Source of the DNA: Cyclonatronum proteinivorum
GTDB lineage: Bacteria; Bacteroidota; Rhodothermia; Balneolales; Cyclonatronaceae
Length of the DNA: 64,000 nt
Reading direction: 5' to 3'
NCBI RefSeq assembly: GCF_003353065.1
Contig: NZ_CP027806.1
Span: 3,430,501-3,494,500 of the forward strand
Part shown: piece by piece, positions 1 through 64,000 of the stretch
Numbering within the stretch: position 1 is the stretch's first letter
How the letters are laid out: each line of letters opens with the position of its first letter
Notes under the pieces: generated by a model
The model's input: only the letters and a program-made list of their open reading frames with translations
What the model was told of the DNA's origin: nothing
Database searches by the model: none
Program-made: the position numbers and the translations under genes

Positions 1-188
1 GAAAGCTGCGCCCCTAAACGGTCACGACCAAACAGGATTCAAGTGTTTGAATAAAAGAAAAAACCATTACCGCTGAAAGCGCTTTTAATGCTAACTCATC
101 AGCCTAAAATAATTAATCTGCCGCTTAAATACGACTATTTAAAAATAGATACCTCTCTTTGATTTAGTATTTTTAAGTACTCATTTTC
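1..188. other. AT-rich left edge, no gene seen
   Basis: No open reading frame of useful length and no RNA gene is visible. The stretch is AT-rich and precedes the long hairpin at 189-283. It may hold the end of, or the spacer after, a gene that lies left of the window. Confidence 0.4.
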
Positions 189-283
189 AGGCTTGCCTGT
201 TTGACCAAAAAGGGCGGCACTGCACCGGATTGAATCAAGGTGACTGTGCCTGACCCGGTTCAAAACACCAAGCCTTTTTATAT
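189..283 (+). other. Long nested hairpin followed by a T-run
   Basis: AGGCTTG (189-195) pairs with CAAGCCT (269-275), which runs straight into TTTTTATATTTT. Inside it, GTTTGACC (199-206) pairs with GGTTCAAAAC (257-266) with one-base bulges. Inside that, GGCAC..CACC (216-226) pairs with GGTG..GTGCC (239-250). The whole forms one rod of about 87 nt ending in a U-tract. It could be the terminator of a gene left of the window, a small RNA ending at its own terminator, or part of the 5' leader of the peptidase gene 80 bp downstream. No known RNA family is recognised. Confidence 0.4.
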
Positions 284-361
284 TTTCTTTCTTCTAAGGC
301 CGCAACAACCTTTTCGGAATTCATTCAAAATCAAAAACATCATCATTCATCATTTCATCAC

Positions 362-2155
362 ATGAGTAAAGCACACGGAGCTGAATCAATTCACTGGGAC
401 CTGTCTGATCTTTATGAAGGTCCGAATGACCCATCTTTAATCCGCGATATGGACGGCATTATAGCCCGGGCCGACTCATTTGCAAGTCAGTGGAAAGGCC
501 GGATTGCAAGCCTCAGCCCGGCCGAATTCCGGGAAGCCCTCCAAGCCTACGAAGGGCTCATGGATCTGGGAAGCAAAATAGGCTCGTATGCCTACCTTAA
601 CTGGAGCACAAATACCGAAGATGCGGCCCTGGGCAAGCTGTTGCAACAAAGTAGCGAGCTGGGCTCTGAGCTCAATCAAAAACTTGTTTTCTTTGATCTT
701 GAGTGGCTTGCATTAGAGGAGACTGAAGCCCGCAAACATATTGATGCGCCTGAACTTGCTTTTTACCGGCACTACCTGATCAGCTCCCGTAAATACAAGC
801 CGCACATGCTTTCAGAGGCGGAAGAAAAAATCCTTTCGGCTAAATCCGTGACCGGTGCACGGTCATGGGTGCGCTTTTTTGATGAAACCCTCGGCGCGGC
901 ACGCTTCACATTTGAAGGCGAACCCCTGACCGAACAACAGGTGCTGAGCAAAATGCATGCGCCCGAGCGTGAGACCCGGCAAAAAGCTGCCGCCTCCCTG
1001 ACCGCAGGCTTTAGGGAACTGAGCCGTCCGCTGACCTTTATTTTTAACACGCTCCTGGCCGACAAAAGCACCAACGACAAACTGCGCGGCTACCCGAGCT
1101 GGGTTACATCCCGCAATCTTTCCAACGAAATTAAAGATGAAACCGTCGATGCCCTGGTTGAGGCCGTTACCGAAGCCTATCCCCTGGTGCAGCGCTACTA
1201 CAGGCTGAAAACGAAGCTCCTCGGTCTCGACGAGATGCGCGATTACGACCGCTACGCCCCGCTGGCGCAGAACGAAACGGTCGTGAGCTGGCAGGAAGCG
1301 CGGAAAATGGTGCTCGACGCCTACAGCGGCTTTCACCCCAAAATGGGCGAAGTGGCCGGCTACTTCTTTGAGCACAACTGGATTGATGCCGCCATCAGAC
1401 CCGGAAAACGGGGCGGCGCATACTCGGCTTCAACCGCAGCAAGCGTACACCCCTATGTTTTCATGAATTACGACGGACGCGTGCGCGATGTGCAGACCCT
1501 CGCGCATGAGCTTGGGCACGGCGTACATCAGTACCTATCCCGCGAACGCGGACCGCTGCAGGCTGGCACACCGCTCACAACTGCGGAAACGGCTTCCGTC
1601 TTCGGGGAAATGCTCGTTTTCCGCGATCTCATGGGTACGCTTACCGATCCGAAAGAACGTCTCGCCCTGTTGTGCAGCAAAATTGATGACAGCATTGCAA
1701 CCGTGTTCCGACAGATTTCCATGAACCGTTTTGAAAACGCCATTCACACCGCAAGGCGCGAAAAAGGGGAGCTGACGACACAGCAATTCAGCGAGCTATG
1801 GATGGAAACACAAACCGCCCTGTATGGCGACTCGGTGAAACTCAGTGACGATTACGGCATTTGGTGGTCTTATATTCCGCACTTTCTGCACTCCCCCGGA
1901 TATGTGTACGCCTATGCTTTTGGCGAGCTGCTTGTGCTTTCGCTTTACGAGCAATACCGCACACAGCCGCAAGGCTTTGCTGACCGTTACCTCGAACTGC
2001 TTCACGCGGGTGGCTCGGAATCTCCGGAAGCCCTGACCGCGCGTATGGGCGTGGATATTAACGACAAAGCGTTCTGGCAGGCCGGTGTGGCTCTGATCGG
2101 CAAGCTAATCGATGAAGCGGAGTCCCTGGCAGCGGAAGTTCAATTCGGGGCCTGA
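362..2155 (+). CDS. M3 family oligoendopeptidase (PepF type)
   Basis: Cytoplasmic zinc metallopeptidase of 597 residues that should cut short peptides in the final steps of protein turnover. The zinc site is visible as HELGH at residues 382-386, followed about 27 residues later by the TAETASVFGE segment that normally supplies the third ligand. The N-terminal half is the helical oligopeptidase F lid domain. Length matches PepF/M3B proteins (about 560-600). There is no signal peptide. The ATG is preceded by an AT-rich leader without a strong Shine-Dalgarno. The gene stands alone; the next start is 123 bp downstream. Family assignment is firm, but the in vivo substrates are unknown. Confidence 0.93.
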   Translation: MSKAHGAESIHWDLSDLYEGPNDPSLIRDMDGIIARADSFASQWKGRIASLSPAEFREALQAYEGLMDLGSKIGSYAYLNWSTNTEDAALGKLLQQSSELGSELNQKLVFFDLEWLALEETEARKHIDAPELAFYRHYLISSRKYKPHMLSEAEEKILSAKSVTGARSWVRFFDETLGAARFTFEGEPLTEQQVLSKMHAPERETRQKAAASLTAGFRELSRPLTFIFNTLLADKSTNDKLRGYPSWVTSRNLSNEIKDETVDALVEAVTEAYPLVQRYYRLKTKLLGLDEMRDYDRYAPLAQNETVVSWQEARKMVLDAYSGFHPKMGEVAGYFFEHNWIDAAIRPGKRGGAYSASTAASVHPYVFMNYDGRVRDVQTLAHELGHGVHQYLSRERGPLQAGTPLTTAETASVFGEMLVFRDLMGTLTDPKERLALLCSKIDDSIATVFRQISMNRFENAIHTARREKGELTTQQFSELWMETQTALYGDSVKLSDDYGIWWSYIPHFLHSPGYVYAYAFGELLVLSLYEQYRTQPQGFADRYLELLHAGGSESPEALTARMGVDINDKAFWQAGVALIGKLIDEAESLAAEVQFGA

Positions 2156-2278
2156 TTTCAGGAATAGTCCGGTTTCCCTAACAGCTTTATTCAGCTGCGG
2201 AGGGATTTCAAGGCACAAAAGCCATCCCCCGAGAACCATCTTTTTTCACCCTTAACGAGCTTCGGCTCATACTTTAAT

Positions 2279-3793
2279 TTGGCGACCTCAAACGATATCC
2301 ACCGCGACAAAACCCTTGAGAAACAAGCAAAACGCCGCTTTAAAGAGGCGGCCCGGAATCTGCTTAAGCTGCTGCGAACCGCTCTTGACGCTCAGACAAG
2401 CTATATGTACTGGGTGAACCGGAGCCGGGAACAACTGGTGCTGGAATGCGCTGATACGGACCTGGAGGAAGTCGTCTTTCAGGACAGAATCGGTTTTGAT
2501 GCGCACTTTCTGACTTCACTGATCGATCTCGAAGAGGAGGCACTCATTGAAAACGGCCCGGAACCCGCGCTCAAGCTTACCCATCACATCAGCGAACAGG
2601 CCGAGGCGGTAAAGCACCTGCTGCTGATTCCATTTGTAAATAACGGCGAGACCGTTGCCCTCACCGTGGCCGAATTCACGCGTTCCGTAGCCGATGGAGA
2701 GTTAAGTGATACGGCAGTAACAGCCTATCATGATGCGGTTGAAAACATCCTGCAGACCTACCTTAACCTGAGCTTTATGCTCGAACAGGAAGAACGCTGG
2801 GCGCGCCATGAACAGCGCATGCAACACCTTTTGGATCGAATGAACAGCTGTCAGCTTTTACGCAGGCTGGTTGATGAGGCCGCAGCGCTTACTCTGAAAG
2901 GGGGTGCCGCACTCGCTGTGAAAAACGGCAGCTGCTGGCAGGTTGCTTTTCGGGCAGGGGCAGATTTTGAAGCGCTTCCTGCGGGTATCGAACTGACGGA
3001 TCACTCACAGGCCTGGCTTGCGCTTCAGTCCGGTGAGGCGCGTTTTTCGCTGCATTACAACGGCAACCCCAAGCGTATTCATCCTGCCGAAAAGCCGGCT
3101 ACCGGTGCTTCCGTAGCGATTCCCATAGACGTGCTCGAGTACCGGCAGGGGCTGCTGCTCGTTTGGGATGAAGACCCGCTCCGGTTCACCGAAGCCCAAA
3201 GGCACATGTTCAGCAATATGTGCCGCACCATAGGGCTTCAGCTTGGTCAGCCGCGTTTTGGTCATCAGCAACATCCGGACGCCCCGCTACTGGGAAGTCC
3301 GACGGGCTCCTTCAACCTGGAAATGCTGGAGCATGTGCTTGAACAGGAGTTTTCATTAGCGGGCAGCGGGAATTCATCGGCCGGGCCGGCATGGCTGGTG
3401 CTGGTCACCCCTGCTAACATTCATGCCCTGCGTACGCGTCATGCGCTGAAGAAAACCAACCAAATTCAGCGCCAAATGGCTGTGGACCTGCTGCCTTCCC
3501 TGAGCGGAATCTATGGTCTGGTTGCGTTTCACTCTGACAGCATGAATCTCGTTTACCTGCGTGGCAGCGAAGAACAGGTGGACGAATGGTTGTTCAGGTT
3601 TGCCCGGCAGTGCAGAGAAGCCGGTTTATCGGGGCAAACGTATCCGGACGACATCGATTATTTAGCCGGAAAATTCCGTATCCCGGATACTGAGAAAGAC
3701 GTATACACCTGCATTCAGGCCGTCCGGCAAAAACTGAATGCAGCCACCAAAGCACATCAAACCCTCCTCAATATGAAAGAGGACTACCCATGA
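2279..3793 (+). CDS. GAF-domain-like protein, function unknown
   Basis: A 504-residue soluble protein beginning at a TTG codon; no upstream in-frame ATG is available. Residues about 20-170 and 190-325 read like two GAF-type sensor folds separated by a helical linker. The C-terminal 150 residues are not recognised. No histidine kinase, GGDEF, HTH or ATPase motif is visible, so any signalling output would go through a partner. Its TGA stop overlaps the ATG of the phosphopentomutase gene (ATGA, 4 bp), which implies translational coupling. A small GAGC-TTCG-GCTC hairpin (2257-2268) lies 10 nt before the start and could limit initiation. The GAF assignment is by sequence feel and needs a profile search. 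Confidence 0.7.
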   Translation: MATSNDIHRDKTLEKQAKRRFKEAARNLLKLLRTALDAQTSYMYWVNRSREQLVLECADTDLEEVVFQDRIGFDAHFLTSLIDLEEEALIENGPEPALKLTHHISEQAEAVKHLLLIPFVNNGETVALTVAEFTRSVADGELSDTAVTAYHDAVENILQTYLNLSFMLEQEERWARHEQRMQHLLDRMNSCQLLRRLVDEAAALTLKGGAALAVKNGSCWQVAFRAGADFEALPAGIELTDHSQAWLALQSGEARFSLHYNGNPKRIHPAEKPATGASVAIPIDVLEYRQGLLLVWDEDPLRFTEAQRHMFSNMCRTIGLQLGQPRFGHQQHPDAPLLGSPTGSFNLEMLEHVLEQEFSLAGSGNSSAGPAWLVLVTPANIHALRTRHALKKTNQIQRQMAVDLLPSLSGIYGLVAFHSDSMNLVYLRGSEEQVDEWLFRFARQCREAGLSGQTYPDDIDYLAGKFRIPDTEKDVYTCIQAVRQKLNAATKAHQTLLNMKEDYP

Positions 3794-4956
3794 GTAATTT
3801 CTATTTGATTATCATTGATGGCCTGGGCTGCGGACATCAGGAAGACGCCGCAGATTATGGTGACCTTGGCAGCAATACCCTGGGTCACGTCATCGCTGAA
3901 ACAAAGGTTGGACTGCCGAATTTCACACGATTAGGCCTCGGAAACATCATCCCGCTTGATACGGTGCCGCCGGTACACGACGGGCTTTGCGGATTTGGCA
4001 AAATGCGGGAAGTCTCGGGCGGAAAAGATTCCACAACCGGACACTGGGAAATTGCAGGAATTCAGCTGCCTTCGCCCTTTCCGACTTACCCCAAGGGTTT
4101 TCCGGCTGAGATCACGGAAGCCTTTGCTGCGCACACCGGTACAGCGGGGGTACTGGCCAATAAACCCTACTCAGGCACAGATGTCATTCGGGATTATGGT
4201 GACGAACACCTGCAGTCAGGCAAGCCGATTGTGTATACTTCGGCGGACAGCGTGTTTCAGGTTGCGACGCACACAGATATCGTCCCCCTTGAGAAACTTT
4301 ACGACTGGTGCACCTTTGCCCGTGACGAGCTCATGACCGGGGCACACAGTGTAGGGCGCGTGATCGCCCGCCCCTTTGCAGGTCAGCCGGGTGCGTATTT
4401 CCGCCTCACTGATCACCGCAAGGACTTTTCATTGGTTGCACCGGAGCCCAACATCATGTCTGAATTGCAGCGGGCTGGTATCAAAACCTACTCCATCGGA
4501 AAAATAGTCGACCTGTTTGGCGGCGTCGGTTTCACACAGTACCGAAAAACCAACAGCAATGCAGAAGGAATCTCACAGCTGTTATCCATCATGCATGCCG
4601 TTGAAAACAGCTTCGTATTTGTAAACCTGATTGATACCGATCAGCTGTTCGGACACCGCAACGACCCTGCAGGCTTTGCGGGATCCCTCGAAGAATTTGA
4701 CAGAGCGATTCCCGCTATTTTTGGAAACCTCAGGGAAGATGATGTTCTGGTAATTACGGCTGATCACGGAAACGACCCTACCATGGCAAGTACCGATCAC
4801 TCCCGTGAGTTCGTTCCCCTGCTGGTTTACGGCAAAAGTCTGGCCGGCAAAACGCTGGGCACACGGGAATCCTTTACAGATGTCGCAGCCGCCGTTATGG
4901 ACTGGGCCGATCTACAAAACCCGTTTAAGGGTCAGTCTTTTTTAAATACACCCTAA
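3790..4956 (+). CDS. deoB: Phosphopentomutase
   Basis: Converts ribose-1-phosphate or deoxyribose-1-phosphate to the 5-phosphate during nucleoside salvage. The 388 residues cover the alkaline-phosphatase-like metalloenzyme fold of DeoB: the N-terminal metal Asp (IIDGLG, D10), the phosphorylated Thr region (DSTTGHWE, near residue 80), and the metal-binding DHGNDPT and DHSREFVP segments near the C-terminus. Length is close to the usual 390-405. The start overlaps the stop of the upstream GAF protein, so the two are probably co-translated. No other deo gene is nearby. A dyad after the stop (about 5035-5065, CATTGG/CCAATG) lacks a T-run. Confidence 0.95.
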   Translation: MSNFYLIIIDGLGCGHQEDAADYGDLGSNTLGHVIAETKVGLPNFTRLGLGNIIPLDTVPPVHDGLCGFGKMREVSGGKDSTTGHWEIAGIQLPSPFPTYPKGFPAEITEAFAAHTGTAGVLANKPYSGTDVIRDYGDEHLQSGKPIVYTSADSVFQVATHTDIVPLEKLYDWCTFARDELMTGAHSVGRVIARPFAGQPGAYFRLTDHRKDFSLVAPEPNIMSELQRAGIKTYSIGKIVDLFGGVGFTQYRKTNSNAEGISQLLSIMHAVENSFVFVNLIDTDQLFGHRNDPAGFAGSLEEFDRAIPAIFGNLREDDVLVITADHGNDPTMASTDHSREFVPLLVYGKSLAGKTLGTRESFTDVAAAVMDWADLQNPFKGQSFLNTP

Positions 4957-5143
4957 TCTATCTGGCGAATGACAACATAAACCTGTTTGCTGCCTCTGTT
5001 TTCGGTAAAAAGCATATTTCAAAGTAACTGTACGCATTGGGTTACCTGTCAAAACCAATGTGAGCGCTGCTTTACCCGGAACAGAAATGCAGGCTGAAGG
5101 CATTTAAAAGGTGAAACCCGGGAAACAGGCATTCAGGGCTCCG

Positions 5144-5175
5144 TTTGTTTAGCCCTGCCAAAGATGTTATCTTAA
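5144..5175 (+). promoter_or_regulatory. Possible promoter of the primary sigma factor gene
   Basis: TTTG (5144-5147), a 20-nt spacer, then TATCTTAA (5168-5175) partly match the Bacteroidota promoter pattern TTTG-N19-21-TAnnTTTG. The site is about 50 bp upstream of the GTG start at 5224. Only the first half of the -7 element matches well. Confidence 0.4.
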
Positions 5176-5223
5176 CGGGTTAATCGCCAAAGCACAATTA
5201 TCAATTTTAAAGCGGATATCTTC

Positions 5224-6108
5224 GTGGCAAAGAAAAAGAAAAAAGATCCTAAGAACCCGGCACCGAGTGGCATTTCAACCCGTGAATCTCAATCGCTGGA
5301 TCGTTATTTACAGGAAATCGGAAAAGTAAGTCTCATCACACCTGATGAAGAAGTAACGCTTGCAAAGCGGATTCAGGCGGGCGATCAGGAAGCACTTGAA
5401 AAACTGACACAGGCCAACCTTCGCTTTGTGGTATCCGTAGCCAAGCAATATCAGAATCAGGGCCTTTCACTTGGCGATTTGATTAATGAAGGAAACCTTG
5501 GCCTCATTAAAGCGGCCAAGCGGTTTGATGAAACCCGCGGATTTAAGTTTATCTCCTACGCGGTATGGTGGATTCGTCAGTCCATTCTTCAGGCGCTCGC
5601 CGAGCAAAGCCGGATTGTACGTCTCCCGCTGAACAGAGTGGGTGCGCTGAACAAAATCGGAAAAGAGCTTTCAAAGCTTGAACAGGAATACGAACGCCTG
5701 CCTTCAGCTGCGGAGCTTTCTGAATCCCTCGATATGTCTGTGAATGAAGTTGCAGATACGCTGAAGATTTCAGGCCGGCACCTTTCTGTTGACGCGCCTT
5801 TTGCGCAGGGTGAAGACAACCGTCTGCTCGACGTACTCGAAAATGAAGAAACCCCGAATCCTGATCTTGAATTGATGAGCGAGTCGCTCAAAGTGGAGAT
5901 CGAGCGGGCGCTTTCCAAGCTAAGTACACGGGAAGCCGAAGTCATCCGGCTGTATTTCGGAATAGGCCGTGAACACTCCCTCACCCTGGAAGAAATTGGC
6001 GAACGCTTCGACCTTACACGCGAGCGCGTACGGCAAATCAAAGAAAAAGCGCTCCGCAAATTACGTCATCACAACCGCAGTATGGCCCTACGCGCTTATT
6101 TGGGCTAA
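5224..6108 (+). CDS. rpoD: Primary RNA polymerase sigma factor (sigma-70, RpoD/SigA)
   Basis: A 294-residue sigma-70 with a GTG start and a lysine-rich N-terminus, but without region 1.1, as in Bacteroidota primary sigma factors. Region 1.2 lies at about 20-55 ([12 protein letters not shown]). Region 2 lies at about 61-130, with the -10 recognition helix [14 protein letters not shown] at 112-125. Region 3 follows, then region 4 at about 225-285 with the helix-turn-helix [21 protein letters not shown] possible promoter lies at 5144-5175 and a terminator at 6149-6176, giving a single-gene unit. The strong match of regions 2 and 4 to the housekeeping class argues against an alternative sigma factor. 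Confidence 0.95.
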
Positions 6109-6148
6109 GCCTTACAATCTGCAACGCATACACTTATTCCTTTTAAAA

Positions 6149-6176
6149 GGGTTCGGATTTATCCGGACCCTTTTTC
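6149..6176 (+). terminator. Rho-independent terminator of the sigma factor gene
   Basis: GGGTTCGGAT (6149-6158) pairs with ATCCGGACCC (6161-6170), a 10 bp stem with one G-U pair, followed by TTTTT. Confidence 0.9.
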
Positions 6177-6362
6177 TGTTTATACGAGTGTTCGGCTTCC
6201 TTTGCTTTTACCTGCTGAAAGAGGTAGATTTCATCTGATATAAATGCTATAGTCTTTAAGAATTTAATGCATTATAAACAGCTTCTATGCGTTAGATCTG
6301 GAACAGGGAACAAGTTTGTTCTTTTAGGGTTGAAGGCTGTATAAACAATCTGAGGTATCATT

Positions 6363-7349
6363 ATGAAAACGAAATTATTATTAGGAGCACTTTCAGCCAT
6401 CTTTTTGCTGTCGGGCTGCTACACACAACTCGAAACCATTGAAAGGCCACGCGGTTTTAATACCAGTGTTCAGCCCCTGAGCCCCTATACAACTGACGCC
6501 TACTCGTCTTTTTATTCGCAGGATGAACAGCAAGCCTACGCGCTTGGGTACTATGACGGTGTTTTTGACGCCGATCTTCAGTTCCGCAGCTACAACTGGC
6601 ACCGGCATCATTCATCCATTGGTTTTCACTGGGGAAGACCTTTTGTAGGGTTCGGCTTTGCTTACGGTCATTTTTATGATCCGTTCTGGCACCATGCCAT
6701 GCTTTACGATCCCTTCTTCTTCAGCTTTTACGGGGCTTATGCCTTTCCGCCACACATGCGATACCGGCAGTGGGGACACTTTTACAACCCCTGGTGGTAC
6801 GGTGGCCGCAATCTGATTGTATTCAACAACTGGCAGGTGAATCCCAATAATCAAACCATCGTACGCGGCCCGCGTGCATCCGGTGTTCACCGCGGAAATG
6901 TCAACAACATCAGAAACAGCCGCGCAACATCCCGTGGCATTGCCGGTGATACGCGTGTTCGTATGCGTGACAATAATTTCGGACCCGACGCACAACCTGC
7001 ATCAGTCCGCTCAAGGGGTGGCGGCGCACAGCCTGCTTCCGTTGACCGGCGTACCCGTCAGACCAATACTCCGGCTCCATCCGTGAACCGACGTCCGGCA
7101 CCCAGCTCACAGGCTTCCCCTTCCCGGACCCGAAATAATCCGCAACCAGCCAACGTCGGCCGTACACGCGGCAGCTCCAATACCGGTTCAGGTACCCGAG
7201 CTGAACCCCGGCGATCATCATCCGGCAGCAACAGCTCCGGAAACAGAAACCGGAACCGCGACCGTAATGACAGCCCGGAAAGCACAATTTCCATGATTAG
7301 CACAACCGTAAATCATCAGGGTCAGGATTTCACCCTTATCTTAGCATAA
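6363..7349 (+). CDS. Low-complexity lipoprotein, function unknown
   Basis: The N-terminus is a lipoprotein signal peptide ending in LLSGC (Cys19), so the product should be membrane-anchored. Residues 50-165 are very rich in Tyr, Phe, His and Trp. Residues 190-305 are a disordered stretch of Arg, Ser, Asn and Pro with a recurring QPASV/PAPSV/QPANV pattern. The last 20 residues look ordered again. Similar FCB-group lipoproteins have no assigned role; cell-envelope or polyanion contact is a guess from composition. It sits alone between two terminators. A dyad GAACAA-GT-TTGTTC (6308-6321) lies 40 bp upstream of the ATG and may be an operator. Confidence 0.8.
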   Translation: MKTKLLLGALSAIFLLSGCYTQLETIERPRGFNTSVQPLSPYTTDAYSSFYSQDEQQAYALGYYDGVFDADLQFRSYNWHRHHSSIGFHWGRPFVGFGFAYGHFYDPFWHHAMLYDPFFFSFYGAYAFPPHMRYRQWGHFYNPWWYGGRNLIVFNNWQVNPNNQTIVRGPRASGVHRGNVNNIRNSRATSRGIAGDTRVRMRDNNFGPDAQPASVRSRGGGAQPASVDRRTRQTNTPAPSVNRRPAPSSQASPSRTRNNPQPANVGRTRGSSNTGSGTRAEPRRSSSGSNSSGNRNRNRDRNDSPESTISMISTTVNHQGQDFTLILA

Positions 7350-7372
7350 AGCTGACTTCTACCCTATTCATT

Positions 7373-7413
7373 AAAAGCAGCTTCCTGTTAACCAACAGTG
7401 GCTGCTTTTTTTT
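7373..7413 (+). terminator. Terminator after the lipoprotein gene
   Basis: AAAAGCAGC (7373-7381) pairs with GCTGCTTTT (7401-7409), with an inner CTGTT/AACAG stem and a run of nine T. Confidence 0.85.
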
Positions 7414-7517
7414 GCCCCATCCAACAAAAAATGAATGATCCGGTGTCCTGAACGGGACCACCTGATTGCATCCATAAGCCCGATCAACTATTTATCAGCC
7501 TCTTTTTTTAGCGCACT

Positions 7518-9008
7518 ATGACTAAAAAACTATTACTCAGCCTTTTGCCGCTCATGCTGTGCCTTAGCGGACTATTCACACCGGAAGCTGAAGCGCAAAA
7601 CCGATTCGACGCCCTGCGTTTTTCTACACAGCTGCCAGCTTCCGATCCGAACACCATATTTTCAGGCGGCTCATCCGTTGCGACCTTCACAGGTTTTGGC
7701 TCCTCAATCATCAACCCCGCAACCCTTGGTCTCGCGCGGGAATCTGAATTTCACATTGGCATCGGCATGCGCGATGTGAATGAAGACGCAACCTTTCTGA
7801 ACCGCACCGCAGCCTATGATGACGCGCAGACAGCTTTCACCAATGCCGGCTTCCTGTACGCTGCCCCTACCGTGCAGGGCAGTTTGGTAGCCGGGTTTGG
7901 CTACAATCAGCTGGCCGACTTCAACCGGGCCTACCGGCTGAGCGGATTCAACCCCAGAAGCTCCATCACTGATTTATTTTTCGACAACAGCTTCTACTTC
8001 AACACCGCCTTCAACGCCTTCGCGATTGAAGAAAACGATTTCGGTCAGTTTCCCATTTTCCGGGAAGACTTTGACGCCCCCTTCCGCGGTATTACGCAGG
8101 CCGCAACCGTTCGGGAAAGCGGACAGCTCGGAGAGTTCTCCGCAGCCATTGCGACAGAATTCGTACAAAATCTCTTCATTGGTGCTTCACTTGGTATTCC
8201 CGTAGGTTCCTATACCTACCGGCGTAATTTTCTGGAACGTGATATAGACGGTCTTTTCGGGCCCATTGATACCGAAATCGGCGGGGAGCCCTTCACCATA
8301 CCAGCGCCCGACGGTGTACTGTTACAGGAGCGCATCAGTGCAGATATCATCGGCTTCTCGGCACGTATCGGCGCGATCTACCGACCCCTGCCTAATTTCC
8401 AGGTCGGGCTGAGCTACAGCCTGCCGACTACACTGAACATTGACGAAAGCTACTCTGTCTTTATTCAAACCGAATATGAAGACGGCACCTCTGAAAGCGC
8501 ACAGCTTCGCGGAGAAACCTCTTATCAGGTGAAACTTCCTGCACGCTTCACCGCAGGTTTTGCTACAACAGGCTTACCTGTAAATCTCTCATTTGCAGCT
8601 GAGCGCGTTTCAAACAGCAGTATTCAGTTCAGAGATTTTGATGATCTCTCCTTTGAAGTACAGGAAAACGAAAACATGCGCGAAGATTTCCGGGATGTCA
8701 TTAATTTCCGGTTCGGAGCTTCGCTGAACATTACAGAAGCGGTAATTCCCAGCATCGGGTATGCATACCTGCCGGCAGTCAGCCGGGAAGCGGGTAATGC
8801 GCGTCAGCTTCTTAGCGCGGGCGTATCGGTAGGAGTGAACCAAAGCCTCCGCCTCGATGCAGGATTACAGTACATGTTTTTCGACGACGAGCAGATCGTC
8901 TATGAGTTTTTTGATTATGAAGCCGGGGACGGCAGCTTTGCCGCAGAAACCATCCGCACTTCTGTTGAACGCTTTCACGCAGTCGTTGGCATCGTGTACC
9001 GCTTCTGA
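7518..9008 (+). CDS. Outer-membrane beta-barrel protein (OMPP1/FadL/PorV-like)
   Basis: A 496-residue protein with a signal peptide (MTKKLLL... ending EAEAQ, about residue 27). An N-terminal segment mentions gaps and NPATLGLA, typical of the PorV/FadL-like long-chain transporter group of FCB bacteria. Alternating amphipathic strands with many aromatic residues run to a C-terminal VGIVYRF, the usual beta-signal ending in Phe. It probably sits in the outer membrane as a 14-strand-type barrel that transports or scaffolds hydrophobic ligands. The closest functional class is uncertain. No partner gene is adjacent, and a terminator follows at 9042-9078. Confidence 0.75.
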   Translation: MTKKLLLSLLPLMLCLSGLFTPEAEAQNRFDALRFSTQLPASDPNTIFSGGSSVATFTGFGSSIINPATLGLARESEFHIGIGMRDVNEDATFLNRTAAYDDAQTAFTNAGFLYAAPTVQGSLVAGFGYNQLADFNRAYRLSGFNPRSSITDLFFDNSFYFNTAFNAFAIEENDFGQFPIFREDFDAPFRGITQAATVRESGQLGEFSAAIATEFVQNLFIGASLGIPVGSYTYRRNFLERDIDGLFGPIDTEIGGEPFTIPAPDGVLLQERISADIIGFSARIGAIYRPLPNFQVGLSYSLPTTLNIDESYSVFIQTEYEDGTSESAQLRGETSYQVKLPARFTAGFATTGLPVNLSFAAERVSNSSIQFRDFDDLSFEVQENENMREDFRDVINFRFGASLNITEAVIPSIGYAYLPAVSREAGNARQLLSAGVSVGVNQSLRLDAGLQYMFFDDEQIVYEFFDYEAGDGSFAAETIRTSVERFHAVVGIVYRF

Positions 9009-9041
9009 TACCAGACCGCAACAAATCCCCTTTCCCACAAT

Positions 9042-9078
9042 AAAAAGGCCGGACTCCTGATGGATTCCGGCCTTTTTT
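9042..9078. terminator. Bidirectional terminator between convergent genes
   Basis: AAAAAGGCCGGA (9042-9053) pairs with TCCGGCCTTTTT (9066-9077). A and T runs on both sides allow use by the barrel gene (+) and the UspA gene (-). Confidence 0.9.
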
Positions 9079-9129
9079 ATTGGTAATTAACTTTTATCAG
9101 TTACAGAGTTATCCGTGCTCAAACGCGGT

Positions 9130-10044
9130 TTAGCTATACTCTTTTTCAAAGCTTTCGCGCTTCATCTCAGCATGCTTAGTAGGATTCACGCTAAGTACCG
9201 CACATTTTACCATGCGCGCTACATTGGAAGTCGTACTTCCCAGCATCAGATAATCAAGGCCTGTACGACCGATGGTTGACATAACGATAAGGCTGTAGTA
9301 GTTCTCCTGCGTGTGCTTAAGTACAGCTTCGTGCGCCGATTTATTGGTCGTAATTACTGTAGTGTGAACTTTACCCGGGATCCCCTTGAAAAACTTATCT
9401 GCGAGCAGATTCATGTTTTCTTTACGGGCTTCATAGGTTGATTCCGCTTTAGCCAGTGAATCAAAGTTATCATACAGAATGGCATGGAAAAGCTCGATAT
9501 CAGCTCCGGTAGCTTCAGCGAATGCCCGCGCAGCCGGGAAAGCAGCCCTTGCGTTTTCGGAGAAGTCCGTCGTTACCAGGATTCTTTTAACCGGGGTGAA
9601 AGTCGTATTGTCTTCCACAATCATGACCGGCTTGTCTGCCATTCTGAGCACCTTCTCAGCTACAGACCCCAGTAAAAAACGTTTGAAGCCCGTACGCCCG
9701 TGCGTGCTCATTATTATAATATCATGCTCTGAACTCATCTCAACGATAGCATGGGCCGGATTACCTATTCCAATCATCCCTTTTTCAAGATGTTTGGCTC
9801 CGACGATCTCAGCAGACACATCATCCAGCCTGTTGCGGAGACTGTCCTCAATATCAGTAAGATTTTTTTGGGTTGCCGTGCCGGAACTCATGTAGTGAAA
9901 TCCGTCCAGGTCTGTGATGGGTATATACGAGTGGAAAGGGGTCACCTTGCCGTCCATCGCTTCAGCAACCTCGTTGGCGATGTGCAGCGCTTTCTTGCTA
10001 AGGTCTGAAAAGTCAATCGGAACGAGAATTTTTGGGTTTTTCAT
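9130..10044 (-). CDS. Universal stress protein, tandem UspA domains
   Basis: A 304-residue cytoplasmic protein with two UspA folds (about residues 1-145 and 150-290). Each carries the ATP-binding loop pattern G-x2-G-x9-G-S: GRTGFKRFLLGS in the first and GRTGLDYLMLGS in the second. Tandem Usp proteins bind ATP and are usually induced by starvation, redox or envelope stress. The start is supported by AAAGGAGC 8 nt upstream of the ATG. The gene is divergent from the symporter at 10397 across 352 bp and convergent with the barrel gene. The specific stress is not deducible from sequence. Confidence 0.92.
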   Translation of the reverse strand: MKNPKILVPIDFSDLSKKALHIANEVAEAMDGKVTPFHSYIPITDLDGFHYMSSGTATQKNLTDIEDSLRNRLDDVSAEIVGAKHLEKGMIGIGNPAHAIVEMSSEHDIIIMSTHGRTGFKRFLLGSVAEKVLRMADKPVMIVEDNTTFTPVKRILVTTDFSENARAAFPAARAFAEATGADIELFHAILYDNFDSLAKAESTYEARKENMNLLADKFFKGIPGKVHTTVITTNKSAHEAVLKHTQENYYSLIVMSTIGRTGLDYLMLGSTTSNVARMVKCAVLSVNPTKHAEMKRESFEKEYS

Positions 10045-10396
10045 AGCTTGCTCCTTTAAGTGAAGTGGGTTCAGAATTCATACTTCAATTTGACAAAAAA
10101 AAAGGTCAACATCAACTAAATTCAAATAGAAAACTTCGATTTTTGTATTAAAAAATGGATGAACCCGGCATTCGAAATGCCTTTGTAATCACCCTTCAAT
10201 TTACAGGGTGTGTTTCAGTTTTATAATAAGTTCAAAATGGTTAGTTTCACGAATTGCTTGTAACAGAACAGGTAAGCGCTTTTTACAGGGTGTTTGGTCA
10301 TAAGCCGTAATACGGTTAAATGCACATCCAACATGGTTTACATGTACCACTGCCCTTGCCTGTGGAAGCCCACTAACTACTACTACTAAACTTCTC
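10045..10396. other. Divergent intergenic region (usp / symporter)
   Basis: No gene seen. It holds the ribosome-binding site of the UspA gene, a nine-base A/T tract near 10095-10103, and a short direct repeat TACAGGGTGT (10202 and 10284). Promoters in both directions must lie here, but I cannot place them with confidence. Confidence 0.4.
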
Positions 10397-11968
10397 ATGA
10401 CTGAAATTGCGCTCAGCAATCTCGACAAAGCCATCATTGTTGGCTATTTCGTGATTATTGTACTCATTGGTTTTTTCGTATCCCGGAAAACCGAAACCGG
10501 CGACGACCTCTTCCTTGCCGGACGCAGCCTCGGATGGCTTGCCATCGGCTTCTCCCTTTTTGCTTCAAATATCTCCAGCACGACCCTCATTGGGCTTTCC
10601 GGGCAAGCCTACATGACCGGCATTTCCGTGGCGAACTACGAATGGATGGCGGCTGTCGTGCTCGTAGTTATGGCCGTTTTCTTCATTCCTTATTACATCA
10701 AATCGCGGATTACGACCATTCCGGAATTCCTCGAACGCCGCTTTGATGTCCGGTCGCGCAAGTATTTCTCGGTCATCACCATTTTCCTGAGCATTGTAGT
10801 TGATACCGCCGGCGGCCTTTACGCCGGGGCCATTGTCGTAAACGTTTTCTTCCCGGACATCCCCATCTGGCAGACCATTCTCGCGCTCGGCGTCTTTGCC
10901 GGACTCTACACCGCAGCCGGGGGACTTAAAGCGGTAGTCTACACCGATGTGCTTCAGGCCGTCATCCTGTTGTTCGGGGCGTCCGTGCTTACCTACCTGA
11001 TGTTCAGCAAATTCGACTTCAGCTGGGCTTCAGTCACAGCCACCGTTGAGCCCGAAAAACTCTCCAAAATCCGACCGCTCGACGATCCCGCCCTGCCCTG
11101 GCTCGGCACTCTGATTGGCGTCCCCGTGCTGGGCTTTTACTACTGGGCTACGAATCAGTACATCGTGCAGCGGGTGCTCGGCGCCAAGGACATCAAAAAT
11201 GCCCGCTGGGGCGCGATGTTAGGCGGTACGCTCAAACTTACCGCGCTCTTCATCATGGTGCTGCCCGGCGTGATGGCGTTCAGCGTATTCCCCAATCTGG
11301 ATGATCCCGACATGGTATTCCCGACCATGGTCGCCAACGTGCTCCCGATCGGCATTACCGGGCTAGTCCTCGCCGGACTCATCTCCGCAATCCTTTCCAG
11401 CATCGACTCCACCCTCAACTCCGCTTCCACGCTCATCACCATGGATTTCGTGAAAGCCAAGAATCCGAACATCACCAACGAGCAGACCGCGCGCATCGGC
11501 CGCATCACGACGCTTGTGCTCATGGTCGTTGCCGTACTCTGGGCGCCGAACATCGCCAATTTTGAAGGCATTTTTGCCTACATTCAGCAGGCTTTCTCCT
11601 ACATTGTGCCCCCCGTAGTCGCCATCTTCTTCATGGGCATCCTCTGGGAGCGCGGCAGCCGCAACGCCGCCTTCATTACGCTGGTCGTAGGTCATGGCCT
11701 CTCCCTCGTGCTGTTCATCCTTTCTGCCATGGGTGTTTTCCAGCTGCACTTCACCATCACAGCGGGCTTACTCACTATCATCAGCTTCGGCGTGTTTTAT
11801 GTAGTAAGCATCCGCAGTGAAGCCCCGGAAACCGGTGAGTTCGCCGACATCACCTGGAAGCCCGCTGACGCACGTCCTTCCGAGCCCATGCCGCTCTGGC
11901 AAGACTACCGCGTACATTCTGTCATCGTGCTCCTCCTCACCGCAGCCTCCATTATCGCGTTCTGGTAA
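10397..11968 (+). CDS. Sodium/solute symporter (SSS family, SLC5-like)
   Basis: A 523-residue inner-membrane protein with about 13-14 hydrophobic helices and the LeuT-type SSS fold. The first helix contains AIIVGYFVIIVLIGFF. The segment FLAGRSLGWLAIGFSLFASNISSTTLIGLSG is typical of sodium/sugar and sodium/inositol cotransporters, and TTAAGGLKAVVYTDVLQ is the usual central SSS signature. It likely imports a sugar or polyol with Na+. It is followed 27 bp later by a secreted sugar isomerase-like gene in the same direction, which suggests a shared carbohydrate role. Codons here are strongly C/G-ending compared with flanking genes. Confidence 0.92.
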   Translation: MTEIALSNLDKAIIVGYFVIIVLIGFFVSRKTETGDDLFLAGRSLGWLAIGFSLFASNISSTTLIGLSGQAYMTGISVANYEWMAAVVLVVMAVFFIPYYIKSRITTIPEFLERRFDVRSRKYFSVITIFLSIVVDTAGGLYAGAIVVNVFFPDIPIWQTILALGVFAGLYTAAGGLKAVVYTDVLQAVILLFGASVLTYLMFSKFDFSWASVTATVEPEKLSKIRPLDDPALPWLGTLIGVPVLGFYYWATNQYIVQRVLGAKDIKNARWGAMLGGTLKLTALFIMVLPGVMAFSVFPNLDDPDMVFPTMVANVLPIGITGLVLAGLISAILSSIDSTLNSASTLITMDFVKAKNPNITNEQTARIGRITTLVLMVVAVLWAPNIANFEGIFAYIQQAFSYIVPPVVAIFFMGILWERGSRNAAFITLVVGHGLSLVLFILSAMGVFQLHFTITAGLLTIISFGVFYVVSIRSEAPETGEFADITWKPADARPSEPMPLWQDYRVHSVIVLLLTAASIIAFW

Positions 11969-11995
11969 AACACCTCAACCCCTAACTTTCATCTT

Positions 11996-12898
11996 ATGAA
12001 ACCCACCAACCGCCGATCTTTCCTCAAAACCGCAGCTTTGCTCGGCACCGGCCTCATGGTTGCCCCGCAACTCGCCTGTTCGCGTCCCGACAGCGAAAGC
12101 ACCGGCAGCGCTGCAAGCCCCGCCGAAACCCTGCCCTTCGGTATTCAGCTCTGGACCCTCCGCGAAGCCTTCCCCGCCGATCCCCGTGGCGTGCTCCGCA
12201 TGCTCTCCGAGCTCGGCTACCGGCAAATCGAAACCTTCGAAGGTCCGCAGGGCATGTACTGGGGCATGGGCCACACCGAAATGCAAAGCTACATTCAAAG
12301 CCTCGGGATGAAGCTCGTTGCCGGGCACTGCAACATCATGGAAGACTTCGAGCGCAAAGCCGCCGAAGCCGCCGAAATCGGCATGAGCTACCTCGTGAGT
12401 CCGTTTATTGGCCGTCAGGGAAGCATTGATGACTACAAGCGCTACGCCGAAATCTTCAACGAGCGCGGCGAAATCTGCCGACGCGAAGGCATCCGCTTCG
12501 CCTACCACAACCACGAATACACCTTCGACGAAACCTTCGACGGGCAGCTCCCGCAGGAAGTCCTCATGCGCGACACCGATCCTGATCTCGTCTCTTTCGA
12601 AATCGACATCTACTGGGTCGTAACCGGCGGCGCCGATCCCCTCTACTGGATCGAAAACCACCCCGGCCGCTTCACCCTTTGCCACGTAAAAGACCGCGCC
12701 GACGTCGCCCCCGACGTGCTCCGCGCCTCTACCGTACTCGGCACCGGCACCGTCGATTTCAAAACGCTGCTGCCCGCAGCCAAAGAAAACGGCATGGAAT
12801 ACTTCTTCGTCGAGCAGGAAGAATACGACGGCACCACCCCAACTGATGCCGTGCGCAAAAACGCCGAATTCATGCGAAGCCTCGAACTCTTCTCTTGA
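11996..12898 (+). CDS. Secreted sugar phosphate isomerase/epimerase-like TIM barrel (Tat signal)
   Basis: A 300-residue protein opening with a twin-arginine signal (NRRSFLKTAALLGTGL) and a Cys at the end of the signal (QLACS), so it may be exported folded and possibly lipidated. The mature part is a xylose-isomerase-like AP endonuclease-2 TIM barrel: FGIQLWTLRE at the first strand, GHCN, YHNHEYTF, FEIDIYWV and CHVKD carry the usual metal-ligand Glu, His and Asp residues. Bacteroidota and Rhodothermota have many such periplasmic isomerases of unknown substrate. Co-directional with the SSS symporter (27 bp gap). The reaction is inferred from the family only. GC content is locally very high. Confidence 0.85.
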   Translation: MKPTNRRSFLKTAALLGTGLMVAPQLACSRPDSESTGSAASPAETLPFGIQLWTLREAFPADPRGVLRMLSELGYRQIETFEGPQGMYWGMGHTEMQSYIQSLGMKLVAGHCNIMEDFERKAAEAAEIGMSYLVSPFIGRQGSIDDYKRYAEIFNERGEICRREGIRFAYHNHEYTFDETFDGQLPQEVLMRDTDPDLVSFEIDIYWVVTGGADPLYWIENHPGRFTLCHVKDRADVAPDVLRASTVLGTGTVDFKTLLPAAKENGMEYFFVEQEEYDGTTPTDAVRKNAEFMRSLELFS

Positions 12899-13100
12899 TT
12901 CGTTTCCAAAAAAAAGCTTCCCTCTTTCTCCTTGAAGGGGGGGTGCCTATTTTCTTATATTTCAAGCAAGGCGTACCACGAGATCCCGCTTTTATTCAGC
13001 ATCGCTGAATTTGGACAGTTGGTGCGCCTTTTTTTGTGCTTCGATGGTTTTGCTGAACCAGCATCCCAAGCCCTGCTCCGGCCCCGCATTAAAAACGGGC
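12899..13100. other. Spacer after the isomerase gene, no gene seen
   Basis: T-rich segments occur near 12906-12916 and 13030. A short GCCC/GGGC dyad (13081-13100) comes just before the T-tract of repeat copy A. An open frame through 13011-13289 exists but depends on the repeat and is not accepted as a gene. Confidence 0.4.
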
Positions 13101-13190
13101 ATTTTTTTATTTAGGGAGAACTCCGTGAGCATCACGGTCTTTCGTGCTTGTTCTGAAATCCCAAATCGGTCTCATAAGCCCGTGGTTTAT
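13101..13190 (+). repeat. Dispersed intergenic repeat, copy A
   Basis: Begins with a T-rich tract and AGGGAGAAC, then TCCGTGAGCATCACGG, TCTTTCGTGC, ATCCCAAATCGG and CTCATAAGCCCGTGG. The core of 28 bases (13122-13149) is identical in copy B except one position. It lies 202 bp downstream of the isomerase gene, in that gene's orientation. Confidence 0.8.
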
Positions 13191-13287
13191 TTTCAGTGGA
13201 ACAGTATTTCAGTATTTCAGTATTTCAGTGTGTCGGAAAGCCGTAAATGTATGATTAAGTTTAATTTAGAACCTAAAGCGCCGAATT

Positions 13288-13382
13288 AAAAAAGCAAGGC
13301 GTTATGTGTTGATTTGGGATGAAAGGAGCAGGCACGAAAGACCGTGATGCTCACGGAATTTCCCCCCAAAAAAAAGAAAAAG
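13288..13382 (-). repeat. Dispersed intergenic repeat, copy B
   Basis: On the minus strand it starts in a T/C tract, then GGGGGGAAATTCCGTGAGC, ATCACGGTCTTTCGTGCC, ATCCCAAATC, and ends in GCCTTGCTTTTTT. It lies 18 bp after the stop of the VOC gene and has the same orientation. Copies A and B face each other between two convergent genes. Confidence 0.8.
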
Positions 13383-13400
13383 CCGGGAATGCCACGGCGT

Positions 13401-13835
13401 TCAGTGATCCGGTTCGGATGCAGGTTTGGACTTTTTGCTGAGCTGCAGCAGGTCCCATTTATTGCCGTAAAGATCCCGGAAAACCACAACGGTACCGTAG
13501 GCTTCCCTTCGTGGTTCTTCGAGAAAAACGACCCCTTTTGATTTCATGCAGGTGTAGTCGCGCCAGAAATCGTTGGTTTCCAGAAACAGAAAAACGCGGC
13601 CGCCGGACTGATTCCCGATGGCCTTTTTTTGTTCCCCGGTTGAGGCCTGTGCAAGCAGCAGTTTCGTGCCGGTTGAATGCGGCGGCGCGACCTGAACCCA
13701 TCGTTTGCCCCCTCCCAAATCTGTGTCCTCAATAAGGGTAAACAAAAGTTTTTTGGTATAAAAAGCTATCGCATCATCATAGTTTTCTACAACAAGGGCA
13801 ACACTGCCAATTAGCTGCTGAGCGGATTGCGTCAT
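13401..13835 (-). CDS. VOC superfamily (glyoxalase/bleomycin-resistance-like) protein
   Basis: A 144-residue cytoplasmic protein with one vicinal-oxygen-chelate unit: two beta-alpha-beta-beta-beta modules. Strand IGSVALVVENYDDAIAFYTK opens the first, and GTVVVFRDLYGNKWDLLQ, with the expected metal-region pattern, closes the second. The family includes glyoxalases, dioxygenases and antibiotic-binding proteins, and the sequence does not choose between them. It is a single gene. Its stop is followed by a weak dyad and the T-tract of repeat copy B, which may serve as its terminator. Confidence 0.88.
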   Translation of the reverse strand: MTQSAQQLIGSVALVVENYDDAIAFYTKKLLFTLIEDTDLGGGKRWVQVAPPHSTGTKLLLAQASTGEQKKAIGNQSGGRVFLFLETNDFWRDYTCMKSKGVVFLEEPRREAYGTVVVFRDLYGNKWDLLQLSKKSKPASEPDH

Positions 13836-13964
13836 ATCAGGGTATGAGGGTTAGCGGATGCTGACGAAACAGCACGAAATCATGGCAGGCGAACTCATTT
13901 TTATTCAAAAGAGCTTTACCGCGCGGGCAGGTCACACAAACTGCCCGCGCAGTAGTAACCCGGA

Positions 13965-16004
13965 TTAGCGGTTGTTCGTGAATGTTTCGCGTTTAGGCCC
14001 AACGCCCGTTATCGTGAGGCTGCGCCACTCCCGCGGCAGGGGCGTATCGAGCTGCATAATGCCCGTATCTGTCATTTCAAGGCCGCCAAACCCGGAAAGT
14101 ACGGTCTGAAGCATACCCCCGGCGCCGGTTGCGAAGTACGGATTCGTGCCGCCCGCATCTTCCGCGATTACGCCAAAGGGCGGGAGCTCGTTGGGCCGGT
14201 AGGCGCGGTGAAAGAGCTCGTAAGCACGGCGCTCTTCACCAAGACGCGCATAGAGCGTCGCAAACACGGAATGCGTCATCGCCGGACCGTCTCCAACTCG
14301 CGGGATGTAGTACTCGAGATCCTTGCGGATCTGATCAGGATCGCGGATGATATCGAGCGGGAAAGAGAGCAGGTTCACATCCGCCTGTTTGATCAGCTCG
14401 CCTTCGTAGGTCGCATGTTCGCGGGTCGTGCCGTCGGGGAACTGCAGGATGGGGAGGCCGTTGGCAATTTCCATCCATTTCGGATCGGGGGTTTCGCCGA
14501 GCAGCTCCGCAGCCTGCGTCGCAAAGCGCAGCGCGCTGATGGCCGCACCGTTGGTGAAGGCGTTGTCGTCCACGTTCTCGGCCCACTCATCGGCGGCCAT
14601 CACGTTGATAATGTGGAAGGCGCCGTTTTCGCCCTCATCCACGCGGCTGACCCAAAACTCGGCCACTTCCCGGAGCAGCGGCCAGCCCATTTCCCGCAGG
14701 AAGTCCATATCCTGGGTTACGCGGAAGTAGTTCCAGAACGCAATGCCAACAACCGCGGTGATGTGGTGCTGAAACGGTCCCGAGAGCGCCCAGACCGGCG
14801 TCGCTTCTTCGCCGGTATCGTTCGATTCCCAGGGGAACATCACCCCGCGAAAGCCGTTCATGAAGGCTTTTTGCCGGGCGGCCTCCATGCGCTCAAAACG
14901 GTAGCGGATCAGCGATTTCGCGATTTCGGGCTGTAGCATGAGCAGGGGCGGATACATCCATAGCTCGGTATCCCAGAAAACGTGACCGTTGTAGCCAAGT
15001 CCGGAGAGGCCCATGGGCGACAGGCTGTAGGCCGTGCCTTCCCGCGCAAAGCTGTACAGATGATACAGGGCAGAGCGCACATCAATTTGATCACGAAGGT
15101 TGCCTTCAATGATGATGTCGCTTTCCCACAGCCGCTCCCACTCGCGCTCGTGCCGGGTGATCAGGCGGTCGCGGCCTTCGAGCATGGCGAACAGGCTAAG
15201 GCGCTCGGCTTCGTTGTGCGGATCCGATACATGCTCGGTGCCAATCACGCTGCTCAGCACGGTGAAGCGGTAGGTCTCCCCCGCGCGCAGCTCCTTCGTG
15301 AAATGCACCCGATGCATGTCATGATCCCAGTCCTCATGTACGAGGTGCGGACGCTGCTCTTCGCTGAACAGAAAGGTCGATGCCGCAGCAACCGTGTGCC
15401 GTCCCGTCGGACTCTGCGCCACGGAGGTCATAATCGGGATGTTCACGTGCGGACGGTCCACCTCCTGATAAAACTGACGCACATCGCGCAGGTGCGCGGG
15501 GGCTTCGATCCGGCTTGCGGCCCGCATCGTTATGTTCTGTAGCGCGGTAACTTCCAGCTCAATCATGGAGGTAAACGGCAGATTGCGCAGCGCACGAATG
15601 GTGTAGCGTACGCTCGCTTTGTTGCCGACATCGAAGGTGGTTTCCGCGAAGGCCCGCCGCATATCCAGCCGCTGCCGCATGTTGGAAACTTCCCGGGCTG
15701 TGATGAACTGCTCATCAATATTGAGCTCCATGCCCGCGAAGTTGAAGACACGCAGAATGTTGGACGTCCGGCCCCGCCCGTAGTGATCATAGATGCCGTT
15801 GAGCACGGTATCGCTCACGCGCAGCGGTTCGTGTGAAGTCACCAGCCCGACCATGCCGTTGGCCACGGTGATGCCGTAATAGTTGGCGGGATCAATCTGA
15901 CTCGCGCGGATTTCCCAACCGGTTTCCTGAGCACGGAGTTGTTCCGCCGCAAAGAAGCTGCACAGCAGCATAAGCCCGAGTACGGGCAGTAATCGTTTAT
16001 TCAT
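13965..16004 (-). CDS. Secreted GH65 family alpha-glucosidase (kojibiose-hydrolase-like)
   Basis: A 679-residue protein with a signal peptide ending LRAQE (about residue 26), then the GH65 architecture: N-terminal beta-sandwich, linker, and (alpha/alpha)6 barrel from about 320. The general acid motif reads AADEWAENVDDNAFTNG (Glu473), close to the GH65 consensus DEYHENVxxNAYTN, and KQADVN follows. GH65 contains phosphorylases and a smaller set of hydrolases. A periplasmic location, where phosphorolysis would waste the product, favours a hydrolase acting on a glucosyl disaccharide. It sits downstream of a TauE-like gene (228 bp gap) and converges with the symporter/isomerase pair, which may use related sugars. 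Confidence 0.85.
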   Translation of the reverse strand: MNKRLLPVLGLMLLCSFFAAEQLRAQETGWEIRASQIDPANYYGITVANGMVGLVTSHEPLRVSDTVLNGIYDHYGRGRTSNILRVFNFAGMELNIDEQFITAREVSNMRQRLDMRRAFAETTFDVGNKASVRYTIRALRNLPFTSMIELEVTALQNITMRAASRIEAPAHLRDVRQFYQEVDRPHVNIPIMTSVAQSPTGRHTVAAASTFLFSEEQRPHLVHEDWDHDMHRVHFTKELRAGETYRFTVLSSVIGTEHVSDPHNEAERLSLFAMLEGRDRLITRHEREWERLWESDIIIEGNLRDQIDVRSALYHLYSFAREGTAYSLSPMGLSGLGYNGHVFWDTELWMYPPLLMLQPEIAKSLIRYRFERMEAARQKAFMNGFRGVMFPWESNDTGEEATPVWALSGPFQHHITAVVGIAFWNYFRVTQDMDFLREMGWPLLREVAEFWVSRVDEGENGAFHIINVMAADEWAENVDDNAFTNGAAISALRFATQAAELLGETPDPKWMEIANGLPILQFPDGTTREHATYEGELIKQADVNLLSFPLDIIRDPDQIRKDLEYYIPRVGDGPAMTHSVFATLYARLGEERRAYELFHRAYRPNELPPFGVIAEDAGGTNPYFATGAGGMLQTVLSGFGGLEMTDTGIMQLDTPLPREWRSLTITGVGPKRETFTNNR

Positions 16005-16232
16005 AAGTCTTAGGTCAGTCTAAATCAAATGTGCGGTTGATACTGACCTTAAGGGCAACCTGAGCCTGCAACACACAAGCCATGTGCTGGTTCTTAAGCC
16101 CGTTTACCGGATACCGGTCATCCCTTCCGGTCAGCTATTTCATACCGGAAACGGATTCCCATAATCCGTTTCACTTCAGAATATACAAAGGACGGCTAAC
16201 TTTAAGGGAAATATTTGTTTGGGATTTAAGGC

Positions 16233-17231
16233 TCAGGCTTCATCCGTCACAAAGCGGCGCAGCCAGAGCAGGAGTGCAAATAAGGAGGAAGCAATCAGGG
16301 TGGAGACCAACAGAAACTGAATCCGCTCGGGCGTCATGGGCACGACCCAGAGCGTGGAGCCGAGGTCAACGCCGATGAGCAACAGCAAGAGCCAGATCAG
16401 GTGATCACGTTTGATTTTGCTGCACACCCAAGCCCCGAAAGGCGCGCCGAAAATCACGACCGGCACGCAGCTCATCCAGTATTGCCACACCACGGGATTG
16501 ATTTCACTTTTGACCGCGCCGAACCATAAAAAGCCGAATACGGAGAGCAGCCCCATCATCACGACCGTTGTGGGCGTGCTGATTTTTTCATTTACGCCGA
16601 AAAGCAGCGTAAGCAGAATGAAGGTCATCATGTCAATGCCCACGCCGATAACCGAGGAAATCATCCCGCCCAGAAATCCGGTGAGCGTAAACAGGGTGAG
16701 CTGTACGCTGCGCCGCAGCCGGATGTGTTCACTGGGCGCGTTGTTGACGATCCAGCGGTTGTAAATCAGGAAGAAGCCAAACACCCCCGCCACGAGGGAG
16801 AAAAAGAGTTTGGGGTACGGATTGGGCAGTGCGAGAAACGTATCACCAACGATCAGACCGAACACCCCGCCGGCAAGCCCGAACCCGATCACGTGCCAGA
16901 GCACCGGAATCTTCCGGAGGTAAATCACAAGCCCGGCCATCGTCATGCCGAAGGACTGAATCATGAACGCAAAAACCTTCGCATCGTGCGGCGCCACTCC
17001 GAAGGCCTTCGTAAACACCGGAAACGCAACCGCCCCGCCCCCTTCCGCCGTCGCACCCGCGATGAAAGAACCGAACACCATCGTAAGGGTCAGCGGCCAG
17101 GTTTCCGCAAACATCCCCCACCAGTCGAGCCGCAGCATGGCGAGCACCCAAAGCACAAGCACAAGACCGGCAGCGGCCCAGTACACAGGCATTCGCAAGC
17201 TTTGGGAAGAGGCAGGTTGAGCTGTATCCAT
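16233..17231 (-). CDS. TauE/SafE family sulfite or organic anion exporter
   Basis: A 332-residue integral membrane protein with about eight to nine hydrophobic helices in the TauE/SafE (DUF81) pattern. The two half-repeats start near MVFGSFIAGATAEGGGAVAFPVF (residues 52-74) and LTGFLGGMISSVIGVGIDMM (about 190). The longer first repeat with the GGGAVAFPV segment is seen in the subset of larger TauE proteins. Members export sulfite, sulfonates or related anions; the substrate here is unknown. The ATG at 17231 has no in-frame alternative upstream. The spacer of 228 bp to the GH65 gene suggests separate regulation. Confidence 0.88.
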   Translation of the reverse strand: MDTAQPASSQSLRMPVYWAAAGLVLVLWVLAMLRLDWWGMFAETWPLTLTMVFGSFIAGATAEGGGAVAFPVFTKAFGVAPHDAKVFAFMIQSFGMTMAGLVIYLRKIPVLWHVIGFGLAGGVFGLIVGDTFLALPNPYPKLFFSLVAGVFGFFLIYNRWIVNNAPSEHIRLRRSVQLTLFTLTGFLGGMISSVIGVGIDMMTFILLTLLFGVNEKISTPTTVVMMGLLSVFGFLWFGAVKSEINPVVWQYWMSCVPVVIFGAPFGAWVCSKIKRDHLIWLLLLLIGVDLGSTLWVVPMTPERIQFLLVSTLIASSLFALLLWLRRFVTDEA

Positions 17232-17641
17232 GCAGTTCGGCGGGGTTTATGTTTTTGAAGTTGTTTTATTTGGTTGGGCCATGCGACTGATCAAAAGTAC
17301 TTCACAAAATACAGTTGGCCACAATCAGTCCCGAAGTAATCCCAAATAGTACGATTATGTTCCCCTGCGAGCAAATGTAGTACAACAAAACACATTTAAG
17401 CGGGTCATGCCGGTAACCGCGAAACGCACGACTACTTTCTGATTTCAACCCAGGCTGGGACACACTTACAAACTAATTTCCTGCATTTTCATGTGGTATT
17501 TTACTTATATCGGTTTGAGGGCGGGGGTGCAGCCATTTTTTTCTTCCACGGGCGCTTTGTCAGTACCGGATTCATGGGCAGCGTTTTGGTGAGATCGCTC
17601 GGGTAGCTAATTAGTCGGGAAACCAAATAATAAGCTTGCGC
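17232..17641. other. Intergenic region before the toxin-antitoxin remnant, no gene seen
   Basis: 410 bp without a supportable frame. Sequence near 17505-17600 is locally GC-rich and could be decayed coding DNA, but I see no recognisable protein. Confidence 0.35.
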
Positions 17642-17672
17642 TTTACTAAATGCCCGAATAACGGTATCATTT
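17642..17672 (+). promoter_or_regulatory. Possible promoter and operator of the antitoxin gene
   Basis: TTTA (17642-17645), 19 nt, then TATCATTT (17665-17672). The dyad GGTA-TCATT-TACC (17663-17675) overlaps the -7 region, as expected for an autoregulated toxin-antitoxin operon. No repressor site is known for this family, so this is suggestive only. Confidence 0.3.
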
Positions 17673-17711
17673 ACCATACGAAACTGATCTGAAAGCTATA
17701 GACCCAACAAC

Positions 17712-17879
17712 ATGGCTACTGTAATAAAAAAAGGCACATCAAAATCTGAGATCGTCAAAAGTATTCGTAAAGCAACAGGGAACCGCCCTAATAAAGCGCT
17801 TATGAAGCTTGCCGGAACCTTAAAAGCGGATATTGATCCCATGGTGTACCAAAAGAAACTCCGCGATGCATGGAAATAA
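17712..17879 (+). CDS. Antitoxin of a PIN-type toxin-antitoxin module
   Basis: A 55-residue ORF starting MATVIKKGTSKSEIVKSI and ending YQKKLRDAWK. The pattern (I/V)xKGTxKxEI near the start and QKxxRDxW at the end matches the small antitoxins placed just before PIN-domain toxins in Bacteroidota. The last 14 bases overlap the toxin start at 17866 (frame +1), the usual coupled arrangement. The antitoxin frame is intact although the toxin is broken, so it has no partner here and may be drifting. A partner elsewhere in the genome could still be neutralised by it. Confidence 0.7.
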   Translation: MATVIKKGTSKSEIVKSIRKATGNRPNKALMKLAGTLKADIDPMVYQKKLRDAWK

Positions 17880-18022
17880 GCTTCTTGTCGATACCAATAT
17901 TGTGCTTTAGTTCCTTAAGGGAAACCTTGAAATAAATCAGTTTTTCACCCGGTTTCAGGTATTACCATGTCGTTTTTACCGGACTTGAGCTGTAGTCTTG
18001 CTTCGAGTAGCTAAACGGCAAC
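17866..18022 (+). pseudogene. Degraded PIN-domain (VapC-like) toxin
   Basis: Translation from 17866 gives MHGNKLLVDTNIVL, the first strand of a PIN RNase with its catalytic Asp (VDTN). It then hits TAG (17908-17910) where a Tyr codon is expected; FLKGNLEINQFFTRF follows in the same frame. Further on, a shifted frame reads YHVVFTGLELxSCFE, resembling the second conserved PIN block (xSxxTxLEL). A nonsense codon plus at least one indel have inactivated the gene, and the C-terminal half is absent. The right boundary is approximate. Confidence 0.65.
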
Positions 18023-18076
18023 AACAAAAACCCAAACAGCGACGCACAGTCATTCTGCCCACATTGTCATACTGAG

Positions 18077-18173
18077 AAAAAAAGCAAGGACCCTTGAGAC
18101 CGTTTTGGGATGCGGGAACCAAGACCGCAGACCTTGATGCTCTCGGGATTTTCCCTAAAAAAAAATAAAAAAA
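18077..18173 (-). repeat. Dispersed intergenic repeat, copy C
   Basis: Minus strand: T-tract, AGGGAAAATCCCGAGAGCAT, CAAGGTCTGCGGTC, TCCCAAAACGGTCTCAAGGG, TCCTTGCTTTTTTT. More diverged than A and B, but it shares both ends and the central TCCCAAAA box. It lies 23 bp after the gatA stop, in the same orientation. Confidence 0.75.
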
Positions 18174-18196
18174 TCCGACGGGCAGGGACGCGGGTT

Positions 18197-19714
18197 TCAG
18201 GCCCGGGTGGTGGTGGCCTGATGCTGTTCGAGCTGCCGGCCTGCCGCGAAAAGGAGGTCTTCGCGGAAGTGCGGGGCCATGAGCTGTACGCCGACCGGGA
18301 GGCCATCAGCGGGATGCGTGCCTGCGGGCAGGCTCAGGGCGGGGATGCCGGCGAGGTTCGCGGAAATGGTGTAGATGTCGCTGAGGTACATTTGCAGCGG
18401 ATCATCCGTTTTTTCGCCAATGCCGAAGGCTGTAGTGGGTGAGGTGGGCGAGAGAATGACATCGCAATGTTCAAAGGCGGACAGGAAATCCTGTTGGATG
18501 AGGCGGCGGATGCGCTGTGCTTTGCCGTAGTAGGCGTCGTAGTAGCCGGCGCTGAGCACGTAGGTGCCGAGCATGATGCGGCGCTTGACTTCAGGGCCGA
18601 AGCCTTCGGTGCGGCTTTGTTTGTAAAGGCGGATGAGGGCGCTCTCGACCGATGCGGGATCCTGACCGGCTTTTTGGAGCATTTTCTTCTCGTTGGCGAG
18701 GGCTTCCATCATTTGGGCGCGGTCGGTGCGGTGTCCGTAGCGGATGCCATCGTAGCGGGCGAGGTTGCTCGAGGCTTCTGCCGTGGCGAGAATGTAGTAG
18801 GTGGCAACGGCGTAGGGCGTGTGCGGCAGGCTGAGCGGCACGGGTACCGCACCGGCAGCTTTGAGGGCTTCGACCTGCTGCATTACCAGGGCTTTGACTT
18901 CGGGATCGAGGCCGTCGCCGAAGTATTCGACGGGGAGGCCGACGCGCAGGCCCTGTGGCAGGGTCTCGCTTTCGGCAAGGTAGTCGGGCACGGGCTTGCG
19001 GGAAGAGGTCGCGTCGCTGTGGTCGTGGCCCGCGAGGACGCTCAGTAAGAGCGCGGCGTCTTCGACGGAATGCGTGAGCGGGCCGATGCAGTCGAAAGAA
19101 GAGGCGTAGGCGATGAGTCCGTGCCGTGAGATGCGACCGTAGGTGGGTTTGAGGCCGACGACGCCGCAGAGGGAAGCCGGCTGACGCACTGAGCCGCCGG
19201 TATCGGAGCCGAGCGTGGCATGGCACATGCCGGCAGCTACGGCAGCGGCGCTTCCGCCTGAGGAGCCGCCGGGGACTTTCGTTTTATCGGCGGGGTTTCG
19301 CGTGATGCCAAAAGCCGAGTTTTCGGTGGAAGAGCCCATTGCGAACTCATCCATGTTGAGGCGGCCAATCAGGATGGCGCCTTCATCCCGTAGGCGCTGC
19401 ACAGCGGTGGCGTCATATACGCTTTCGAAACCGGCGAGCATTTTGGAGCCTGCCGTACATACGCGTCCGCGCTCTACGATGGCTTCCTTGATGCCAATAA
19501 CCGCGCCGGCAAGGCGACCGGCTTTACGATCCCAAAACTGCTGATCCGTTTCACGGGCCTGTTGCATAGCCTGTGTGCCGGCAATGGTAGTGAAGGCGTT
19601 GAGTTCAGGATTATCCCGTTCGATGGTTTCGAGAAAATGACCTGTTATCTGCTCAGCTGTGAGGGCGCCTTCTGCTATGAGACGCTGTGTTTCCCGGATA
19701 CCAGTTGGCTGCAA
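18197..19714 (-). CDS. gatA: Asp/Glu-tRNA amidotransferase subunit A
   Basis: Amidase subunit of GatCAB, which converts misacylated Glu-tRNA(Gln) or Asp-tRNA(Asn) to the amidated forms and feeds ammonia to GatB. The 505 residues show the amidase signature with the Ser-cisSer-Lys triad: Lys76 (IGIKE), Ser151 (GGSSGGSAAA) and Ser175 (TGGSVRQPA). Length is slightly above the usual 475-490. Neither gatB nor gatC is adjacent. Upstream, 73 bp away, lies tatA in the same direction. Repeat copy C starts 23 bp after the stop. GC is locally high. A stand-alone amidase is an alternative, but the tRNA amidotransferase-type sequence context favours GatA. Confidence 0.93.
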   Translation of the reverse strand: MQPTGIRETQRLIAEGALTAEQITGHFLETIERDNPELNAFTTIAGTQAMQQARETDQQFWDRKAGRLAGAVIGIKEAIVERGRVCTAGSKMLAGFESVYDATAVQRLRDEGAILIGRLNMDEFAMGSSTENSAFGITRNPADKTKVPGGSSGGSAAAVAAGMCHATLGSDTGGSVRQPASLCGVVGLKPTYGRISRHGLIAYASSFDCIGPLTHSVEDAALLLSVLAGHDHSDATSSRKPVPDYLAESETLPQGLRVGLPVEYFGDGLDPEVKALVMQQVEALKAAGAVPVPLSLPHTPYAVATYYILATAEASSNLARYDGIRYGHRTDRAQMMEALANEKKMLQKAGQDPASVESALIRLYKQSRTEGFGPEVKRRIMLGTYVLSAGYYDAYYGKAQRIRRLIQQDFLSAFEHCDVILSPTSPTTAFGIGEKTDDPLQMYLSDIYTISANLAGIPALSLPAGTHPADGLPVGVQLMAPHFREDLLFAAGRQLEQHQATTTRA

Positions 19715-19787
19715 AATAGGGGTAGGTAGGTTTCACCGCTGACTACGGTTCAGGGCGGGGTGTTCACCATCCCTGAAAAGTAGCCGC

Positions 19788-20012
19788 TTAATTTCCGTTT
19801 GAGGTTTTTTCTTTCTGATCTGAGCTGTTGCTGCGGCTGTCGCTTTCGCGCGCGCCCTGCTCGATTTCACTCTTGATTTCGTTGGAAGCTTTGCGAAATT
19901 CGTTAATGCCCTGCCCCAAACCGCGTGCAAGCTCGGGAATTTTTTTTGCGCCGAACAGCAACAAAATAACCATGACGATAACGGCAATTTCAAGTCCGCC
20001 AAATGAACCCAT
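19788..20012 (-). CDS. tatA: Sec-independent protein translocase TatA/TatE
   Basis: A 74-residue single-span protein: short periplasmic N-terminus MGSFGGLE, one membrane helix ([12 protein letters not shown]), the [14 protein letters not shown] hinge, an amphipathic helix, and a charged Ser/Asp/Lys tail. TatA oligomerises to move folded proteins past TatC, and the Tat substrate at 11996 shows the pathway is used. GGAGACACCAC precedes the ATG. tatC is not in the window. The longer frame at 19733-20047 overlaps it in another frame and is not real. Confidence 0.92.
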
Positions 20013-20047
20013 GTGGTGTCTCCAAAAATATGTAATGATGATTTCAA

Positions 20048-20547
20048 GGCGTGAATCGCCTTAGCATTAAATATACAAACAATTGGCGTTTGATAACATT
20101 CAGAATTGACGCCAACTTTGCCCGCTTCCTGCAGCGCCTGTTGTGATTACGGAAGTGCAAAAGCGGCGCTTCCGAAGCGTTAAGGCCTGTTTTACGGGGC
20201 TGAATTATTCCATTGAAATTGCCAAAAATGCTTTATATTCGTGCCCGTTCCCTGTAACAGTTTAAGCCGAATCCGTTTAAAGCTGCGGCGAAATAACCGC
20301 ATTCAATCGGGTAACCCTGCTGTTTACAGTTAGCGGCTTTTTAGGTTTCTTAACGGTAAGCGCAGACCCGCTTTGCAGTGTTGTGGTAGCTTGATTTTAT
20401 TTGCTCAATACAGACTTATACACGTACTCAGAACATTTTATACCACTGATACTTAGCCTTTTAAAGCTGCGTTTCTGCGATGAACGCACGATATGTTTTT
20501 CCCCTTATTCTTATTCTTTTTCACTTAACCGCCAATATTGATACGCT
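20048..20547. other. 500 bp region with a possible small RNA
   Basis: No protein gene seen. A promoter-like TATATTCG (20232-20239) precedes a structured block at about 20263-20340. AAGCCG (near 20269) pairs with CGGCTTTTT (20335-20342), enclosing GCGG-CCGC, GGG-TAA-CCC and CTGT-TT-ACAG minihairpins and ending in a T-run. This would fit an RNA of about 100 nt that stops at its own terminator. It could equally be a long 5' leader of the gene at 20548. No family is recognised. Confidence 0.3.
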
Positions 20548-20793
20548 ATGATCTGGACAGTTGAATTAGCTGCGACGCTTGAAGAAGCTCCCTGGCCCGC
20601 GACCCGCGAAGAGCTCATTGAATGGGCCGAGCGCAACGGTTGTCCGCAGCAAGTTATCGACAATCTCTACGAACTCGATGAGGAAGACGACTCACCCTAT
20701 GAAAATATTGAGGAAATCTGGCCCGACTACATCATGAAGGAGGATTTCTTTCATGGTGAAGACGACGACGGCTTTGATTACGACGATGTTTAA
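20548..20793 (+). CDS. DUF2795 family protein
   Basis: An 81-residue acidic protein. The segment APWPATREELIEWAERNG, then VIDNLYELDEEDD and IEEIWPDYIMKEDFF, matches the DUF2795 family, small proteins widespread in Rhodothermota and Bacteroidota with no known function. The C-terminus is a run of Asp/Glu. It has no signal peptide or cysteine. It stands alone, with a strong terminator 58 bp after the stop. The family call is from memory of its conserved WPAT and EEIWPDY boxes. Confidence 0.8.
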   Translation: MIWTVELAATLEEAPWPATREELIEWAERNGCPQQVIDNLYELDEEDDSPYENIEEIWPDYIMKEDFFHGEDDDGFDYDDV

Positions 20794-20850
20794 TGCCCCG
20801 CAGCCGTTACCGAAAACGGTCATACGGCACAGGTAAAGAAATCCTGCATG

Positions 20851-20886
20851 AACGGCTGTTCGGTAACGTGCAGCCGTTTTTGTTTT
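20851..20886 (+). terminator. Terminator after the DUF2795 gene
   Basis: AACGGCTG (20851-20858) pairs with CAGCCGTT (20871-20878), followed by TTTGTTTTT. Confidence 0.85.
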
Positions 20887-21112
20887 TAAGATACCGGATG
20901 GATGACAAGACAGCATTGGCGCCATCCGCAGGAGCCATCACCAACGCAAACTTGTAAGGCTGCAAAGCGGAATTTCCCGTAATCGTGCTTCAGAACGCGG
21001 ATTAATTTGGGTTTCATCCAATAACTGCGAAATTTATCGCAGCGGCTGCGTTGCAGATAGTCATCATGCTTTTACCGGGCGCTCTTTCCGCTGTTTTATT
21101 TAGACTTTTACT
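20887..21112. other. Spacer before the Omp85 gene, no gene seen
   Basis: Together with the terminator this makes 319 bp without a gene. No clear promoter or structure was found. Confidence 0.35.
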
Positions 21113-23542
21113 TTGCTCATTCGCCTATTTCCTGACACATATTACAGGGCAGATTACCGTATATTTAAGCTTCCACGATTTTACAGCATAATTTCTCCGC
21201 TTTTGATCACCGCCCGCTTTTCGCACATATTTGCTTGTAAGGCCTTTACGGCGGGGCTGTTGTTTGTATACCTTCTTTTGTTAACCGGTGCAGCCCCCGC
21301 TTCAGGCTCCGATAATCAGGAGAGCAGTGATGAACCGGAGGGACTGATTCGATCGGTCAGATTCAGCGGAAACGACGCGATCAGCAACGGGGTACTCCAA
21401 ACGGTTGTGCGTACCCGTACGAATCGGGAGATATTCAGTATTCCGGGCGCAACCCTGTGGCTTGGTCTTAACCGGATCAGCTCAAGGTTAGGTGAGGCGC
21501 CGCGCATGATTAATACCGCAACGATTGCGCAGGATGTAGAGCGACTCCGGATTTTCTACAACAACAACGGCTACCTTGAAGCTACGATTGAATCGGAAGT
21601 GCGGGAGCTGCGGCGGAACCGATGGCAGGTCATTTTCCGAATTGACGAAGGGGAGCCATCCGTAATGCAGACGGTCAGCTTCTCAGGTCTGCCTGCGTTT
21701 GAAGACCCGCGTGTGATGGAGCGCTTTCTTGCAAGGAGTCAGCTCATTCGCGAAAACGAAGCTGTGAATGACACAACCTTTGTCTCAAACCGCATTTATT
21801 CGGTTGATCTCATCAGCAATGAGCGAAACCGCATTCTCACCATTTTGCATAACAACGGCTATGCTTCGGCAAGCCGGGATTCGATTGTTGTACAGGTGAA
21901 GCGCGACCGGGAAAACCCGCAACAGCTTGATCTGGCATTCCGGGTTCAGCCGGGCAAGGTTTACTATTTCGGGGATGTGCGCATTAACCTTTCTGCCCCG
22001 CAGTCAACAGAAGGCAATTTTGAATCTGACACGCTGAGCGGTCCGCCGGTTACGCTTGAGCCCTGGCAGATGATTATTAACGTCGAACCGGACGCCCGCA
22101 CACGCAGCCGTCTGCTTGAACAGCGGGTTCTGTTCACCCCCGGCGAGCGCTTCAACAATCAGCTCTACCTGTCGACAGTCAATCAGTTTCAGACGCTTGG
22201 CATGCTTAGTCTGCGGCAGTTCAGCCTGAGTGAAGGGGGCGGATTGCCGGATTTCAGCGATGAGAACGTACCTGTTTTTTTTGATCTCGAAACCCTTCCC
22301 CGCCATCAGATTCGCGCCGATTTCTTTGGGATGCAGCGTATCGGGCTGGGTTTGGGTGCCGGACTTCAGTACAGCAACAACAATATTTTCGGCTCGGCTG
22401 AGCGGTTCGAGCTGGGTCTGAATACAAGCTATGAGTTTATTGAGGGCAATCAGGAAAACCCGCGCAGCATAGAAACCTTTGTGAACTACAGCTTCCCCCG
22501 TTTTGCCTTTCCCTTTGCCGGCTTCAACAATGATCCGCGTTTTCTGAATCCGCGTACCCGGTTTCAGCTCAGCTACGGACAAATCCGGCAGATCAATTTT
22601 ACGGTTGATGACAACGTGCGCTTCAGCACGCGCTTTCAGGCGAATCACGACCAAACGACGACAAGCTTTTTCGATCTGATCGAACTCGAATGGTTCGATG
22701 CCAACATCACCCCTGCATTCCGGGAAGTGCTGGAAGAAACGACAACCGATCCGCTGTTTTTGCAGCTGATTCTGGAAGACTACCGGCCACAGATCAATTC
22801 TCTCACCCGCTACACTTTTCGGAACGCTGCTACGCACCCCATCAGGCGGGACCGTGGGTTTTTCCTGGAAACCAGTTTTGAGCTGGGCGGGAACCTGCCC
22901 CGGCTGATTGAAGAGACCCTGTTTACGCGGCCTGACTCCCTGCGCGGCACTTTCCCATCTCTGAGCGGCAGCGGGCGCGATCTCAGCTACAGTCAGTTTG
23001 TGAAAGGCTCCTTAGATTTCCGCCGGTATTACAGCTTGGGCAACAACTCGGTATTTGCCTGGCGCGGGTTTGTGGGTCTGGCTTATCCCTACGGCCTGAG
23101 CCGCACCATACCGCTGAACCGTCGTTTTTTTGCCGGAGGGTCAAATGATATCCGCGGATGGAACCCGCTCACGTTGGGACCCGGCACCAACGACCGCACC
23201 GTGAACCCCATCAACGGGGGCGATATTAAACTGGCGGGCTTTCTTGAATTTCGGAACACCTTTTCGCGAAACTTTCTCAACACCAACTGGATTTTCGCGG
23301 CTTTTACCGATTTCGGAAATGTGTGGACGGGTCCACGGAATGAGCTGGATGAAGGCAAATTCAGCATGAATTCATTTTGGCGCGAAATTGCCGTAGGTTC
23401 CGGCATTGGCCTGCGGCTTGACTGGGAGTTTGTGGTTTTCCGGATTGATTTTGCCTACCGCGTAACCGACCTTGGCAACGAACCCGGCACATCTGTGCTG
23501 GACCGCCGCAATATCCATTTCGGTATTGGTCACTCTTTTTAA
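21113..23542 (+). CDS. Omp85 family outer-membrane assembly protein (BamA/TamA-like)
   Basis: An 809-residue protein: a long N-terminus with a hydrophobic export segment (about 45-62, ending APASG), periplasmic POTRA-like repeats (about 75-300, opening VRFSGNDAISN and VSFSGLPAF), then a C-terminal 16-strand barrel. The barrel lid motif appears as NDIRGWNPLTLGPG, and the protein ends in HFGIGHSF. Such proteins insert barrels or export proteins at the outer membrane. Starting at the TTG at 21113 puts 40 extra residues before the signal; another TTG near 21203 would give a normal signal peptide, so the start is uncertain. It could be the genome's BamA or a second, TamA-like copy; no skp or lptD neighbours help decide. 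Confidence 0.85.
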   Translation: MLIRLFPDTYYRADYRIFKLPRFYSIISPLLITARFSHIFACKAFTAGLLFVYLLLLTGAAPASGSDNQESSDEPEGLIRSVRFSGNDAISNGVLQTVVRTRTNREIFSIPGATLWLGLNRISSRLGEAPRMINTATIAQDVERLRIFYNNNGYLEATIESEVRELRRNRWQVIFRIDEGEPSVMQTVSFSGLPAFEDPRVMERFLARSQLIRENEAVNDTTFVSNRIYSVDLISNERNRILTILHNNGYASASRDSIVVQVKRDRENPQQLDLAFRVQPGKVYYFGDVRINLSAPQSTEGNFESDTLSGPPVTLEPWQMIINVEPDARTRSRLLEQRVLFTPGERFNNQLYLSTVNQFQTLGMLSLRQFSLSEGGGLPDFSDENVPVFFDLETLPRHQIRADFFGMQRIGLGLGAGLQYSNNNIFGSAERFELGLNTSYEFIEGNQENPRSIETFVNYSFPRFAFPFAGFNNDPRFLNPRTRFQLSYGQIRQINFTVDDNVRFSTRFQANHDQTTTSFFDLIELEWFDANITPAFREVLEETTTDPLFLQLILEDYRPQINSLTRYTFRNAATHPIRRDRGFFLETSFELGGNLPRLIEETLFTRPDSLRGTFPSLSGSGRDLSYSQFVKGSLDFRRYYSLGNNSVFAWRGFVGLAYPYGLSRTIPLNRRFFAGGSNDIRGWNPLTLGPGTNDRTVNPINGGDIKLAGFLEFRNTFSRNFLNTNWIFAAFTDFGNVWTGPRNELDEGKFSMNSFWREIAVGSGIGLRLDWEFVVFRIDFAYRVTDLGNEPGTSVLDRRNIHFGIGHSF

Positions 23543-23589
23543 ATTTATTTCGGACATTTTCCCGAAGCGTACCCTTCACCTGATCCGCT

Positions 23590-24141
23590 ATGCTTAAAAA
23601 AACCGGCTTTCTCAAAACCCTGCGCAATCAGACCAACATCGTCTTCAATTCAGCTTTTCTCAAAAACCTGACGCACACCGAGACCTACGAGTTCCTGCAA
23701 CTGTGTCACCGGCGGATTTATCAGGATCAGGAGATGATTTATCACATCAAGGATCCGGGCAACGGGTTTTACATTATTGAGAGCGGTTCGGTAGAGCTTT
23801 TCGTGCAGAACGAAAAAGGCACGCAAATCGGCAGCTCTTTCCGCCTGAGTAGTCCGGATACTTTTGGTAACCTGAGCCTGTCGCACAGCATGCGCCGGAT
23901 GAGTTCGGCCCGTGCCGTTGATGAGACCATTGTGCTCGGGTTTTTCAAACCTGATTTTGAAGCCCTGGAGAAACGGCACCCGCAGATTGCCATCAAACTG
24001 CTTTCGGAGATCAACCGGGTTCTCGCGCAACAGCTCGAATCAACCATGCTGGAGCTGGCAAATCATATCGGGGAGTTTCAGTCGATGTATTTTCAGGCGG
24101 AAACCTTTTACGCCCAAAACAGCGATTCGCCGGTCATCTGA
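23590..24141 (+). CDS. Cyclic nucleotide-binding domain protein without DNA-binding domain
   Basis: A 183-residue protein with one cNMP-binding beta-roll. DPGNGFYIIESGSVELFV is the usual early glycine pair, and SSPDTFGNLSL takes the place of the phosphate-binding cassette, with several non-canonical positions. Residues 130-175 are a helix-rich tail; no helix-turn-helix is present, so it is not a CRP-type regulator on its own. It may bind a ligand weakly or act as a structural domain. It lies 47 bp after the Omp85 gene and 63 bp before the rRNA methyltransferase gene, all in one direction, so the three may be co-transcribed. Confidence 0.82.
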   Translation: MLKKTGFLKTLRNQTNIVFNSAFLKNLTHTETYEFLQLCHRRIYQDQEMIYHIKDPGNGFYIIESGSVELFVQNEKGTQIGSSFRLSSPDTFGNLSLSHSMRRMSSARAVDETIVLGFFKPDFEALEKRHPQIAIKLLSEINRVLAQQLESTMLELANHIGEFQSMYFQAETFYAQNSDSPVI

Positions 24142-24204
24142 GCCCTATCCTGTACTTCAGCCGTTTCTTCCACTTTTTTCTCTTCCCACTCCTAAACCTG
24201 TTTC

Positions 24205-25614
24205 ATGGCTGTCAAAAAAGGACATACTGCCGAACTGACGATTGAATCCGCCGCTTATGAAGGCAAAGGATTCGGCCGGCTTGAAGACCGCGCCTGTTTC
24301 GTGAAAAATACCGCACCCGGCGACCGTGTGAAGGTCCGTATCATCAAAAAAAGGAAAGCCTTTTTTGAAGGGCAGCTTTTAGAAGTGCTGGAAGAAGGGC
24401 CGGATCGGGTGACGCCCGTTTGCAGGCACGCGTCCGTTTGCGGGGGCTGCACCTGGCAGCATGTGACCTATGCCGAACAGCTTCGGTTCAAGCGTCAGCA
24501 CGTGGAAGATCACCTGCAACGCATTGGCGGACTTCGGGATATTACGCCACTGCCCGTGCTACAGGCCCCGCATGAGCTGTACTACCGGAACAAAATGGAA
24601 TACAGCTTCGGCGACCGGCGGTGGCTTACCCGCGAAGAAATCGACAGCGGCGTCACCTTTACCGATAAGGATGTGGCAGCCGGAATGCACGCCCCCGGAC
24701 GCTTCGACCGGATTCTGAACCTGGATGAATGCCATCTGCAGATTCCCGTTTCTTATGAAATCATGAACTTTGTGCGACATTACGCGCTTCAGCACGATAT
24801 CCCTTCCTTCAATCCCATCAAAAAACAGGGTTTTATTCGTCACGTCATGGTGCGTACCGGTCATCACACCGGCGACCTGATGGTTAACCTTGTGACTTTT
24901 GCCGACCGTGACGACCTTGTTCAGCCGCTTGCCGATGCCCTGCTTGAGCGCTTTCCGGAGATTACAACCATCGTCAATAATGTAAACGATACGCCATCGC
25001 CCAGCTCGGAAGGTCGGTTCGAAAAAATCCTGTACGGTCCGGGCTATATCACCGAAAAACTGGGTCGAAACGCTTTCCGGATTGACGCCAATACTTTTTT
25101 CCAGACCAACACCCTGCAGGCTGAGCGGCTGTATGAAACAGCGCGTCACTTTGCTGATTTGCGCCCGAACGATCTCCTTTTCGATCTCTACTGCGGGGTA
25201 GGCTCACTCACCCTGTACACAGCGGATGCGGTGCGGCAGGCCGTGGGCATTGAACTGAACCCGGTATCGGTAGAGAACGCTTTCAGGAATGCCGCGGCCA
25301 ACGGGGTAACCAACTGCGCCTTCGAAACGGGGGATATGAAAGATGTTTTCACCCAAAAATTTGTGCAAAAATACGGCAAACCCGATGTCATCATCACCGA
25401 TCCGCCCCGTGCCGGCATGCACCCGGATGTGGTGAAAACCCTGTGTACGCTCGCCGCCGACCGGCTTGTGTACGTGAGCTGTAATAGCGCAACCATGGCC
25501 CGGGACTTAGCGGAGCTGAGTGCGGTTTACCGTATTGATGCGGTGCAGCCCGTCGATATGTTTCCGCAAACCTATCATATTGAAACCGTGGCCAAACTTA
25601 CGCGCCGCAGCTGA
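24205..25614 (+). CDS. rlmD: 23S rRNA (uracil-5-)-methyltransferase, RlmD/RumA family
   Basis: A 469-residue SAM-dependent RNA m5U methyltransferase. An N-terminal TRAM domain (about 1-62) is followed by an iron-sulfur site with cysteines at 73, 79, 82 and 176 (C-x5-C-GG-C and DEC). The C-terminal Rossmann fold has FDLYCGVGSLTLY as the SAM motif, TDPPRAGMHPDV, and the catalytic Cys in VYVSCNSATMARDL. All key residues are present. The family includes RlmD (U1939), RlmC and TrmA; the TRAM domain and Fe-S site favour RlmD-like, but the target uracil is not provable from sequence. Confidence 0.88.
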   Translation: MAVKKGHTAELTIESAAYEGKGFGRLEDRACFVKNTAPGDRVKVRIIKKRKAFFEGQLLEVLEEGPDRVTPVCRHASVCGGCTWQHVTYAEQLRFKRQHVEDHLQRIGGLRDITPLPVLQAPHELYYRNKMEYSFGDRRWLTREEIDSGVTFTDKDVAAGMHAPGRFDRILNLDECHLQIPVSYEIMNFVRHYALQHDIPSFNPIKKQGFIRHVMVRTGHHTGDLMVNLVTFADRDDLVQPLADALLERFPEITTIVNNVNDTPSPSSEGRFEKILYGPGYITEKLGRNAFRIDANTFFQTNTLQAERLYETARHFADLRPNDLLFDLYCGVGSLTLYTADAVRQAVGIELNPVSVENAFRNAAANGVTNCAFETGDMKDVFTQKFVQKYGKPDVIITDPPRAGMHPDVVKTLCTLAADRLVYVSCNSATMARDLAELSAVYRIDAVQPVDMFPQTYHIETVAKLTRRS

Positions 25615-25732
25615 CAAATCCGCGCAAATGCTTAATGACGGAAATCATGTATCTTGCTTCATGGTTTAATACGGATAGATTTTATGCCTTGCTTCGGGCA
25701 ATCATCAATACACTGAGAATTCACAATCAGCT

Positions 25733-27214
25733 ATGAAAAAACAAATTGGCGTTATAGGTGCCGGAATCGGGGGTCTGAGCACGGCTGCGCGGCTTGCGGC
25801 ACAAGGGCACGGCGTAAAATTATGGGAACGCACCGGCAGCTGCGGGGGCAAGATGAATCAGATCGCCAAGAACGGCTACCGTTTCGACACCGGGCCGAGC
25901 CTGCTCACCATGCTCTTCGTCATCGAAAAGCTATTCCGCGACTGCGGTCGGGACGTTCGCGATTACCTGAGCTTTGAACCCATTGATCCGCTATGCCGCT
26001 ACGCCTGGAATGACGGCACCGTATTCGATTGCTCCGCCGATCTGCAGAAAACGCTGAGCCAACTCACCGAAATCGCGCCGGAAGACATCGAAGAATATGT
26101 AAAATTTCTGGGCTACTCAGCGGACCTGTACCAAAAGACAGCGGACACCTTCATCATGAATCCGCTGCAAACCATTAAGGATCTGAAGAATCTCAAGAAA
26201 TCGGATGTCTTCAAGATTGACGCCTTTCCGACCGTGAGCACAAGGGTTGACCGCTGCTTCAAATCACACTATCTCCGGCAGGTATTCAAGCGTTTTGCGA
26301 CATACAACGGATCTTCACCCTATCTTGCGCCCGCGACCATTAACGTGATTGCCTTTGTGGAACTCTGTCTCGGCGCTTATTACGTAAAGGGCGGCCTCTA
26401 CAAAATCGCCGAAGCGCTCGAAAAGCTCTGCCTTGAGCTCGGCGTGGAAATCAGCTACAATGCGGACATCGCCCGTATCATCACCCAAAACAAAAGCGTG
26501 ACCGGCATTGCGCTTGCTGACGGCAGCACGGAACAGCTCGACGCCGTTTTTTCAAATTCTGACGCGACCTTTACCTACAACAACCTGATCGAAGATGGCA
26601 CCCTCAAGCCGAAAGTCAAAAAACGGATTACCGGCATTGAGCCCTCCTGCTCAGGCTTTGTGCTGCTGCTCGGCGTAAAGAAAACCTACCCACAGCTCAG
26701 GCACCACAATATTTTCTTCAGCCGCGACTACGAGAAAGAATTTGCGGAGATCTTCCATCGCAAGGTGCTCCCGGAAGATCCAACCATATATGTCGCCAAC
26801 ACTTCTTTCAGTGACCCGGATCATGCACCGGAAGGCAGTTCAAACCTCTTCATCCTCATCAATGCGCCCTACCTGACCGAAAAAGTCAGGTGGGATGATG
26901 AACGGATTCAGGATTACGGAGACCTTATCATCAGCAAGCTCGAAAACTTCGGACTCGAAGGACTGAAAGACGCAATCGAAGTGCGGGAACACATCAGCCC
27001 GCAGGCTTTCTATGATTTGTACCGCTCCAACCGCGGCAGTATTTACGGCACCTCATCCAACCATCAGTTTTCTGCCTTTATGCGTCCGCGTAATAAATCG
27101 CCCTACGTTGACGGGCTGTATCTCGTTGGGGGCTCAACACATCCGGGGGGCGGCATTCCGCTCGCCATGCTTTCCGCAGACCATGCTGTGACCATATTTA
27201 ACCGGAATCAGTAG
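25733..27214 (+). CDS. Carotenoid desaturase, CrtI/CrtD family
   Basis: A 493-residue FAD-dependent desaturase. The dinucleotide-binding fold opens at residue 6 (VIGAGIGGLSTAARLAAQG) and continues to the ERTGSCGGKMNQ motif. FDTGPSLLTM is the usual CrtI substrate-side segment, and GLYLVGGSTHPGGGIPLAMLS at the C-terminus is the family's FAD-binding box. CrtI makes lycopene from phytoene; CrtD paralogues act later on hydroxylated carotenoids. No other crt gene is near, and crtI usually sits beside crtB, so CrtD is a reasonable alternative. Its end overlaps the convergent mechanosensitive channel gene by 7 bp. Confidence 0.88.
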   Translation: MKKQIGVIGAGIGGLSTAARLAAQGHGVKLWERTGSCGGKMNQIAKNGYRFDTGPSLLTMLFVIEKLFRDCGRDVRDYLSFEPIDPLCRYAWNDGTVFDCSADLQKTLSQLTEIAPEDIEEYVKFLGYSADLYQKTADTFIMNPLQTIKDLKNLKKSDVFKIDAFPTVSTRVDRCFKSHYLRQVFKRFATYNGSSPYLAPATINVIAFVELCLGAYYVKGGLYKIAEALEKLCLELGVEISYNADIARIITQNKSVTGIALADGSTEQLDAVFSNSDATFTYNNLIEDGTLKPKVKKRITGIEPSCSGFVLLLGVKKTYPQLRHHNIFFSRDYEKEFAEIFHRKVLPEDPTIYVANTSFSDPDHAPEGSSNLFILINAPYLTEKVRWDDERIQDYGDLIISKLENFGLEGLKDAIEVREHISPQAFYDLYRSNRGSIYGTSSNHQFSAFMRPRNKSPYVDGLYLVGGSTHPGGGIPLAMLSADHAVTIFNRNQ

Positions 27215-28467
27215 CGCGGACGCTGATCTGTTTTACGGTCCAGGCTTCTGAAATCCGCCCCTGAAGGCTGCTGATACACACGCAGGCCGAATTCCGGCAG
27301 TACGGCGAGAAGGTGATCAAAAATATCGGCCTGTATGGCTTCGTACTCAGCCCAGACGGTTGTGTTGGTGAACACATAAACCTGAAGGGGCAGGCCGCGA
27401 TCGGTAGGCTCAAGCTGCCGTACCAGCATAAGGAGTTCTTTTTTCGAGCGGGGATGACGCTTCAGGTATTCAATCACATACGCCCTGAAAGTACCGAGAT
27501 TGGTAAGCCACCGCGCATTGGTGAGCACGGCAGGATGATCGCCCAAGTGCGTTTCATTATAGGCCATAATCTGCTCCATTTTTCCGTCTATATAGGCCTT
27601 GAGCAGATGACTTTTGCGCAGTTCCTGAATTTCCTTGTAGTTCAGGAAGCGAACGCTTGTAAGATCAATATGAAGCGCGCGCATGATTCTGCGGCCTCCG
27701 GCTTCACTCATTCCCCGCCAGTTCCGAAAGCTGTGATCGAGAAATTTGTGGGTCGGGATCACGGTAATCGTCTTGTCGAAATTTTGCACGCGCACCGTAT
27801 TCAGCGATATATCAACCACATCCCCGTCGGCGCCAAAATTCGGCATTTCAATCCAGTCTCCGATACGGATCAGGTCATTGTTCGTGAGCTGCACACTTGC
27901 CACAAGAGAAAGCAGCGTATCCCTGAAGATGAGCAGAAGAATGGCCATGATCGCTCCGATACCACTCAAAAAATACCAGGGCGACTGATCCGACAGGCTC
28001 GCGATGATAAAAATAAGCGCAAAAATATAGACGATCAGCTTGCCGAGCTGAATGTAAGATTTGATCGGTCTGAGATCTGATTTCGGGAGCATGCGGTAAA
28101 TCGCATGAACCGATGTAAGCAGGGCATCAATCACCCGCGCCGTAACCAGAATCATCAGCGCTGCCGTGAAGCGCATGACGAATCCTTCAAATGCTTCATT
28201 TAAACCGGGCACAAAGTCAACGCCGAGATATAAGAAAATCAGCGGTACCATCATAAGTGCGCGCTGCGGCAGCCGGGCCTTTATGATTTCTGCATACCAC
28301 TCACTCGAAGTTTTTTCATCCAGTTTATGAAGCAGCCGGATGACCCAAACCCGAATAAAAATGTGAACCGTCGTTGACAGGCTCAGCAGGATGATAAATC
28401 CGGTAATGGTTTCCCCTTCCACAGCATAAAACCAGTCCCGTATGGCCAGCAATAGGTCTTCAAACAT
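27208..28467 (-). CDS. Mechanosensitive ion channel, MscS family (YbdG-like)
   Basis: A 419-residue membrane protein. Four to five hydrophobic helices (about 20-175) lead into the pore helix and MscS beta domain (LLLIFRDTLLSLVASVQL, then IRIGDWIEMPNFGADGDVVDI). The segment VIPTHKFLDHSFRNWRGMSEAGGRRI is characteristic of the YbdG/MscM subgroup and the length matches it. It should open under osmotic downshock, which fits a halophilic or soda-lake habitat, though that habitat is inference. Its 3' end overlaps the carotenoid desaturase 3' end by 7 bp on the other strand. Confidence 0.9.
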   Translation of the reverse strand: MFEDLLLAIRDWFYAVEGETITGFIILLSLSTTVHIFIRVWVIRLLHKLDEKTSSEWYAEIIKARLPQRALMMVPLIFLYLGVDFVPGLNEAFEGFVMRFTAALMILVTARVIDALLTSVHAIYRMLPKSDLRPIKSYIQLGKLIVYIFALIFIIASLSDQSPWYFLSGIGAIMAILLLIFRDTLLSLVASVQLTNNDLIRIGDWIEMPNFGADGDVVDISLNTVRVQNFDKTITVIPTHKFLDHSFRNWRGMSEAGGRRIMRALHIDLTSVRFLNYKEIQELRKSHLLKAYIDGKMEQIMAYNETHLGDHPAVLTNARWLTNLGTFRAYVIEYLKRHPRSKKELLMLVRQLEPTDRGLPLQVYVFTNTTVWAEYEAIQADIFDHLLAVLPEFGLRVYQQPSGADFRSLDRKTDQRPRY

Positions 28468-28487
28468 AAATTATGCGCTTAAGTATT

Positions 28488-29687
28488 TCACTTTTGGATT
28501 TCCTGGAACAGTCCAAGCATCTGTTGCGATACATCATCCCAGTTAAGTTTTTCAAGCACCCGCGCCCTTCCTTTTTCACCATATAGTTTACGCTTGCCCG
28601 GGTCTTTAATCAAATATTCAATAGCAGAAGCAAGTTCGGCGGGATTCTGCTCGGATACCAGTAATCCGGTTTCATCATGCGCGATGGCATCCGGCACCCC
28701 GCCGGAAGTACTCCCAATCACGGGAAGCCCGCAGGCATTCGCTTCGAGATATACAAGGCCAAATCCTTCAACATCTGGCGGTATGGTTTTCGGAACCATC
28801 ACAAAAAGATCCGCAGCCTGATAAATATGGGGGAGTTGTTCGTGGGAAACGTTTTCAATAAACTGTACGATTGCTCCCAAACCCGCTTCTTTAGCTTTTT
28901 GCGCCAGATTTTCGCGCTGATCCCCTGTTCCAATCACAACATACCTGAGCAAAGGATGTTCGGGAAACAGCCGCTTTAGGGCTTCAATAACCGTATCAAT
29001 CCCCTTTCGGGCGACGATACGCGCTGTTGTAACAAGTACGAAATCTTCGGCCTTTAGCCCCAGGCTGCGACGGGTTTCAGCACGCGTCTGAGCGTCGTCA
29101 TCATCGCGGAAATGAAACGGATCTGTACCGTTGTGCACAATCTGCCTGTTTGCTGCAGCTATGCCCAGTGCTTCCAGCAACTGATCCGCAAAGTGACTTA
29201 CGGGCAGCCAAAGATCAGGGAGCTGCATATATTCCTGACGATAAGCGCGGAATAGTTGTGGCAGCGGAAAAGGCAAACCAGGTTCACGAAGCAGCTCACG
29301 GGCATGGGCCGCACAAACAACAGAACCTTTAAAACCACTTTTTCGGGCTTTTTTAGCAGCTGCAAGACTTGTCCATTGCGCATGGAATAATATGTCGGGC
29401 TGCACTTCTTCCAATAATTTTGGTATTCGTGACTTCACTACCCATCCCAAAAATGCGGATTTACACTTGATCCGGACTACATTATACGGCTGCATTTCAT
29501 CCCAGGCCTCACAGCCCGGCTGATAGGGTGCCACAACCGTAAGCCGTCCGAAATACTCCGCAAAGCGGACGCACAACTCTGCACTATACGTATTGATTCC
29601 ACCAAATCCCGGCGGGAAATCCTGGGTAATATAAAGTAAGGTTTTAGCCCCCAGTTCTTTTGCTGGCTCTTCTGCATAAATTTGCAC
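28488..29687 (-). CDS. Glycosyltransferase family 4 protein
   Basis: A 399-residue GT-B retaining glycosyltransferase. The N-terminal domain has FPPGFGGINTYSAEL, the usual acceptor-side glycine loop. The C-terminal domain has TTARIVARKGIDTVIEAL and the donor-binding EGFGLVYLEANACGLPVIGS (E-x7-E). It is cytoplasmic or membrane-associated and probably builds a surface glycan or glycolipid. It is divergent from a GT2 gene (68 bp apart), which hints at a shared pathway. Its 3' side is 20 bp from the start of the MscS gene. Donor and acceptor are unknown. Confidence 0.9.
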   Translation of the reverse strand: MQIYAEEPAKELGAKTLLYITQDFPPGFGGINTYSAELCVRFAEYFGRLTVVAPYQPGCEAWDEMQPYNVVRIKCKSAFLGWVVKSRIPKLLEEVQPDILFHAQWTSLAAAKKARKSGFKGSVVCAAHARELLREPGLPFPLPQLFRAYRQEYMQLPDLWLPVSHFADQLLEALGIAAANRQIVHNGTDPFHFRDDDDAQTRAETRRSLGLKAEDFVLVTTARIVARKGIDTVIEALKRLFPEHPLLRYVVIGTGDQRENLAQKAKEAGLGAIVQFIENVSHEQLPHIYQAADLFVMVPKTIPPDVEGFGLVYLEANACGLPVIGSTSGGVPDAIAHDETGLLVSEQNPAELASAIEYLIKDPGKRKLYGEKGRARVLEKLNWDDVSQQMLGLFQEIQK

Positions 29688-29755
29688 AACTTAATCCTTC
29701 ATGGTTTTTGTAATTTTTTCCAAGTTAAGGAATTTTAAAGTTACTTTATGTAGCA

Positions 29756-30538
29756 ATGGCAAATACATCTCCTTCAAATTTCCCTCTTGTCAGCTGTCTG
29801 ATGGTTACGGCCAACCGCAGGAAGCTCGGGGCAAGAGCGGTACGGTGTTTTGAACAACAAACCTATGCTGCAAAGGAGCTTGTGATTATTGACGACGGGG
29901 ATCAGGATTATTCCGCGCTGTTCAACAACCTGCCGCCTGCACAGGTTCGCTACATACGGGATGTCCCCAAAGGCCTGGTGCTGGGCAGTCTGCGCAACCT
30001 GGCGCTCGAAGCCGCAGCCGGTGAATATCTGATTCAGTGGGACGACGACGACTGGTATCACCCTGAACGCATTCAGGTGCAGGCACAAATTCTGGCGCGC
30101 GGTTACGACGCCTGCTGTCTCAGCACTTCACTCATGCACATCAATGAACCTGCTTTTCGAGACGCACCCTTCACGGGTTCACTGCCGGATGGCATTCCGG
30201 GTAGTATCATGCACCGGCGTAGTACTGATATTCGCTATCCCGAAACCCGCAAAGCTGAAGACACCCACTACCTTCAGTCCTGGATGAAACGCCGCTATTA
30301 TAAACTGCCTGAAACCTACGCGCACCTGTTCATGCGCTGCTACCATGGCGATAACACCTGGGCACTCACGCACTTCCGCCGACGTCTGCGCAACAGCCTG
30401 CCCAACGCCCTTCGCTACTACTGGTACAGCCTGATCAGAAATGACCTTCGGAAACATCCCGCTTTCCGCCTTTCCGCGGCGAATCGCGAAGCCTTCAAAT
30501 CCTATAAGGAGCTGTCCGAATCGCTCGGGCTGCTCTGA
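29756..30538 (+). CDS. Glycosyltransferase family 2 protein
   Basis: A 260-residue GT-A inverting glycosyltransferase: nucleotide-binding LVSCLMVTANRRKLGARAVRCF, KELVIIDDGDQD, and the metal-binding DxD as QWDDDDWYHPERI. No membrane helices are seen, so it would work at the cytoplasmic face. The C-terminal region with several His, Tyr and Trp residues is not recognised. It is divergent from the GT4 gene. No flippase or polymerase gene of a polysaccharide cluster is nearby, so it may act on a single glycolipid or protein. Confidence 0.88.
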   Translation: MANTSPSNFPLVSCLMVTANRRKLGARAVRCFEQQTYAAKELVIIDDGDQDYSALFNNLPPAQVRYIRDVPKGLVLGSLRNLALEAAAGEYLIQWDDDDWYHPERIQVQAQILARGYDACCLSTSLMHINEPAFRDAPFTGSLPDGIPGSIMHRRSTDIRYPETRKAEDTHYLQSWMKRRYYKLPETYAHLFMRCYHGDNTWALTHFRRRLRNSLPNALRYYWYSLIRNDLRKHPAFRLSAANREAFKSYKELSESLGLL

Positions 30539-30891
30539 TTATACCCTGTGTTTTTTTTCGATGGATGTGTACCGTGGCAGTCCGGCATACGGTGCTCATC
30601 TCCTGTGAATCAAACAGACCCAATTTCTGCAAGGCCCCAAGCCTTCGGTGAAACTTATCGGCGGATAAGTATCTGCTACCGGGATTTTTTTAAAAAGGGC
30701 ATAAAAGCGGCGACGCAGCGCCTGCAAATGTCGTCCGAAAGGGATTTTAATTTCAGCTCTAAGGTACGAATCAGGGTTTAAACGGTTTAAAGCTGATTTG
30801 TGCCATTTGTTGAAAAACGGCTATTCTGGCTATATTTCGGCATATTTAATGCCTGCGAGCAATTTTATAACATCCTAATCTTTTACTGCGC
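30539..30891. other. Intergenic region between GT2 and lysine aminotransferase
   Basis: 353 bp. Contains an AAGGC-CCCAA-GCCTT hairpin (near 30640) and the promoter at 30806-30838. A 77-codon frame here looks non-coding. Confidence 0.4.
30806..30838 (+). promoter_or_regulatory. Promoter of the lysine aminotransferase gene, Bacteroidota type
   Basis: TTTG (30806-30809), 21-nt spacer, TATATTTC (30831-30838); the last base is the only mismatch to TAnnTTTG. It is 54 bp upstream of the ATG. Confidence 0.55.
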
Positions 30892-32271
30892 ATGACTGTT
30901 AAACAATCCATCGACGCTGCTCAGGTTCACGAAGTACTGAGCCGTCGCATTCTGGCTGATGGCCTCGATATGGTACTCGATCTTGAAACCAGCAAAGGCC
31001 CTTATTTGTACTGCTCAAAGCACGAGCGCAACTATCTCGACTTTTTCACTTTTTTTGCTTCCAACCCGATCGGGATGAATCACCCGATGATGGGCGATCC
31101 TGAATTTCTGAATAAGATTACGCGCGTAGCGGTCAACAACCCGTCCAACTCGGATGTGTACACCCGCGAAATGGCTGAGTTTGTGGACACCTTCGATCGC
31201 GTTGGTATTCCTTCTTATCTGCCCCATGCATTTTTCGTAGCCGGTGGCGCACTTGCGGTTGAAAATGCGCTGAAAGTAGCTTTCGACTGGAAAGTTCAGA
31301 AAAACCATCAAAAAGGCTACCGCCACGAAAAAGGCCATAAAGTACTGCACCTTGATCAGGCTTTTCACGGACGTACCGGCTACACCATGTCGCTCACCAA
31401 TACCGAGCCCAACAAGGTTGCCCGCTTCCCGAAATTCGACTGGCCCCGTATGCACAATCCTAAAATGGTTTTCCCCATGAATGAGGAAAATACCATGAAG
31501 GTAGCGCATGCCGAAAAGCTTGCCCTGGCGCAGGCAGAACGCTGGTTCGAAATGTACAAAGATGACATCGCTTGTATCGTCCTTGAACCTATACAGGGGG
31601 AAGGCGGCGACAATCAGTTCCGCCCTGAGTTCCATCAGGCGCTGCGCGAGCTGGCTGACCGCCATGAAGCACTACTGATTTATGATGAAGTGCAAACAGG
31701 TGTTGGTCTCACCGGAAAATTCTGGTGCCATGAGCACTATGTGAAGCCCGACATTATTGCCTTCGGAAAGAAAGCGCAGGTTTGCGGTATTCTCGCAAGC
31801 GAACGTGTTGACGAAGTGGAAACCAATGTGTTCAAAGTGTCGTCCCGCATCAACTCAACCTGGGGCGGTAATTTGGTCGATATGGTTCGCTTCCAGCGCT
31901 ACCTGGAAATCATCGAAGCCGAAAATCTGGTAGATAATGCGGCTAAGGTTGGCGAACACCTGCTTAACCGGCTGTACGCGTTCACCGCTGAGCATACCTA
32001 CGTTTCCAATGCCCGCGGCAAAGGCCTGATGTGCGCCTTCGATTTCCCGGATCATCATTCAAGAAAGGCCTTCACCGATGAGTGCATGAAAAACGGCCTT
32101 CTTATTCTGCAATGCGGTACACACTCCGTACGCTTCAGACCACCGCTTACCATTAGCGCTGCGCAAATCGACGAAGGCATGGATATCATCGAGCGCTCTT
32201 ACAAAGCTGCCGTCTCCCGTTGTCCTGTTGTTCACATGCGCAATGTGAAAGCATCCAACGGCAAGGCCTGA
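30892..32271 (+). CDS. lat: L-lysine 6-aminotransferase (lysine epsilon-transaminase)
   Basis: Class-III PLP transaminase moving the epsilon amino group of lysine to 2-oxoglutarate, giving 2-aminoadipate semialdehyde for lysine breakdown. The 459 residues show FFVAGGALAVENALKVAFDWK, the HGRTGYTMSLTNT loop specific to the Lat subgroup, the PLP-Asp region IYDEVQTGVGLTG, and the Schiff-base Lys in AFGKKAQVCG (Lys293 or 294). Length matches Lat (about 440-460). The partner dehydrogenase for the semialdehyde is not adjacent. The gene is monocistronic, with a strong promoter match upstream and a terminator downstream. Confidence 0.92.
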   Translation: MTVKQSIDAAQVHEVLSRRILADGLDMVLDLETSKGPYLYCSKHERNYLDFFTFFASNPIGMNHPMMGDPEFLNKITRVAVNNPSNSDVYTREMAEFVDTFDRVGIPSYLPHAFFVAGGALAVENALKVAFDWKVQKNHQKGYRHEKGHKVLHLDQAFHGRTGYTMSLTNTEPNKVARFPKFDWPRMHNPKMVFPMNEENTMKVAHAEKLALAQAERWFEMYKDDIACIVLEPIQGEGGDNQFRPEFHQALRELADRHEALLIYDEVQTGVGLTGKFWCHEHYVKPDIIAFGKKAQVCGILASERVDEVETNVFKVSSRINSTWGGNLVDMVRFQRYLEIIEAENLVDNAAKVGEHLLNRLYAFTAEHTYVSNARGKGLMCAFDFPDHHSRKAFTDECMKNGLLILQCGTHSVRFRPPLTISAAQIDEGMDIIERSYKAAVSRCPVVHMRNVKASNGKA

Positions 32272-32299
32272 TCAGTACGTAACAAAGCTGCGTTTCAAT

Positions 32300-32330
32300 A
32301 AAAAAGCCGGTCTCGCGACCGGCTTTTTTT
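32300..32330. terminator. Terminator after lat (bidirectional)
   Basis: AAAAAGCCGGTC pairs with GACCGGCTTTTT around a TCGC loop; flanking A and T runs let it act on both strands. Confidence 0.92.
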
Positions 32331-32435
32331 GTTTCTGATATTTGACGTCGCGCAGGACGTCAGCGCTCTCTTGATTTTAAAATCGGGAACAGGTCAGCAT
32401 TCAGGGTCTCATTTTATGATGTGGCGGACCCTTAC

Positions 32436-33155
32436 TTAAACCATTTGATGACTGTCAGGCTGAATGACGATTTCATTAAGTACAGCATTGCCGGGTTGTG
32501 AACAGGCATAATAGACAGCTTTGGCTACTTCATTCGCGGTCAGCATTTTGTCGCGCTGAACACGCATATCAATGAGATCACTATCCCAGAAGCCGGTATC
32601 AATACCACCGAGGTACATCAGGGTAAATTTCACATTGGAACGCCGGTGCTCGTCTACAAGTGCTTTGGTCATACCCGTTACTGCAAATTTACTTGCCGAA
32701 TACACTGATGAGCCTTTCATTACAGCTTTGCCCAAAATGCCGGGAAACATCACAACCTTTCCGCTTTTAGCTGTCGCCATGTGCCTGAGGATGGATTGGG
32801 TCACTAAGAATGTGCCATAAACATTTACATCAAAAACTTCCTTGGCTTTGCGGGGATCAACGTCAAGCAACGGCTGAATAATCCCAAGTCCGAAGGCGTT
32901 TACGAGTATATCTACCTTTCCGAACTCCTTGATGATATCATCGGTCATTTTGAAAACGGATGATGAGTCTGTCACATCCACGTCAATTACGTATGCTTCT
33001 CCCCCGCCGTTGTTTATTTCGAGTGCGGCTTCTTCTGCTTTGGAACGGTTTCTGGCGGCAAGAACGATTTTAGCGCCTGCTTTCGCAAATAATTTAGCAA
33101 CTGAAGTTCCTACGCCACCTGACCCGCCAACAATTAATACAACCTGATCTTTCAT
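32436..33155 (-). CDS. Short-chain dehydrogenase/reductase (SDR)
   Basis: A 239-residue classical SDR: the cofactor loop VGGSGGVGTSVA at the N-terminus, the NAFG stabilising motif (in place of NNAG), and the active-site pair YSASK. The segment MYLGGIDTGFWDS follows where the substrate loop lies. A basic AARNRSK after beta-2 suggests NADP(H). Substrate is unknown. The gene is alone, with the transposon-like element at 33251 upstream of its start. Its N-terminal ATG sits in a clear AT-rich context without a strong Shine-Dalgarno. Confidence 0.88.
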   Translation of the reverse strand: MKDQVVLIVGGSGGVGTSVAKLFAKAGAKIVLAARNRSKAEEAALEINNGGGEAYVIDVDVTDSSSVFKMTDDIIKEFGKVDILVNAFGLGIIQPLLDVDPRKAKEVFDVNVYGTFLVTQSILRHMATAKSGKVVMFPGILGKAVMKGSSVYSASKFAVTGMTKALVDEHRRSNVKFTLMYLGGIDTGFWDSDLIDMRVQRDKMLTANEVAKAVYYACSQPGNAVLNEIVIQPDSHQMV

Positions 33156-33250
33156 AGTAATCTTTTTGTTTGTGTTAGTTCAGCGCTCTAAACAGCCCGC
33201 CTGCACTAAATGTTCCGTGCGCGCCAAACTGATCTCTCCGATTCAGATAA

Positions 33251-33504
33251 CCCGCATTATTCACAGTTAAACAGGATTTATTTGCTAAGTGTAAGTTTAC
33301 AATTTGCTTAGCTAAAAACAGCGGTAGTCCAAATTTGAGTGTGGTGTAAAGACTGCGCACCGAGCGAAGCGATTCCCACGAAGTGAAATTTCCCCGCTGG
33401 CTGCGTTGAAGCTGAGAACTCATGCTCAGGGTACTTGGGTACCCTTCCGCTGAGTTTTCAGCTTCGCCTTGCCAGCAAGAAAATTTCTTAGTGAATAATG
33501 CGGG
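33251..33504. mobile_element. Non-autonomous transposable element (MITE-like)
   Basis: 254 bp bounded by perfect 14 bp terminal inverted repeats, CCCGCATTATTCAC (33251-33264) and GTGAATAATGCGGG (33491-33504). They are flanked by the direct repeat ATAA (33247-33250 and 33505-33508), a 4 bp target duplication. Inside is a 103-nt hairpin (33385-33487). The left third, read on the minus strand, resembles the tail of a transposase. A 4 bp duplication and CC-start ends recall the IS1380 family, but I cannot confirm that. No full transposase is present, so it would have been moved in trans. Confidence 0.75.
33385..33487. repeat. 103-nt hairpin inside the mobile element
   Basis: GAAATTT...GCTGGC...GAAGCTGAGAACTCA on the left pairs with TGAGTTTTCAGCTTCG...GCCAGC...AAATTTC on the right. 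At the tip AGGGTAC (33428-33434) and GTACCCT (33439-33445) form a perfect 7 bp stem around TTGG. A few mismatches interrupt the long arms. Confidence 0.8.
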
Positions 33505-33576
33505 ATAAATTCGAAAATCCCGCAAAATGAAACGGGCAGGCTGAACGACTGTAAAGGGCCTGTCTGTTCGGTTGAC

Positions 33577-33831
33577 ATGGATAACAAACAAGACTTAACG
33601 CCCGGAGATATTTCGCGCATCATCGAGATGGCCTGGGAAGACCGTACTCCTTTTGAAGCTATAGAATTTCAGTTCGGACTTAAAGAAAACGACGTACGCG
33701 CACTCATGCGCCGCCACATGAAAGCTTCGAGTTTCAGGATGTGGCGGAAGCGTGTTGGCGGGAGGGTAACCAAACACCTGAAAAAACGCTCCGATGGCAT
33801 TAGCCGGTTCAAAGCTCCGGGGCAAAAGTAG
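33577..33831 (+). CDS. TIGR03643 family protein (DUF2805)
   Basis: An 84-residue basic protein. The sequence LTPGDISRIIEMAWEDRTPFEAIE, then GLKENDVRALMRRHMKASSFRMWR, matches TIGR03643, a family of unknown role. The first half looks like a small helix-turn-helix, and the C-terminus is rich in Lys/Arg (KHLKKRS), so nucleic-acid binding is plausible. The start ATG is 73 bp downstream of the mobile element end, so that element may supply or disturb its promoter. A terminator follows at 33855. Confidence 0.82.
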   Translation: MDNKQDLTPGDISRIIEMAWEDRTPFEAIEFQFGLKENDVRALMRRHMKASSFRMWRKRVGGRVTKHLKKRSDGISRFKAPGQK

Positions 33832-33854
33832 GACGTACAAGAAACTGCTGACCA

Positions 33855-33899
33855 CAAAAAAGCCGGAATCCGCATTGCTTGCAGGTTTCGGCTTTTTTG
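33855..33899. terminator. Bidirectional terminator between convergent genes
   Basis: AAAAAAGCCGGAA pairs with TTTCGGCTTTTTT (one G-U type pair), with a 19-nt loop. It serves the TIGR03643 gene (+) and the lipoprotein gene (-). Confidence 0.8.
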
Positions 33900-33959
33900 T
33901 AAGGCTTTGGTTTATGTTTTGATGGTCAGGAACTCGGGCACAAAAGCCTGATATGCTGC

Positions 33960-34583
33960 TCAGTCATGCCCCCAGGGTGCGGGTGGTGCATCAACAGCTT
34001 CTGTCAGGTCGAAATCGACCCGCCATGACCACTCACCACCCCGGTGTGTGCCATACACGTAGCGCACACCCGGTTCAATGATGATACGCCAGCCGCGGTA
34101 CATGCCTGTTTCTTCGGTACGCTCAAAGGAAATGAACTCCATTTGGTTGGGATCGGCTTCGCCGTAGGTAGGCCCGCCATACATGGTGAAGTCATCATCG
34201 CTGCCATCCGGTTTCCGGTGATCGTGACGCAGGTCAATGCCGTCTTCCGTACGGGTAAATATCCAGGTACGTGAACGGTCCCATTCCCCGTCAAGCTGCT
34301 CAATATGAAAAGGCACGCGAATGACATCGTCTTCACATTCGCGAAAGTGTACGAGTAAAAGTTCGCGGCCATCCAGCATGGTATCGCCTTCCGGCTCAAG
34401 GGTAAGATTACCGGCATAGGCATTTCCGCACTCAGCACGAAGGTTATCCATAAACAGGTCGTAAGCGGACACGGGTTCATCAACCGGCACATCCTGCGGC
34501 TGCTCTCCGTTACTACAAGCCATTAAGCCCGTCAAGGCTGCCAGAAGAGATACAACTGTAAGCTGATTTGTAATTCTGAACAT
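33960..34583 (-). CDS. Lipoprotein, function unknown
   Basis: A 207-residue protein with a signal peptide ending GLMAC (Cys23), so it is lipid-anchored. The mature part is acidic, with conserved-looking segments AECGNAYAGNL, ELLLVHFRECEDDVIRVPFHIE, WIFTRTEDGIDLRHDHRKPDG, and WRIIIEPGVRYVYGTHRGGEW. Two cysteines in the mature part (AECG and RECED) could form a disulfide. I recognise the repeat of HDHR and PFHIE boxes in related FCB-group hypotheticals, but no function is known. It is monocistronic. Confidence 0.75.
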   Translation of the reverse strand: MFRITNQLTVVSLLAALTGLMACSNGEQPQDVPVDEPVSAYDLFMDNLRAECGNAYAGNLTLEPEGDTMLDGRELLLVHFRECEDDVIRVPFHIEQLDGEWDRSRTWIFTRTEDGIDLRHDHRKPDGSDDDFTMYGGPTYGEADPNQMEFISFERTEETGMYRGWRIIIEPGVRYVYGTHRGGEWSWRVDFDLTEAVDAPPAPWGHD

Positions 34584-34680
34584 ATTGATTTTTAGTTGGT
34601 TGGTAATTTTGATTACAAGGTTTCAGTATAGGATTTTTTATAGGGACATTCAGCTTTTTTTCACCCGGGTCACCATCTCA

Positions 34681-34728
34681 AAAAAAAAGCCTGTTCTGCG
34701 CTCCATGACGGGGCAAAACAGGCTTTTC
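34681..34728 (-). terminator. Terminator of ftsH
   Basis: Minus-strand stem AAGCCTGTT / AACAGGCTT with T-run TTTTTTTT on its far side; it lies 27 bp after the ftsH stop. Confidence 0.85.
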
Positions 34729-34754
34729 TTTAAAACTACCTTACGATTGTGAGG

Positions 34755-36929
34755 TTAGGATTTATCAGATTTGTTCTTTTTTTCTGTGGACTCATTTTCC
34801 TGTGCGTCAGCGTCGTCCTTATCCTTCATTCCGGCTGTATCCGCTGCGGATTCGTCCTTTTCTTTATCGGCATCAGGGTCAGCGTCTTCAGCTTTGGACT
34901 GATCTTCAGGAGCGCTTGTCGCTTCATCTGCCTTGGATTTGAGGGCAGCGCCGTTGGTCTTTCCGTTTGTCTCAACCGCTGCAAACAAGTCTTTATACTT
35001 CAGCGGGTAGTTGCCGGAAGGTCTGTCACCAAGCATTTCAACCAGGTCTTTGGCCCCGAGTATCTCTTTCTTGAGCAAGGTTTCTGCCATGTGCGTAAGC
35101 ATTTCACGGTGTTCGCGTAAGAGCGCAAGCGTGCGATTGTAGCACTCAGATACAATCCGCTTGATTTCATCGTCGATGAGCTGCGCTGTTGATTCGCTGT
35201 AGCGCTTGTTAAAGCCGAACATCCCGCCTTCATTTTGGGAATCATAGTAGGAGATATTCCCCAGCTTATCGCTCATCCCATAAACCGTAACCATGGATAG
35301 TGCCATTTTGGTTACACGCTCAAGGTCGTTTTGGGCACCTGTGGAGATTCTTCCGAACTCAATTTCTTCTGCTGCACGCCCGCCAAGCAAAGCACATATC
35401 CGGTCGCTAAGCTCTTCAGTTGTCATCAGGAAGCGGTCTTCTGTCGGGGTCTGCAGCGTATACCCCAATGCGGCAAGTCCGCGCGGTACAATGGAGACCT
35501 TCAATACAGGATCGGTGTGTTCCAGGTACCAGCCTACGATAGCGTGACCGGCTTCATGGTAGGCAACAATGCGACGCTCACTCGGGCTGATGATCTTATT
35601 TTTCTTTTCAAGACCGGCAACAACCCGTTCAATGGCATCCTGGAAATCCACCATTTCCACTTGCTCTTTGTTACGGCGGGCAGCAAGCAAGGCCGCTTCG
35701 TTACACATGTTCGCCAGCTCAGCACCGGCAAATCCGGGCGTTTGGGAGGCGATCATTTTAGCATCGATATCGTTGCCGGTTTTGATTTTCTTCAGGTGTA
35801 CCTTAAGTACCGCTTCCCTGCCTTTGAGATCCGGCCGATCTATGAGAATCTGACGGTCAAAACGACCGGGTCGCAGCAAGGCTGAATCAAGAATATCGGC
35901 ACGGTTTGTGGCAGCCATGATGATGACACCTTTTTCGGTGTTAAATCCATCCATCTCAGACAGGAGCTGATTGAGCGTATTTTCCCGCTCGTCGTTAGAG
36001 GCAGCCATTGCACTCTTCCCGCGGCTTCTACCGATGGCATCAATCTCATCAATAAAAATAATGCAGGGTGCTTTTTCCTTGGCCTGCTTGAACAGGTCAC
36101 GTACGCGGGCAGCTCCTACCCCTACGAACATTTCAACAAAGTCGGATCCGCTAAGGCTGAAAAAAGGGACGTCGGCTTCGCCGGCCGTTGCCTTCGCCAT
36201 GAGCGTTTTACCGGTACCGGGAGGTCCGACAAGCAAAACGCCTTTGGGGATATTACCGCCAAGGGTAGAAAATTTTTGAGGATTGCGAAGAAATTCAACG
36301 ACTTCTTCGACTTCTTCCTTGGCTTCTTCAAGCCCGGCTACGTCTTTAAAAGTTACCTTATTCTCGCCCTGTTTGTCGTAAAGTGCGGCTTTATTCTTCC
36401 CGATATTGAGCACCTGCTGCCCGGGGTTCATCCGCTTAAAGATGAATATCCAGAATAAAATAATCAGCGCAATAGGAATGAGCCAGATGAACAGGCTGCC
36501 AAACCAGTTTTCATCAATCCGGGCATCATACACCACTTCGTGCTCATCCAGAAGTGCGCGAATATCACGAATATCATCACCCTGAATGATGGTCGAGGTG
36601 AATCTGTTACCGGGTTCCTGCGCGGAAGCCCAGCGCTGTCCGTCTTCATCGGGAAGCTGCCCGACATGCCCCGCATCGACAGCTGATTGACGGTAAATAC
36701 CTTCGACCCGAACCCCGTTTACGATAGTAACCTTTTCAACCCATCCCTGCTGAACCTGATTAAGAAACTCGCTGTAATCGACGCGTGAAGAAGAGTCTTG
36801 AGAAAATGCAAAAATCTGAATGAGTATCAGACCAACCAATATGGCTACATAAATCCATATTGGAAACCGCGGGCTTTTGGGCTTCTTTTCTTCGGATGGT
36901 TTCGGTGTATTTTTGTTGTTATCTGCCAT
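34755..36929 (-). CDS. ftsH: ATP-dependent zinc metalloprotease FtsH
   Basis: Membrane-bound AAA+ protease that degrades misfolded membrane proteins and short-lived regulators. 724 residues: first membrane helix 22-43, periplasmic domain 44-145, second helix about 146-164, AAA domain with Walker A GPPGTGKT (235-242), Walker [12 protein letters not shown] (290-300) and [22 protein letters not shown], then the M41 domain with the zinc motif HEAGH (458-462). The C-terminus (640-724) is an unusually long acidic Lys/Asp/Glu tail that could bind adaptors or self-regulate; most FtsH proteins stop near 650. Monocistronic with its own terminator. Confidence 0.97.
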
Positions 36930-37183
36930 TCTTGGAGTTGATAATAAATGATCGCTTATTAAGCGGATAAATTACCCGGCGGGATTTTGACTTTGCGGCC
37001 CATACGTGGGCTTAATGAATAAAATTGGTCAAGCTTTGAAATATAAGGAATCCCCCGTCAAAATGCTTTAGGAGGCGCCCTGCAACGAAAGGTGTATAAG
37101 CTTAGTACCCGCAGGGAATACAGCTACAGATTGGTTCAAACAGCTTCCATGGAGATTGCATTCCTAAGAAGCACCATAAGGGC
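36930..37183. other. Intergenic region ftsH/thiL
   Basis: 254 bp; promoter-like TAATTTAT lies upstream of ftsH but has no clear TTTG partner. Nothing else seen. Confidence 0.3.
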
Positions 37184-38206
37184 TTAGGTAAGCGTCATCT
37201 CGTGCCCTTCGGCTGTTTGCATTTTAATACCATGCGCTTGCGGCTCAACCTTACCTATCACAACAAAATCCTTAAACTGTTCCGCAAAAGCCTTGACGTC
37301 TTTCTCCGGAAGGGTGAACAAAAGCTCAAAATCTTCCCCACCGTAGAGCACAAATGTATCGATGTCTTTTTCAAGATCATCCGCGGTCTGCCTTGTTTCG
37401 GGATGTACGGGGAGCGCCGCTTCGTATATTCTGCATCCGCTTTTTGAGCTTTCCATCATTTCAACCAAAGTGCTCACCAGACTCTTGGATACATCGGACA
37501 TAGATGTTGGTACGATACCGGCAATTTTCATTGCATCAATGCAGTCAGCACGTGCTTCAGGAACGAGCTGTTTTCTGACGACATATTCAAAGGGCGTGAG
37601 ATCCGGTTCAAAGACAAGCTGCCCGGACGTCTCAAAGTGACGCTTCTCCCGCAGCAACACCATCAGTCCGCAGCTCGCAGCACCCAAATCACCGGTAACA
37701 CAGATTGCATCTCCGGCTTTGGCGCCTGACCTGTAAACCGGTGTATCAGCCGTACCAACTACAGTTACCGCTACAGTGCTTGCTTTATGCGCAGCACCCA
37801 AATCACCGCCTGCCAGCTGTACGCCGTAAAGGTCACAGCCATGCTTTACCCCCGAATAAAACAATTCAACCATCTCAACCGACACTTTATTGGTGAGGGA
37901 AAGGTTGAGGAACAGGAACTTCGGCTTCCCGTTCATGGCAATAATGTCTGAAACAGCCATCGAAACGACTTTGAGTCCCAGGTGCTGCCAGGGGGTGTAG
38001 GTGAGATCGAAATCGACGCCTTCACTGTAAATTTCGGTTGAAATCAGAGGATGACTACCTGAAAGCTGACCCAGCACAGCTGCATCATCCCCAATGCCAT
38101 ACACCATGCCTTCCCCGTGCCGGTCGAACTTTTCCGCAATTTTCTGAATCAGTCCTTTGCGACCTATTTTTTCGATGGGGGTAAACGTTTGCTCAGTCTT
38201 ACTCAT
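37184..38206 (-). CDS. thiL: Thiamine-monophosphate kinase
   Basis: Phosphorylates thiamine phosphate to thiamine diphosphate with ATP. 340 residues in the PurM/ThiL fold. GIGDDAAVL at about 38-46 supplies metal-binding aspartates, STEIYSEGVDF follows, and AVSDIIAMNGKP and AGGDLGAA give the nucleotide-binding loops. VYRSGAKAGDAICVTGDLGAASCGL marks the second half. No other thi gene or TPP riboswitch is near. It stands between ftsH and the ExbD genes, all minus strand, with a terminator-like hairpin between it and exbD. Confidence 0.92.
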   Translation of the reverse strand: MSKTEQTFTPIEKIGRKGLIQKIAEKFDRHGEGMVYGIGDDAAVLGQLSGSHPLISTEIYSEGVDFDLTYTPWQHLGLKVVSMAVSDIIAMNGKPKFLFLNLSLTNKVSVEMVELFYSGVKHGCDLYGVQLAGGDLGAAHKASTVAVTVVGTADTPVYRSGAKAGDAICVTGDLGAASCGLMVLLREKRHFETSGQLVFEPDLTPFEYVVRKQLVPEARADCIDAMKIAGIVPTSMSDVSKSLVSTLVEMMESSKSGCRIYEAALPVHPETRQTADDLEKDIDTFVLYGGEDFELLFTLPEKDVKAFAEQFKDFVVIGKVEPQAHGIKMQTAEGHEMTLT

Positions 38207-38249
38207 AAAATATATTAATGTACTTTTTCGGATGGCCTAAGCCTATAAT

Positions 38250-38284
38250 GCAAAAGGCTGCTCAGGTTGTGAGCAGCCTTTTGC
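38250..38284 (-). terminator. Terminator of the ExbB/ExbD operon
   Basis: Perfect 15 bp inverted repeat GCAAAAGGCTGCTCA...TGAGCAGCCTTTTGC around a 5-nt loop. Only a short T stretch follows on the minus strand. Confidence 0.75.
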
Positions 38285-38314
38285 GTAAAGCTGTATTCGT
38301 TCAGGGATATCAGC

Positions 38315-38782
38315 CTACATTTCAACAGCGCCTTCGGCACGTCTTGTAGAGTAATTGATACGCAGGGCATCGGCGAATCTGAGCTGCTGCTTGATGTCGC
38401 TCACAATCCCCATTTCAGATTCGTAGTCAACCCTAAGAGACACAATCAGACGCGGCTCGTCGGTTCTGCGCTGACGCATAACGTTCTGAATCGCTGTGAG
38501 ATCATCGGGATCAACCAGTGCGTCATCAACCTGAATACGGGTTGGGCCATACTGTCCGCCGGGCAAAATAATGGGACCGACGTAGATATAACTAACCAGA
38601 CGTTTTTCTTCAATGCGTTCGATATTTTCAGCTCGCGTCAGATCCTGACGTACGAGAAGTTCAACTTCCCGTAATACCGTAACAACCATGAAGAAAATCA
38701 GGAGGATAAAGATAATATCCGGCATGGATGTAGTTGGAATCTCCTGACTTGTACTTGCCTGCTTCTTTTTAAAATGTGACAT
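38315..38782 (-). CDS. ExbD/TolR family protein (second copy)
   Basis: A 155-residue single-span protein: a short cytoplasmic N-terminus, one membrane helix containing the essential Asp (PTTSMPDIIFILLIFFMVV), and a periplasmic domain. It is part of a proton-driven rotary-type motor with ExbB/TolQ. It is the last gene of four in the operon (exbB, small membrane protein, exbD, exbD). Two ExbD-type genes suggest a heteromeric D subunit or use by two partners. The C-terminal domain has few hallmarks, so family membership rests on the helix and context. Confidence 0.87.
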   Translation of the reverse strand: MSHFKKKQASTSQEIPTTSMPDIIFILLIFFMVVTVLREVELLVRQDLTRAENIERIEEKRLVSYIYVGPIILPGGQYGPTRIQVDDALVDPDDLTAIQNVMRQRRTDEPRLIVSLRVDYESEMGIVSDIKQQLRFADALRINYSTRRAEGAVEM

Positions 38783-38803
38783 AATGCAAATTTAGTTTGG
38801 AGA

Positions 38804-39352
38804 TTAACTACCCGGATCGGGCTCTGCAAGGGAGATGTTCATGGGAAATTCGCGGCGAATTTCATTAGGTTCACCCTCCATTGTTCTGAACTGAGCATAG
38901 TCGCGAAATCCACGGGCCCGGGCTTCCTGGTCCCATATCACGCGATATGCTCCGCGTACTTCATCGAGCATTTCAATGTATCGTTCGTACTCGGTTTGCC
39001 GGTCCGTTTTGATTGAAACAACCGCCTGCTGCGGAGATTCAGACAGATTCGGATCGACACCGCGGTTGGTTACGAACTGAATAACACGCTCCTGCACATT
39101 CATGAGACTGGCGCGCTCCTCGTTAATGAGGATACCGCCCTGTGCATTCATGAGAATTTTGAGCATGTTACGTTCGCGCACTTCCGGTGGTGGCTGTTCC
39201 GGATCCGGCGGAGGCGGCAGCACCAATCCAATACCGGTATCAACATCGATAGTTGTTACTACGAGGAAGAACACCAGCAAAAGAAAGGCAATATCAGCAA
39301 GGGATGAAGAAGGAATGTCTGCTCCTTCTCTGCCTCTTTTCTTTTTAAACAT
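38804..39352 (-). CDS. ExbD/TolR family protein (first copy)
   Basis: A 182-residue protein with the same layout as its neighbour: GADIPSSSLADIAFLLLVFFLVVTTID carries the membrane Asp. A proline-rich stretch (LPPPPDPEQPPPEVRERN) follows, then a periplasmic domain ILINEERASLMNV that resembles the ExbD/TolR fold more closely than the second copy. It lies 21 bp upstream of that gene and 18 bp after the small membrane protein. The two differ enough that they are unlikely to be a recent duplication. Confidence 0.9.
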   Translation of the reverse strand: MFKKKRGREGADIPSSSLADIAFLLLVFFLVVTTIDVDTGIGLVLPPPPDPEQPPPEVRERNMLKILMNAQGGILINEERASLMNVQERVIQFVTNRGVDPNLSESPQQAVVSIKTDRQTEYERYIEMLDEVRGAYRVIWDQEARARGFRDYAQFRTMEGEPNEIRREFPMNISLAEPDPGS

Positions 39353-39370
39353 AAGTGGGGTCCTTCGGGG

Positions 39371-39649
39371 TTAGAAGTTTGAAATCAAACTGCGGGAACC
39401 TGATACCAGAATGCCAAGAAACATCAGGCCAATCATGATAAGCAGGGTATAAATTGCAGCAATACCTACAAAACCGGTCGCGAGGTACGCGACAGCAAAA
39501 ATAACGGCCGGGATAAAGAAAAAGAGGATTGCTGCAAGTTTGTGTTTTCCTGAGAAGATGTTTTTAAGGCCGAATACGGTAATTCCAAGGATGGATATAC
39601 CGAGAAGGCCTATTGTGAAAATGAGTGCAAATTGAGAAAATGCTTCCAT
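39371..39649 (-). CDS. Small membrane protein in the ExbB/ExbD operon, function unknown
   Basis: A 92-residue protein with three hydrophobic segments (about 5-28, 36-58, 62-86) and few charged residues. Placed between exbB and exbD, it may assist motor assembly. I do not recognise a family. Gap to exbD is 18 bp. Confidence 0.75.
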   Translation of the reverse strand: MEAFSQFALIFTIGLLGISILGITVFGLKNIFSGKHKLAAILFFFIPAVIFAVAYLATGFVGIAAIYTLLIMIGLMFLGILVSGSRSLISNF

Positions 39650-39713
39650 AAGTCAGTTGTTGAATAAAGTGGAAAGAAGCTTATGCCTGTTGTGCAATAA
39701 GAATGGGTAAGGA

Positions 39714-39742
39714 AGAAGCCGGGCTTTTCTTGCCCGGCTTCT
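39714..39742 (-). other. Hairpin between exbB and the downstream genes
   Basis: AGAAGCCGGGC / GCCCGGCTTCT, an 11 bp perfect stem with a 7-nt loop, 19 bp after the exbB stop. It has no T-run, so it is more likely an RNA stability or processing signal, which would let ExbB be made in excess of ExbD. Confidence 0.6.
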
Positions 39743-39761
39743 GTACGCTTAATAATCAGTC

Positions 39762-40478
39762 TTATGCTTCGGAAGATTCACCACCGCTAAGGGGCTTGCC
39801 TTTTTCCATAGCTGAAATGGAGTCAATCAGTACGATTGAGCTTTCTTCCATTTCCACAACGAGCTTATCAATTTTGGATACACAGTAGTTGTAGCCAACC
39901 TGAAGGATGATCGCACCAATCAGACCTGCAAGCGTGGTAAGAAGCGCGGTTTTAATACCACCGGCAACAATACTCGGCGAAATATCACCTGCGCTTTCAA
40001 TAGCGTCAAATGCTTCAACCATACCAATTACCGTTCCGGTAAATCCGATCATCGGTGCAAGCGCAATAAAGAGCGATAGCCACACAAGTCCTCTTTCAAG
40101 GAAGCTCATTTCGATAGAGCCGTAAGAGATAATGGCTTTTTCCGCAGCTTCAAAACCTTCGTCTGCACGAAGAAGACCGGCATTAAATACGGAGGCAACG
40201 GGACCTCTTGTGCTTGCACAAAGCTCCTGCGCCGCTGGGATTCCACCGTTATCGAGGGCTTCTTTTACATCAAGAATAAACTGTCTGGTATTGATGTCAG
40301 CACGATTTAAGGTAACAAGTCTTTCAAGGAAAATGGCCAATCCCAAGATTACACAAATAAGTACGGGCCACATAAAAAGGCCGCCCTCATTAAAGTATCT
40401 GACTAATTGGCTGAATGCGCCCTCTGATTGCAGGTCAGCTGAAACCTGCATGAGGATAACACTAAAGGAGAAGGTCAT
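39762..40478 (-). CDS. exbB: MotA/TolQ/ExbB proton channel family protein
   Basis: A 238-residue inner-membrane protein. Three membrane segments: one near 30-50 (EGGLFMWPVLICVILGLAIFLER), and two near 140-215 (LSLFIALAPMIGFTGTVIGMVEAF and ALLTTLAGLIGAIILQVGYN). The conserved proton-channel Thr and Glu sit in these helices, and the C-terminal tail is cytoplasmic. It pairs with the two ExbD proteins to energise TonB-dependent uptake or a related envelope process. TonB itself is not in the window. It is the first gene of the four. Confidence 0.93.
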   Translation of the reverse strand: MTFSFSVILMQVSADLQSEGAFSQLVRYFNEGGLFMWPVLICVILGLAIFLERLVTLNRADINTRQFILDVKEALDNGGIPAAQELCASTRGPVASVFNAGLLRADEGFEAAEKAIISYGSIEMSFLERGLVWLSLFIALAPMIGFTGTVIGMVEAFDAIESAGDISPSIVAGGIKTALLTTLAGLIGAIILQVGYNYCVSKIDKLVVEMEESSIVLIDSISAMEKGKPLSGGESSEA

Positions 40479-40738
40479 ATTACAAAACTCCGGTTTATTC
40501 TAAGTTGATTATTAAGCGTTGAGTTGGCGAAATTATAGATTATTTATGCCTAAATGTCAAAGTGACATTTTAAAATAATGCACATCTTGAGATTTAGCAC
40601 CATAAAAATAGCGCATTACCGCTTGTATATCAACCGCTAAGCCGCCTAAATAAAACTATCACAGTAATTTAATTCTGCCTGCCGCGGGAAAAATAAATTT
40701 CGGAACGATTATTTACCGATTTATCGCACCGCCTGACC

Positions 40739-43700
40739 TTAAAATACAGCGCTTACGTTTACGCGAAGGGTTTGTATGGCGGGGCGCTCCTGAACCGTAC
40801 GTCCGTTATAGCTTAGCCCGGCCCGGAGATAGCGGTTTATGCGATAGGTGCCCTGAACATTCCACTGCCAGGTTGCGCCTGCCCCCGCGCCGTCTGTGAG
40901 TTCAAAACTGCCCCGAGTGCTTGTTTCCCCCCGCAGTACGTTCGATCGCCACTCTATGCGTGCACTCGTTTGCAGTGCCGAGCCCGCAAACCAGCGCCAG
41001 TCGGTGTAGGCGCGGTGCTGCAACAGCCGTACCGTCTGCGCGGGCAGCACATCTCTCCGGCGCGCAATACCCGCTCCCGCTGTTGCCTGAAGCGAGCGGC
41101 TGAAATTATATCTGAGAAAGGGCGCAATACCGAACCCACGGATGAGGTAATCGCGGGTGCTCAGGCGCTCACTCAACAAATCGCTTGATTCAAGCTTGAA
41201 AGTTGTGCCCAGCTGTACAAAGCGCGAAACCCGGTAACTTGTATCCGTCGTGAAATTTCGGGCGGCAGCGGTCTCCAGCCCGCCGGAACGTCTGTTTTTA
41301 CTGTCAGACTGTGTGTAGCGCAGGCGCAGGTCAATGGCTCTGTTTTTCCGGAACAACTGCAATTCCTGCTGCCAGAGTATGCGCCCTTCCACGGTGTTAG
41401 CGTCATCCATAAACTCACTGAGATTCAGTAAGAGAATCGGGGCTATACCGCTTCCTTCGTTCTGCTCCCTGATTTCAAGCAAGCTGTTCAGCGCTACTTC
41501 TTCCAGCCAGGTACCGGGAAATAGTTCTCCGGGCTCCAGGCGGGTTCTCAGCCGTGTGTTCACGCTAACAACCGGTATCAGCTCATCGCCGGGGATGAAC
41601 AGTCGCAGAAAAGTTCCTTCATCCGGGTTCACGGCGGGAAAAAACTCGTCAATTTGCCTGACTCCGTCTTCATTGAGGTCGATCCAAACATAGTTACCGA
41701 GCTCCGGACCTACTTCTATGTACGTTTCCTGCAAAAGCGGCCGCGTTTCCGTGCCGCCTTCGTACTGCCACTGTATTTGCAGCCAGGGATCGGCGGCACT
41801 GTAGTCCGCCGCAGCGTTGAAGAGTACCGAATTGGTGGTAAAACCCGCGGTTTCCAGGGCTGTATTTTCTGCCTGACGCCTTTGCCGATATAAGAAGCCC
41901 GCACGAAGATCAAGCTGATCGCTGTGCTCGTAAAGGCTGCGCAGCTGCCCGGTGAAGGTGTGCGCTTCCGGCCTGAAGCGACCATCCCGGGCGTCTTCGT
42001 CGGTACGATAGCCCGCACTCACGTCCACGCTGAGCCCCCGTGCCCAAACGGCCTGCATGCCCGGAGTCACTTCAGCAAACCGAAACGATCCGGCCTGCAG
42101 GGAGTCCGTTCCTGACAGCTCCTGCGTGCGAATTTCGGCTTCGCTATCAATTCGTGGGGTGAGGGTAAGCGCGCCAATGCCCGTAGTGTAGGTCAAGCGG
42201 CTGTTCTGACGCAGCCAGTTGCTCTCTGTGCCGCTTAGCGTGTAGGAAGCGCGTACGGCGTCGGCGCGCTGCGTCCAGTTCAGGGCACCCGGTTCGGCAA
42301 GGGAAACACGCAGAAAAGCGCGGCTGCTGTTCAGGTCGGTTCGACGCAGGTTCCCCCCGCCAAGCGAGGCTGTAGAGAAGTCTGTGAAATCGACCGAAAT
42401 ATCCGTTTCAGCCAGCTGCTGACCCGTTTCTGCCGCAGCCGGAATATTCCATACCCGGTCAAATTCGGCTTCCCGGGTGCGGTCGAAAAACGCAAATGCA
42501 GCGGGGGTGTCTTCATAGCGAATATTGGCCCTGACCCTGCCCAGCTTTGTTGCGGTCGGGCGCAGCCTTATACCGGCTTCCCAGGCCGCCGCCTGTACCC
42601 TGCTGTCGGCGAGAGCGAAGCGATTCACATCCAGCTCACTGAAGGCCGTCTCTCCGAAAATTTCGACCGACTCTGTGAGGCTGAAACGACTTCTGAGCGC
42701 CATCATCCGTTGTTGCTGCGGCGCAGGGATTCGCCGGAAGGGTTCATAAGCACCCTGTCCGGGCCCCACCCATTCGTACACAATGCCGTTCAGCTCGGTC
42801 CCTGTGCGACGGTAGGATCCGAGCCCGTCTCCCACCCGGCTGAACCGCACGCGCCACACGCCTGCCGGGTCGCCCGGTGCCGCCCTGAAAATGGTGAAGG
42901 TTGTTCCTGCCTGAACGGTATCGACCCGGGCATAAGGGATAAAATCAGGATTTGGCCTGAACCCGACCGAGTCTGCCCCGGAAATGATTGCGTTTTCTAC
43001 GTCGCGGCCGGCTTCCCGCAAAATGCTGATTTCTTCATCCGTAAGGCCAAATTCTGCATTGAGTTCACGGCTGTCGGATTCCTGAATGAAGGTGAGTCCG
43101 ATCGACATCCGGCCACCGAGCAAGTCATTTTGAACGGATTCGCCCGTGAGAAGGGTCCGGTTATACTCCTGCGTCACATACTGAAAATCGACCACAATCC
43201 GATGGTTGGCGGCGATCATGCGGCGTCGGGTGAATTGAATTTCACCAAGGCCGTAATCGAAGATATAATCATTTTCTTCCCCCCGGACCAGCTGTTCGCC
43301 GTTTAGGAAAACCCGCTCTGTTCCGGCAAGCACAATAATAAACTGTTCGCCCTGCGAGCCGGTGAGGCGGTACGGCCCCTGTACCCCTTCCCGGCCGGGA
43401 AATTGCATGGTCCGAAAACGCCCGCGCACCACAGACGCACTCGCCTGCCACTCGCCCCAGCTCCCGGCGGATACGCGCGTTTCAATCCCCTGCAACCGCC
43501 GCTCGATTTGTGCAAAAGTGCTGTTGCGCAGGCTTACGTCCACATCACCCAGCTGAACGGTAGCCCGCTCATGCTCGAGACGGATGAGGACCTGATCGAA
43601 CTCGCGCAGGTTCTGCGTCGTGCCGTCAGGCTGAATGGGTGTGCTTTGGTCCGTTAGAATGGCCGTCAGCGCCACATCGTCTGTGATTTGGCCGCTTAAT

Positions 43701-44329
43701 TCAAAACGCAAACCACTTTCAAGGGAGGCGTCCTGATTGGTGCCTATCGTAATGCCCCGCGTAATGCTACCACTTCGGGTGAGGCGGGAAGGACCAAACA
43801 AGTCAGCCCCCTGTTCCCGCCTGCCGGAAACGAGTATGGTCTCCTGCGATGGATCCGGCTGCAGTTGGTCGTGTTCAGCAAGGTCAGCACGAAAGGGCTG
43901 CAGCTGTCGGCGGTAGTAACTCAGCCGCAGTGCAACCGGCAATCTTTGATAGCTGATTATAATTTTTGCCGGAAATTCAGATCTATCTCCATCAAAAGAT
44001 ACTACCGTAAGCTCACCCGTTTCAGGGGTAAACTGCCAGTTCAATCCTGGGATCGTGGTGTTGTCCGTGCTTTTAAGCTGTACAGAACCGGCAATTACCC
44101 AGCTGTCCAGAAAAAAGCTAAGCGGTAAATTTTCGGGTGAAATTTCTTTTTCTAAGGAAATGACAGGTCGGATTGCGGAAGAAGCCGGCTCGTCGCCGTG
44201 TGCGAGCGCCTGATTCCACGAGAGTCCGCACAGGATCAACAGTGTACCCCCAAACACCCGCCTTAGCCCGGACATGAGACCGTAGCCTTGTACCGCTGTG
44301 AAGATGAATATGTATTGTTGTAATCGCAA
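40739..44329 (-). CDS. Very large outer-membrane beta-barrel protein, function unknown
   Basis: A 1196-residue protein with a signal sequence (about 20-44, ending NQALAHG; a second Met at residue 19 is the more likely start). After a disordered link, residues about 175-260 form LTRSGSITRGITIGTNQDASLESGL... and ILTDQSTPIQPDGTTQNLREFDQV. This set occurs in uncharacterised giant outer-membrane proteins of the FCB group. The rest is a long series of amphipathic strands to a C-terminal VSAVF with terminal Phe. An EF-hand-like loop (WIDLNEDGVRQIDEFFP) lies near residue 890, suggesting Ca2+ binding. It is monocistronic; some similarity to SprA-like translocons is possible but unproven. Confidence 0.7.
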   Translation of the reverse strand: MRLQQYIFIFTAVQGYGLMSGLRRVFGGTLLILCGLSWNQALAHGDEPASSAIRPVISLEKEISPENLPLSFFLDSWVIAGSVQLKSTDNTTIPGLNWQFTPETGELTVVSFDGDRSEFPAKIIISYQRLPVALRLSYYRRQLQPFRADLAEHDQLQPDPSQETILVSGRREQGADLFGPSRLTRSGSITRGITIGTNQDASLESGLRFELSGQITDDVALTAILTDQSTPIQPDGTTQNLREFDQVLIRLEHERATVQLGDVDVSLRNSTFAQIERRLQGIETRVSAGSWGEWQASASVVRGRFRTMQFPGREGVQGPYRLTGSQGEQFIIVLAGTERVFLNGEQLVRGEENDYIFDYGLGEIQFTRRRMIAANHRIVVDFQYVTQEYNRTLLTGESVQNDLLGGRMSIGLTFIQESDSRELNAEFGLTDEEISILREAGRDVENAIISGADSVGFRPNPDFIPYARVDTVQAGTTFTIFRAAPGDPAGVWRVRFSRVGDGLGSYRRTGTELNGIVYEWVGPGQGAYEPFRRIPAPQQQRMMALRSRFSLTESVEIFGETAFSELDVNRFALADSRVQAAAWEAGIRLRPTATKLGRVRANIRYEDTPAAFAFFDRTREAEFDRVWNIPAAAETGQQLAETDISVDFTDFSTASLGGGNLRRTDLNSSRAFLRVSLAEPGALNWTQRADAVRASYTLSGTESNWLRQNSRLTYTTGIGALTLTPRIDSEAEIRTQELSGTDSLQAGSFRFAEVTPGMQAVWARGLSVDVSAGYRTDEDARDGRFRPEAHTFTGQLRSLYEHSDQLDLRAGFLYRQRRQAENTALETAGFTTNSVLFNAAADYSAADPWLQIQWQYEGGTETRPLLQETYIEVGPELGNYVWIDLNEDGVRQIDEFFPAVNPDEGTFLRLFIPGDELIPVVSVNTRLRTRLEPGELFPGTWLEEVALNSLLEIREQNEGSGIAPILLLNLSEFMDDANTVEGRILWQQELQLFRKNRAIDLRLRYTQSDSKNRRSGGLETAAARNFTTDTSYRVSRFVQLGTTFKLESSDLLSERLSTRDYLIRGFGIAPFLRYNFSRSLQATAGAGIARRRDVLPAQTVRLLQHRAYTDWRWFAGSALQTSARIEWRSNVLRGETSTRGSFELTDGAGAGATWQWNVQGTYRINRYLRAGLSYNGRTVQERPAIQTLRVNVSAVF

Positions 44330-44830
44330 AAGCTAAAAAACGGAGCAAGAGGCAGATGGATACCGGACTTTCCAAAATACGTGAACTGTGCAAACAGATT
44401 GAAACGAAAGTACCGCCCTGAATCAAACACTTTTTCGGCCTGATTGTTTCTGTAGTTTGCCAGGTACCCTGTGGCTAATCTCTCCTGCAAGCGTTCGCTC
44501 CAAACCAGGCATGAGGCTCTTAATCTATTTTGGAAGGTCTTTTCCCTGATGCTCATTTAGCTCATGAATGAAGAACGCAGAAGTCATCACAAGCGAAAAA
44601 TCGTGACCTGTCATGTTCTCCCTGAATGGTATTCCTTCCCTGATGTGGAAAGTCGTTAAAGTCAGCGGCGGATAGCATGCACAACGGCTTGTTTAGGCTG
44701 ATTTCACGGTCACCGTTCATACCTTCGGAGGTTCAAACTGAGTCACACACAGCAAGATTAGCCCCATTCAACATATCTGAACCTTCCCGGGCTCAGCCTG
44801 AGCTCGTTCAGTAGTTTCAGGCACACAGAC
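44330..44830. other. Long intergenic region, no gene seen
   Basis: Part of a 760 bp gap between the large outer-membrane protein and rplI. Apart from repeat D and the rplI terminator I find nothing; the frames here are short and lack protein-like composition. Confidence 0.45.
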
Positions 44831-44923
44831 AAAAAAAGCAAGGGATTCAAATTATGATTTGGGAGCGCTGATCTGCCACGAAAGACCGTGATGTGCAGGG
44901 AGTTTCCCCCAAAAAATAAAAAA
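44831..44923 (-). repeat. Dispersed intergenic repeat, copy D
   Basis: Minus strand: T-tract, GGGGGAAACTCCCTGCACAT, CACGGTCTTTCGTGGC, CTCCCAAATCATAATTTGAAT, CCCTTGCTTTTTTT. CACGGTCTTTCGTG is identical to copies A and B. It is 166 bp downstream of rplI and in its orientation. Confidence 0.8.
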
Positions 44924-45024
44924 GATTGGTATGGCTATGCAGCGGGTTCAGGCTGACGTCCTTTATTACGGCCCGCTGTCGGGCTATGAAAGGGTTTGGG
45001 GGAGAACCGGCACATGAGCTGCAA

Positions 45025-45063
45025 AATAAAAAAGGATACAAGCACGGGGCCTGTATCCTTTTA
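45025..45063 (-). terminator. Terminator of the rpsF-rpsR-rplI operon
   Basis: AAAAGGATACA pairs with TGTATCCTTTT; on the minus strand it is followed by TTTTTATTTTGC. Confidence 0.88.
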
Positions 45064-45089
45064 AAAGTGGCGGGTTTTGCGGGAAGGGT

Positions 45090-45536
45090 TTAGTCTTCCT
45101 TAACGACCCAGAATTTAAGGGTTGCCTTAACTTCGGTGTGAAGATCGATGGTAGCCGTGAACTCGCCGAGGTTTTTGACATCGGTATCGATTGTGATTTT
45201 ACGACGGTCGATGTTGAAGCCTTTATCGGTGAGGGCGTCGCCCAGCATTTGGTTGGTGACCGTACCGAAGATTTTTCCGTCTTCGCCAGCGGTTACCGAA
45301 ATGGTGAGGGATGTTTCAGAGATCTGACGTGCGACTTCTTCGGCCTGAGCCTTGGTTGCGTCGGCTTTGCGGGCTTTCTGACGGGCTTCTTCCTGCACAG
45401 CGCGTACGGCACCGGGCGTTGCAAGCACAGCATAACCCTGCGGAACGAGATAATTGCGGCCGTAGCCATCTTTAACCGTTACGATCTCACCGGCTGCACC
45501 TAATTTCTCTACATCTTGTTTCAGAATCAGTTTCAT
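45090..45536 (-). CDS. rplI: 50S ribosomal protein L9
   Basis: 148 residues. The N-terminal domain has MKLILKQDVEKLGAAGEIV and the L9 signature GYGRNYLVPQGYA (about 25-37). A long connecting helix (about 45-75) joins it to the C-terminal RNA-binding domain. It is the last gene of rpsF-rpsR-rplI, as in most bacteria; the gap to rpsR is 24 bp. Confidence 0.97.
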   Translation of the reverse strand: MKLILKQDVEKLGAAGEIVTVKDGYGRNYLVPQGYAVLATPGAVRAVQEEARQKARKADATKAQAEEVARQISETSLTISVTAGEDGKIFGTVTNQMLGDALTDKGFNIDRRKITIDTDVKNLGEFTATIDLHTEVKATLKFWVVKED

Positions 45537-45560
45537 GGTACGATAGTTTTTCGGTTAAGA

Positions 45561-45812
45561 TTATCGGAGGTTTTCAGCTACAAACGGCATGAGGGCCATT
45601 TGGCGGGCGCGTTTGATGGCGCGGGAAAGCTGACGCTGAAACTTAGCACTTGTGCCGGTAACGCGGCGGGGCAGAATTTTGCCCTGATCGTTTACGAAGC
45701 GCTCAAGCAATGCGATATCTTTGTAGTCGATGTACTCAATACCTGACTTGGTAAACTTGCACTCTTTGGTGCGAAGATTTCCTTTTTTGGGGTGTTGCGG
45801 GTTTTTAAGCAT
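45561..45812 (-). CDS. rpsR: 30S ribosomal protein S18
   Basis: 83 residues, basic. Ends [31 protein letters not shown], the S18 signature region. S18 pairs with S6 on the platform of the small subunit. It lies 36 bp after rpsF. The N-terminal part lacks zinc-binding cysteines. Confidence 0.96.
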
Positions 45813-45848
45813 GAATCCTGTCGGTTTATGATGATGAATAATGTGGGC

Positions 45849-46235
45849 TTAGTCGTCAGAACCGCCTTCGGTTTCTTCTTCAACTTCCGGGAATACTTCC
45901 GGAACAGCGCCTTTTTTCTGAAGCTCTCTGTGACGCTTCATTTTATTATCATACTTGACCGTCATGAACCGCATGATGTTATCATCAATGCGCTCGGTGC
46001 GCTCAAGCTTTTCAATAAACTCACCAGCTGCGGTGAAGTACAGGTTCACGTAGTATCCGCTGCGCTTGCCGTCGATTTCGTAGGCGAGGCGCTGAATACC
46101 CCATTCGTTGATTTCGTCGATTTCGCAGCCGTTTTCCTTAAGCATATCTACATACTTGGCAACGGTTGCTTTGATTTCTTCATCGTCAATTACAGCATTT
46201 ACGATGAAGAGGTGCTCATAATAATTTGTCTTCAT
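45849..46235 (-). CDS. rpsF: 30S ribosomal protein S6
   Basis: 128 residues. The ferredoxin-like S6 fold shows MKTNYYEHLFIVNAVIDDEE, the conserved RRLAYEI-like RLAYEIDGKRSGYYVNLYF, and a C-terminal acidic tail (VEEETEGGSDD). The start has AAGG upstream. A hairpin with a U-run lies 21 nt before the ATG (46256-46285), a possible regulatory leader. First gene of rpsF-rpsR-rplI. Confidence 0.97.
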   Translation of the reverse strand: MKTNYYEHLFIVNAVIDDEEIKATVAKYVDMLKENGCEIDEINEWGIQRLAYEIDGKRSGYYVNLYFTAAGEFIEKLERTERIDDNIMRFMTVKYDNKMKRHRELQKKGAVPEVFPEVEEETEGGSDD

Positions 46236-46255
46236 GATTACCTTCGGGTGTTTAT

Positions 46256-46285
46256 AAAAAAACAGCCGCAGGACTTTCCCGCGGC
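46256..46285 (-). promoter_or_regulatory. Hairpin with U-run in front of rpsF (terminator or attenuator)
   Basis: On the minus strand GCCGCGGGA pairs with TCCTGCGGC (one G-U pair) around AAG, followed by TGTTTTTTTAT. It starts 21 nt upstream of the rpsF ATG, too close for a promoter to fit between. It may end the nuo transcript, or regulate rpsF. S6:S18-binding leaders are known upstream of rpsF in many bacteria, but I cannot match that motif here. Confidence 0.55.
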
Positions 46286-46303
46286 AGGCAGATTTGTAAT
46301 ATA

Positions 46304-46338
46304 CGCACTTATGGATTGAAATTCCATAAGTGCGTTTT
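46304..46338. terminator. Hairpin downstream of nuoN
   Basis: Perfect 12 bp stem CGCACTTATGGA / TCCATAAGTGCG. The T-run lies on the plus strand; on the minus strand, which carries nuoN, only TATATTA follows. It may still pause or protect the nuo mRNA end. Confidence 0.55.
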
Positions 46339-46351
46339 ATTTAGGTAAATT

Positions 46352-47803
46352 TCAGGGCGCTGTTGCCGTGAGCATGCTGTCGGAGAAATAGCCGAAAATC
46401 ATTTCGGTTACGCCCCCGGGCACTACGCCGAAATAAAGGGTGAGGAAAGCGAGGAAAACGAGGGAGTAAGAATACACTTTCTTGGGCTCCATCAGCGTGA
46501 CGCTGTCCTTGCCTTCGCGGAAGTACAGGTAGACCATGACGCGAAGGTAGTAGTACGCGCTTGCGGCACTTGCAAGAACGCCGACAACGACAAGCGAGAT
46601 CAGGCCTGCGTCAACACCGGCGGCAAATACGAGGTACTTGGCATTAAATCCGGCCGAAATCGGGATACCGGCAAGAGAGAACAGAAATATACTGAGGAGT
46701 ACACCCATTATTGGACGCTGATAACCAAGTCCGGCATAGCTTTCCACATTGTTGAAGTGGACGTCGTGGTTTTTCTCGTAGTAGGCTACAACACCAAAGG
46801 CACCCACATTCATGAAAGTATAGGCGAGGAGGTAGAACAGTACAGCGCTGTATCCGGCAACAGAGCCTGCGGCAAGTCCAACAAAGAGGTAGCCGACATG
46901 CGCGATACTTGAATAGGCAAGCATGCGCTTCACGTTGTCCTGTACCATCGCTACCGCGTTACCAAGAATCATGGTGAGGAGCGCGATGATACTGAAGGTA
47001 GCTGTGAGGTCGTGCGCGATAAACGGCATGGCACGATCGAGAATCAGCACAAGCGCAACGAAGGACGCTGTTTTGCCGGCGGTAGACATGTAGGCCGTGA
47101 TGGTTGTCGGGGAGCCGGTGTACACGTCGGGCGTCCACATGTGGAAGGGTACAGCAGAGACTTTAAACATGAATGCTACTAGCAGCATGGCAACCCCGCC
47201 CCAGTAGATAAGTCCGCCGTCGGTGTACGCACCAATGACGGGCAGTGAAGTTGAGCCGGTGGCACCGTAGAGCAGGGTAATTCCGTAGAGGAAAAAGCCT
47301 GTTGAAAAAGCACCCATCACAAAATATTTGAGGGCCGATTCAACGCCGAGGCGCTTATCGCGGATGATGCCTGCGAGGGCATACAAGCAAATCGACATGG
47401 TTTCCAGCCCTACAAAAACAGTCACAAGGTCGTTGGCTGTCGCGAGGACAATCATCCCGAAAGTACAGAACATCAGCAGGGGATAAACCTGCGGAAAGTT
47501 GTGCTTTACGCCAATCAGGTAGTCATGCGTCAGAATGACGGTAAAGAAGGTTCCGAAGACTACAATGAAGGTACCAAAGGCGGCGGTACCGCCAGCCCCT
47601 GCCATATCGCTGAAAATCAGCTCAGGGGTTTGGGTTAAAAGATCCCAGGAGGCAACAATCAGTGCGATGGCCAGAAACACCATGGTTGTGGTGTAAATGG
47701 TCCTTGAGCGGGCTTTGTAGCCGTCAAGCATCATTACCGTCAATCCCCCGATTGCTACAATGGTAGCGGGTAAAAAGAGAAGTACGTCGTTAATGATTTC
47801 CAT
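46352..47803 (-). CDS. nuoN: NADH-quinone oxidoreductase subunit N
   Basis: A 483-residue antiporter-like membrane subunit of complex I with about 14 helices. The conserved core reads SALKYFVMGAFSTGFFLYGITLLYG, then KVSAVPFHMWTPDVYTGSPT (proton-path Lys and the His/Pro loop) and NVKRMLAYSSIAHVGYL. It is the last gene of nuoL-nuoM-phhB-nuoN. It starts 6 bp after the phhB stop. Confidence 0.96.
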   Translation of the reverse strand: MEIINDVLLFLPATIVAIGGLTVMMLDGYKARSRTIYTTTMVFLAIALIVASWDLLTQTPELIFSDMAGAGGTAAFGTFIVVFGTFFTVILTHDYLIGVKHNFPQVYPLLMFCTFGMIVLATANDLVTVFVGLETMSICLYALAGIIRDKRLGVESALKYFVMGAFSTGFFLYGITLLYGATGSTSLPVIGAYTDGGLIYWGGVAMLLVAFMFKVSAVPFHMWTPDVYTGSPTTITAYMSTAGKTASFVALVLILDRAMPFIAHDLTATFSIIALLTMILGNAVAMVQDNVKRMLAYSSIAHVGYLFVGLAAGSVAGYSAVLFYLLAYTFMNVGAFGVVAYYEKNHDVHFNNVESYAGLGYQRPIMGVLLSIFLFSLAGIPISAGFNAKYLVFAAGVDAGLISLVVVGVLASAASAYYYLRVMVYLYFREGKDSVTLMEPKKVYSYSLVFLAFLTLYFGVVPGGVTEMIFGYFSDSMLTATAP

Positions 47804-47809
47804 TAATCC

Positions 47810-48100
47810 TTACATTTCGAGATTATCGATGCGTTTTGCGAATTCCACATCTTTTTCGGTCACCTTATTTCCGGCATCATGCGTTGTTAACCGAATCTCT
47901 ACGGTGCTGTACACATTGTAGATTTCAGGGTGATGGGCGAGCTCTTCTGCGATGAATCCGATCCGGACAATAAAAGCCAGCGCATCCGGGAAGTTGGAAA
48001 ATTTATAGGCAACAGTGAGCGCATCGTTTTCATACTCCCACTCTTCCAGTTCTTCAAGTGCTTGCTGAACTTGTTTTTCGGTTAGTGCTTGTGTACTCAT
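47810..48100 (-). CDS. phhB: Pterin-4a-carbinolamine dehydratase
   Basis: A 96-residue enzyme, usually regenerating tetrahydropterin cofactor after aromatic amino-acid hydroxylation. The catalytic motif appears as ELAHHPEIYNVYSTVEIRLTTHD, with the expected His-His-Pro and a later Thr-His-Asp. It lies between nuoM (2 bp) and nuoN (6 bp), so it is part of that operon. I recall the same position in the complex I operon of Rhodothermus marinus. A role in complex I is unproven. Confidence 0.93.
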   Translation of the reverse strand: MSTQALTEKQVQQALEELEEWEYENDALTVAYKFSNFPDALAFIVRIGFIAEELAHHPEIYNVYSTVEIRLTTHDAGNKVTEKDVEFAKRIDNLEM

Positions 48101-48102
48101 TA

Positions 48103-49713
48103 CTAATTGTTCTCCTGATTAAATTCAGCGTAATTGGGGGTGATGTCGTATAGCTTTTGTGCCCAGGCAGGCATTTCGGCCGGGTTAGAAGCTTCCAAAA
48201 CAGCAGCACGCTTTTGCTCTGCCTGTTCGAGGAGTACATTAACCTGATGCTCCGAGAACTGCGTGAAATGCGTCGGACGAATGCCGATCCAGATGATGAA
48301 GAACATGACGGGGATCAGCAGGCCGATTTCGCGGGCATTAAGATCTACCAGCTTTTTATTCTCTTCTTTGAGCACCGGACCGAACATTACGCGCCGGAAC
48401 ATCCATAGCATATAAATAGCCGCGAGGATTACTCCCGTTGTTGCTACGATTGCAAACGAGATGTTTCCGATGGAGTCGGAAGTGAAGGCACCCAACAGAA
48501 TCAGGAACTCACCTACGAAGCCATTCAGACCCGGCAGTCCGATACTTGCGAAAGTTGCCAGCATAAACATGACTGCGAATACCGGCATAATGCTTGTGAT
48601 ACCACCGAAGTCTTCAATCTGACGGGAATGGCGGCGGTCGTAAATCATCCCAACAATAAGGAACAAGGCGCCGGTTGAGAGGCCGTGATTGATCATTTGG
48701 ATGATGGCACCCTGCACCCCGATGGTGTTAAGTGCAAAGAGTCCCAGAACCACAAAACCAAGGTGACTCACGGAAGAATAAGCTACGAGCTTTTTGACAT
48801 CCTTCTGAACCATTGCTACAAAGGCTCCATACACAATCCCAATGACCGCGAGAAAGGCAATCGGTGCGGCAAACTCGAGCATGGCATTTGGAAAAAGCGG
48901 CAGACAGAAACGAATAAGGCCGTAGGTTCCCATTTTAAGCATGATCGCCGCCAGCACAACGGAGCCTGCTGTTGGCGCTTCGGTATGTGCGTAAGGCAGC
49001 CAGGTGTGAAAGGGGAAGAGCGGAACCTTAATGAAGAAAGCGAGGGCAAAAGCCAGGAACAGCCAGGTTTGCTCTACCAGTCCAATCTGATACTCCATAC
49101 CGGAGAGAACGCGCCAGTCTGAGATAAACACGCCGTCATTTACGGCATTGCCCGCATTGTAGCCCACGTAAACGAGCGCTACAAGCATGATGAGCGAACC
49201 GACCAGCGTGTAAAGGAAGAACTTGATGGCGGCATGAATGCGACCTGCGCCGCCCCAGATACCGATCAGGAAGTACATCGGAATGAGGGTGAGCTCGAAG
49301 AAGACGTAAAAGACGACCAAATCAAGTGCGGCAAAAACGCCCAGCGACCCGGTTTGCAGAATGAGGAGCATCGCAAAGAAACCGGATACGTGCTTCTTCA
49401 CAGAAGTCCATGAAGACAGCACTACGATGGGTCCGAAGAAGGTCGTGAGCATGAACAGCAGCAGGCTCAGGCCGTCGAGCCCAACGATGTACTTGATGTC
49501 GAGGCCGAAAACAAGGCTTCCGGATTCTGTCACGTACTGCGCAACGTCAGAAGCCGCTACGTCAAAGTTGAAAATCAGTGGCAGCGAAATGGCGAAGGTG
49601 AGCGAGGTAAACACCAGCGCAATCCATTTCACTAACTTATCACTTTTCGCAAACAGGATGGCAAATACACCCAGCAGCGGCAGATAGATCGTTAAATTTA
49701 ATAGTGTTTCCAT
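48103..49713 (-). CDS. nuoM: NADH-quinone oxidoreductase subunit M
   Basis: A 536-residue antiporter-like subunit with about 14 helices. The Glu of helix 5 lies in VFYVFFELTLIPMYFLIGIWGG, and the Lys region in FFIKVPLFPFHTWLPYAHTEAPTAGS. KDVKKLVAYSSVSHLGFV carries the later Lys. It couples quinone reduction to proton movement in the membrane arm. It starts 15 bp after nuoL. The long C-terminal tail is hydrophilic. Confidence 0.97.
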   Translation of the reverse strand: METLLNLTIYLPLLGVFAILFAKSDKLVKWIALVFTSLTFAISLPLIFNFDVAASDVAQYVTESGSLVFGLDIKYIVGLDGLSLLLFMLTTFFGPIVVLSSWTSVKKHVSGFFAMLLILQTGSLGVFAALDLVVFYVFFELTLIPMYFLIGIWGGAGRIHAAIKFFLYTLVGSLIMLVALVYVGYNAGNAVNDGVFISDWRVLSGMEYQIGLVEQTWLFLAFALAFFIKVPLFPFHTWLPYAHTEAPTAGSVVLAAIMLKMGTYGLIRFCLPLFPNAMLEFAAPIAFLAVIGIVYGAFVAMVQKDVKKLVAYSSVSHLGFVVLGLFALNTIGVQGAIIQMINHGLSTGALFLIVGMIYDRRHSRQIEDFGGITSIMPVFAVMFMLATFASIGLPGLNGFVGEFLILLGAFTSDSIGNISFAIVATTGVILAAIYMLWMFRRVMFGPVLKEENKKLVDLNAREIGLLIPVMFFIIWIGIRPTHFTQFSEHQVNVLLEQAEQKRAAVLEASNPAEMPAWAQKLYDITPNYAEFNQENN

Positions 49714-49728
49714 GAAAAAGCAGGCTTC

Positions 49729-51738
49729 CTAAAAGATTAACAGTCCGATGATGAGTATTACCCCTACCACAAAAGCAATTGCATAGGTGTGTACTACGCC
49801 GGTTTGTACGAACCGGAGCAGGCTTCCAAAGAACTGCACTACACCGCCAAGGGCATTCACGAAACCATCCAGGATCTTGACATCAAAAACGGCCAGTACG
49901 CGGTCTGCAAGTTTGTTGCCGGGGCGCGTAATCATGGCATCGTAAGCTTCGTCGAACTTGTACTTATCTTCCCAGGTCGTGTAGAGGGCACCGAAACGCT
50001 CACGAATGGCAGCGTCGGTTGCTTCACCGGCATCGTTGTCGTATTTCCGGTAGGCAAGAATAGTTGCACCAACAGCAACAAGGATAGCAATGGCAACCAG
50101 CGTCCATTTCACGCCATAAGGCAGAATAATGGCCGCGCGAACAGTAACACCGCTCAGCCATGCATACAACCAGTTAACCGTAGCGTCTGTGCTTGTGAAG
50201 GTCGTTACGAAAAATTCAGGAATCCCCATCAAACCGCCAAAGAGGGCAAGTGCCGCAAGCACCCAAAGCGGGGCGGTCATGTTAACCGGGCTCTCATGAA
50301 GGTATTTTGCAGCACCTTCCGCGCCTTTAATTTTGGAGGGCAGCTTAAATGTTCCGTGGAAAGTGGTAAGCGTAAGGCGGAACATGTAAAAGGCGGTGAG
50401 GAAAGCTGTGATAAGCGCGAGACCCCAAAGTGCAAAATAGACAGCACCAAATTCGCCCAGACCTGCATTAAACAGGTAAGCAAGAATTTCATCTTTTGAG
50501 AAGAATCCGGAGAAAATCGGAATACCGGCAATCGCAAAAGTCGAAATCAGGAAGGTTTTGTAGGTGGAAGGCATGTATTCCTTCAATCCCCCCATATAGC
50601 GCATATCCTGCGGATCGAAATGGACATCTTTGCCTTCGTGCTCAAGTTCGTGCTCTACATGGTGCATGGCGTGAATCACTGAACCTGAACCGAGGAATAA
50701 GCAAGCTTTGAAAAAGGCGTGCGTAACAACGTGGAACATGGCTGCAACAAATCCGCCCGAACCCAGCGCCAGAAACATAAACCCGAGTTGCGAGACCGTA
50801 GAATAGGCGAGCACCTTTTTAATATCGTATTGGGTAAGGGCAATGGTAGCCGCAATAACGGCGGTGAGCCCCCCGATTACCGCGACAAGCAGCATGGCTT
50901 CCGGTGAAGCCATGTACAGACCGGAGAAACGGGTAATAAGGTAAATACCGGAGGTAACCATCGTAGCCGCGTGAATGAGCGCTGATACAGGTGTGGGACC
51001 CGCCATAGCGTCCGGCAGCCAAACGAACAGGGGTATCTGAGCGCTTTTACCGGTAGCACCGATGAACATCAGCACGGCTACCCAGAAAGCGATGTCGCCG
51101 GTGAAGAGGTGCAGGTTGCTGAAGATGACGTCGAAATCAAGGCTGCCTACCGTACGGAACACCAGGAACATGGCAACGAGAAAAGCAAAATCCCCTACCC
51201 TGTTATAGATGAAGGCTTTGTTTGCTGCGGTAGCCTTCTCCATATCTTTATACCAGAACCCGATAAGCAGGTACGAACAAACACCTACGCCTTCCCAGCC
51301 AAGGAACAACAGGAGCAGGTTGTTTGCCATTACCAGGTTTAGCATGGCAAAGATGAACAGGTTGAGATATGCGAAGAATTTGTAGTAGCCTTCGTCAGAG
51401 TGCATATACCCCATGGAATAAATGTGGATCAGGGTACCAACACCTGTAACCACAAGCGCCATCAGTATGGAAAGCTGATCGACGCGATATGCAATATCTG
51501 AGGTGAAGCTGCCGGCTTCAATCCATGTGAAGAGCCGAACTACAACGGGTTCGGAACCGGCATTCATTTCTAAGAATATCTGGAAGGCGATGAGGAACGG
51601 CACGAAAACCGATATGGTGGCAAGCCAACCAATAACGCTTTTCTGTTTTCGATACCCCTCAGAGCTTAGTCCGAGCAATCCGTTGATCAGGAAGCCGATC
51701 AGCGGTATTACTATAATTAGCCAGACAAAATCAGCCAT
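49729..51738 (-). CDS. nuoL: NADH-quinone oxidoreductase subunit L
   Basis: A 669-residue antiporter-like subunit. The Lys/Glu channel core is seen in LLFLGWEGVGVCSYLLIGFW, KSAQIPLFVWLPDAMAGPTPVSALIHAATMV and YDIKKVLAYSTVSQLGFM. The C-terminal extension, with a lateral helix and final membrane helix, is present. First gene of nuoL-nuoM-phhB-nuoN; 176 bp separate it from nuoK, with a terminator in between. Confidence 0.97.
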   Translation of the reverse strand: MADFVWLIIVIPLIGFLINGLLGLSSEGYRKQKSVIGWLATISVFVPFLIAFQIFLEMNAGSEPVVVRLFTWIEAGSFTSDIAYRVDQLSILMALVVTGVGTLIHIYSMGYMHSDEGYYKFFAYLNLFIFAMLNLVMANNLLLLFLGWEGVGVCSYLLIGFWYKDMEKATAANKAFIYNRVGDFAFLVAMFLVFRTVGSLDFDVIFSNLHLFTGDIAFWVAVLMFIGATGKSAQIPLFVWLPDAMAGPTPVSALIHAATMVTSGIYLITRFSGLYMASPEAMLLVAVIGGLTAVIAATIALTQYDIKKVLAYSTVSQLGFMFLALGSGGFVAAMFHVVTHAFFKACLFLGSGSVIHAMHHVEHELEHEGKDVHFDPQDMRYMGGLKEYMPSTYKTFLISTFAIAGIPIFSGFFSKDEILAYLFNAGLGEFGAVYFALWGLALITAFLTAFYMFRLTLTTFHGTFKLPSKIKGAEGAAKYLHESPVNMTAPLWVLAALALFGGLMGIPEFFVTTFTSTDATVNWLYAWLSGVTVRAAIILPYGVKWTLVAIAILVAVGATILAYRKYDNDAGEATDAAIRERFGALYTTWEDKYKFDEAYDAMITRPGNKLADRVLAVFDVKILDGFVNALGGVVQFFGSLLRFVQTGVVHTYAIAFVVGVILIIGLLIF

Positions 51739-51878
51739 TGGATTTATTTAGTAAGTGGTTGTCTGTATTGTAAGCTTTCATAAAATTCATTTTGGATAGC
51801 CCCTAGTATCCTGTTTTATTTTGCTATTTGCACCCGTTTGGTCTGTTGCAGATCGCCCGGGATCACAAATGGGAAAGC

Positions 51879-51924
51879 AAAAAAAATCCGCGGGTAAGAT
51901 CTGACCGGATCAGATTACCAGCGG
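51879..51924 (-). terminator. Strong terminator overlapping the nuoK stop
   Basis: Minus strand: CCGCTGGTAATCTGA and TCAGATCTTACCCGCGG form a long stem with two single-base bulges around a 5-nt loop, followed by ATTTTTTTTGC. The left arm includes the nuoK stop codon (51915-51917), so nuoJK is likely its own transcript. Confidence 0.85.
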
Positions 51925-52217
51925 AGAAGATTGATTTTGCTGATATCGGCAGTGATATTATTCCGATAAATGGCAATAACAATGGCAAGCCCTACACATG
52001 CTTCAGCAGCTGCAACGCAAAGCACAAAAAATACCAGAATCATACCATGGACATCGCCCATGGAAGCGCTAAAGGCTACAAGGGAGATATTGACCGCGCT
52101 AAGCATGAGCTCAACACACATAAACACGACAATAGCATTCTTACGAATAAGAACACCCAATACCCCGATAACAAAAAGTACGGCGCTAACGCCGAGATAT
52201 AGTTCCAGACCTATCAT
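51915..52217 (-). CDS. nuoK: NADH-quinone oxidoreductase subunit K
   Basis: A 100-residue, three-helix membrane subunit ([19 protein letters not shown]; then two more). The conserved Glu pair lies in [13 protein letters not shown] and [17 protein letters not shown], as in E. coli NuoK. The start overlaps the end of nuoJ by 4 bp. Confidence 0.97.
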
Positions 52218-52738
52218 TCGATTTCGTCCTCAACGTTAACGTTTTTCTGCGCGAGCAGCATTGCACCAACTACAGCGGCGGTTAGAAGGATAGCCGTAGC
52301 TTCGAAGGGAAGCAGGAAGGTTGTAAACATTTCATCGCCAATCGCCTCAACCGTACCGATCGCCATCAGCTCCTGATGAGAAAAGTCCGGGAAAGCCCCG
52401 ATGTAATTACCGACAATAAACAGTAACTGGGCAAGCACAACTACTGTGACCAATACGGCAAATATCTGTTTAAAGTCGACTTTGGTGATGATCTGTTCAT
52501 CTTCATCCATGTTCAATACCATGATAACGAAGAGAAAAAGCACCATGATTGCCCCTGCATATACAAGAATCTGTATAACGGCCAGAAACTGCGCGTTCAG
52601 CGACAAATAGAAACCTGACACAGATAGCATGTGAAGAATCAGAAACAAGGCGCTGTTTACAGTGTTTTTGCTGAGAACCATTGCAAGGGCAGTACCCACT
52701 GCGAATGTGGCAACAAATACAAAAAAGAAGGTTTCCAT
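52214..52738 (-). CDS. nuoJ: NADH-quinone oxidoreductase subunit J
   Basis: A 174-residue membrane subunit with five hydrophobic segments; [20 protein letters not shown] is the NuoJ signature. It is the first nuo gene on this strand. Upstream lies a divergent MoxR gene, so nuoA-nuoI must be elsewhere in the genome. Confidence 0.96.
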
Positions 52739-52768
52739 GTAATAATGTATTCCGTGAATTTTCGAGCG

Positions 52769-52800
52769 TAAAGGTACCCAAATTTCATTCGGGCTTCAAC
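52769..52800 (-). promoter_or_regulatory. Possible promoter of nuoJ
   Basis: Minus strand: GTTG, 20 nt, TACCTTTA. Three of four bases match the TTTG box, and TAnnTTT is complete. It is 31 bp upstream of the nuoJ ATG. Confidence 0.4.
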
Positions 52801-53032
52801 TCAATTCTGATTATTGTCGTTTGTACGCCAATATCCTACCTTTGGAATGAAAGCCGAAACCTGAGAAGAACATCATAAAAATCAGTTTTTTATCAGCTTA
52901 GGCCTTTACATTCACTACTACCCAGCGGATTTATTAATCTCATTAACCCCCTGAACAGCAATTTGTTGATAGTCAGCTAAAATAAAAAAAAGCCTTTCAA
53001 TAATCACCCTCAATTCGAATCTATTCTCAACA

Positions 53033-54034
53033 ATGTCACAAAAAACAGCCGATATTCAGGAACTCAACAAACGAATAGCCCAAAGCAGCGCATTTATCGA
53101 GGCCATCAGAAGTGAAATGGCCAAAATTGTAATTGGTCAGCATTACATGATCGACCGCCTGCTTATTGGTCTTCTCTGCAACGGCCATGTTTTGCTTGAA
53201 GGCGTACCGGGCCTTGCGAAGACCCTTACGGTATCATCGCTTGCAAAAGTAATTGACACCAAGTTCCAGCGGATTCAGTTTACCCCGGATCTACTGCCGG
53301 CTGACCTCGTAGGCACCCTCATTTATAATCAAAAGCTGGGTGATTTTACGGTTAAGAAAGGCCCCGTTTTTGCCAATATCATTCTGGCCGATGAAATCAA
53401 CCGATCCCCCGCCAAAGTGCAGAGCGCTCTGCTTGAGTGCATGCAGGAAAGACAAGTCACCATTGGGGAAGAGACTTTTTTCCTTGACGAACCCTTTTTG
53501 GTACTTGCAACACAAAACCCGGTTGAACAGGAAGGAACTTATCCGCTTCCGGAAGCACAGGTTGATCGTTTTATGATGAAACTTAAAGTGGGATATCCTA
53601 CTGAACAGGAAGAAATGGAAATCATGCGCCGGATGTCAGGAATTCAAAAAGCTGTTGAACTTGAACACGTGATAACTTCTGACAAAATTCTTGAAGCACG
53701 GCAAACAGTAAACGACATCTATATAGATGAAAAAGTTGAGCAATATATAATTAACCTGATATTTGCTACACGTAACCCTGTGAAGTATGGTATTCGGGAA
53801 CTTGAACATATGCTCAATTTCGGTGCATCACCCCGTGCATCCATCAACCTTAATCAGGCAGCCAAAGCCTATGCTTTTCTTCAGCACCGCGGATACGTAA
53901 CACCAGATGATGTACGCGCTGTGCTGATGGATGTGCTACGTCACAGAATAATTCTAAGCTATGAAGCTGAGGCAGAAGACATGACTACAGAAGATGTTAT
54001 CAAAAAACTTCTCAACAAGATTCAGGTACCATAA
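53033..54034 (+). CDS. MoxR family AAA+ ATPase
   Basis: A 333-residue AAA+ ATPase. Walker A GVPGLAKT (57-64), Walker B ILADEINRSPAKVQSALLECMQE (about 117-139), sensor 1 LATQNPVEQEG, and sensor 2/R region NFGASPRASI. MoxR proteins work as chaperones with a VWA-domain partner, often in a moxR-DUF58-VWA operon. Here the next gene is a short unrecognised protein, so the usual partners are missing. It is divergent from nuoJ. Confidence 0.93.
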   Translation: MSQKTADIQELNKRIAQSSAFIEAIRSEMAKIVIGQHYMIDRLLIGLLCNGHVLLEGVPGLAKTLTVSSLAKVIDTKFQRIQFTPDLLPADLVGTLIYNQKLGDFTVKKGPVFANIILADEINRSPAKVQSALLECMQERQVTIGEETFFLDEPFLVLATQNPVEQEGTYPLPEAQVDRFMMKLKVGYPTEQEEMEIMRRMSGIQKAVELEHVITSDKILEARQTVNDIYIDEKVEQYIINLIFATRNPVKYGIRELEHMLNFGASPRASINLNQAAKAYAFLQHRGYVTPDDVRAVLMDVLRHRIILSYEAEAEDMTTEDVIKKLLNKIQVP

Positions 54035-54118
54035 CAAAAAACTATTGGCATGTAATTGGATTTTCTTATGAAATAATTTATTTTTAGGAAGTTTCCTTGG
54101 ACTTAAAATAAAATCACT

Positions 54119-54370
54119 ATGAAAATCAAAGTTATACCTCGTTCGAACGTTCGCACCAGTAAAAAAAGCTCTTCTAAATTCAGACCCCTTATTGAAGCAT
54201 TAGAAAGCCTTCAGCCTGGTGGTGACGCAATTGAGGTAACCTACACAAATGACAAAGAACTCAATTCGATGAGAAACGTTGTATATACTTTTAACCGTGA
54301 GAACGGACAAAAGGTCAAAAGTGGCAAAGATGCGCTTAACAGCAAAATTTATTTCTTCAAGGATAAATAA
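54119..54370 (+). CDS. Small basic protein of unknown function
   Basis: An 83-residue protein: RSNVRTSKKSSSKF at the start, ALESLQPGGDAIEVTYTNDKELNSMR in the middle, and VYTFNRENGQKVKSGKDALN near the end. It has no membrane segment or cysteine. It is 84 bp after moxR in the same direction, with a purine-poor leader (ATAAAATCACT). A terminator follows at 54445. Family not recognised. Confidence 0.65.
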   Translation: MKIKVIPRSNVRTSKKSSSKFRPLIEALESLQPGGDAIEVTYTNDKELNSMRNVVYTFNRENGQKVKSGKDALNSKIYFFKDK

Positions 54371-54444
54371 AGCTGTCAGGCTTAATACATCCGCAAAAGA
54401 TCCTGAAAGCATTACACATTTACAGGACAAGGTGTTTATCAAAT

Positions 54445-54474
54445 AAAAAAGGCCATCATACGATGGCCTTTTTT
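54445..54474. terminator. Bidirectional terminator, small protein / nadA
   Basis: AAAAAAGGCCATC and GATGGCCTTTTTT form a 13 bp stem around ATAC. A and T runs on both sides suit the convergent genes. Confidence 0.92.
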
Positions 54475-54496
54475 ATTTCATTGCATAAACAGCTGC

Positions 54497-55543
54497 TCAG
54501 CTCATTTCAAGCATACGGTCAAGAGAGCGCTTGGCTTTTACCCTGATCTCTTCATCGAGCTCGATCTGATACTTGTCTTCACGCAGACAAGTAAGGGTGT
54601 CTTCAAGGGTGATTTCATTCATGTGCGGACAGCGAACACTGCAGAGTCCCAGCATTTCTTTCTCCGGATTCTCAGCCTGAATGTTGTCGCTCATGCTGCA
54701 TTCCGTAAGGAGGAGAAACCTTTTGGCCTTGGAGGCTGCGACAAAATCTACCATCGCAGTTGTAGATCCGCTGTAATCAGACGCTTCAACAACTTCCGGC
54801 GGACATTCAGGGTGCGCCATCACGACGGTATCCGGAAACTGCGCACGAACAGATTCGATATCAGCAACCGTGAACTTTTCGTGCACTTCACATTTACCAT
54901 CCCAAACAATCATGCTGTCTTTTGATGCGCGGCCTGCCATAGCGTCAGACGGCATTATAACTTTCTTGCCGGTTTCACGTGCTACGTTTTTGGCCAAAAA
55001 CTCATCCGGCAGGCAAATAACAAGATCAGATTCGAGCTGATTCACGATGTGTACAGCGTTAGCGGAAGTGCAGCATATATCTGTCTCCGCCTTAACATCG
55101 GCATAGGTATTGATGTAAGTTACTACCGGTACGCCGGGATATTTGGCTTTCAGCCGCCTGACATCATCAGCTGTAATACTCGAAGCAAGTGAACAGCCGG
55201 CAACTTTCGCAGGCAGCAAGACCATTCGGGTTGGATTGAGAATCTTTGCCGTCTCAGCCATAAAGCGAACGCCGCAAAAGACAATGCGGTCTGCATCCGA
55301 CTCAGCCGCAATCCGGCTCAGCCCCAGCGAATCCCCGACGTGATCGGGAATACTGTGATAAAGGGCCGGTTCCATGTAGTTGTGGCCTAAAATAACCGCG
55401 TTCTTCTCTTTTTTTATGCGGTTAATTTCATAAGCGATTTCAGCTTTAACATAGAGTTCGGCTTCCGGAACCATATCACGGAGCCGCTCTTTCATAAGCT
55501 GAAAAGTTTCCTGTACACTGCCTGCCTGTTGAATTGACGACAT
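54497..55543 (-). CDS. nadA: Quinolinate synthase A
   Basis: Condenses iminoaspartate with dihydroxyacetone phosphate to quinolinate for NAD synthesis. 348 residues with the three cysteines that normally bind the 4Fe-4S cluster: Cys117 (VAGCSLA), Cys218 (KCEVHEKF) and Cys305 (RCPHMNEITL). Also seen are ILGHNYMEP and GVRFMAETAK. nadB and nadC are not adjacent. The gene is monocistronic and read from its own promoter. Confidence 0.96.
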   Translation of the reverse strand: MSSIQQAGSVQETFQLMKERLRDMVPEAELYVKAEIAYEINRIKKEKNAVILGHNYMEPALYHSIPDHVGDSLGLSRIAAESDADRIVFCGVRFMAETAKILNPTRMVLLPAKVAGCSLASSITADDVRRLKAKYPGVPVVTYINTYADVKAETDICCTSANAVHIVNQLESDLVICLPDEFLAKNVARETGKKVIMPSDAMAGRASKDSMIVWDGKCEVHEKFTVADIESVRAQFPDTVVMAHPECPPEVVEASDYSGSTTAMVDFVAASKAKRFLLLTECSMSDNIQAENPEKEMLGLCSVRCPHMNEITLEDTLTCLREDKYQIELDEEIRVKAKRSLDRMLEMS

Positions 55544-55746
55544 AACTGTTTTAGAATGTATTTAATGAGGGGTGCCCAAAATTAGTAATCACCATTGCTG
55601 TGAAGCTACTGCTGCGTTTGATTACACAGCATGATTATGTGAGCTTTATGCATTCGGGCTTAAATAAACATCATCATCTGACTTTGCATTTCGCTGTTAC
55701 ACAGCTTTTGCCAATGGCTGATCGCTCGCTGAAAAACAGAGACATA

Positions 55747-55783
55747 GCAAAAAAAGAGGAACCCCATAAAAAGGAGTTCCTCT
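55747..55783 (-). terminator. Terminator of rpsA
   Basis: Minus strand AGAGGAACTCC and GGGGTTCCTCT (one G-U pair) form an 11 bp stem, then TTTTTTTGC. It is 53 bp after the rpsA stop. Confidence 0.88.
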
Positions 55784-55835
55784 GATTTTTCCTTTATTCG
55801 CAGTATTGGCTGCAAATCAACCTGACGGAATCAGT

Positions 55836-57812
55836 TTACTTTTGATCCTGATTTTCGTCATCGAGCCGCTTTTTCAGCTCAGCAAGGCCTGACATCTCAC
55901 CAAGGGTGAGCGCGCCGGTAGGCTGCTCGCCTGCTTCTTTCTTTTTCTGCAGCTTTTTCATTTCCTTCTCTGCTTCCTTACGTGCTGATTCCTTCTGGCT
56001 GAGCGTAATATTACGGCTCTGCTCATCGAACTCAATAATCGCAAGGGTAACAGTCGTATCAGGTTTGAAGTTGTTGCGCATCTCATTTGGCTCTTCTACT
56101 TCACGCTGTGGCAGGAAGCCTTCGAGCTTGTTGGGAAGACGCACAAAAGCACCTTTATCGGTAAGGCGGGTAACAACGCCTTCAACTTCAGAGCCTAACT
56201 GATATTCGCTGGCAAAGTTAACCCATGGGTTTTCCATGATTTGCTTATGGCCAAGAGAAATACGGCGGTTTTCAAAATCTACAGCAAGAATGCTTACTTC
56301 GATTTCTTCACCCTTGTTTACAAGTTCACTCGGGTGATTCACCTTATCCGTCCAGCTGAGGTCAGAGATGTGAACCAGACCGTCGATACCCGGCTCAAGC
56401 TCAACAAATACGCCGAAGTTGGTGAGGTTGCGCACAACACCTTTGTGGCGGGAGTTGATCGGATAGCGCTCCGTAATTTCTTTCCAGGGATCATTTTCAA
56501 GCTGTTTCACGCCGAGAGAAACCTTGCGCTCATCAACATTGATATTCAGAATCACGCATTCGATAACCTGATTTTTCTCAACCAGCTGAGATGGGTGCTT
56601 GATGTGCTGTGTCCATGACATCTCTGAGATGTGAACCAGACCTTCAACGCCTTTCTCGAGCTCAATAAAGGCACCGTAATCGGCAATAGAAACAACCTTA
56701 CCCTGTACCTTTGTACCTTCGGGATATTTCTGATTGATTTCGTCCCACGGATGGGGCTGAAGCTGCTTGAGACCAAGTGAAATACGCTTGCGCTCTTCGT
56801 CAAACTCAAGCACAACTACGTTCAGGCGCTGATCAAGCTTGCAGATTTCAGACGGATGTTCTACGCGGCCCCAGCTGAGGTCGGTGATGTGAAGGAGACC
56901 GTCAACGCCGCCGAGATCGATAAATACACCGAAGTCAGTGATGTTCTTAACGATACCTTCCAGAATCTGACCAGCCTGCATGCTTGCAAGAATCTCCTGA
57001 CGCTGATCTTCCAGATCGGTTTCAACAAGCGCGCGGTGGGAAACGACAACATTCTCGCTGCTCATGTTGAGCTTAACTACGAGGAACTCCATGTTGCGGC
57101 CAACATAGGCGTCGAAGTCACGAACCGGACGTACGTCAATCTGTGAACCCGGCAGGAATGCGTCAATGCCGAAGACGTCAACAACCATACCGCCTTTAAT
57201 GCGACGCTTGATGTGACCTTCAACGACTTCCTGACTTTCGTGAACCTGCTCAATTTTTTGCCATACGCGCAAGGTGTTTGCTTTGCGACGGGACAAGACA
57301 AGCTGACCTTCGCGGTCTTCTACCCTATCGAGGAAAACTTCAATTTCGTCGCCGGGCTTGACTTCTTCAATATTCTTAAATTCATTTACCGGTACGATAC
57401 CTTCTGATTTAAAGCCGATATCAACGATTACGTATTTCTCATCAATGGAAACAATACGACCGGAAACTATTTCTTTCTCTGTGATGGAAGTGAGCGTACC
57501 TTCGTACATGCTCACCATCTTGCTGTACTCATCATCTGAGTAATCTTCAGAGGCTTCTTCGAGCTCGTCGAGGGTGTAAACTTTTTCGCTCTTTTGGCCT
57601 GTAAAAGTCTTTATTTCGCGCACAGGTTTTTCAGGAGCCTTCTCTTCAGCTACAACCGGTTCAGCAACTTCCGCTTCAACAGCTTCAGTGGTTTCAACGG
57701 CTTCATTTTCAGTAGCTTCAGCTTGGGTTACTTCGGCTTCTGCAGGCTGTGCCTGATTTTCGGCAGCGTTTTCAGTTTCTTCCTGAGTTTTGTTGGTTAA
57801 CTCATCCGACAT
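55836..57812 (-). CDS. rpsA: 30S ribosomal protein S1
   Basis: A 658-residue protein with six S1 repeats (about 115-180, 200-265, 285-355, 370-440, 455-525 and 540-615), e.g. GIVKNITDFGVFIDLGGVDGLLHI. The first 85 residues are a Glu/Ala-rich acidic stretch that E. coli S1 does not have; FCB-group S1 often carries such extensions. It unwinds and positions mRNA on the small subunit. The upstream gene on the same strand is cmk (280 bp), a pair that is widely conserved. Confidence 0.95.
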   Translation of the reverse strand: MSDELTNKTQEETENAAENQAQPAEAEVTQAEATENEAVETTEAVEAEVAEPVVAEEKAPEKPVREIKTFTGQKSEKVYTLDELEEASEDYSDDEYSKMVSMYEGTLTSITEKEIVSGRIVSIDEKYVIVDIGFKSEGIVPVNEFKNIEEVKPGDEIEVFLDRVEDREGQLVLSRRKANTLRVWQKIEQVHESQEVVEGHIKRRIKGGMVVDVFGIDAFLPGSQIDVRPVRDFDAYVGRNMEFLVVKLNMSSENVVVSHRALVETDLEDQRQEILASMQAGQILEGIVKNITDFGVFIDLGGVDGLLHITDLSWGRVEHPSEICKLDQRLNVVVLEFDEERKRISLGLKQLQPHPWDEINQKYPEGTKVQGKVVSIADYGAFIELEKGVEGLVHISEMSWTQHIKHPSQLVEKNQVIECVILNINVDERKVSLGVKQLENDPWKEITERYPINSRHKGVVRNLTNFGVFVELEPGIDGLVHISDLSWTDKVNHPSELVNKGEEIEVSILAVDFENRRISLGHKQIMENPWVNFASEYQLGSEVEGVVTRLTDKGAFVRLPNKLEGFLPQREVEEPNEMRNNFKPDTTVTLAIIEFDEQSRNITLSQKESARKEAEKEMKKLQKKKEAGEQPTGALTLGEMSGLAELKKRLDDENQDQK

Positions 57813-58092
57813 GTATGAATATTCCTATTATTTGCAAGCCACAGGATGTTTGGCTTATGCCTAACAACCCGGGATTAGAGTGATAATTATAATTATGTGA
57901 AAACATCCGTTCCGAAACAGAAAGTCCGGTTTTTGGATGGCCTTAAATATAGCATTTTAAATGCAAAATCAGGAATGGAATTCGGAGCGGGTTTGCCAAT
58001 CCTGTATTTTTGCGCAGAAACGACCTTAAATCGCCTTATTAGCGATTAATGATATATACCAGTATTACCTTTTAGTCCGGGCAGACTGCGAT
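57813..58092. other. Intergenic region cmk/rpsA
   Basis: 280 bp. It holds the rpsA leader with a TATATTTA box (minus strand, near 57950) but no TTTG partner at the right distance. S1 leaders often bind S1 itself; no clear structure is seen here. Confidence 0.3.
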
Positions 58093-58746
58093 TCAGGATA
58101 ACTTTTGCTGAATCTCCGAACTGATTCGGCTGACCTGTTCGGCAAATGAAAGCTGCGTTGTATCAATTTCAATTGCGCCTTCAGGTTTTGTGAGCGGCGC
58201 AATAGCCCTTTCGGAGTCGGTAGCATCGCGTGCTGCCAGATTATCTTTGATCTCCTGCAAAGAAGCCGGAATGCCTTTTTTCTCCATTTCCGCAAACCGC
58301 CGCTTTGCGCGTTCATCAAGATCAGCCACCATATATATTTTGAGCAAGGCATCCGGAAACACAACGGATCCGAGATCGCGGCCGTCAGCTACAAAGTTGT
58401 GCTTTTGAACAATGCGCCGCATTTCGGCATTAACTTTATCCCGTACGGCCTGCAGGGTTGAAACCGTGCTCACATGCTCCGAAATCCGCTGCTCCCGAAT
58501 GCTGTCACCCACCTTCTCCCCATTGAGCAAGGGTTCTGTGCCATGCTTATCAACGCTTAGCGTAATGTCGTGTACATCAACAACTTCTTCAAACAGCGCC
58601 AAATCCATCCCGCCCATCACATATAAAAGCGTCCAGGTCCGGTACAAGGCGCCCGAATCAAGATAGTGCCAGCCAACCTGCTCGGCTACTTTTTTTGCTG
58701 TTGAGCTTTTACCCGACCCTGCCGGACCATCTATCGTTACTATCAT
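58093..58746 (-). CDS. cmk: Cytidylate kinase
   Basis: A 217-residue P-loop kinase that phosphorylates CMP and dCMP. Walker A is GPAGSGKSS (7-15); the CMP site carries DSGALYRTWTL, and the lid region DGRDLGSVVFPDALLKIYMVADLDERAKRR matches the family. Length is close to the usual 220-230. It precedes rpsA, as in E. coli. Confidence 0.96.
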   Translation of the reverse strand: MIVTIDGPAGSGKSSTAKKVAEQVGWHYLDSGALYRTWTLLYVMGGMDLALFEEVVDVHDITLSVDKHGTEPLLNGEKVGDSIREQRISEHVSTVSTLQAVRDKVNAEMRRIVQKHNFVADGRDLGSVVFPDALLKIYMVADLDERAKRRFAEMEKKGIPASLQEIKDNLAARDATDSERAIAPLTKPEGAIEIDTTQLSFAEQVSRISSEIQQKLS

Positions 58747-59004
58747 GCGCTTTTAAAATTCGGTTGAATGATGAAGAGTGTTGTTTACAGCAAAAGGAGC
58801 ACGCAGGAATCCGCAAATTTCTTCCTTAAATGCATTGCGCCAAAGCATGCCTTACGCTTTGCTCAAATATATTGATATACAGAGAAAATATCTTTATTTT
58901 GCGCGACTATGCAAAAGCCGTAATCCGGTCCAATAATTTGCCGGTGACTCAGGCTTTCAAAAACTCAATTCAAACCGGAATTTATTCCCTTCTGACAAAA
59001 TCAC

Positions 59005-59262
59005 ATGCCACAGCATAAGTCTTCCATCAAACGCGTCCGTCAGGACAAGAAAAAACGCATTCACAACCGCGCCCTACGCTCCAAAATGCGTACCCTGTAC
59101 AAAAAAGTTTTTCTGACTGAAGACCCGGAAAAAGCCGAAGCTGCCTTAAAAGAAGCCGTTTCTTACATCGACCGCATGGCTGTTAAAGGTATCCTGCACA
59201 AAAACAACGCAGCAAATAAAAAGTCGAACATCGTACGCTACGTAAACGCTCTTTCAAAATAA
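59005..59262 (+). CDS. rpsT: 30S ribosomal protein S20
   Basis: An 85-residue basic helical protein: MPQHKSSIKRVRQDKKKRIHNRALRSKMRT and the C-terminal MAVKGILHKNNAANKKS are the usual S20 segments. It binds 16S rRNA early in assembly. gpmI starts 9 bp downstream and may share its transcript. An AT-rich promoter-like region (58871-58901) lies upstream. Confidence 0.96.
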   Translation: MPQHKSSIKRVRQDKKKRIHNRALRSKMRTLYKKVFLTEDPEKAEAALKEAVSYIDRMAVKGILHKNNAANKKSNIVRYVNALSK

Positions 59263-59271
59263 GCTTCCAAA

Positions 59272-60789
59272 ATGTCCCGTGCCCTTCTTGTCATCCTTGA
59301 CGGCTATGGTGTTGCTTCAAACCCCGAAGTAAGCGCCATAGATCAGGCAAACACTCCTTTTTACGATCACCTCAACAGTACCTACCCCAAAACCACGCTT
59401 ACCGCATCCGGTGAAGCTGTTGGTCTTCCGGATGGTCAGTTTGGCAATTCCGAGGTTGGTCACCTAAATATCGGTGCGGGACGAATCGTATGGCAGGAAC
59501 TTTCCCGAATCAACAAAGCCATACGCGATGGCGATTTCTTTGAGAATGAAGTCCTGCTCGAAGCCGTCTCCATTGCCAAAAAGAAAGGCTACATCCATGT
59601 TATGGGCCTTTTTTCAGCGGGGGGCGTGCACAGCCATAACGATCACCTTTTTGCAATTCTGGAACTCTGCAAAAAGCACGGCATACCTGAAGTTTACGTA
59701 CACGCCTTCACCGACGGACGCGACACCCCGCCGCACTCCGGCAAAGCCTATGCCAAGGCCTTTGAAGATAAAGCTGCCGAAATTGGGGTCGGCAAGCTTG
59801 CAAGTATCGTAGGCCGTTACTACGCAATGGATCGCGACAACCGCTGGGAACGGGTTGAACGCTGCTACAAGCTGCTCACCGATGGCGAAGGCACCCGCTT
59901 CAGCTCAGCTGATGAAGCCTTTACCAAAAGCTATGCAGACGGCGTTACGGATGAATTCATCAACCCTGTTTTGCTTGATGAAAGCCCGGACAGCCGCCTT
60001 AAGCCAGGAGATCCGGTTCTGTTCTACAACATCAGGGGAGACCGGGCCCGCGAAATTACCCGCGCGCTCACCTTCCGCGAGTTTGACGGCTTCGAACGCA
60101 AAGGGTATCCCAACCTGCATTATGTTTGCTTTACGCAGTACGACGCGACCTTTCAAAATGTCAAAGTCGCGTATCCCCCGCAGGTACTTGCAAACACCCT
60201 GGGCGAAGTTGTAGCCAAAAACAAGCGCACACAGCTGCGCATTGCGGAAACCGAAAAATACCCGCACGTCACCTACTTCTTTAACGGCGGCGAAGAAGTC
60301 CCCAATGAAGGCGAAGAACGCATCATGGTTGCAAGTCCAAAAGTTGCTACCTATGATTTGCAGCCTGAAATGAGTGCACCTGAAGTCGGCGACAAGCTCA
60401 CCGAAGCCCTCAAATCAGAAGCTTTCGATCTTGTTGTTCTCAATTTTGCCAACCCCGATATGGTCGGACATACGGGCGTTTTTGAAGCTGCCGTTGCCGC
60501 CGTCGAAGCCGTTGACCATCAGCTTCAGCGCGTTGTTACCACCGCGCTCGAGCACGGTTACGCCTGCCTTATCATTGCCGATCACGGAAATGCCGACTGC
60601 ATGTACGAAGCCGACGGAAGCCCGCACACGGCACACACCACTCAGCCGGTTCCCTGCATTTTAGCTGACAACACCCGCAAAGACGTAAAACTTCGCGAAG
60701 GTGGCATTCTCGCAGATGTAGCCCCCACCCTGCTCAAACTCCTTGACATTCCCAAACCAAAGGAAATGACAGGAGAATCCCTGTTTTAA
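59272..60789 (+). CDS. gpmI: 2,3-bisphosphoglycerate-independent phosphoglycerate mutase
   Basis: Interconverts 3- and 2-phosphoglycerate with Mn2+ in glycolysis. 505 residues in the alkaline-phosphatase fold. DGYG (10-13), the catalytic Ser60 in FGNSEVGHLNIGAG, FTDGRDTPPHS, the RxxxMDRDNRW region, and NFANPDMVGHTG plus IADHGNADCM for the second metal site. Its 3' end is followed by a terminator at 60814-60852. rpsT lies 9 bp upstream. Confidence 0.97.
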   Translation: MSRALLVILDGYGVASNPEVSAIDQANTPFYDHLNSTYPKTTLTASGEAVGLPDGQFGNSEVGHLNIGAGRIVWQELSRINKAIRDGDFFENEVLLEAVSIAKKKGYIHVMGLFSAGGVHSHNDHLFAILELCKKHGIPEVYVHAFTDGRDTPPHSGKAYAKAFEDKAAEIGVGKLASIVGRYYAMDRDNRWERVERCYKLLTDGEGTRFSSADEAFTKSYADGVTDEFINPVLLDESPDSRLKPGDPVLFYNIRGDRAREITRALTFREFDGFERKGYPNLHYVCFTQYDATFQNVKVAYPPQVLANTLGEVVAKNKRTQLRIAETEKYPHVTYFFNGGEEVPNEGEERIMVASPKVATYDLQPEMSAPEVGDKLTEALKSEAFDLVVLNFANPDMVGHTGVFEAAVAAVEAVDHQLQRVVTTALEHGYACLIIADHGNADCMYEADGSPHTAHTTQPVPCILADNTRKDVKLREGGILADVAPTLLKLLDIPKPKEMTGESLF

Positions 60790-60813
60790 GTCACTGCACG
60801 TAGATTTTTTCAC

Positions 60814-60852
60814 AAAAGCCCGGACAGCACCACAGCTGATCCGGGCTTTTTC
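60814..60852 (+). terminator. Terminator of gpmI
   Basis: AAAAGCCCGGA and TCCGGGCTTTT form an 11 bp stem around a 15-nt loop, followed by T. Confidence 0.9.
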
Positions 60853-60933
60853 GTTTACCCCCTGTCACGCGCTACAGCAAAGCAAGCCCGTAAAAAAATC
60901 ATCAGCCTGCAACCGGCTGTATGGGCAGGCCTG
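60853..60933 (+). other. Spacer with a second hairpin before repeat E
   Basis: GCCTGC (60905-60910) pairs with GCAGGC (60925-60930), then CTGC and the T-tract of repeat E. Beyond this nothing seen. Confidence 0.4.
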
Positions 60934-61026
60934 CTTTTTATTTTTTTTGGGTAAACTTCGTGAACATCAGGAGCTTGGCGGGCATACTCCGGGACCCCAA
61001 ACCTAAGATAAGCCCCTTGCTTTTTT
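60934..61026 (+). repeat. Dispersed intergenic repeat, copy E
   Basis: T-tract, GGGTAAACTTCGTGAACAT, CAGGAGCTTGGCGGGC, GACCCCAAACCTAAGATAAG, CCCCTTGCTTTTTT. The most diverged copy; identified by its ends, GTGAACATCAGG and CCCCAAA. It lies 144 bp downstream of gpmI, same orientation. Confidence 0.65.
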
Positions 61027-61427
61027 GTTCGCGGCAACCGCTGATCATCAAAGTCCGCGAATATCGGTTGCAATCATCGCTGCGGGTAAAGCAACGCTGA
61101 AAACCGGCAAAAAAAGTCTGTACCATGCTCTGAACCACAGCTAACGAACAAAGCGCCGCGGAAACGGTGCCCCCGGCTTCTTCGGCCATGGGATAAAAAC
61201 AGAAAGGCGTCAGGCATTTAAGGGCACAAATATACCGGCAACTCCAACTGCTGCAAAGACCAAAGTCGTGCTTCATTCATTTTAAGGCAGCTTGTGCCTG
61301 AAACGCTTAATTATTTGATTTTGCCCTGCCCCTGCCATACATTAAGCCAACGAACTAATGCGCCTGCCTTACCGTTTTAGTTGCCATATTCAAAAAGGCA
61401 CTAACTTCTAAATTTTCGAGCCCAACT
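61027..61427. other. Intergenic region before clpC, no gene seen
   Basis: 401 bp. Contains the clpC leader but no clear promoter match, CtsR-type operator or RNA structure. A 112-codon frame on the other strand (60938-61276) overlaps the repeat and looks non-coding. Confidence 0.4.
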
Positions 61428-64000
61428 ATGGAGGGTAACTTCTCAAACCGAGTGCGGGATGTAATACAGTTCAGCCGTGAAGAAGCACTGCGGCTGGGCC
61501 ACGATTACATTGGTACAGAACATCTCATCTTAGGCATTATCCGCCTTGATGACGGAGTTGCTGTTCGCATTCTACAAAATCTCAACTGCGATCTTTCTAA
61601 ACTCAAAAAAACCATCGAAGATACCGTCCGCGGTACTGGCGGTGCAATTACCGTCGGCAACATACCCCTGACCAAACAGGCCGAGAAAGTACTGCGCATT
61701 ACCTATCTTGAAGCCAAACTGTACAAAAGTGATACCATAGGCACCGAACACCTGCTGCTTTCACTGCTGCGCGACGATGAGAACATTGCTGCGCAAATAC
61801 TCCATCAGTTTAATATCGGCTATGATAGCGTTCGTGAAGAACTTGACCTTATAATATCCGGCAAACCAAGAAGTCAGGATAAATCAGGCGGTGATTCAGG
61901 TGCAGCTATGGCAGCTTCAGATGTACCACCATCAAAAAGTTATAAACCTTCATCCGGAAGCGGTGACAGTAAGAAAATGGAAAAAACTAAAACTCCCGTA
62001 TTAGACAATTTTGGCCGGGATTTGACCAAGCTGGCCGAAGAATCCAAATTGGACCCCATCGTAGGACGCGAAAAAGAAATTGAGCGCCTAGCACAGGTTC
62101 TGAGTCGCAGAAAGAAAAATAATCCTGTGCTCATCGGTGAACCCGGCGTGGGGAAAACAGCGATTGCCGAAGGGCTTGCGCTGCGTATTGTAGAGCGCAA
62201 AGTATCCCGCGTGTTATATGAAAAGCGGGTTGTCGCCCTTGATCTTGCCGCGCTGGTCGCAGGCACGAAATACCGCGGTCAGTTCGAAGAGCGCATGAAA
62301 GCGGTCATGACGGAGCTGGAAAAAGTAAGCAACGTCATCCTGTTTATTGATGAGCTTCATACCATTGTAGGTGCCGGCGGCGCTTCCGGGTCGCTCGACG
62401 CTTCGAACATGCTCAAGCCTGCGCTCGCACGCGGCGACGTTCAGGCCATAGGCGCGACTACGCTCAATGAGTATCGTCAGTTTATTGAAAAAGACGGTGC
62501 GCTCGAGCGTCGGTTCCAGAAAATTATGGTCGATCCCACTACGCCGGATGAAACCGCCATCATTCTGAATCAGATTAAAAACAAGTACGAGAAACATCAC
62601 TCGGTTCGCTACACAGACGAAGCCATTGAAGCCTGTGTTAAGCTGACCGACCGTTACGTAACCGATCGCTTCCTGCCCGATAAGGCCATCGACGCCCTTG
62701 ATGAAGCGGGTGCCCGCGTACACCTTGCCAATATCACCGTGCCGCAGCACATCATCGATCTCGAAGAGCAAATTGAAAAAGCTACGGAAGAGAAGAACAA
62801 GATGGTAAAAAGCCAGCGTTTTGAAGACGCGGCACGCCTGCGGGATACCGAGAAAAAACTCATGGAAGAGCTCGAAAACGCCCAAAAAGACTGGGAAGTC
62901 GAGTCCGAGAAAATTGTCTTCGATGTGAATGAAGAAGACGTCGCCAAGGTCGTTGGGATGATGACCGGCATTCCGGTTTCCAAAATCGCGCAGAGTGAAG
63001 GCACCAAGCTTCTCAAAATGCGCGAAGAGCTTACCCGGCAAGTTATAGGTCAGGACGAAGCCATTGTAAAGCTTTCCAAGGCCATACAGCGCACCCGCGC
63101 AGGTCTCAAAGATCCGGCCCGCCCCATTGGTTCGTTTATTTTCCTGGGACCTACAGGCGTCGGAAAGACGGAGCTTGCGAAAAGCCTTTCACGCTATCTG
63201 TTTGATGTGGATGACGCGCTTGTCCGCATTGACATGAGTGAGTACATGGAAAAGTTCTCTGTATCGAGACTTGTCGGAGCGCCCCCGGGCTACGTCGGTT
63301 ACGAAGAAGGCGGCATTCTCACAGAGAAGGTCCGGCGCAAGCCTTACTCGGTAGTACTGCTCGATGAAATTGAGAAAGCACACCCCGATGTATTCAACCT
63401 GCTGCTGCAGGTACTCGACGACGGAATCCTGACCGACTCTCTTGGCCGCAAAGTTGATTTCCGGAACACCATCATTATTATGACATCGAATATTGGTGCA
63501 CGGGATATCAAGAACCTGGGTCGCGGTATCGGTTTCAGCCCGACCGAATCTGCCTTTGACTACGCGAAGATGAAGTCCGTCATTCAAGACGCGCTCCGGA
63601 AGGTTTTCAATCCGGAATTCCTGAACCGCGTTGATGATGTGATTGTCTTCAAGCCGCTCGAAAAAGAAGACATTTTCAAAATTATCGACAATATGGCGGA
63701 CCTGCTCTTTAAGCGAATCCGCGATCTCAACTTCAATGTAGAGATTACCAAAGGTGCTAAGGATTTCCTGAGTGAGAAGGGCTTTGATCCGAAATACGGT
63801 GCCCGGCCCCTGAAGCGTGCCATCCAAAAGTACGTGGAAGATCCGCTCGCAGAAGAGCTGCTGTCCGCTCAAAAGGAAGAAGGTGCAACCATCCGGATTA
63901 AGATGAACGCTTCGCGCGATAATCTCACCTTTGAGTGGAAGAGCCCGGAACAGTCAGGTGGAAGCGAAAGCGAAACAACGGACGAAGAAGAGACAAGCTC
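61428..64000 (+). CDS. clpC: ClpC-type ATP-dependent Clp protease ATP-binding subunit (partial)
   Basis: AAA+ unfoldase that feeds substrates to ClpP. The gene starts at ATG 61428 and runs off the window without a stop; 857 codons are present, so only a short end is missing. N-terminal Clp_N repeats (1-145: SREEALRLGHDYIGTEHLILG; KLYKSDTIGTEHLLLSLL), first AAA domain with GEPGVGKTA and LFIDELHTIVGAGG, a UVR-like helical segment (about 460-490, KSQRFEDAARLRDTE), and second AAA domain with GPTGVGKTELAK and LLDEIEKAHPDVFN. An IGF loop (GRGIGFSP) for ClpP contact is present. The UVR segment and N-domain identify ClpC rather than ClpA or ClpB. Confidence 0.96.
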   Translation, partial: MEGNFSNRVRDVIQFSREEALRLGHDYIGTEHLILGIIRLDDGVAVRILQNLNCDLSKLKKTIEDTVRGTGGAITVGNIPLTKQAEKVLRITYLEAKLYKSDTIGTEHLLLSLLRDDENIAAQILHQFNIGYDSVREELDLIISGKPRSQDKSGGDSGAAMAASDVPPSKSYKPSSGSGDSKKMEKTKTPVLDNFGRDLTKLAEESKLDPIVGREKEIERLAQVLSRRKKNNPVLIGEPGVGKTAIAEGLALRIVERKVSRVLYEKRVVALDLAALVAGTKYRGQFEERMKAVMTELEKVSNVILFIDELHTIVGAGGASGSLDASNMLKPALARGDVQAIGATTLNEYRQFIEKDGALERRFQKIMVDPTTPDETAIILNQIKNKYEKHHSVRYTDEAIEACVKLTDRYVTDRFLPDKAIDALDEAGARVHLANITVPQHIIDLEEQIEKATEEKNKMVKSQRFEDAARLRDTEKKLMEELENAQKDWEVESEKIVFDVNEEDVAKVVGMMTGIPVSKIAQSEGTKLLKMREELTRQVIGQDEAIVKLSKAIQRTRAGLKDPARPIGSFIFLGPTGVGKTELAKSLSRYLFDVDDALVRIDMSEYMEKFSVSRLVGAPPGYVGYEEGGILTEKVRRKPYSVVLLDEIEKAHPDVFNLLLQVLDDGILTDSLGRKVDFRNTIIIMTSNIGARDIKNLGRGIGFSPTESAFDYAKMKSVIQDALRKVFNPEFLNRVDDVIVFKPLEKEDIFKIIDNMADLLFKRIRDLNFNVEITKGAKDFLSEKGFDPKYGARPLKRAIQKYVEDPLAEELLSAQKEEGATIRIKMNASRDNLTFEWKSPEQSGGSESETTDEEETS

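Follow-up and report, generated by a model that had tools for sequence, protein, structure and literature searches.

Bacterial MITEs, such as those derived from IS5, IS630 and Tn3, are short and gene-free, have exact inverted ends and a target duplication, reach high copy numbers and are moved in trans; they are usually regarded as insertion sequences reduced by deletion to passive remnants. The ERIC and Correia (NEMIS) elements are high-copy and intergenic, their ends are inverted repeats, and they contain a long hairpin that is transcribed in some settings and for which an action in cis on transcripts has been proposed. Among the insertion sequences themselves, IS630 duplicates TA and IS5 uses YTAR targets.

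We analysed an element of 254 bp located in a window (the whole stretch of DNA under study, 64,000 nucleotides) of the Cyclonatronum proteinivorum chromosome. This element has the features of bacterial MITEs listed above, probably including movement in trans, but its interior is not the remnant of any parent that we found, and it contains a covarying, loop-conserved hairpin which is common to elements with different ends. It resembles the ERIC and Correia elements in its high copy number, intergenic setting, inverted ends and long hairpin, whereas its 4-bp YTAR-type duplication, its ends and its hosts are different and its fold is conserved between species while the sequence changes. In another genome, G277, the same hairpin core is found between ends that also occur on a 1217-bp IS630 element (NF033545); the window element, in contrast, is bounded by CCCGCATTATTCAC and duplicates 4 bp of the YTAR type instead of TA. 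With IS5 it has the YTAR targets in common. The IS701 family produces exact 4-bp duplications (PMC2266710) and is similar in that respect. No member of either family with CCCGCATTATTCAC ends was found, however, and the resident IS701-type elements end in CTGGAG.

The 254-bp element and its sister copies

The element occupies positions 33251-33504 of the window, between two ATAA duplications (33247-33250 and 33505-33508). Its left terminal inverted repeat, CCCGCATTATTCAC (33251-33264, plus strand), is the exact reverse complement of the right one (33491-33504, minus strand; GTGAATAATGCGGG on the plus strand), and the perfect 14-bp inverted ends and the ATAA on both sides are thus as the preliminary description had reported them. 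The left arm (33265-33354, plus strand) is A+T-rich and includes a short stem, GCTAAG...CTTAGC, and a motif, CCAAATTTGAGTGTGGT, that recurs in other species. It is followed by a 28-bp module, GCGCACCGAGCGAAGCGATTCCCACGAA (33355-33382), and by a structured-RNA-like hairpin core on the minus strand (33381-33490), which matches covariance model R1 with 112.7 bits. The insert folds with an energy 7 s.d. lower than that of shuffled sequences, and no credible gene is present within the 254 bp. The flanking genes are divergent, an SDR gene on the minus strand (33155-32436) and a TIGR03643-type gene on the plus strand (33577-33831), the names being those of the preliminary description and of the appearance of the sequences. 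Elsewhere in the window the end motif has a single match, with two mismatches, when 0.37 is expected by chance.

A search of the 4.29-Mb genome with the 14-mer end motif (at most one mismatch) returned 107 + 110 = 217 matches, compared with 0 + 0 for the reversed control, and all of the 40 blastn candidates scored in the same genome, out of 141, were full or partial sister places; the genome therefore contains elements on the order of one hundred. The preliminary description had pointed to the 14-bp ends as a means of finding sister copies, and these proved to be abundant. Short, non-coding, with exact terminal inverted repeats, a target-site duplication and many copies, the element has characters by which MITEs are recognised, which supports the view that it is a MITE-like, non-autonomous element of the DDE type.

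The lengths of the elements cluster at 226-228, 254-256 and 282 bp, corresponding to zero, one and two copies of the 28-bp module, respectively. Near-identical copies of this module were also observed outside recognisable MITEs in related genomes (L080, L081 and L082). The genome also has many shortened elements of 74-221 bp, with deletions at the hairpin. Hairpin-less elements with clean duplications exist, and since most of them differ in their breakpoints this looks like deletion after insertion; three elements with one common deletion may represent a hairpin-less subfamily. The copies showed no sign of a replication-strand bias in this genome (roughly 18 versus 22 by strand, judged by eye with a weak GC skew).

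Among elements of 130-345 bp from this genome and its relatives, identical 4-mers flanked 111 of 164, as ATAA does here, compared with 45 in a side-shuffled control, and 92 of these 111 were YTAR. When only the elements of the genome itself were considered, the 4-mers were identical in 37 of 56 (13 in the shuffled control). Flank pairs with a TA centre, TTAA/TTAA being excluded, agreed in 45 of 67 cases, an agreement that a duplication of TA only would not produce. The target duplication of the family is truly 4 bp with the consensus YTAR.

The same gene pair was found without the insert, in an otherwise similar gene order, in four relatives of the same genus (G001, G002, G004 and G005). In three of them the gap between the two genes is approximately that of the window minus 254 bp and one ATAA; G001 has a gap of several hundred bases. 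The empty site for which a search in relatives had been suggested was thus observed at the level of the gene pair, the sequence of the gap being too diverged to place the exact junction. Because the relatives have the gene pair without the insert, the insertion probably postdates the divergence of these species, though it is not demonstrably recent. The recent movement proposed in the preliminary description is overstated, since the nearest sister copy is 93% identical (blastn, among the 40 scored of 141 candidates) and most copies keep exact ends.

The end pattern was present in 50 of the 129 genomes of the order, with uneven counts: 167 in this genome and 172-173 in G008 and G040, but none in G004 and G005, which belong to the same genus. 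The single matches seen in some genomes were chance matches inside genes. The extended end pattern, CCYGVATTATTCACCAAGAAATTT, was found in 115 stretches in 85,000 species, and the matches listed came from Balneolia, mostly from MAGs, with the exception of one brine MAG titled Chitinophagaceae. No similar DNA was found in the plasmids and phages searched, and no description of this MITE family was found in the open-access literature.

Fold and covariation of the hairpin core

The 110 nt adjoining the right end (minus strand, 33490-33381) form a long hairpin. Read inwards from the right end on this strand, it consists of helix 1, AAG..A, a GCG-CGC pairing with a CAA bulge, helix 2, an A bulge and a GGA-GA internal loop, and helix 3. 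Across species the sequences of the helices vary and yet remain paired, and the loops are kept. This conserved, covarying hairpin is a new result, absent from the preliminary description.

In a first set of 17 sequences with a hand-written structure, 91.6% of the cells were paired and compensatory changes were observed in 24 of the 40 pairs, with 110 compensatory cells compared with 37 in shuffles and 6-23 when the partners were slid. From the alignment alone, RNAalifold arrived at an almost identical fold, 25 of its pairs being compensated, and a previous alignment scored -37 kcal/mol for this strand and -18 kcal/mol for the opposite one. In a second set, composed of covariance-model matches including distant ones, compensatory changes were found in 32 of the 40 pairs (155 cells compared with 54 in shuffles and 18-36 with slid partners); this set is not fully independent of the first, because it was aligned to the model, includes three mirror-strand matches and has a few sequences common or close to the first, and the pair counts of both sets are of non-independent events. 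The loops AAG, CAA and GGA/GA and the bulged A were 0.87-1.00 identical, compared with 0.58-0.77 for the three main helices. The core thus combines two general marks of a structured RNA, compensatory changes above controls and conserved loops; no Rfam family matched it above the gathering score.

The hairpin could also belong to an ordinary MITE and be kept only through palindrome self-repair, by template switching at quasi-palindromes, the fold having no function. Template switching can yield compensatory changes without selection, the frequent deletions in the elements of 74-221 bp indicate that the palindrome is mutable, and no clear direction bias towards genes was seen, all of which agree with such a process. 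Repair of this kind makes perfect palindromes, however, and would erase the asymmetric loops and the bulged A, which are instead conserved across species. Nor would it prefer G-U over A-C on one strand: G-U exceeded A-C in 16 of the 17 sequences and the reverse was seen in none, with 38 G-U cells to 4 A-C cells across species and a weaker excess (48 versus 25) among the copies of the genome itself. Such an asymmetry is expected of RNA or of folded single-stranded DNA, in which G-T pairs form too, and not of a DNA palindrome. We therefore consider repair an unlikely explanation.

Slightly less likely still is a cis-acting role of the hairpin in transcripts nearby, as a terminator, an RNase III site or an mRNA stabiliser, by which insertions would be kept harmless, in the manner proposed for ERIC and Correia elements. 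The hairpin is long and stable, its strand-asymmetric wobble pairs indicate RNA and most of the 45 copies examined are intergenic, as this explanation would have it. The asymmetry also predicts a preferred direction relative to the neighbouring genes, whereas no clear bias was found, the RNA strand being opposite to the flanking genes in 19 tandem cases and the same in 11 (genes taken as mechanical ORFs).

Candidate parents and helper transposases

The IS1380 lead of the preliminary description, under which the element would be a MITE of recent IS1380 origin, has in its favour the CC ends, the short duplication and the six IS1380 transposase genes of the genome, but it is highly improbable because the resident IS1380 copies (NF033539, 291 bits) have other ends, CCTGAATCCGTGA / TCACGGATTGAGG, and duplications of 5-6 bp, and because of the 93% identity of the nearest sister (40 scored of 141). 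The resident IS701, IS4-like, IS982-like and other multi-copy DDE elements were rejected as parents on account of their different ends; another member of the IS701 family may be the parent. An IS630-derived origin of the window copy was rejected as well, since it needs a TA duplication and that of the element is 4 bp.

No CCCGCATTATTCAC-type ends were found near the single-copy DDE element (L178), and no DDE_Tnp_1 gene was found between matching ends in twelve motif-bearing relatives or in 2.45 Mb of examined sequence. The end pairs located 0.7-3.5 kb apart in these 2.45 Mb corresponded to two MITEs, or to one MITE and a chance match, around ordinary genes, and the MITE pairs about 2.8 kb apart in the genome itself flank unrelated DNA. 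The exact ends inspected in this genome, among those listed, were MITE ends, four of them unpaired within the limits of the search. The full-length parent that the preliminary description had suggested looking for was not found in the examined parts of the genome, at its DDE_Tnp_1 loci or in the relatives; for much of the genome the search was by family or pattern only, so that a single degenerate parent may have escaped it.

A 2490-bp parent candidate (L353:2971-5460, Balneolaceae MES10) was rejected when it resolved into two ordinary genes flanked by a complete MITE on one side and a partial one on the other. The two genes are cation-efflux-like and thioesterase-like, as assigned by eye, both outer sides are TTAA and a composite unit is possible. 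The resident IS701-type element (transposase of 457 aa, NF049999, 172.8 bits; ends CTGGAG...CTCCAG) was seen at L117 (G000:C1, ~324.8-328.9 kb) and L121 (~382.4-386.3 kb), and the exchanged flanks of these two loci suggest that 58 kb were inverted between two copies of the IS, with the splitting of a MITE. This element adjoins palindromes such as GTGCCCCTACAGGGCAC and also sits within a MITE, in the apical loop.

The core between other ends

The covariance model found the core in 43 of the 245 genomes of the class, including four outside the order (G277, G330, G529 and G530), and in 17 of the 394 genomes of a phylum sample, all 17 inside the class. G277 and G330, which by inference are Rhodothermales, carry the examined core copies in elements of 165-169 bp with the ends TAGTGCTGCGTCAAG and TAGTGTCACGACACG and targets that are mostly CTAG. 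The core matches in these two genomes are modest (33-37 bits), and homology is based on fold, loops and setting. No match to the Rhodothermales pattern was found in the viral contigs searched.

In G277, six pairs of the same ends, TAGTGCTGCGTCAAG, as those of the 165-bp core elements were found 1217 bp apart, and the copy that was read contains an IS630 transposase in two frames. The 1217-bp and 165-bp elements have common ends and different interiors, and the former is a candidate helper of the latter. Since IS630 duplicates TA and the window family YTAR, the core is carried by elements of two target types.

The reading that we favour, and hold to be rather probable, is that the element is one member of a MITE family that extends across Balneolia and has a conserved RNA-like core and exchangeable ends, a satellite moved by a DDE transposase in trans and able to change its helper. 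The transposase would recognise the 14-bp ends, join them to a YTAR target and duplicate 4 bp. The interior appears to be a conserved module and not the remnant of any transposase gene seen in this analysis; the minus strand of the window is predicted to fold into the long hairpin with fixed internal loops, and the covariation, the conserved loops and the bias of G-U over A-C argue that this fold is under selection in lineages that keep spreading. The core probably acts as a single-stranded nucleic acid, most likely an RNA from one strand, and may either help the element to spread or make its insertions tolerable. Less in line with an RNA, only the end repeat is located upstream of this strand, so that transcription would have to start outside the element, and the strand has no clear preferred orientation to the genes around it. 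The element looks modular, the same core apparently having been combined with YTAR-type ends in Balneolales and, in one or more genomes of Rhodothermales, with ends of the IS630 type, and the matching ends in G277 suggest that the satellite can change its helper transposase. More tentatively, such elements could constitute a new kind of satellite transposon, in which a structured RNA of about 105 nt is constant and the ends are swapped to follow the transposase of the host (YTAR in Balneolales and IS630 in Rhodothermales).

The interior structure is here the best-conserved part of a MITE, and the presence of the core between different ends suggests that what selection keeps in a non-autonomous transposon can be a nucleic-acid fold, and that satellites of this kind can change helper. 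Several hosts within the order carry the element in about 100 copies, which makes it a natural test set for the effect of the fold. A separate structured RNA was observed in G277 at L389:551-658, a Bacteroidales small SRP RNA (RF04183, 90.7 bits, above the gathering score).
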